Shown in pieces: positions 1 to 22,862 of a stretch of DNA of 22,862 bases (within the stretch, counting starts at the first letter, position 1; each line of letters starts with the position of its first letter). This DNA is from a virus. The DNA is taken from IMG/VR virus record IMGVR_UViG_3300025889_001016, positions 1 to 22,862 of that record; one strand, 5' to 3'. The notes below the pieces were generated by a model. It did no database searches. It was not told the origin of the DNA and saw nothing but the letters and a program-made list of their open reading frames with translations. The translations under genes and the position numbers were made by a program.

Positions 1-121
1 AGGTGTTATAGGTGCATCTGTAAATGCCTATAAGAGAATTTACCCAAGACTATCACAGTGGTTGTTGGATGGAAAGAAGATGACTATTACATACATTGAC
101 TTTGACAATGCACAAAACTAG
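1..121 (+). CDS. C-terminal end of an upstream phage protein (partial)
   Basis: The frame starting at base 2 is open from the window edge to a TAG at 119-121, giving about 39 residues that end in DGKKMTITYIDFDNAQN. The start lies outside the window. I do not recognise the family. The fragment is followed at once by a promoter-like AT-rich element (124-132) and then the next gene, so it probably ends the preceding transcription unit. Its reality rests on an uninterrupted frame with normal composition and on the absence of any competing frame; no function can be given. Confidence 0.6.
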   Translation, partial: GVIGASVNAYKRIYPRLSQWLLDGKKMTITYIDFDNAQN

Positions 122-123
122 TT

Positions 124-132
124 TATATTTAT
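124..132 (+). promoter_or_regulatory. TATATTTAT element, putative phage promoter (copy 1)
   Basis: The 9-mer TATATTTAT lies 3 bases after the upstream stop and 45 bases before the next start. The same 9-mer recurs in intergenic positions at 2953, 6030 and 20853, with a one-base variant at 15596. Read on the minus strand, the overlapping octamer is TATAAATA, the T4 late promoter core, but no minus-strand gene is present. A role as a -10-like element of a phage-specific promoter is inferred from position and recurrence. Confidence 0.45.
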
Positions 133-177
133 AGGGTATAATAGTATTACAAGTAATTAATACACGGAGATAAAGAA

Positions 178-666
178 ATGGCAGTAAACGTATTTGATAA
201 TGCACTGCTTAGAAAATTTGGCGAATCTGGAACAGATGGATTAACAGCTAATAACAAAAGGACAGATTGTCTTTATGTCGGCGGTCACCCATTTACAATT
301 ATTCTAAAAGATTCTGCTGGTGTACAAAATGATGTTATAGTGCAGGTTAATAACAGTAATTCGTTAGACCAAGGCAAAGCTGGTCATGCATTACACCCAA
401 GTCAACTTAGTATTCAGACAAGTAATAACAAGGCCGTTTCAGAAGGTTACTATGGAGGCAAGGAAAATCCAAGAAAAGAGTCTTCCGCTTCAGCGTCAGA
501 CTTCGCCGCAAATTGGATAAATATGCCTGGCGGCCCAGTAATTGATAATAGTGTTAGTGGCTATGTTGCTAGTGGTCATTGGAGATGGGTCAGACTAACT
601 TCCACAACAGAAATGAGTGCAACACTTAGTGCATACGTATGGAGTCAATATCAAGACTACCGATAG
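178..666 (+). CDS. Unrecognised protein, probable virion component
   Basis: A 162-residue protein starting with ATG, with GGAG about 9 bases upstream. The sequence is rich in Ser, Asn, Gly and Thr, with few charged clusters and many short beta-type stretches, and has no transmembrane segment or cysteine cluster. This composition is usual for tail or head decoration proteins, and the gene sits at the head of a transcription unit of small phage genes. I recognise no catalytic motif and no named family. The structural role is inferred from composition and context only. Confidence 0.6.
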   Translation: MAVNVFDNALLRKFGESGTDGLTANNKRTDCLYVGGHPFTIILKDSAGVQNDVIVQVNNSNSLDQGKAGHALHPSQLSIQTSNNKAVSEGYYGGKENPRKESSASASDFAANWINMPGGPVIDNSVSGYVASGHWRWVRLTSTTEMSATLSAYVWSQYQDYR

Positions 667-679
667 AAAGTAGGTTATA

Positions 680-937
680 ATGTCAGAAGGTCAAGGTCAC
701 CCTTTAGGGTTGCCAACACGCAGCACAAAGCTGTGGAAGAAAACAGTAAAGAAGAATGATGATTATAAACCACTTACACCACATTTCTGCCCCAACATTA
801 TAGATGAGGCCGAGAATAAAAAGTGTGGTAGGTTTATGAGAAGTTGGGATATAATGTTTTACGATAAGTATGAAATGTGTGAACATTGCTACATAGAAAG
901 TAACAAAAAAACGGAGAACAAAAATGATGATGGCTAA
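680..937 (+). CDS. Small protein with a zinc-ribbon-like cysteine pattern
   Basis: An 85-residue protein. Four cysteines are placed as C37, C49, C67 and C70 (C-x11-C, then a C-x2-C knuckle, MCEHC), a plausible zinc-binding set. The N-terminal third is basic and probably flexible. The gene follows the previous stop after 13 bases, and its 3' end overlaps the next gene by 14 bases, which suggests translational coupling. The family is not recognised. A second four-cysteine protein lies nearby at 3291-3455. The metal-binding idea is inferred from spacing alone. Confidence 0.6.
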   Translation: MSEGQGHPLGLPTRSTKLWKKTVKKNDDYKPLTPHFCPNIIDEAENKKCGRFMRSWDIMFYDKYEMCEHCYIESNKKTENKNDDG

Positions 938-1337
938 TCTTGAGACATATGTAATGTCTCCAAACAGGCCAGAGCCAGTAGTAACACAGACAGCAGATGA
1001 GTTGGTAAAAAACTATGTTTCAAAGATACCAGAAATGAATGTTACTTTTGGGTGTAATACAGATGATGGTGAGAATGGCACCACTGTCAACTTCAGCACA
1101 TCTGAAAATGCTAAACTAGGACAACATGAAGAGCTTGTGTCTTATTATGAAAATGAGTTTGCTAGTTTGATAAAAAGACTAACAGAGGTGTTGAGTGCAA
1201 ACGGACACACTGGTGTAAACTTTGAGCAGCTAAACATTGATGTAACGCCAGGCATGTATCGCTCTGGTGGGTCTGGTCAAGCTAATAGACAGAGTGTTTT
1301 TACTATTATGGGCACTTATAAGATGTATGGAAATTAA
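924..1337 (+). CDS. Unrecognised phage protein
   Basis: A 137-residue protein. Three ATG codons stand in a row (924, 927, 930). A CGGAG lies upstream at about 911, and 924 or 927 gives the usual spacing; I keep 924. The middle (residues about 65-90) is a likely amphipathic helix, and the rest is Thr/Asn/Gly rich with beta-type stretches. There are no transmembrane segments. It overlaps the zinc-ribbon gene upstream and is followed 12 bases later by the glycosyltransferase. It could be a structural protein, but I recognise no family. Confidence 0.6.
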   Translation: MMMANLETYVMSPNRPEPVVTQTADELVKNYVSKIPEMNVTFGCNTDDGENGTTVNFSTSENAKLGQHEELVSYYENEFASLIKRLTEVLSANGHTGVNFEQLNIDVTPGMYRSGGSGQANRQSVFTIMGTYKMYGN

Positions 1338-1349
1338 AACGGGGGATTT

Positions 1350-2675
1350 ATGACAAAAGAAGAGTTGCTTGAGGTTATTCAATTTAGAGACTTAGAAGAT
1401 AGAAACAAAATAAAAGACTATTTTACTTCACCGAATGATTTAGACCTAAACAAGAAGACAATAGTTTTTTCTACCCCATCAGAAACAGGCACAAGTTATT
1501 TTAGAATCTTTGAGCCAATGCGCGCATTGTGGAAGTCATTCCCCGATGAAGCAAACTATTTGTATACAGAAAACATACAACCCAATCATGTAAAGATTGC
1601 TGATGTTATTGTTATGCATCGTTGTGGAAATTTACATTCACATTTCCTATCGGTTGCTCGTATGTGGCCAAAGACCGAAAAGCGTCCATACATTATACAC
1701 GATGCTGATGATAATGAATTCAATCTACCCAATAGTCACCCAATGAAAACACTTTGGATAGAGAGTGGTAAAGATAAGATGTCTCTGCAGTCAATAAAAC
1801 ATTCTGACTCTATTACTACCACCACACCTAAACTAGCAAAGACATTTGGTAACTTCAATGATAATGTAAACATCTTTCCAAATATGTTTGATTGGGATTT
1901 GCCTCAGTGGAATTATGATAAGAATGAAGTAAGGAAGGAAATGTTGGGAGAATGGTTTCCAACAGATGATAAGATTATTATTGGTTGGGCTGGTTTGACT
2001 TCTCACTTTGAAGACATCAAGAGGATGGCTCCTATTATGAAGGCCATTCATGATAAGTATCCAAACACTCATTTTGTTTTAGCTGGTATGGCATTGAAGG
2101 ATACAGCTGTTGAAATCCATGAGGATGAAAACGGCAACAAGAGATTTGAAGAAAAAGAAATTGAAGATAAGAGTCAAACATACAAGGGCCGTATTGAGGC
2201 ATTGTTTGCAGACATTGACCCTAATCGCCTAAAGATTTTTGATGCTCTACCTTTGGAAGAGTATGGTAAGTTTTATGCCTTGTATGACATTAGTATGGCA
2301 TACATTGAACATAACACATTTTCTTCTTGTAAGTCAGAAATCAAGGTAGTAGAGTCAGCTCGGTATGGATGTATTCCCGTCTTTTCAAACTTTGGTGGCT
2401 ACAAGGCTATGGCAGATAGAGTGCCAGATAATATCTCTTTGAAGGGATTTGCTATTGACTATACAACACCAAGAGCTTGGATAAATGCAATATCAAATCA
2501 CATTGAAAACTTTGATGAGACAAAAAGAAGAGCACAGGAATTCAAAGAGTGGTCAGATAATACTTATAATATAAACGAACACATTGAAGATAGACTATCT
2601 TTCTATCTGAAGAATGCAGAAGAATTCCATGAAGATTGGTATAACCAAAACATAGCACAAAATATGGATTACTAG
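1350..2675 (+). CDS. GT-B fold glycosyltransferase (GT4-like)
   Basis: A 441-residue protein starting at ATG after a GGGGG ribosome site. The second half carries the nucleotide-sugar-binding half of GT-B enzymes: a beta strand and glycine turn IIGWAG at about 210-215, HFVLAGM at 241-247, and KSEIKVVESARYGCIPVFSN at 328-347, the K/E-rich loop and helix that hold the donor nucleotide in GT4-type enzymes. The N-terminal half starts with a Rossmann-like strand (KTIVFSTP) and contains a SxTSYFRIFEP segment for the acceptor side. It would transfer a sugar from an activated donor in the cytoplasm; the acceptor (virion protein, DNA or host surface polymer) cannot be told. Length fits the family. A second glycosyltransferase-like gene lies at 5169-6005. 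Confidence 0.85.
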   Translation: MTKEELLEVIQFRDLEDRNKIKDYFTSPNDLDLNKKTIVFSTPSETGTSYFRIFEPMRALWKSFPDEANYLYTENIQPNHVKIADVIVMHRCGNLHSHFLSVARMWPKTEKRPYIIHDADDNEFNLPNSHPMKTLWIESGKDKMSLQSIKHSDSITTTTPKLAKTFGNFNDNVNIFPNMFDWDLPQWNYDKNEVRKEMLGEWFPTDDKIIIGWAGLTSHFEDIKRMAPIMKAIHDKYPNTHFVLAGMALKDTAVEIHEDENGNKRFEEKEIEDKSQTYKGRIEALFADIDPNRLKIFDALPLEEYGKFYALYDISMAYIEHNTFSSCKSEIKVVESARYGCIPVFSNFGGYKAMADRVPDNISLKGFAIDYTTPRAWINAISNHIENFDETKRRAQEFKEWSDNTYNINEHIEDRLSFYLKNAEEFHEDWYNQNIAQNMDY

Positions 2676-2676
2676 A

Positions 2677-2949
2677 ATGGAAAATGTAATAGTAGGTGGA
2701 AGTGAATACGAAGTCTGTTGCTCAAATGACAATTGGAAAACCTGTGACTTGAGCAACGGGTTTCTAGTTTTGATAAACCAAGATGTAGGTAAAGAAAGAA
2801 TAGAGAAAGTGTTGGAAGAATCAGTTTTTACTCCATTCAATTACAATACACCTTTTAGGAGTAAAAGAAATAAATCATTTTGCTTGAGATTTAATCTTGA
2901 TAAATCAAGAGAAAGCGAGTTGATAGAAATGCTTGAGCTATTCAATTGA
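2677..2949 (+). CDS. Small unrecognised protein
   Basis: A 90-residue protein whose ATG lies one base after the TAG of the glycosyltransferase gene, so it is probably translated by reinitiation. It has three cysteines (two adjacent, near residues 14-15) and a C-terminal amphipathic helix rich in Glu and Leu. There is no membrane segment. The family is unknown to me. A promoter-like element follows its stop directly, so this gene may close the first transcription unit. Confidence 0.55.
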   Translation: MENVIVGGSEYEVCCSNDNWKTCDLSNGFLVLINQDVGKERIEKVLEESVFTPFNYNTPFRSKRNKSFCLRFNLDKSRESELIEMLELFN

Positions 2950-2952
2950 GGC

Positions 2953-2961
2953 TATATTTAT
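2953..2961 (+). promoter_or_regulatory. TATATTTAT element (copy 2)
   Basis: An exact TATATTTAT three bases after a TGA stop. The next start (GTG 2977) is only 16 bases away, so a transcript beginning about 10 bases downstream would have little room for the ribosome site of that gene. If active, this copy may mainly serve genes further on, including the tmRNA. It is the weakest placed of the five copies. Confidence 0.3.
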
Positions 2962-2976
2962 GTTAGGAGAAAAACA

Positions 2977-3294
2977 GTGGCCGATTTGAAGAAAGTAATA
3001 GAGGAAATAGTTAGAGAAGAGTTGGGTAAAATTATAGAGGAAGGCTCATTAGAAGAGTTTCCTATTGCCGGACCAAGAAAGAAAGTATTAAGAAGAGTTG
3101 GTGGCCAGCTAAAGATTGTAAAGAAAAGAAAGAAGAAGTTGCCTTTGCATCTTAGAAAAGTAAAACCAACTCAACAAAAAAGAATAGCAAGAAAGTCTGC
3201 TATAAAAAGAAAAGGGAAACAAGCCCGTATTACAAAGAAGGCTAAGAAGACTGCAGCCAAGGGTCGTAAAATGGGATTGTATAAGAACCGATGA
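2977..3294 (+). CDS. Lysine/arginine-rich small protein, possibly DNA-binding internal protein
   Basis: A 105-residue protein starting at GTG, chosen because AGGAGA lies 6 bases upstream (2965-2970) and no in-frame ATG fits. Residues 1-26 are acidic and helical (VIEEIVREELGKIIEEG); from about residue 34 to the end it is extremely basic, with runs such as VKKRKKKLPLHLRK. An acidic leader before a polybasic body suits a protein that binds DNA after the leader is removed. The leader holds IEE and LEE triplets that fit the [LI]-x-E rule of T4-type prohead proteases. Both points are inference. Its TGA overlaps the ATG of the next gene (ATGA). Confidence 0.6.
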   Translation: MADLKKVIEEIVREELGKIIEEGSLEEFPIAGPRKKVLRRVGGQLKIVKKRKKKLPLHLRKVKPTQQKRIARKSAIKRKGKQARITKKAKKTAAKGRKMGLYKNR

Positions 3295-3455
3295 AAAACT
3301 ATAATACCGACACACTTATTTGCGGAGTATGTAAAGGAAAGAAGTTGATTATAAATGAATCAACAAAGAAGAATGAAATCTGCCCTAAGTGTCAAGGAAG
3401 CGGCCATCTGAATGAAATCAGTGGCCAAACAAAGAAAACTTTACTCAAAGGTTAG
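3291..3455 (+). CDS. 54-residue four-cysteine zinc-finger protein (DnaJ-type repeats)
   Basis: A short reading frame whose ATG overlaps the previous stop as ATGA. It encodes 54 residues with two C-x2-C-x-G repeats: CGVCKGKK (C11, C14) and CPKCQGSG (C31, C34). The second matches the CxxCxGxG zinc repeat of DnaJ central domains closely. It probably folds round one zinc ion. The TAG ends only two bases before the first base of the tmRNA, so the two share a transcript. The function is unknown; such knuckles bind proteins or nucleic acids. Support for the gene comes from the four ordered cysteines and the stop/start coupling. Confidence 0.7.
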   Translation: MKNYNTDTLICGVCKGKKLIINESTKKNEICPKCQGSGHLNEISGQTKKTLLKG

Positions 3456-3457
3456 TA

Positions 3458-3750
3458 GGGGGTGATTTTAGGATTCGATTGGGGATGTCTACTGATAAAG
3501 GCAAGTGAGAGAAAGTATACTAACTCTCTAAAAAGAGTATACAAACACTAACTGACGAAGAGTTAGAATATAAGATGGCGGCCTAAGAGCCGCCTTCCGT
3601 TTCATAGAAGTCAACTTTATTCTTTTCATACTCTGTGAAACGTCATCTAGAAAAGAAGCATTGTCAATCTTGTGAGTAGTAACTAAACTTGTGTATCTTT
3701 TATTTTTAGCATTCGACAAGACGGGGGTGCAAATCCCCCCACCTCCACCA
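3458..3750 (+). ncRNA. ssrA: Phage-encoded one-piece tmRNA
   Basis: A transfer-messenger RNA, which rescues stalled ribosomes together with SmpB and tags the product for proteolysis. The 5' end GGGGGTG (3458-3464) pairs with CACCTCC before the encoded ACCA (3740-3750) as a 7-bp acceptor stem whose third pair is G·U, the alanyl-tRNA synthetase identity. The conserved GGATTCGA of the D-like region is at 3471-3478. The T arm is GGGGG-TGCAAAT-CCCCC. Helix 2: ATAAAG and GCAAGT (3495-3506) pair with ACTTGT (3687-3692) and CTTTTAT (3697-3703). Pseudoknot 1: GAGAG 3507-3511 with CTCTC 3524-3528, and GTATAC 3515-3520 with GTATAC 3537-3542. A further pseudoknot: CGTTTCA 3598-3604 with TGAAACG 3636-3642, and TCTTTTC 3621-3627 with GAAAAGA 3650-3656. 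The tag frame lies between them. It is 293 bases long, with CCA encoded and no own promoter or terminator seen. Confidence 0.95.
3554..3586 (+). other. tmRNA tag-peptide reading frame (predicted DEELEYKMAA, stop)
   Basis: This is the open frame inside the tmRNA. Reading back from TAA (3584-3586) gives ten codons from GAC 3554, the same length as the E. coli tag ANDENYALAA. The proposed resume codon lies 11 bases after pseudoknot 1 and is preceded by TAACT, which keeps the A at -4 that is important in E. coli (TAGTC). The stop lies in the loop of a GC-rich hairpin, GGCGGC 3577-3582 with GCCGCC 3589-3594, as in other tmRNAs. The C-terminus MAA is close to the LAA degron. The resume codon could instead be ACT at 3551, adding one Thr. 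Confidence 0.75.
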
Positions 3751-3763
3751 TTAAAGAGGTTTT

Positions 3764-4198
3764 ATGTTAGACGATATTTTTAAGAGTATCTATAGCAGTG
3801 TAGTAGAAGCATCAAATACAATAGAGCAACATTGGCTTGGGGAAATAACAGAAGATTATTTTGAGCCAGATGGCACTCCAAAAATGATTGTTGTTAAGTT
3901 ACCAGACTCTAATGGCTCTTTGAAAGATGTGCACATTCCAGCTATAACCCTTGTGCCACATTATGGTTTAGGTATTGATGAGGTTAGTGTAGAGATGAAG
4001 GTAAAACTCTCTACAGGTACAGAAGACAAAAAAGTGAAGGGTTATAGGGAAAGTAAAATAAAAAAGATTATCTCGGATTTTTCAAACAGAGAGGGTGGAA
4101 AAGAGTTAGCCACTATTTCTGTGAAGTTTAAAGGTAAGGAGCCACCAGAGGGTCTTGCCAGAATAAAGGATAACTTAATAAAGTTTATTCCAACATAG
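3764..4198 (+). CDS. DUF2589-like protein, short member
   Basis: A 144-residue protein; ATG 13 bases after the tmRNA CCA end, with AAAGAGG upstream. The order of a helical start, an LPDSNG strand, then an IPAITLVPHYGLGIDEVSVEMKV-type segment at about 65-90 matches my memory of the DUF2589 family, whose members carry a P-x-L-x-L-V-P-x-x-x-L-x-I-x-E core. The C-terminal third has alternating strands and PPEGLARI. It is next to a second, longer member of what looks like the same family. The molecular role of DUF2589 is not known to me. The family assignment is from pattern recognition and should be tested by profile search. Confidence 0.65.
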   Translation: MLDDIFKSIYSSVVEASNTIEQHWLGEITEDYFEPDGTPKMIVVKLPDSNGSLKDVHIPAITLVPHYGLGIDEVSVEMKVKLSTGTEDKKVKGYRESKIKKIISDFSNREGGKELATISVKFKGKEPPEGLARIKDNLIKFIPT

Positions 4199-4208
4199 GA
4201 GAAGTATT

Positions 4209-4862
4209 ATGGCAATCTCAGATGCATTTGTAGGTTTACCAATAGAAACACTTATTCTTGACCCCATTCTAGCAGCATCAAAAGGTCAGGCAGCGTTAGC
4301 TCAAAACACTTTGGACTTTGTAGAGGCACTTGCCTTTGAAGAGGCAGAAGATGGAAAGCCAAACGAAAGACAAGCAAAAGTATTAAACATCAACCTTGAT
4401 AGATTGGCAAACACACCCGAAGGTGAGTTGACAAACGTAACACAGAAAATACAAATGCCTCTTTTGCCCTTGGTAACTATCCCAAATTTTACTCTGGATA
4501 CAATGGAAGTTGACTTTATGATGGAAGTAAAGACTAGTGAATCTTCCACTGATAAATCATCTTCTTCTAAGTCAAGTGAGACAGGCTCTAAGTCTAGTGG
4601 GTCTTTTTCAGCTAGTTATGGATTTTGGGGAGCAAAGGTTAAAATGTCTGGCTCAGTTGAGAGAACATCAAAGACAACTGGCACAGTTGCTTCATCAAAG
4701 GAAACACAAAGAACTTCTGACCAATCAGCAAAATATAACATCAATGTTAAGGCAAAACAAATGGAACCAGCAGAAGGTATGTCTCGTTTTACACAGATAC
4801 TTGCTAGTGTTATTGAGCCTATCAATGTAACAACAGATACCGCTGCTAACCCAGCAAACTAA
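4209..4862 (+). CDS. DUF2589-like protein, long member with serine-rich insert
   Basis: A 217-residue protein with TAGGAG before the ATG and a 10-base gap from its partner. Residues 10-40 (LPIETLILDPILAASKGQAA) fit the typical N-terminus of DUF2589 proteins. MPLLPLVTIPNFTLDTMEVD at about 83-102 is the same core as in the short member. Residues about 112-135 are a serine/lysine-rich linker, followed by a VKMSGSVERT-type beta segment and a C-terminal IPINV-like strand region. The paired genes suggest two subunits of one assembly. Whether it is a virion part or acts in the cell is not visible. Confidence 0.65.
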   Translation: MAISDAFVGLPIETLILDPILAASKGQAALAQNTLDFVEALAFEEAEDGKPNERQAKVLNINLDRLANTPEGELTNVTQKIQMPLLPLVTIPNFTLDTMEVDFMMEVKTSESSTDKSSSSKSSETGSKSSGSFSASYGFWGAKVKMSGSVERTSKTTGTVASSKETQRTSDQSAKYNINVKAKQMEPAEGMSRFTQILASVIEPINVTTDTAANPAN

Positions 4863-4886
4863 TGGAATTAAAGAAAGGACATAACA

Positions 4887-5159
4887 ATGGCGAAGGCAAA
4901 AACTGCAGCTGCGGAAAAAACAGAGGCCAAGGTTGCACCTGTAAAAAAGACAACAACAAAGAAGGCTGCACCAAAGACAGCTGCACCTGCAAAGGAAGAA
5001 ACAAAAAAGATACAAGAGACATTTTCGGAAGTATTTGAATCTGATGTAGATTCAAAGATAGCTGCGTTTCTAAGTGCCAACGGTGTTGATGCTTATGAAA
5101 TAGTAAGTGAATCAAAAGAAGAAGACAATGTTACCAAGACCATTGAGATTACATTGTAA
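4887..5159 (+). CDS. Ala/Lys-rich-tailed small protein next to the DUF2589 pair
   Basis: A 90-residue protein with AAAGGA upstream of its ATG. Residues 1-45 are a low-complexity tail of Ala, Lys, Pro and Thr, like bacterial histone H1-like tails; residues 46-90 look folded, acidic, with IAAFLSANGVDAYEIVSES and a C-terminal strand. The pattern is a basic disordered arm on a small domain. It follows the two DUF2589-like genes in what looks like the same unit. It may bind nucleic acid or the acidic surface of a partner; this is inference. I do not recognise the folded domain. Confidence 0.6.
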   Translation: MAKAKTAAAEKTEAKVAPVKKTTTKKAAPKTAAPAKEETKKIQETFSEVFESDVDSKIAAFLSANGVDAYEIVSESKEEDNVTKTIEITL

Positions 5160-5168
5160 CGAGGCGGT

Positions 5169-6005
5169 ATGGTAAATGATACGGTTTCTATTGTCCCATA
5201 CTTTAGTGGCATAAGTGACTATAGCCCAGACCACACACAACAAGCTCTAAATGTTAGGGAGGAGTGGTTTAGATATTGCTTATATTCATTACAGAAGATT
5301 TCTAATCCTATTTTTGTCGGGTGTTGCAATGATAAGGATTTTGCAACACTCAAACCATTTGCCTCAAATGGTCAGATAAGAATACTATACTTTAGAGGAT
5401 TAGAAAAGGCAGAGTTTCTTCCTTATGTGTTGGTATCAAAGATACAAGAGGCCTTTGATGATAACGATAAACAAAATGTAAAATACGTTTATTATACAGA
5501 GATGGATCAAGTTGTATACGCTCAAGACCTTGATGGTATGAAAAAAATCATAGATAATGACTATGGTGTTTATTTCTCTCCACAAAGGTTTGAGCAGATA
5601 CCTAAAGATAATGTTGAGAAAAGAAAAGAAAAGTTTGGTGTAGGTGATGAGAGGTTTGTTGACTTTGTAGGAATGTTTAGGGATGATGACAATCCTTATG
5701 TTGTAGCAAACGAACCATTTGAAGTTGACGATTATGATGAAAACTTTTATCACAACCTAACAACAGAAGATGGTCTCTATAATTACGACTCACAATGTTA
5801 TGCCGCTTCTTATGGTGCAGCATACTTCTGCTCAGCAAAACTTTTCTTAGAAACAGAGTATGTAGCTATAGACTTTCAGCCAACAGAACAGATAGGGGGT
5901 CATTGTTTGTTAAGAGCTGAAAACGCTAAGTGTTTAAAGAGTAAAGACTTTTTTAGATTTCATGTAGACCACTTGAGTGGTTATGAATTCAATAAAAATT
6001 TATAG
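5169..6005 (+). CDS. Glycosyltransferase-like protein, GT-A type
   Basis: A 278-residue protein starting at ATG 9 bases after the previous stop, with GAGGCGG upstream. It begins with a strand (VSIVPYFSG), and at about 106-114 has VYYTEMDQV, an acidic E-x-D motif at the end of a strand that fits the metal-binding DxD position of GT-A enzymes. Later segments include YGVYFSPQRFEQIP, DSQCYAASYGAAYFCSAKLF (about 212-231) and a final FRFHVDHLSG, where a C-terminal histidine could complete the metal site. I infer a nucleotide-sugar-dependent transferase; the acceptor is unknown. It is the last gene before a strong terminator. Confidence 0.6.
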   Translation: MVNDTVSIVPYFSGISDYSPDHTQQALNVREEWFRYCLYSLQKISNPIFVGCCNDKDFATLKPFASNGQIRILYFRGLEKAEFLPYVLVSKIQEAFDDNDKQNVKYVYYTEMDQVVYAQDLDGMKKIIDNDYGVYFSPQRFEQIPKDNVEKRKEKFGVGDERFVDFVGMFRDDDNPYVVANEPFEVDDYDENFYHNLTTEDGLYNYDSQCYAASYGAAYFCSAKLFLETEYVAIDFQPTEQIGGHCLLRAENAKCLKSKDFFRFHVDHLSGYEFNKNL

Positions 6006-6030
6006 AGGGGATTTTTCCCCTCTTTTTTTT
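6004..6030 (+). terminator. Intrinsic terminator
   Basis: A perfect 8-bp stem AGAGGGGA (6004-6011) / TCCCCTCT (6016-6023) with a TTTT loop, followed by an unbroken run of T to 6030. The stem begins inside the stop codon of the glycosyltransferase-like gene. It ends the transcription unit that contains the tmRNA. A TATATTTAT element follows directly. Confidence 0.92.
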
Positions 6031-6038
6031 ATATTTAT
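6030..6038 (+). promoter_or_regulatory. TATATTTAT element (copy 3), directly after the terminator
   Basis: The 9-mer sits at the end of the T run of the terminator and is followed by AGG, as in copy 1. The next gene starts at 6106, leaving a leader of roughly 60 bases. Placement between a strong terminator and a new series of genes is the best support for promoter function on the + strand. The minus-strand reading gives TATAAATA, but no genes are seen in that direction. Confidence 0.5.
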
Positions 6039-6105
6039 AGGTGAATAAATAGCAAATGGTTTCTCTAAGTTATTTCTTTTTTGTGAATAATGGTGGAGAA
6101 GTCTT

Positions 6106-6429
6106 TTGCGCGAGAACGGTGAACTACCTAAACTACATAGGGATTGGAGGCTTAAAGATAGATGCCTAAGGCGTATCTTTTATTTTTCAAGAAATGAAAA
6201 AGCCAAAAACTTTTGTGCATCACTTATCATACACATGGAGGAGTCTTTAGAAAATAAACCTTATCCTCCTTATGTATTTGTAGCTAAATCATCACCATAT
6301 AAAGGTATGGTCTTTAATGAGACTGAAGATGGTCACTATATAATTGTTGCTCTAAGAGAAGGTGCTGTACTATCTCCAAGAGATTTTGCTGCAGCAAGAA
6401 AAATAGACGAGTTATACAAAAGATGTTAG
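6106..6429 (+). CDS. Small unrecognised protein with TTG start
   Basis: A 107-residue protein. TTG is chosen as start because TGGAG (6094-6098) lies 7 bases upstream, a TAA closes the frame at 6088, and no ATG exists early in the frame. The N-terminal half is basic (HRDWRLKDRCLRRIFYFSR), followed by YPPYVFVAKSSPYKGMVF and a helical C-terminus. There is no membrane segment. The family is not recognised. It is the first gene after the terminator and promoter-like element, and its 3' end overlaps the next gene by 7 bases. Confidence 0.55.
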   Translation: MRENGELPKLHRDWRLKDRCLRRIFYFSRNEKAKNFCASLIIHMEESLENKPYPPYVFVAKSSPYKGMVFNETEDGHYIIVALREGAVLSPRDFAAARKIDELYKRC

Positions 6430-6629
6430 TGTATATCTTAAACCAATGGGCCATCTTGGGGGATGAAGCAAGAAGTATTATTATTATGTGTTTTATGTTT
6501 CAAGTTATTGTGTGGGTTGTTATCTCTAAACGTATGCACAAGATTGAGTCAGCTAAAAGAAAAAAATTAGTAATTGACTATAGAAAGATGTTACAAGGCC
6601 TCAAAGATAGAGGACATGATGTTGATTAA
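6423..6629 (+). CDS. Small single-pass membrane protein
   Basis: A 68-residue protein overlapping the upstream stop. Residues about 17-34 (ARSIIIMCFMFQVIVWVV) form one hydrophobic transmembrane stretch, followed by a strongly basic cytoplasmic-type tail (SKRMHKIESAKRKKL). Length and layout fit small phage membrane proteins such as spanin or holin helpers, but no specific motif supports either. It precedes the series of genes with the MKL leader. Confidence 0.55.
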   Translation: MLVYILNQWAILGDEARSIIIMCFMFQVIVWVVISKRMHKIESAKRKKLVIDYRKMLQGLKDRGHDVD

Positions 6630-6640
6630 CGGAGAATGTA

Positions 6641-7060
6641 ATGAAACTTAAAAAGGTAGTTGAAGATAGCCACGAAGAAGGTGGTATGGCAAGAGGCCAA
6701 CTAGAAAGAGCTATTGACTATGCTGAAATGTTGAGAGATAGAATAGATAGCGAAGATGAGCTGCCAGCTTGGGTACAATCAAAGATTACCAAGTCAATGG
6801 ACTATTTACAATCTGTTTATAACTACATGGATGGTAAAGATGGTATTGTTGAGGGTAGACACTCAAAGATCACTCGTAAAGAGATGGCCGAGATAAAACT
6901 ATTTACTGAGAAGAATGTACCTAACGATAAAAAGAAATGGGCAGCATCTATTGCAGCCGCTAAAAGAAAATTCAAGGTTTACCCTTCTGCTTATGCTAAT
7001 GCATGGGCCGCTAAAAACTATAAGTCAAAAGGTGGTACTTGGAGAAAAACAAAGGGATGA
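6641..7060 (+). CDS. MKL-leader protein with a helical domain and a basic YPSAYANAWAAK-type module
   Basis: A 139-residue protein with CGGAG before the ATG. It starts MKLKKVVED, a variant of the shared leader. Residues 16-65 (GQLERAIDYAEMLRDRI, then LPAWVQSKITKSMDYLQSVY) are a helical domain I know from small proteins of marine T4-like phages. Residues about 98-139 are a basic module around KFKVYPSAYANAWAAKNYK and a GGTWRK end, common in phage virion-linked proteins. The function of either module is not known to me. I infer an internal or head-associated protein because of the leader. Confidence 0.7.
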   Translation: MKLKKVVEDSHEEGGMARGQLERAIDYAEMLRDRIDSEDELPAWVQSKITKSMDYLQSVYNYMDGKDGIVEGRHSKITRKEMAEIKLFTEKNVPNDKKKWAASIAAAKRKFKVYPSAYANAWAAKNYKSKGGTWRKTKG

Positions 7061-7161
7061 GGTAAGTAAACAGACACAGGGTGTCTTAAAAGGTTTCTGC
7101 TAAAGGTTATTTTATTATGTTATTTTAAAGTTAATAATTTACAATTTAGTGGAGAATAAAT
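7061..7161 (+). other. 101-base intergenic gap with a weak hairpin
   Basis: One of the longest protein-free gaps. It holds an imperfect small hairpin, AGACAC (7072-7077) / GTGTCT (7081-7086) with a 3-base loop, then AT-rich sequence and the GGAG of the next gene. No T run follows the hairpin, and no exact TATATTTAT copy is present. I see no RNA gene. Confidence 0.4.
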
Positions 7162-7581
7162 ATGGCTCATTATCCACCCGCGGCTAAGATTGCTTCGCCT
7201 ACGGAGTTAAGAGAGAAGTACGAACAGGCTAGAAAAGAAATAGGTAACTATAAAAAGTCTGCAAAAATGCACTCTGCTTCTGCTCAAGGATGGCAGAAAG
7301 ATGCACAGAAATACAAAGAAGAGAATAAGAGGTTAGGTAAAGATGTAGTTACTCTTACAAAAAACCAACAAGCTGCTGAAGAAGCTAAAAAAGCCGGTGT
7401 TTGGACAGGCGCTTCTGCTATTGCAGTTACTATTCTCTATGAAATATGGAAGGTAGTCGGTTTTCCTGGCGGCAGAAGCTGGGCAGATTTTTGGCAACAT
7501 GAAGCAGTAAATGGTGTGATGCTTTGGGTGAGCACAGTTTTATTCGGAGTATTATATAAATTTTTCAAGGGTAGGGAATAG
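7162..7581 (+). CDS. Coiled-coil protein with two C-terminal membrane segments, holin candidate
   Basis: A 139-residue protein with GTGGAG 7 bases before the ATG. Residues about 13-78 are a charged helix with heptad-like spacing (REKYEQARKEIGNYKK and KDAQKYKEENKRL). Two hydrophobic segments follow, about 82-101 (TGASAIAVTILYEIWKVVGF) and about 115-134, then a short basic tail. Two segments with a basic C-terminus would suit a class II holin, but the long coil is unusual for one. Another holin candidate is at 15650-15979. It could instead be a membrane-anchored assembly factor. Confidence 0.6.
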   Translation: MAHYPPAAKIASPTELREKYEQARKEIGNYKKSAKMHSASAQGWQKDAQKYKEENKRLGKDVVTLTKNQQAAEEAKKAGVWTGASAIAVTILYEIWKVVGFPGGRSWADFWQHEAVNGVMLWVSTVLFGVLYKFFKGRE

Positions 7582-7591
7582 AGAAGGTAAG

Positions 7592-8134
7592 ATGAAACTA
7601 AGTAATGTGTTTGACGATGACAAACAAAAAATTTTAGAGATAGCTTTGTTTATGTCAATGAAGCCAGACCAACTAAATGAAAATGTTGGTGGTGGTGTAT
7701 TGAGGATGGCAAAGAAGGCTGGTCTAAACATTAAGAGCAGCAGTGGTAGAGGTTTGTTATCTATCTTATCAAAGGCCGGTAAATACATGGGTGAAGTTAT
7801 GTATTACGCTTTCAAGGCTCATGGTGGAGATAGAGAGGCAAGAGTGAAACTAAAAGAATTGTTACAGAAAAGAGTCAGTAAGGAAGATTTTATTGATTTC
7901 CTTTTGAAACTTGATGCCGTAACATTTTCTGCTATCACTGGCCCATTAAACATAATAGATGCTATTATGGGTTGGAATACTGTCGCTAACATTAGAAAAA
8001 ACGCAGCCAAGGTTGATGATAGAATAGCCAATGCCATTGATTCTCTGCTATCTTCTGCAGAAGATTTGCCAGACAAGATAAGAAAAAGAGTTATGACTAA
8101 CATTTCAAAATTAAAAAAGATAGTTGGAGTATAA
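7592..8134 (+). CDS. MKLS-leader protein, helical, unrecognised
   Basis: A 180-residue protein with AGAAGG before the ATG. It begins MKLSNVFDDDKQKILEIA, the shared leader, with ILE and later LNE triplets that could be prohead-protease sites. The body is helical and basic (KAGKYMGEVMYYAFKAHGG, VKLKELLQKRVSKEDFIDFLLKLD), with a moderately hydrophobic stretch near residues 105-125 that may be a buried helix. No known family comes to mind. An internal head protein is inferred only from the leader. The ribosome site of the next gene lies inside its 3' end. Confidence 0.6.
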   Translation: MKLSNVFDDDKQKILEIALFMSMKPDQLNENVGGGVLRMAKKAGLNIKSSSGRGLLSILSKAGKYMGEVMYYAFKAHGGDREARVKLKELLQKRVSKEDFIDFLLKLDAVTFSAITGPLNIIDAIMGWNTVANIRKNAAKVDDRIANAIDSLLSSAEDLPDKIRKRVMTNISKLKKIVGV

Positions 8135-8135
8135 A

Positions 8136-8855
8136 ATGAAACTTGCTGATTTATTTAATGAAGGTGTAAATGACCCAGGCATTTTCAAAGCTGTGTTTTT
8201 AGCTGGAGGGCCAGGCAGTGGGAAGTCTTTTGTGGGCGGCGAAGTTTTTGCTATACCAAGCGCAAATTCATTTTCGCCTGCTGGTTTAAAGGTGGTCAAC
8301 TCAGACCCCGAATTTGAATACTTCCTAAAGAAACAAGGCATTGACCCAAAGACTTTGGGAAAGATGACCGACAAACAATTTCAAAAAGTAACAACAGGGC
8401 CAGAGTCACCAAGAGAAAAAGCCAAAAGAATAAAGGATGCGAAAGAAAAATTGTATGTGCATGGTCGTTTGGGTTTGTTGATTGACGGCACAGGTGATGA
8501 TTATTCAAAGATAAAAAAGAAGGTAGTTGAGCTTAGAAAACTAGGTTATGACTGCTATATGATTTTTGTTAATACTTCATTAGAGGTTGCTTTGGAAAGA
8601 AATGCTGCTCGTGATAGAGTATTACCAGAGAAATTAGTGACAAAGATTTGGAAAGATGTACAGAAAAACATAGGTAGATTTCAAGGTTTATTTAAGGGTC
8701 AAATGATTATCATTGATAATAGTGACCGTGTAATAGTAAAATCTGGAAAACCAACCTTTGGTAAGGTGGTTGACAGAATGATAAAGCAGTTTGTAAACTC
8801 ACCAATCAAAAGTAAGATTGCCAAAGATTGGATTAAATCTCAAAGAGGAAAATAG
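8136..8855 (+). CDS. P-loop kinase (zeta-toxin/polynucleotide-kinase-like) with MKL leader
   Basis: A 239-residue protein. The ATG at 8136 is chosen over an upstream TTG because TTGGAG (8124-8129) lies 6 bases before it. Residues 1-10 (MKLADLFNEG) are the shared leader. The kinase body follows: Walker A GGPGSGKS at 24-31, NSD at 55-57, LLIDGTGDD at 114-122 as the Walker B region, and an ERNAARDR helix at 154-161 as the arginine-bearing lid. This layout fits the AAA_33/zeta-toxin branch of P-loop kinases, which phosphorylate nucleotides, polynucleotide ends or UDP-sugars. The substrate cannot be read from sequence. The leader suggests the enzyme may travel inside the head. Confidence 0.82.
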   Translation: MKLADLFNEGVNDPGIFKAVFLAGGPGSGKSFVGGEVFAIPSANSFSPAGLKVVNSDPEFEYFLKKQGIDPKTLGKMTDKQFQKVTTGPESPREKAKRIKDAKEKLYVHGRLGLLIDGTGDDYSKIKKKVVELRKLGYDCYMIFVNTSLEVALERNAARDRVLPEKLVTKIWKDVQKNIGRFQGLFKGQMIIIDNSDRVIVKSGKPTFGKVVDRMIKQFVNSPIKSKIAKDWIKSQRGK

Positions 8856-8856
8856 C

Positions 8857-9204
8857 ATGGAAGATTTGAAAGAAGATTTTGACCAGTTAGCTAAGATGGC
8901 TGGTATTTTAGAAGAGTCAAACACATTAGAAGAAGCAAAAGGTATGCCCAAGTTGAAGGGTGGCAGAAGAGAACACAATAAACTAAAAGGTCTTCTATTC
9001 GGCTCAAAGGCTGTTGGCTATCGTCTTACTGACATTCAGAATGATGTCAAGTTGTTGGGTAAGATGAGATACATTGATAACAATGTTGCCAAACAAATTT
9101 TTAGTCAATTGAAAGATATTGATAAGAAGATTATGAAAGCTGTCAACAGAGATGCTACAGAAAGAGATGATATTCCTGGCTCAAAGGGTATCGCCGGTTC
9201 ATAA
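8857..9204 (+). CDS. Small helical protein with acidic leader
   Basis: A 115-residue protein. ATG 8857 is preferred because AGAGGA (8844-8849) precedes it; an in-frame TTG further upstream is ignored. The N-terminus MEDLKEDFDQLAKMAGILEE is acidic and helical, with ILE and LEE triplets near residues 17-27 before a basic body (KGMPKLKGGRREHNKLKG). It then has an RLTDIQNDVKLLGKMRYID helix, and DDIPGSKGIAGS at the end. It lies among the MKL-leader genes and resembles them in design, though its leader differs. The family is unknown to me. Confidence 0.6.
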   Translation: MEDLKEDFDQLAKMAGILEESNTLEEAKGMPKLKGGRREHNKLKGLLFGSKAVGYRLTDIQNDVKLLGKMRYIDNNVAKQIFSQLKDIDKKIMKAVNRDATERDDIPGSKGIAGS

Positions 9205-9214
9205 GAGATAGACT

Positions 9215-9637
9215 ATGAAACTAAGTGAAGTTTTACAACAACTTGATGAAAAAGCAACTATGGTTCAGCTTTATAAGTTGTACAACCAAGCTATGAAAGC
9301 TGTGCCTGGCTCTAAGAAACACAAAGAGCTAGAGAAGCAAATTAGTAAGCTTAGAAAAGAATTGAATTTGGATGAAGTAAAGGGTAGTCTTGGTAAATGG
9401 TTTAGAGAGAAGTGGGTCGATATTAGTCGTAAGAATAAAGACGGTAGTCACCCACCTTGTGGTGCATCTGCGGGTAAGAAGTCTCGTAAGGGTGGTCAAC
9501 GAGCTTATCCAAAGTGTCGTAAGAAGTCTGTTGCTGCAAGTATGTCTAAGAAAGATAAGAAGAATGCTGTAGCAAGAAAAAGAAAACATTACGGTAGTAA
9601 GGGTAGACCTAAGAAAAAGGCAATACTACAAAAGTAG
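9215..9637 (+). CDS. MKLS-leader protein with DUF5872-like basic cysteine module
   Basis: A 140-residue protein starting MKLSEVLQQLDEKA. After a short helical region, residues about 57-125 hold GSLGKWFREKWVDISRKNK, HPPCGAS and YPKCRKKSVAASMSKKDKKN, a module with two key cysteines found in many small phage proteins and matching the Pfam family I remember as DUF5872. The C-terminus is polybasic (ARKRKHYGSKGRPKKK). The strong positive charge points to nucleic-acid contact. With the leader, an internal head protein bound to packaged DNA is a reasonable inference, not shown. Confidence 0.72.
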   Translation: MKLSEVLQQLDEKATMVQLYKLYNQAMKAVPGSKKHKELEKQISKLRKELNLDEVKGSLGKWFREKWVDISRKNKDGSHPPCGASAGKKSRKGGQRAYPKCRKKSVAASMSKKDKKNAVARKRKHYGSKGRPKKKAILQK

Positions 9638-9646
9638 AGAGACAAA

Positions 9647-9940
9647 ATGAAATTATCAAAAGTACTAAACGAAAACTATAAGATTTATCATAAATCATTT
9701 TCTTCTGCTGCTCAAGAGGCTATAAGGATGGCAATGAAAAAGGGTTATGAAGTAAGTAAAGAGGACATTGAGTCAGAGATTACAATGGGTGGTCGTTATA
9801 GTCGTGCTCGGCCTGGCGTTGGTAAGACACATCACTTCAAACTTCGTTTGATGAGAAGAGGAAAGCCAGTAAATAAAATGTTAGTCTTCCAAGTCTATGG
9901 TATGAAAAATCAATTTGAGTTAAACGCTTACATCTCATAG
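9647..9940 (+). CDS. MKLS-leader protein, small conserved phage family
   Basis: A 97-residue protein starting MKLSKVLNEN, in which LNE fits the cleavage rule. The body has a helix (SSAAQEAIRMAMKKGYEVS), a segment with GRPGVGKTHHFK-like spacing (ARPGVGKTHHFKLRLMRRG, residues about 55-73) and a final KMLVFQVYGMKNQFELNAYI strand region. The GVGKT is not in a P-loop fold context and the protein is too short for an NTPase. I have seen this domain order in other phages, but no function is known to me. Confidence 0.65.
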   Translation: MKLSKVLNENYKIYHKSFSSAAQEAIRMAMKKGYEVSKEDIESEITMGGRYSRARPGVGKTHHFKLRLMRRGKPVNKMLVFQVYGMKNQFELNAYIS

Positions 9941-9948
9941 GGTAAAAA

Positions 9949-10521
9949 ATGAAACTAACAGACATTATAAAAGAAGAAACAATAAACGAGGCTCTTGACT
10001 ATCATAGAGAAAAGAAAGTCCCACTATCTGAAAGTATTTTTAGAATGTATAGTGAGAGCTACTTTGCAACCTTCAGAGAGGCCCGTAGGCTTTACAACGA
10101 AGGAAAGATGAGTGATTTATCCTTTGTGGATAAAGACCTCTTAGAAACCGACATAGGGACGTTTGGTGAGTATAATGGTGAGAGAGTGCCTTTGGATTGT
10201 CCCGTTATGGTTGAGATGAATGAAGCAGAGTATCAAGGTAAAAAAGTGCAACTCAATAAACCAAAGCGAGGTGGTAGTAAAAAGTTTTATGTCTATGTTA
10301 TGAATCCTAAGACTAAAAAGGTAAAGAAGGTTTCATTTGGTGCTAAGGGTGGTGGTGGTAAGTTAGCTGTGAAACTGAAAGACCCAAAGGCTCGTAAGGC
10401 ATTTAGTGATAGACATAACTGCCCAACTAAAAAAGATAAGACAAAAGCAGGTTACTGGGCATGTAGGTTACCTAGATATGCAAAAAGTTTAGGAATGTCT
10501 GGTGGAGGCACTTGGTGGTAA
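9949..10521 (+). CDS. MKLT-leader two-domain protein with ARKAFSDRHNC-type module
   Basis: A 190-residue protein starting MKLTDIIKEETINEA; IKE and INE are both possible protease sites. Domain 1 (about 15-90) has YHREKKVPLSESIFRMYSES and EYNGERVPLDCP. Domain 2 (about 105-190) is basic, with FYVYVMNPKTKKVKKVSFG, a glycine run, then KARKAFSDRHNC and a GYWACRLPRY segment whose two cysteines may bind a metal. This second module is widespread in small proteins of T4-like marine phages, often fused to others. Its function is unknown to me. The gene closes the main block of leader-bearing genes. Confidence 0.7.
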   Translation: MKLTDIIKEETINEALDYHREKKVPLSESIFRMYSESYFATFREARRLYNEGKMSDLSFVDKDLLETDIGTFGEYNGERVPLDCPVMVEMNEAEYQGKKVQLNKPKRGGSKKFYVYVMNPKTKKVKKVSFGAKGGGGKLAVKLKDPKARKAFSDRHNCPTKKDKTKAGYWACRLPRYAKSLGMSGGGTWW

Positions 10522-10790
10522 GGCCGTATGATGAAAGAAAGATAGGAGATAAGATAGTTAGAGTTTTCTCCAATAAGGTTTCTGAAGATGAGTTAGTCTG
10601 GCATCGTGATAAAGAAGATAGACTAATAGAAGTTATCAAGGATGGTGGATGGTGTATTCAGATGGATGAAGAAATGCCCATTCCGCTTGCTGAAGGTAGT
10701 GAATACTTAATACCAAAAGAAACTTTTCATAGGGTCATCAAAGGCTTTGAAGACCTTGTGGTATCTTGGAGAGCCGATAATGATTGTTAA
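10515..10790 (+). CDS. Cupin-like small protein
   Basis: A 91-residue protein. GTG 10515 is chosen because GGAGG (10504-10508) gives a 6-base spacing; TTG 10512 is too close. Residues about 25-75 show VWHRDKEDRLIEVI, GGWCIQMD, LAEGSEYLIPKETFHRVIKG: His-x-Asp early and a final FHR, the order of metal-binding histidines in a small cupin barrel. Similar short proteins occur in many phages. The substrate is unknown. It overlaps the genes on both sides, so it is translationally coupled. The cupin call is by motif and predicted strands only. Confidence 0.6.
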   Translation: MVRPYDERKIGDKIVRVFSNKVSEDELVWHRDKEDRLIEVIKDGGWCIQMDEEMPIPLAEGSEYLIPKETFHRVIKGFEDLVVSWRADNDC

Positions 10791-11040
10791 TAAGCCACCA
10801 GCATCAGTATCTTCTGTTATTCCAACAGAACTTTATGGATTGTCCAACGGTAATCTTGCTGACCCCGTAAAAGGTAAAGCAATTACCAGTCCCGAATGGA
10901 AATCTGGAGGTATGATTAGTGCAACAATGAGGACAGACGTTCCCTTGGGTGGTGTTAGTGATATCAAACAGACTCAACAGAGCATGAGCAAAATTTTAGA
11001 CCAAGTAAGAGAAGGTCGTATTTTTGACATAACAGCATAA
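10780..11040 (+). CDS. Small unrecognised protein
   Basis: An 86-residue protein. ATG 10780 is chosen because GGAGAG (10768-10773) lies 6 bases upstream. It overlaps the cupin-like gene by 11 bases. The N-terminal half is rich in Pro, Ser and Gly (NKPPASVSSVIPTELYGLS) and probably extended, and the C-terminus is helical (TQQSMSKILDQVREGR). There are no cysteines or membrane segments. It begins the run of structural-looking genes. The family is unknown to me. Confidence 0.55.
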   Translation: MIVNKPPASVSSVIPTELYGLSNGNLADPVKGKAITSPEWKSGGMISATMRTDVPLGGVSDIKQTQQSMSKILDQVREGRIFDITA

Positions 11041-11053
11041 CGAAAGAAATTTT

Positions 11054-11434
11054 ATGGCCGTTGGTAGTGAATTACCAAATGCAGCACTAGGTGATAGTCC
11101 AGATAATAAAAAGCCGCCACCTTATGGATATGGTATTGAGATGGAGGATGGCAGCTTCCTACTAACAGAAGATGGAAGCTATTTAGTATTAGAATCTTTT
11201 GTTATAGAGGAGGGCGGTGGTAAAAATACCACTGAGCCAGATGATAGTGAAATGTGGGAGATGGGCGTTGTTGTAAACACTATCAACAGCGAATCATTCT
11301 ACAGCGCATCACCAAAAAAGAAATTTATTATACAAGAAGACACTCCAGAAGTTATAGTTACTCCGAATTTTATTAACATAATAGAGGCCTCTTCTTTAAA
11401 AGTAAGGATTGAGAATATAAAATGGACACAATGA
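11054..11434 (+). CDS. Probable virion structural protein with LLTEDGSYLVLE motif
   Basis: A 126-residue protein with only a weak ribosome site (GAAAG). Residues about 26-47 carry GIEMEDGSFLLTEDGSYLVL, a strand-turn-strand motif often seen in phage tail-fibre and other virion proteins. The remainder is acidic, with beta-type segments (KKFIIQEDTPEVIVTP). Its TGA overlaps the ATG of the next gene. A tail or baseplate-linked role is inferred from the motif and the following genes; no specific T4 counterpart is recognised. Confidence 0.6.
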   Translation: MAVGSELPNAALGDSPDNKKPPPYGYGIEMEDGSFLLTEDGSYLVLESFVIEEGGGKNTTEPDDSEMWEMGVVVNTINSESFYSASPKKKFIIQEDTPEVIVTPNFINIIEASSLKVRIENIKWTQ

Positions 11435-11886
11435 AACTTTCACTAGATAGAGAGAATACTATTCACTTTGATGTGCAAATAGAAGGTTATAGCAACTCAC
11501 CATCAACATCAAAGCCCCAAGTAAGAATGTTGTTGGGTAATACTAGGTTGAGTGTTTGTTTGCCAGCGGTAAAAGAGAATGACGGATACTCTGTTACTAT
11601 ACCAGAGATGAAAAATGTCTTAGAAGTTGGTGATTATGAAGCAAAAATGGAAGTTATTATTGATAATAAGTTTTTTGTGCCATGGGAATCAGTAGTTGCC
11701 TTTGATAAAGAAGTAAAAGTAGAAGCAGCTCCCGTTGTAAGACAACCCAAACCTTCAGTAACTGTAACCGCCTCCACTGTAAAGAAGAAAACCCCCATAG
11801 TAAAAGAAGATAAACCTTCTAAGGGTCTTGTCTTCATAAATGACCTACCAAAGAAGAAGAAAAGAATAAATAAAAAGAGGTCTTAA
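11431..11886 (+). CDS. Beta-rich structural protein with basic tail
   Basis: A 151-residue protein. ATG 11431 is preferred because it forms ATGA with the previous stop; ATG 11422 would add three residues. It begins MKLSLDREN, but here the leader runs straight into a beta domain (IHFDVQIEGYS, NTRLSVCLPAV, DYEAKMEVIIDNKFFVPWES), so I do not count it with the leader family. Residues about 100-151 form a Lys/Pro-rich tail ending KKKKRINKKRS. I have a loose memory of similar domains near head genes in marine T4-like phages. A virion role is inferred. Confidence 0.6.
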   Translation: MKLSLDRENTIHFDVQIEGYSNSPSTSKPQVRMLLGNTRLSVCLPAVKENDGYSVTIPEMKNVLEVGDYEAKMEVIIDNKFFVPWESVVAFDKEVKVEAAPVVRQPKPSVTVTASTVKKKTPIVKEDKPSKGLVFINDLPKKKKRINKKRS

Positions 11887-12551
11887 TGTCTACTAATAAA
11901 AAAATAAGTGAGTTGCCAAATATTTCAGCCTCTGGTGACTTAGCTTCAACCGACATTGTTCCTGTTGTAGATGTTGGTAGTTCTACCACTAAAAAAACAA
12001 CTCTATCGGTATTGACAGATTATTTTTCTAACTTTATATCTAGTGGTGGCGGATCCAGTCGCCATGGTTATGAATATTATAGTGATAATAATCTAGCATC
12101 TAATCCTCTTACTTTATTAGGTGGTGAGTGGACAGACATAACAAACAATGGGCAATCTAGCTCATCTAATACTAGTTGTCGCCCAGCTGGCGTTACTCGT
12201 ATTTGGGATGTTAATAATAATCAGATAAAGTTTGATGAGTTGAGCGTAAAAGATACAATTAATTTTAGACTAGGTTTTGATGTTACTCCAACTGTTAATG
12301 AAACTGCAATGGCTGTGCGTATTTTTTGGACAGCTCTAAACGAAGATGGCACGACAGCGTTTACATTTACTCAACAACCTACAGACATTATCTTAGAAAA
12401 CGGTGCCGGTACTTCACACGATAGAATAGCCATCATACCTGTTTATGTTGGTGATGAGGTAAGTAAAAGAGGCTATGGTAAGATACAACTAAACCCAAAC
12501 ACAGAGTCAGTTTTAACAAAAACAAGAATACTATCAATAGTTGCGGGGTAA
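11886..12551 (+). CDS. Tail-fibre-type structural protein (KISELP start)
   Basis: A 221-residue protein whose ATG overlaps the previous stop as TAATG. The N-terminus (KKISELPNISASGDLAS, then DIVPVVDVGSSTTKKTTLS) is the short repeat unit typical of phage tail-fibre and baseplate proteins, in which ISELP, a D-x-x-PVVD strand and TKKTTL recur. A glycine/serine linker near residues 52-60 leads to a beta-rich domain with RIFWTALNEDG and IIPVYVGDEV. I infer an attachment domain plus a host-facing or decorating domain. Confidence 0.68.
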   Translation: MSTNKKISELPNISASGDLASTDIVPVVDVGSSTTKKTTLSVLTDYFSNFISSGGGSSRHGYEYYSDNNLASNPLTLLGGEWTDITNNGQSSSSNTSCRPAGVTRIWDVNNNQIKFDELSVKDTINFRLGFDVTPTVNETAMAVRIFWTALNEDGTTAFTFTQQPTDIILENGAGTSHDRIAIIPVYVGDEVSKRGYGKIQLNPNTESVLTKTRILSIVAG

Positions 12552-12555
12552 CATT

Positions 12556-12792
12556 ATGGAAAACTCCTATAAAGAGATGTTAGAGGAAATAAAACTCCAG
12601 TACGATTCCTCTTTGACAGCAGCACAAGATGACCTAAACAATTATTATAAAAAAGTCAATTTTTCTGGAATGTGGGATGACTTGATAATTGCAGGTGTTC
12701 ATAAAGATTTGAAAGAAGTTAATGAGTTAAATCAAATGATAGAAACAATAAATAAGGAAATAGAAAGATATGGCGCCAAAATATCTAGTTAG
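12556..12792 (+). CDS. Small coiled-coil protein
   Basis: A 78-residue protein; ATG 12556 is used in preference to an upstream TTG because GCGGGG precedes it. Almost the whole length is helical and heptad-like (YKEMLEEIKLQYDSSL, LKEVNELNQMIETINKEIERY). Its 3' end overlaps the next, very large gene by 23 bases, so the two are probably coupled. It could be a chaperone or trimerisation partner for the tail protein; this is inference from order and shape. Confidence 0.6.
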   Translation: MENSYKEMLEEIKLQYDSSLTAAQDDLNNYYKKVNFSGMWDDLIIAGVHKDLKEVNELNQMIETINKEIERYGAKISS

Positions 12793-15574
12793 ACGATCTA
12801 AAGATGATAGAAGCGTAATCTTTGCGAGATCGGCAAAAAGGCTCGGAGTAAGGCCACTAGGCGAGCTAAGTGCATCAGCAGCTGGTGAAAGCCTTACTGG
12901 TGTGCATGTAATAAACGAAACCATAACAACTACTGCAGATGGTGTCTTCTATGCAATGAAAAACATTCCTTTTGAATATTTTTATACAAGGGAGTTTAGC
13001 CCAAATAGAAACCTAACTGCATTGAAATCTATTGGTGATGACAGGAATTCAACAATAGAAGGTTTAAATGTTATTTTAGGTGCTAACATTCTTGAGCCCC
13101 CAGGCGGCTCCGACCTTTCTTCATACAAGCCTATTATGGATACTTGTTCTTTTACAGCAACAGAGGGTTTCCAATTTAGATTTACACCACCAGTTTCCAG
13201 TGGCTCTAACACACCTACCTTTTATGTATATGAATCCGCTGATGATGATGTCGCCTTTCCTTCTTGGGTAAAACAAGATGAAGGTTCTAATGTCAACTCA
13301 TCAATAACAGGTATAGCTCCCGCTCATAGTGGAGGAGATGAAGACGACCTATACACTTTTTTATTAAAAGTTGCTAATCCTTTTGGTTGCTCAAGTGTCA
13401 GTGTTAGTGCTTATGTAGCAGCTAGAACAACTAACACACCGTTTAACATGGCCATTGAGCTTGATAGTGAAACAGATGCTATGAGAACCTCAGTAGGCAG
13501 CTCTACTATTTACTGGCCTTACATCAATCAAACTCAATTCAGAAATATGTGGATGGATTATTTCCCTTGGACAAGGTTGACAAATGGTGATGGACGAGCA
13601 TGGACACAGGCTTTTGTTTTTAGAATAGGTAGAACTAGCAGTTTTGGAAACTATGACTCAGGCTATCCTTGGGTTTGTGGGACTACTGACAATGACTTCG
13701 CCACCTTTTTTGATAACTCTTATCGTTTTTATACTAGTAATAATTATTTTCAAGATTCATCTTTGCCACTTGCTTTCGGAGCGGGAACAACCGATAAAAT
13801 AGTTATTGATTCATTTAAGTTAGCGTCTGGATACACTGCTAATAGAGCTATGAATATTAATGCAACCGAATACTGGTCAGAGTGGTTTGCACTGGTCGTA
13901 ACTTTTGATGGTGGTACAACAGGTGGCTCTAATCCGGCTGATTCGGATAGCTGGTTTAGTCGTTTCAAGTTTTATACTATTGACCTTTATGACCCTACCA
14001 ATTTACCAATGTTTGAGCATGTAGCCGATGATAAGAGGGTTGAAGGTGATGGTTTTGATGTTGATGCAACTAATTTGGTAAATCCAGGCAAACTTTTTAT
14101 TGACCTTGCTCCAGATGACACAATAGATTTCCGAGGCGCGACACGTTCGCCTGGCTATGCTAGCGCGAATCCCGTACTTTGTATTGGAAGAGCTATTACC
14201 GATCATAATGCGGTTAAAATGCAGATAGCCAGTCATGTGACTTATGAAGATGTTATTACTACCGAAGAAGACATTAGAAAAATTATTATAGATCCCGAAG
14301 CGTTTAGAATTTCAAAGGGCATTATAGATGGAAAAGGCAATCGTATCTATCTCATGGGTGATGGTGATTATGACACTTATAGTAGTAGTAGTCGTCCACA
14401 CATTTATAATACCATTGCCACAACATTTCCCGAAACTGATAGTGATTCGGGATATTCCACCTCAGCGTCTACGAGGTTAGTTGCAGGCTCAGGCGATGGA
14501 GACCCAATATATAAACCCGTGCTTATACCCAGCCTTAGTGGTATTCCTGGCCCAAGCTATCAAACTGATTTTAATTTTGGAATACAAAGACAGCTAGATA
14601 CCCCAACATTTAGAATAATAGAAACTGGCAATAATGCCAGAGATAATACTAACTTCCAGAACCCTCTTGCTAAAAACTATGGCTCAACTGCATCTCCTTG
14701 GACATTTGCTCATGTTTATTGGGGCTCAAATGAGCGTGGAACTTTTCTTGGAGCTACCAACATAGCTGAAAGCAATGGCAATGCTGCTAGTGGGGGTCTT
14801 GCAGTTGGTCAACTTCATAACGACAGAAGTTATGTTGTAGGTATAGGTGCTGATCCAATGGTAACTAATACGGATAACAGTCCCGAAGCTAATGCTCTTG
14901 GTATGATAAGATGGCGCACACAAGATAGAGTAACAACATACGATGAGTGGAATGCTGTTGTTGTTACTTATGATGGTGGCGTTATTGATAACACTGCCAC
15001 AACTGCTGATACAATAAACAGAGTAAAGGTGTATAAGGTTGCTTTGAGTGGAGATAATCCAGTAACAGAATATCCAATAGGAGAAAATATCTTATTGGGT
15101 CCAGGCGCCCAAATGGGTTTAAGCGGCAGCGAATTCAAAATGAGTTGGGGTACACTTGGTAAGTCTTCCTCTATGTCAGGCATTGTTGCATCTATGGCTG
15201 TGTTGAGTGATTGTTTAACCTCTACTGGCGACATAAGACAAGTAATAAAAGATCCAATGAAGTATATTCTTAACAACTCAATAACTGGTAGAGAAAACGC
15301 TGGCTTGAATAGAGTTTATTTATTCGGTGATGGTGAAAATGACCAATTTGTCAATACACTAAACAACTTGCCAGTTACAGGCGATCCTGAAGTATATGGT
15401 ACAGTAAAAAATCAAGTTGATTCTAGCGCCACAGGTTACGCCAGACAACACGTTAATCAATCGAGCGATGACAACTATACAGCAACCTCTGATTTTACTA
15501 TGTACGTGTGGGACACTCATGTACCTGTTACAGGTGCGCTTGTAAACATCAATGTGCCAACTTTACCAGTATAG
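12770..15574 (+). CDS. Large tail/receptor-type protein with two LamG-like halves
   Basis: A 934-residue protein. Residues 1-60 are a likely virion-attachment region. Two related jelly-roll-like regions follow. The first shows WSEWFALVVTFDGG near residue 368 and EEDIRKIIIDPEAFRISKGI near 500, ending NRIYLMGDGDYD. The second shows YDEWNAVVVTYDGG near 725 and GDIRQVIKDPMKYILNNSI near 820, ending NRVYLFGDGEND. This order (W-x-x-VVVTxDGG, later the sheet edge) is typical of LamG/concanavalin-like sugar-binding domains. I infer a tail or head-surface protein that binds polysaccharide. No hydrolase motif is evident. It is the largest gene here and the last of its unit. Confidence 0.75.
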   Translation: MAPKYLVRRSKDDRSVIFARSAKRLGVRPLGELSASAAGESLTGVHVINETITTTADGVFYAMKNIPFEYFYTREFSPNRNLTALKSIGDDRNSTIEGLNVILGANILEPPGGSDLSSYKPIMDTCSFTATEGFQFRFTPPVSSGSNTPTFYVYESADDDVAFPSWVKQDEGSNVNSSITGIAPAHSGGDEDDLYTFLLKVANPFGCSSVSVSAYVAARTTNTPFNMAIELDSETDAMRTSVGSSTIYWPYINQTQFRNMWMDYFPWTRLTNGDGRAWTQAFVFRIGRTSSFGNYDSGYPWVCGTTDNDFATFFDNSYRFYTSNNYFQDSSLPLAFGAGTTDKIVIDSFKLASGYTANRAMNINATEYWSEWFALVVTFDGGTTGGSNPADSDSWFSRFKFYTIDLYDPTNLPMFEHVADDKRVEGDGFDVDATNLVNPGKLFIDLAPDDTIDFRGATRSPGYASANPVLCIGRAITDHNAVKMQIASHVTYEDVITTEEDIRKIIIDPEAFRISKGIIDGKGNRIYLMGDGDYDTYSSSSRPHIYNTIATTFPETDSDSGYSTSASTRLVAGSGDGDPIYKPVLIPSLSGIPGPSYQTDFNFGIQRQLDTPTFRIIETGNNARDNTNFQNPLAKNYGSTASPWTFAHVYWGSNERGTFLGATNIAESNGNAASGGLAVGQLHNDRSYVVGIGADPMVTNTDNSPEANALGMIRWRTQDRVTTYDEWNAVVVTYDGGVIDNTATTADTINRVKVYKVALSGDNPVTEYPIGENILLGPGAQMGLSGSEFKMSWGTLGKSSSMSGIVASMAVLSDCLTSTGDIRQVIKDPMKYILNNSITGRENAGLNRVYLFGDGENDQFVNTLNNLPVTGDPEVYGTVKNQVDSSATGYARQHVNQSSDDNYTATSDFTMYVWDTHVPVTGALVNINVPTLPV

Positions 15575-15595
15575 TGTAGCTTCTATTTGTAAGAT

Positions 15596-15604
15596 AATAT
15601 TTAT
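15596..15604 (+). promoter_or_regulatory. AATATTTAT element (copy 4, one-base variant)
   Basis: AATATTTATAC in the 75-base gap after the 934-residue gene; the start of the next gene is 45 bases further on, as for copy 1. The overlapping minus-strand octamer is an exact TATAAATA. No terminator hairpin precedes it. Confidence 0.4.
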
Positions 15605-15649
15605 ACAAAGGGTTGATGTAAATTATTATCATTATTTTGGAGAATTTTT

Positions 15650-15979
15650 ATGGAGTTTGGACCCGTATTGGAAAACGTAGCTAGTGTATTTGCACTACTT
15701 ATCGCTCTTTCAGTTGTTATTGAGAGAGGGTTAGCTACTCTATTCAATTGGAAATATTATGCAAAGTATGTTGGTGGTAAAGGATTGAAGGTTCCCATTT
15801 CTTGGGGTGTTTCTTTTCTTATTGCCAAAGAAGTTCCAGTAGATTTAGTTGCAATGCTATTCAATGGTGATGCAACAATGTTAGGTCAAGTCCTAACTGC
15901 TGGGCTACTTGCAGGTGGTTCAAAGAAAGTTGCCGAAACATTCGGTGATATAAAGAAAGCTGCTGAAGAGCTTAAGTAA
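15650..15979 (+). CDS. Small membrane protein, holin candidate
   Basis: A 109-residue protein with TTGGAG before its ATG. It has three hydrophobic segments: about 9-29 (NVASVFALLIALSVVIERGL), about 49-70 (VPISWGVSFLIAKEVPVDLV) and about 77-92 (LGQVLTAGLLAGGSK). The tail is charged (KKAAEELK). The ALLIALSVVIERGLA and LLAGGSKK segments recall small putative holins from marine phages. A holin would gather in the inner membrane and open it for the endolysin, but no endolysin gene lies in the window. It could also be a membrane-bound assembly protein. Confidence 0.6.
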   Translation: MEFGPVLENVASVFALLIALSVVIERGLATLFNWKYYAKYVGGKGLKVPISWGVSFLIAKEVPVDLVAMLFNGDATMLGQVLTAGLLAGGSKKVAETFGDIKKAAEELK

Positions 15980-15988
15980 ATAATAATG

Positions 15989-16010
15989 TGGGGTGTCTAC
16001 GGGCACCCCA
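15989..16010 (+). other. Stable hairpin with UACG tetraloop
   Basis: TGGGGTGTC (15989-15997) pairs over nine positions, including one T·G, with GGCACCCCA (16002-16010) across the loop TACG, giving the extra-stable C(UACG)G form. No T run follows, so it is not a standard intrinsic terminator. UNCG-loop hairpins are common between genes in T4, where they protect or delimit transcripts. It lies between the holin candidate and the next gene. Confidence 0.75.
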
Positions 16011-16034
16011 TAACAACACATACGAGGAAGAAAA

Positions 16035-16307
16035 ATGAAACTAACAGAAGTAAGATATAAGTCACCAACAGGTAGAAAGCCTCCAAAGAAAAAGAAGATT
16101 GCTGCACCTCTTCCTAGTCCACAGGCTAAACAGGCTTACGAAGGATACTCAAAAGGTATTGACAAAACTATAAAACAAATACAATCTGCTTTAAAGCTAA
16201 GACACGCTCGTACAAAAAAGAGTGGTAATTACGACCAAGGGCCAGAAATGTTTGACATACTAGCAGATTTACAGGAAGTGTTGAAGTCGGTAGAGGCAGA
16301 TAAGTAA
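16035..16307 (+). CDS. MKLT-leader small basic protein
   Basis: A 90-residue protein with CGAGGAAG before the ATG. It starts MKLTEVRYKSPTGRK, with only the first six residues like the leader and no [LI]-x-E triplet there. Residues 9-30 are very basic (GRKPPKKKKIAAPLP), and the rest is helical (YSKGIDKTIKQIQSALKLR). The stop overlaps the ATG of the next gene (TAATG). The family is unknown to me; its positive charge and start resemble the other leader-bearing genes. Confidence 0.6.
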   Translation: MKLTEVRYKSPTGRKPPKKKKIAAPLPSPQAKQAYEGYSKGIDKTIKQIQSALKLRHARTKKSGNYDQGPEMFDILADLQEVLKSVEADK

Positions 16308-16429
16308 TGAGGCTATCAGCAATCATAAGAGAGGATGAAGACAATAGTATTGAGTATCTGATGAGGAAGTATGTTTCAGATTCTAATAAAGGAGCCTCTG
16401 ACAAACAACTGCAAAGTGGTTGTCTATGA
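16307..16429 (+). CDS. 40-residue MRLS-leader reading frame, coupled to the next gene
   Basis: A short frame of 40 codons starting MRLSAIIRED, an excellent fit to the shared leader (IRE at positions 7-9), followed by EDNSIEYLMRKYVSD. Start and stop are both coupled: TAATG with the previous gene and ATGA with the next. The next frame continues in -1 register with sequence of similar character, so the two may be one protein split by a frameshift or an old mutation. I see no classical slippery heptamer, so separate translation by reinitiation is the simpler reading. Confidence 0.6.
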   Translation: MRLSAIIREDEDNSIEYLMRKYVSDSNKGASDKQLQSGCL

Positions 16430-16920
16430 TTAGTGTTAGATTAGCTACACTTGGTGCTGGCCAAGGCTCAATCAAAAAGATTGTTGCTTCTCTTAGAGGC
16501 GCTACTGATGAAAAAGATGTAGATAAAATTGCTGCTAAATACGACCTATACAACGACTACCCCGAAACCTTTATGGCTACCGAAATGAAACTATCTGATG
16601 CAATACATGAAGAAGTAAGTGAAGACGTAAAGAAATACAAACTAGTCTTATCCATTCCTTTCACGACAGAGAAAAATAGAAAAGATAAAATTGATGAGTT
16701 GAAGTTTCATTTTGCACTTAAAAACATTAAAATAGATAAGCTAACACCTGTAAAGGTAGCTGAGATTGGCTCTGGTGTTTTAGACTATCAAGTTGTCGCC
16801 TTCATAAACACAACAATGTCTCGCAATGAGTTGGAGCATGAGTTGGAGCCAGAGTATAAGATAAATAAGATGCAACGTCTAACTTCAACACAGACGGATA
16901 CAGAAGAAGATGCCGATTAG
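16426..16920 (+). CDS. Protein with an internal copy of the MKLS leader
   Basis: A 164-residue protein; ATG 16426 overlaps the previous TGA. An upstream in-frame TTG is ignored. Residues 1-53 (ISVRLATLGAGQGSIKKIVA, then KYDLYNDYPETFMATE) are a helical domain. At residues 54-63 comes MKLSDAIHEE, the shared leader, now inside the chain, coded by an ATG at 16585 with no clear ribosome site. Residues about 70-155 form an alternating alpha/beta domain (KLVLSIPFTTEKNRK, VVAFINTTMSRNELE) that resembles a small ferredoxin-like fold. It may be a two-part polyprotein cut by the prohead protease; this is inference. Confidence 0.65.
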   Translation: MISVRLATLGAGQGSIKKIVASLRGATDEKDVDKIAAKYDLYNDYPETFMATEMKLSDAIHEEVSEDVKKYKLVLSIPFTTEKNRKDKIDELKFHFALKNIKIDKLTPVKVAEIGSGVLDYQVVAFINTTMSRNELEHELEPEYKINKMQRLTSTQTDTEEDAD

Positions 16921-17212
16921 TCAAAGAAACAAGACCTTACTTGAGGAAGGTGTGGTCAATAGAAAGATAGTTCGTATTCGATACAAGAAAGAAGACAAAG
17001 AGTTTAAGAAGCCAAAGCCATTTGGTAGGACAGAAAGAGGTGACATAGTTGTTAGAAACTTGGAGCCTTATGAAATAGATGATAAGTATTTTTGGGGCTA
17101 TGATGTAACATTAGCTGTTAGAAACAATGATACCATCAAAAGATTTAAGTTAGAAAACATTAGAAGTGTAACGGTTATTAATAGAAACTTCTCACCAAGA
17201 ACTTTTTCATAG
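16910..17212 (+). CDS. WYL-like small beta protein
   Basis: A 100-residue protein overlapping the upstream stop by 11 bases. Residues 19-95 show RKIVRIRYKKED, IVVRNLEPYEI, WGYDVTLAV and TIKRFKLENIRSVTVINRNF. This is the strand order of WYL/SH3-like barrels: a first strand with a basic edge, an E-P turn, a hydrophobic strand, then F-x-L-x-x-I as in WYL domains. Short proteins with this motif occur in marine T4-like phages. It may sense a ligand or bind nucleic acid; no DNA-binding helix is attached. It lies directly before the terminase. Confidence 0.5.
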   Translation: MPISQRNKTLLEEGVVNRKIVRIRYKKEDKEFKKPKPFGRTERGDIVVRNLEPYEIDDKYFWGYDVTLAVRNNDTIKRFKLENIRSVTVINRNFSPRTFS

Positions 17213-17221
17213 TGAAATAGA

Positions 17222-18877
17222 ATGACAGAAGAAGAGCTAAAAGAATACATAAAGTGTAGAAAAGACCCTATATACTTTTTCAAAACTTATGGCAAGGTTA
17301 GACACCCAAAGAAGGGTTTGATGCCATTTGAGTTGTATGACTTCCAAGAAGATACACTCAATGAGTTTTTAGACAAGTCATACAATGTTATTCTAAAGGC
17401 TAGACAGTTAGGTATTAGTACCTTGTGTGCAGCCTATGCCGCATGGATGGCCAACTTCTTCAAAGACAAAGAGATTTTTATCCTTGCCACAAAGAGAGAC
17501 ACTGCAACAAACCTAGTTGATAAGGTAAGAGTTTTCTTGGAAGAAGTGCCAGACTTTCTGAAGAGTAACTTTCTAGTTGATAACAGACAAAGTATTGAGT
17601 TAGAGAATGGTAGTAAGATAAAGGCGGGCGCTACAGGGTCTAACTCAAAAGATGCAGCACGCTCAGAGGCACTTAGTTTATTGATTATTGACGAGGCTGC
17701 TTTTATCAAAGGTATGGATACTATTTGGGTTGCTGCTCAACCTACACTATCTACTGGTGGTGATTGTATTGTGTTGTCTTCACCAAACGGTATTGGTAAC
17801 TGGTTTCACAAAACATACATTGAGGCAGAAGCAGGCACTACAGAAAAAGTTGGTAATGCTACAATCTCATTCAACCCAATAAGACTACCTTGGAATCTTC
17901 ACCCCGACAGAGATGCTGAGTGGGGTAGGTTAGAAAAAAGAAAAATAGGTGACCAAGCATTTGCACAAGAGCATGATTGTGACTTTCTGCAGTCTGGTAA
18001 CAATGTTGTGAGTGTGAAGGCATTACAATGGTATGAGGAACACCCAACAGAAGAAGAACCCGCTGACGATGGTTACAGACCCTTTGTGAGGGAGCCGGAA
18101 GAAAAGACTTGGGTAGATAAAGGTCTATGGATTTGGAAATATCCCGACTACACAAAACAATATCTTATCTCTGCTGACGTTGCTCGTGGAGATGGAAAAG
18201 ACTACTCTGCTTTTCATGTTATAGATATAGAAAACTATGAGCAGGTTGCTGAGTATAAAGGAAAAGTAAACACTGATGCTTATTCCCACCTTATACATAA
18301 TACCGCTGTCCAATATAACAACGCTTACATCATAGTTGAAAATGCTTCAATGGGTCATCATGTTGTTATGAAAATCTTGGAGATGGAATACAAGAATATG
18401 TATTGGACAGTAAAAGATTTAACAAAAATACATGAAAGTAACGCTAACCAATTACACTATGATATTTACAATGTGCCGAAAAATGCAGTGCCTGGCTTTA
18501 CGATGAGCATGAAGAGTAGACCAGCGTGTATTGCAAGAATGGAAGAAGACTTACGCACACACGATTTTACTTTACATTCTAAAAGAACTATAGCGGAATT
18601 AGAAACTTTTGTTTTTCATAATGGAAAGCCCGAAGCTCTTGCAAGCTATAATGATGATTTAGTAATGTCTTTATCAATGGGTATGTATGTTAGAAATACT
18701 ACTCTAAAATTTAACTCTCAAGATGAAGAGGTTACAAGAGAAATGTTATCGGGTCTCAATTTTAATAATACACCATTTGAGTTTGGTGTCTACGGCAGCC
18801 AAAATAACAAGAGTGATGGTGAGTATACTTTTGATGTTGGCAATGGTCAGAAAGAGAGTATGAGATGGCTGATTTAA
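17222..18877 (+). CDS. Terminase large subunit (T4 gp17-like)
   Basis: The packaging motor: an ATPase that drives DNA into the prohead through the portal, and a nuclease that cuts the concatemer. The 551 residues hold the full set: Walker A ARQLGIST at 60-67, Walker B LLIIDE at 153-158, coupling motif SSPNG at 186-190, and a nuclease domain with D319 in ISADVARGDGKDYS, E373 in IIVENASMG and the D478-D479 pair in SYNDDLVMS. Length is a little under T4 gp17. The N-terminus (MTEEELKEYIKCRKDPIYFF) is standard for the group. No small terminase is recognisable nearby. All expected catalytic residues are present, so it should be active. Confidence 0.96.
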   Translation: MTEEELKEYIKCRKDPIYFFKTYGKVRHPKKGLMPFELYDFQEDTLNEFLDKSYNVILKARQLGISTLCAAYAAWMANFFKDKEIFILATKRDTATNLVDKVRVFLEEVPDFLKSNFLVDNRQSIELENGSKIKAGATGSNSKDAARSEALSLLIIDEAAFIKGMDTIWVAAQPTLSTGGDCIVLSSPNGIGNWFHKTYIEAEAGTTEKVGNATISFNPIRLPWNLHPDRDAEWGRLEKRKIGDQAFAQEHDCDFLQSGNNVVSVKALQWYEEHPTEEEPADDGYRPFVREPEEKTWVDKGLWIWKYPDYTKQYLISADVARGDGKDYSAFHVIDIENYEQVAEYKGKVNTDAYSHLIHNTAVQYNNAYIIVENASMGHHVVMKILEMEYKNMYWTVKDLTKIHESNANQLHYDIYNVPKNAVPGFTMSMKSRPACIARMEEDLRTHDFTLHSKRTIAELETFVFHNGKPEALASYNDDLVMSLSMGMYVRNTTLKFNSQDEEVTREMLSGLNFNNTPFEFGVYGSQNNKSDGEYTFDVGNGQKESMRWLI

Positions 18878-19077
18878 ATGGTTGGGAACAGTATCAAAAA
18901 ATGGTTATAAGTAAGTTAGATGCACATGATACAGATTTCAAATCAATAGAAGATAGACTAACAAAAATTCAAGTAGAAATAGCCACACTCAAAGTCAAGG
19001 CAAGTATTTGGGGTGGCATTGCAGGTTTAATTCCTGTAGTATTAGGTATAGTATTATTTTTCTCACAACAAGGATAG
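18865..19077 (+). CDS. XhlA-like coil with a C-terminal membrane anchor
   Basis: A 70-residue protein overlapping the terminase end by 13 bases. Residues 8-46 are a helix with heptad spacing (YQKMVISKLDAHDTDFKSIE, DRLTKIQVEIATLKVK), and residues about 48-66 (WGGIAGLIPVVLGIVLFF) form one transmembrane segment, ending in a short polar tail. This is the plan of haemolysin XhlA-like proteins of phages, which sit in the membrane and are often found near lysis or packaging genes. A membrane role in lysis or assembly is possible. Its place between terminase and portal is notable but unexplained. Confidence 0.65.
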   Translation: MADLNGWEQYQKMVISKLDAHDTDFKSIEDRLTKIQVEIATLKVKASIWGGIAGLIPVVLGIVLFFSQQG

Positions 19078-19083
19078 TGAATA

Positions 19084-20841
19084 ATGGCAGATAGGTTTGA
19101 CATACTAAGAAGGCTTCTAAGAGGCGGCTCTGCACAGTATAAAGTACCAACAGAGCGGCCAGGCAGTAATGCACAAAAAAGAGCCTTTGATAGTTTTCAG
19201 AAAGCCTCACAAAGTTTGTATGGCGAAGGACTAGTAGGTGGCACAGAGCGTCTTGATAGAATAAGAGACTACGAAGAGATGGACCACTATCCAGAGATTA
19301 CAAGAGCGCTGGACATTTATGCTGACGATAGCACAACCTATTCTGAAAATGGAAAAAGTGTAGAAATAGTTTCAGACGATGATAAGATAGTATCTGAGTT
19401 AGAAGAGTTGTTTTATCAAAGACTAGACATTGACTTTCACCTTTGGACTTGGATAAGAAATATGTGCAAGTATGGTGACCATTTCAATCTACTAGACATT
19501 GTAAACAAAGAGGGTGTGCTTGGCGCCATTGCTCTACCAGTTGGTGAGATAGAAAGAGAAGAAGGATATAATAACGACCCAAACAGTTTACGTTTCAAGT
19601 GGCTAACACAGGGCAACACTGTATTTGAAAACTATCAAGTATCACACCTAAGAATCCTTGGTGATGATAGATTCTTGCCCTATGGTCGCTCGGTATTAGA
19701 TTCATCACGTAAAGTTTGGAAACAACTATTGATGGCCGAAGATGCCATGTTGATTTATAGAATTAGTAGAGCACCAGAGCGTAGAGTGTTTTATGTTGAT
19801 GTAGGAAACATTCCCCCCAAGGATGTTGAAAACTACATGCAACAGGCTAGAGATAAACTAAAAAGATTGCCTAATGTAAATCAATCAAACGGACAAGTTG
19901 ACCTACGATACAACCCCGAATCAATACTTGAAGATTTCTTTATTCCCGTCCGTGGAGACAGAGGAAGTAGAATAGAAACATTGCCTGGCGGTGAGAATGC
20001 TGCTGCTATTGAAGACATTCAGTATCTACAAAACAAGTTGTTTATTTCGTTGGGTGTGCCAAAGTCATACCTTACAGCCGAAGAAGACTTGAGTGGTAAG
20101 TCAACACTAGCACAAGAAGACATTAAGTTTGCTCGGACAATACAAAGAATACAAAAAATCATCATCAGTGAGTTGGCCAAGATAAGTTTGATACACTTGT
20201 ATCTTAGAGGATACGATGATGTATCCATTTACAACTTTGATTTGAAACTAACCAACCCATCTACAGTAACAGAGATGATGCAACTTGATTTGATGGACAA
20301 AAGGTTTGGTGCAGCAAGAGACATTGCTGATTCAGACTTGATTTCTAACGAGTATGTCCAGAAGTCAATACTAAAACTTTCTGATAGTGAGATTGCTAAT
20401 ATAAAGGTTGACAGACAAAGAGAGGCATCAGAGAAGTTTATTGTTGACCAACTTGAGCAAGGTGAAAGTGCAGTAGGTGGAGGCGAAGAAGGTCAACCAC
20501 CGGCGCCACCAGCTAGTAATGAGGACGATGATAATAGTAGTAACGAAACAAAAATCCAAAAGAGAAACAAATCAAGAGATATTGCTAAGGACATGATGCC
20601 TTACGACCCAACAGGAACAAGAGAGTTGCCTGGCTATCCAAAAGATTATACCTATAATGAAACAGGTATAACTAGTAAGGGCAATCAGAAGAAACAAAGA
20701 CCAGACATTTTAGATAAGACTATTTCAGACATTATGAAATTCAATGTTGAGTCAAATAGTATGTTGGAGTCGTTAAAAGAGGATAAAAACGAAGAAAAGT
20801 TAGACAATTCTACACTAAAAGGTATCGTAAGTAACCTTTAG
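19084..20841 (+). CDS. Portal protein (T4 gp20-like)
   Basis: The portal ring at the unique vertex, through which terminase pumps DNA and to which the tail attaches. The 585 residues follow the gp20 pattern: DYEEMDHYPEITRALDIYAD at 62-81, the wing region, then AMLIYRISRAPERRVFYVDV at 221-240 and PPKDVENYMQQARDKLKRLP, the crown/stem helices, and near residues 320-360 FISLGVPKSYLTAEEDLSG with a KFARTIQRIQKI helix. The C-terminal 110 residues are low-complexity and acidic, with basic patches. ATG 19084 lies 6 bases after the previous stop. A terminator-like hairpin overlaps its last codons. Confidence 0.95.
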   Translation: MADRFDILRRLLRGGSAQYKVPTERPGSNAQKRAFDSFQKASQSLYGEGLVGGTERLDRIRDYEEMDHYPEITRALDIYADDSTTYSENGKSVEIVSDDDKIVSELEELFYQRLDIDFHLWTWIRNMCKYGDHFNLLDIVNKEGVLGAIALPVGEIEREEGYNNDPNSLRFKWLTQGNTVFENYQVSHLRILGDDRFLPYGRSVLDSSRKVWKQLLMAEDAMLIYRISRAPERRVFYVDVGNIPPKDVENYMQQARDKLKRLPNVNQSNGQVDLRYNPESILEDFFIPVRGDRGSRIETLPGGENAAAIEDIQYLQNKLFISLGVPKSYLTAEEDLSGKSTLAQEDIKFARTIQRIQKIIISELAKISLIHLYLRGYDDVSIYNFDLKLTNPSTVTEMMQLDLMDKRFGAARDIADSDLISNEYVQKSILKLSDSEIANIKVDRQREASEKFIVDQLEQGESAVGGGEEGQPPAPPASNEDDDNSSNETKIQKRNKSRDIAKDMMPYDPTGTRELPGYPKDYTYNETGITSKGNQKKQRPDILDKTISDIMKFNVESNSMLESLKEDKNEEKLDNSTLKGIVSNL

Positions 20842-20851
20842 TATTTTTTTT
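20815..20851 (+). terminator. Probable intrinsic terminator at the end of the portal gene
   Basis: CTAAA(A)GGT (20815-20823) pairs with ACCTTTAG (20834-20841) with one bulged A and a 10-base loop, and an eight-T run follows at 20844-20851. The stem includes the portal stop codon. The layout matches the stronger terminator at 6004-6030: stop codon in the stem, T run, then a TATATTTAT element. Confidence 0.65.
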
Positions 20852-20852
20852 C

Positions 20853-20861
20853 TATATTTAT
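20853..20861 (+). promoter_or_regulatory. TATATTTAT element (copy 5), after the portal terminator
   Basis: The exact 9-mer begins two bases after the T run of the terminator and lies 39 bases before the next ATG. Together with copy 3 this gives two cases of terminator followed at once by the element, the clearest argument for promoter function. Confidence 0.5.
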
Positions 20862-20900
20862 TTTAGTAAACTACATCATTTTTATAATTTGGGGCTAATA

Positions 20901-21764
20901 ATGAAACACAATAAACAGAAAAATGTGGGTATAATGTTTGAGGTATTGAGCCACGCTGTTTTGCGGGAAGTTTCGGAAAAGAGAAATAATAGGGCTGCTA
21001 AGTTGTATGCTCTTATTAAAGAAAACTTTCTGAAAGACACAGAAATCTCAAAGGCTTACAAGATTTATTCACAGTTTATTTATAGTGAGGCAAGAAATGT
21101 ATATTCTGCCAATTTATTCGTACGTAATCTTGTATCAGAATACGCAAAAAACATAAATAGAAAGAAGTTAGACGCTGAGTTAAATAGACTATCAGAATCT
21201 ATTTCTCGTATTACTAACAAGAAAAACCTCCTAAAAATAAACATACCTAACTATAAAACTATTGCTAGTTTTCACATCAGATTACATGAGACAGACCAAT
21301 ACATTAGCTCCAGAGAGAATCTGGCGATTGATGAAACATTGATGGATCATCTATTGGAAAACAAGACAGCTAAAAGTATTCGTGACATTAGAAGTCAATC
21401 AGAGTTTGAAAAGAAAACTATTGAAGAGATACAGACGGAAAAACTTTCTTTGGTAATAGCCCTACAGAAGTTTGATGATGTTTATGGAAAACTTTTGACC
21501 AAAGAGCAAAAGTCTTATCTTGAAAAGTATTACACTACTTCCGACCCTGTGAAGTATAAACGATGGGTAGATAAGAAAGTAGATAATCTAATAGATGAAA
21601 TAGCTCACAAATCACCTTCTATCACTGATGAAAAGATAGTCAATAAGATTGAGTTGGTTAGTGAAAAGCTAAAGGGTATCATACAACAAGAATCAGTAAC
21701 AACTAGCAACTTGAAAGACATTCTACTTATTGTAGAGATGAAAGATAAACTAGACCTTTTTTAG
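20901..21764 (+). CDS. Helical protein downstream of the portal, unrecognised
   Basis: A 287-residue protein; ATG 20901 is used in preference to an in-frame TTG at 20889, since TTGGGG then serves as the ribosome site. It is almost wholly helical and charged (REVSEKRNNRAAKLYALIKE, KKLDAELNRLSESISRIT, KTIEEIQTEKLSLVIALQKF), with no membrane segments. In T4 the genes after gp20 are the prohead core proteins gp67 and gp68, the protease gp21 and scaffold gp22. This protein is in the position of a prohead core gene, but sequence likeness to those is not evident. A scaffold or core role is inferred from place and helix content. Confidence 0.6.
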   Translation: MKHNKQKNVGIMFEVLSHAVLREVSEKRNNRAAKLYALIKENFLKDTEISKAYKIYSQFIYSEARNVYSANLFVRNLVSEYAKNINRKKLDAELNRLSESISRITNKKNLLKINIPNYKTIASFHIRLHETDQYISSRENLAIDETLMDHLLENKTAKSIRDIRSQSEFEKKTIEEIQTEKLSLVIALQKFDDVYGKLLTKEQKSYLEKYYTTSDPVKYKRWVDKKVDNLIDEIAHKSPSITDEKIVNKIELVSEKLKGIIQQESVTTSNLKDILLIVEMKDKLDLF

Positions 21765-21774
21765 GAGATAAACT

Positions 21775-22305
21775 TTGCCTCGTCAATCTATATTATCACA
21801 ATGGAGTAGTTCTCTAACAGACCAAGGCGTAGCATCAACACCATCAAGTATACTTGGTAAGTGGCAAGCGATGTTTCCAAACTCATCACCCGTTAGCAAT
21901 CCTACCGCTGTAGCTGGTAAGGCTGCTGATAATGCGAATAGTTTGGTCAACTATTCATTTAGCCCAACAAGAGAAGCAAGTCAACTTGCTACTGACTCTT
22001 GGAGTGATGGTAATGCACACCCCGTAAAGGGAGATGGTGATATTTTAGCCATGTGGAATCGTACTGCTCTTATTACAAATAGAGACATAGACCCCGAAGT
22101 TAATTTTGTTAATGGCACCAAAGAAGGGCCACTTGCAAGAATAACCCTGCAGGGAGCCAGAACAACAGAACAAAAGATTCCCATGAGTGGCCAAAACACA
22201 ACACGTTTTGTTACCAAAACTAGCATTGAAGAGTTTCAGCAGTATACTCAAATGCCATCATTAGAAGATGAGAATGATGTAATCACTGCTGCTGAATTTT
22301 CATAG
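21775..22305 (+). CDS. Virion-type protein with repeated IL-x-[KQ]-W motif, TTG start
   Basis: A 176-residue protein. TTG 21775 is chosen since AGGAG (21763-21767) lies 7 bases before it and the protein begins well there (MPRQSILSQWSSSLTDQG). Residues 5-10 (SILSQW) and 25-30 (SILGKW) repeat one motif; the next gene starts with the same. The middle is Asn/Ser/Ala rich, and the C-terminus has RTTEQKIPMSGQNTTRFVTK and an acidic end. No enzyme motif is seen. A head or tail structural role is inferred from position after the portal and from composition. Confidence 0.6.
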   Translation: MPRQSILSQWSSSLTDQGVASTPSSILGKWQAMFPNSSPVSNPTAVAGKAADNANSLVNYSFSPTREASQLATDSWSDGNAHPVKGDGDILAMWNRTALITNRDIDPEVNFVNGTKEGPLARITLQGARTTEQKIPMSGQNTTRFVTKTSIEEFQQYTQMPSLEDENDVITAAEFS

Positions 22306-22315
22306 GAAATAAATA

Positions 22316-22862
22316 ATGGCTCAAACTATTTTACAAAAGTGGACAAACACGTTTAGTTCTCAGCAGAATGCTCCAGATGCTAGTAGAGAAAAAACTTCAA
22401 ACCAAGTCAACAGAGTGGTAAATTCTCTGTCTGATAGAGCTGTTGGTATGAATAATTGGACATCTTTAAACCCTGTACAATCGGGCAGATATACTATGAA
22501 GATTGGTCTTCTTTGGGAACAGTTTTTAGGAGACAGCAATCCTATAGCCGTTGCTTCAAACTCTATTGATGGTGGTGACATTTCATTGAGAAGTGCCCAA
22601 CTCGGTTTGGATACAAAGTTTGAAGGCGCTACTTATCAAAATAAACAATCTGCTGGGAATGCTGCACTTCTTGGTGTTGCAAGAAATAACAATATCCGTG
22701 CTAAAGGTGGTACGGACGCTATCAATGCCTTTAACACTGGTGGGCTTATCGCTTTTTTTGAAGCTGCTGATAATGTAACTGAAATTAATGCTTTTGTAAA
22801 AAATAACTATAGACTTGCTGCAGCAAATCCAAATGGTGTTTTCTCTAACTTTACTACTGCAG
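22316..22862 (+). CDS. Virion-type protein, 5' part (runs off the window)
   Basis: ATG 22316 lies 10 bases after the previous stop, with AGGAAA upstream; 182 codons are open to the window end, so the gene is partial. It begins MAQTILQKWTNTFSSQQN, with the same IL-x-K-W motif as the upstream protein, then has an Asn/Ser/Ala-rich, glycine-dotted sequence (LLWEQFLGDSNPIAVASNSI, ALLGVARNNNIRAKGG). The composition is that of a structural protein. It may be a paralogue of the preceding gene with a different body. No known family is recognised. Confidence 0.65.
   Translation, partial: MAQTILQKWTNTFSSQQNAPDASREKTSNQVNRVVNSLSDRAVGMNNWTSLNPVQSGRYTMKIGLLWEQFLGDSNPIAVASNSIDGGDISLRSAQLGLDTKFEGATYQNKQSAGNAALLGVARNNNIRAKGGTDAINAFNTGGLIAFFEAADNVTEINAFVKNNYRLAAANPNGVFSNFTTA

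Follow-up and report, generated by a model that had tools for sequence, protein, structure and literature searches.

Genomic context of the tmRNA gene

The window analysed here is a stretch of 22,862 nucleotides (positions 1 to 22,862 of the IMG/VR virus record IMGVR_UViG_3300025889_001016) and carries a one-piece tmRNA (ssrA) gene of 293 nt with an encoded CCA at positions 3458 to 3750 of the plus strand. The gene was assigned by its full-length match to Rfam model RF00023 and by covariation across 11 phage homologues. In the cmscan search of the whole window, RF00023 tmRNA was the single RNA found (3458-3750, plus strand; model positions 1-374 of 374; 83.1 bits, with a gathering score of 47; E 3.6e-31). 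The match is collinear and the acceptor strands lie at both gene ends, so the gene does not have the permuted two-piece form. The minimum free energy, calculated with the pseudoknots left out of the count, was 2.3 sd below that of shuffled sequences. The initial annotation had proposed Infernal or ARAGORN as a check; Infernal returned the full-length gene with its tag frame, whereas ARAGORN called neither tmRNA nor tRNA in the window. Since seven other homologues were missed by ARAGORN as well, the blank result was regarded as a failure of sensitivity and not as a refutation. With six of the 14 tmRNAs of the clade called, ARAGORN-based surveys undercount phage tmRNAs.

The window encodes a T4-like terminase large subunit (17222-18877, plus strand; phrog_2, E 1.6e-50) and a T4 gp20-like portal protein (19084-20841, plus strand; phrog_213, E 6.3e-77), and judged by these two genes the contig is a fragment of a T4-like phage. 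Together with the full-length RF00023 match, they bear out the earlier claim of a complete, one-piece, phage-borne tmRNA. A Shine-Dalgarno-like motif was present at 16 of the 29 ORF starts examined, compared with a background of 9%. Among sequenced phages, Microcystis phage Mel-JY01 had the nearest terminase (45%), followed by Flavobacterium phage immuto (43.5%). The terminase was also tried as an indicator of the host and rejected, as its matches in Flavobacteriales (46%), Chitinophagaceae (44%) and Pelagibacteraceae (42%) bins were too distant and too mixed; the glycosyltransferase profile had no relatives in 84,980 genomes.

Upstream of the tmRNA gene lie a conserved 105-aa Lys/Arg-rich ORF (2977-3294, plus strand), which served as upstream marker, and a 54-aa zinc-ribbon/DnaJ-like CxxC ORF (3291-3455, plus strand), kept in the related contigs L002 and L003, with 2 nt between its stop codon and the tmRNA. 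Downstream, a DUF2589 ORF (3764-4198, plus strand; PF11655, E 5.3e-16) starts with an ATG 13 nt after the CCA, preceded by a GAGG Shine-Dalgarno motif, and is followed by a second DUF2589 ORF (4209-4862, plus strand; PF11655, E 1.7e-27). This tandem pair (3764-4862) directly 3′ of the tmRNA is conserved in the relatives and had no match in the sequenced-phage collection. Promoter-like matches did not exceed those in shuffled sequences, and a T4 late-promoter-like TATAAAT at 3350 was discarded because L002 and L003 lacked a counterpart at the corresponding position. Based on the spacing of 2 and 13 nt and on the lack of a promoter above chance, the tmRNA would be co-transcribed within the surrounding operon.

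Two further products of the window were recorded. The glycosyltransferase-like protein encoded at 1350-2675 (phrog_7162) is the best IMG/VR marker of the phage clade. The ORF at 8124-8855 likely encodes a P-loop kinase: it matches phrog_12810 and, with 29.9 bits and above the cut-off, the zeta-toxin-type kinase domain PF06414.

Distribution among related viral contigs

Relatives were gathered by searching with the neighbouring proteins, which yielded viral contigs of the same gene order. A homologous tmRNA was present in 14 viral contigs including the window, and in 12 of them it occupied the same slot, shortly after the glycosyltransferase/basic-protein block. Where the flanks were read (window, L002 and L003), the tmRNA lay exactly between the small zinc-ribbon ORF and the DUF2589 gene; in the more distant G024 and G026 the distance from the glycosyltransferase to the downstream tmRNA was about 1.7 and 5.7 kb. 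The RF00023 gathering score was passed by 12 of the 14 homologues, while G024 scored 40.8 and L003 was undetected. Synteny and BLAST led to L003 and L127, of which L127 was afterwards recovered by cmscan with 54.4 bits. No tmRNA was present at the slot in L135 and L138, so the gene is dispensable in the wider group. The contigs add an uncultured T4-like clade in which the tmRNA is apparently a conserved operon gene. In agreement with the initial annotation, no SmpB gene was found in the window, nor was one found in 16 related viral contigs (17 records, all of them fragments); reliance on host SmpB is likely, the search having covered genome fragments only.

Structure of the tRNA-like domain

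The 5′ strand of the acceptor stem, GGGGGTG (3458-3464, plus strand), holds the G3 of the G3-U70 pair and pairs with CACCTCC at 3740-3746; this 3′ strand is followed by the discriminator A and CCA (3740-3750, plus strand, from the RF00023 match and direct listing). The D-loop analogue GGATTCGA (3471-3478, plus strand) was placed by alignment of the sequence to the RF00023 consensus, and the T arm GGGGG-TGCAAAT-CCCCC (3723-3739, plus strand) by the RF00023 match. Helix 2, with its 5′ side at 3479-3506 (plus strand) and its 3′ side at about 3686-3719, was taken from the RNAalifold consensus and shows compensatory changes. In this consensus, derived from an alignment of 11 homologues in which PK1 was not fully displayable and was therefore checked by hand, 31 of 47 pairs carried double-sided compensatory changes, and such changes support the acceptor stem, the T stem, helix 2 and PK1. 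Within the acceptor stem, pairs 4 to 6 covary (GC, CG, UA and AU alternatives) and pairs 1, 2, 3 (G-U) and 7 are invariant in all 11 sequences; direct listing showed that G3-U70, the alanine identity element, is kept in all 14 homologues.

The T loop TGCAAAT, which had been described as an unusual replacement of the common loop, is indeed present, but it is no oddity among phage tmRNAs: in a pattern scan it was frequent in phage-borne tmRNAs, with at least 119 matching IMG/VR stretches. About 48 of the 80 TGCAAAT-pattern loci listed carried a permuted two-piece tmRNA according to ARAGORN, and among these listed matches the loci called by ARAGORN were mostly permuted two-piece genes. Several homologues depart from the consensus in the T loop or D loop (GGCAGTA in L003, GGCAGAG in L127), and the T arms of L152, L149 and L155 are irregular. 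Such elbow loops could mean weaker SmpB or elbow contacts.

Structure of the mRNA-like half and the tag

Upstream of the tag lies an H-type pseudoknot, PK1 (3507-3542, plus strand), with stem 1 at 3507-3511/3524-3528 (GAGAG/CTCTC) and stem 2 at 3515-3521/3536-3542 (GTATACT/AGTATAC). Both stems covary: across the clade stem 1 is formed by GAGAG/CTCTC, CGGAG/CTCCG, CGAAG/CTTCG or AGAGG/CCTCT, and stem 2 by GTATACT/AGTATAC, ACATAC/GTATGT, GATGCTT/AAGTATC, TGATAG/CTATCA or GTCAGTT/AACTGAC. In two homologues (L155:1501-1813, plus strand; L156:1501-1802, minus strand) PK1 is apparently missing and a short A-rich linker joins helix 2 and the tag; their tags are DETYALAA and DDSYRMAA, and the A at -4 is kept.

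The resume codon was placed via the RF00023 alignment and this A at -4 (3550, plus strand), which is found in all 14 homologues and is equivalent to E. coli A86, a nucleotide that is needed for activity and sets the frame (PMC2481249). The tag frame (3554-3586, plus strand) reads GAC GAA GAG TTA GAA TAT AAG ATG GCG GCC TAA and encodes DEELEYKMAA*, a tag common to the window, L153 and L154. The other tags of the clade are DETVEYKMAA, DENTVEYKLAA, DETQEYRLAA, AEE[T/Q]TEYALAA and GEETHQYKMAA, besides DETYALAA and DDSYRMAA. Among eight lineages, the first and second positions of the Tyr, Ala and Ala codons are invariant while the third position varies in all three, and the Met/Leu codon always has T at its second position. 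This restriction of variation to third positions is a protein-coding signature, read from the aligned sequences, on the degron end of the tag. The pairing of helix 5 overlaps the Ala codons, so their constraint is partly structural; the Tyr codon is not part of this stem. The conserved Y-x-[M/L]-A-A end speaks for the importance of tagging itself, and the signature indicates that the phages keep the tagging function and not ribosome release alone.

The tags also bear on the idea that an altered tag, with K/R before M/L-A-A, is the main purpose of the gene and sends tagged proteins to another fate than that of host-tagged proteins, such as slower degradation or another protease. The shared Y-[K/R/A]-[M/L]-A-A pattern with phage-specific N-terminal parts, and the coding constraint at the C-terminal degron end, would fit such retargeting. 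However, A-A is the standard end of a tmRNA degron, and plain YALAA occurs in other phages of the clade; retargeting as the main purpose was judged quite unlikely.

The TAA stop codon lies in the loop of the helix 5 hairpin (3577-3594, plus strand; GGCGGC-CTAAGA-GCCGCC). It is followed by a second H-type pseudoknot, PK2 (3598-3657, plus strand), with stem 1 at 3598-3604/3636-3642 (CGTTTCA/TGAAACG) and stem 2 at 3620-3627/3650-3657 (TTCTTTTC/GAAAAGAA). The stem 2 pattern had one match with none expected; it is nearly invariant and gives little covariation signal, while stem 1 varies compensatorily. PK3 and PK4 are absent, the stretch 3658-3685 being too short for either in the RF00023 alignment and the sequence. 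Four pseudoknots are typical of tmRNA but not universal, so this number is not strictly defining. Each element named in the initial annotation (G-U at acceptor pair 3, CCA, GGATTCGA, T arm, helix 2, PK1, the tag stop and PK2) was thus recovered.

The completeness of this half weighs on two other explanations. The RNA might act as a decoy that competes with host tmRNA for SmpB or the ribosome and performs no full trans-translation. Such a role has been proposed for an RNA of mycobacteriophage DS6A, a precedent that consists of the tRNA-like domain (TLD) only and inhibits tmRNA (PMC4131195, PMC11915505); the divergent elbow loops and a tag-less 112-nt tmRNA-like gene (L177) in a huge phage whose terminase is related point the same way. 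A decoy would, however, need no PK1, resume determinant, coding-constrained tag, helix 5 or PK2, all of which the window gene keeps, and this explanation is considered very improbable. The second explanation is a host ssrA fragment left by imprecise excision, an att-site scar, or a piece of host DNA misassembled into the phage. It draws on the frequent use of ssrA for integration and on the ssrA fragments that prophages carry (PMC9004378). Against it, the gene is full-length and sits between phage ORFs at spacings of 2 and 13 nt, 12 viral contigs have it in the same slot and show compensatory evolution, and a PHROGs scan of 20 ORF products of the window gave no integrase hit. With the gene complete and synteny conserved, the att-scar and contamination readings were dropped, and an origin of this kind is exceedingly improbable. 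On the evidence of compensatory stem changes, the invariant G3·U70 and frame-setting A, and the coding signature of the tag, the window gene is a complete tmRNA that is maintained across the phage clade, neither a relic nor an att scar.

Proposed function

Very probably, this T4-like phage gene encodes a functional one-piece tmRNA that acts in ordinary trans-translation with host factors. RNase P and 3′ nucleases of the host would excise the tmRNA from the operon transcript, and host AlaRS would charge it with alanine via G3-U70. With host SmpB, it would enter ribosomes stalled on broken mRNA and be swapped in as message, upon which A+DEELEYKMAA would be added, translation would terminate at TAA and the ribosome would be freed; the tagged product would be marked for host proteases such as ClpXP. 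Alanylation, the use of SmpB, tagging and proteolysis are predicted here from established tmRNA biology. The most likely benefit is that rescue capacity is upheld while phage and host mRNAs undergo degradation in infection; the benefits named in the initial annotation, the freeing of ribosomes late in infection and the retagging of products, are plausible.

Divergence of the tRNA-like domain

The TLD and the mRNA-like body were compared between close homologues, with segment boundaries set by hand, irregular T arms in L149 and L152, and about three independent events in total. Identities in body and TLD were 97% and 81-84% between the window and L153, 94% and 80-83% between L148 and L150, and 90-91% and 70-73% between L149 and L150; the exception was L153 with L154 (97% and 100%). 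A Microbacterium control showed the opposite to the clade, with a mean TLD identity of 97.9% where bodies were 93-97% identical (30 pairs). The tmRNA of L152 (617-906, minus strand) is a mosaic in which the mRNA-like body of one allele type is joined to the TLD of another: its body is 95% identical to that of L149, its TLD 44% identical to that of L149 and 78% to those of L153 and L154 (window type). Lower conservation of the TLD than of the body between close homologues is taken as a lead and not as a result. The further proposal that selection is inverted in this clade, with fast TLD turnover including wholesale swaps (L152) and a conserved mRNA-like half, is judged unlikely. If true, phages would refit or exchange the end that faces SmpB, AlaRS and EF-Tu in order to suit their hosts or to evade a host factor, and the fast-changing TLD would provide a natural series for probing what SmpB and the ribosome tolerate.

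Comparison with other phage-encoded tmRNAs

The statement that a few phages carry tmRNA understates the record, as tmRNA has been reported in 402 of 18,146 phage genomes, about 2.3% (PMC9004378). Carriers include Bxz1, Wildcat and Bacillus phage G (PMC4131195), and huge phages with both tmRNA and SmpB are known (PMC7162821). The sequence of the window tmRNA is new, while phage-borne tmRNA as a kind is already published. Compared with 50,697 phage records, it gave short matches only, mainly in the 3′ tRNA-like end. The literature search retrieved nothing on PK1 or the T loop of phage-encoded tmRNA or on jumbo-phage rescue.

With bacterial one-piece tmRNAs of the RF00023 type, the gene shares G3-U70, CCA, the D-loop analogue, the T arm, helix 2, PK1, the tag frame, helix 5, PK2 and the full-length model match. 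It differs in its two pseudoknots, where four are typical (PMC11915505), in its TGCAAAT T loop and DEELEYKMAA tag and in being phage-borne. The ssrA genes of the Bxz1 group, Wildcat and Bacillus phage G are likewise complete tmRNAs in tailed phages, whereas the window gene is part of a distinct T4-like clade and occupies a slot conserved within that clade. The marine myophages Melnitz and Pelagibacter phage Mosig also represent T4-like phages with an encoded tmRNA, and Mosig has 3′ TLD sequence in common with the window. The Melnitz tmRNA, however, is permuted, two-piece and accompanied by a glutamine riboswitch (PMC9004378), while the window gene is one-piece and cmscan found no Rfam riboswitch match in the window. 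The DS6A RNA is a phage-encoded tmRNA-type TLD too, but it is devoid of the mRNA-like half that the window gene keeps under selection, including a tag frame with its coding signature.

Other tmRNA-like genes were noted in phage sequences. The 112-nt gene L177:1501-1612 (LR756508.1 414804-414915; RF00023, 58.2 bits) has no tag frame, forms an acceptor stem GGGGGCG/CGCCTCC with G-U at pair 3 and resembles the TLD-only RNA of DS6A; its carrier is a 484-kb huge phage with a second, 447-nt tmRNA-like gene (L175). In a Flavobacteriales MAG, two tmRNAs were seen: a one-piece gene on a phage-like contig (L256:7011-7352, tag ADTSVLALAA) and the bacterial tmRNA of the bin (tag GENNYALAA).
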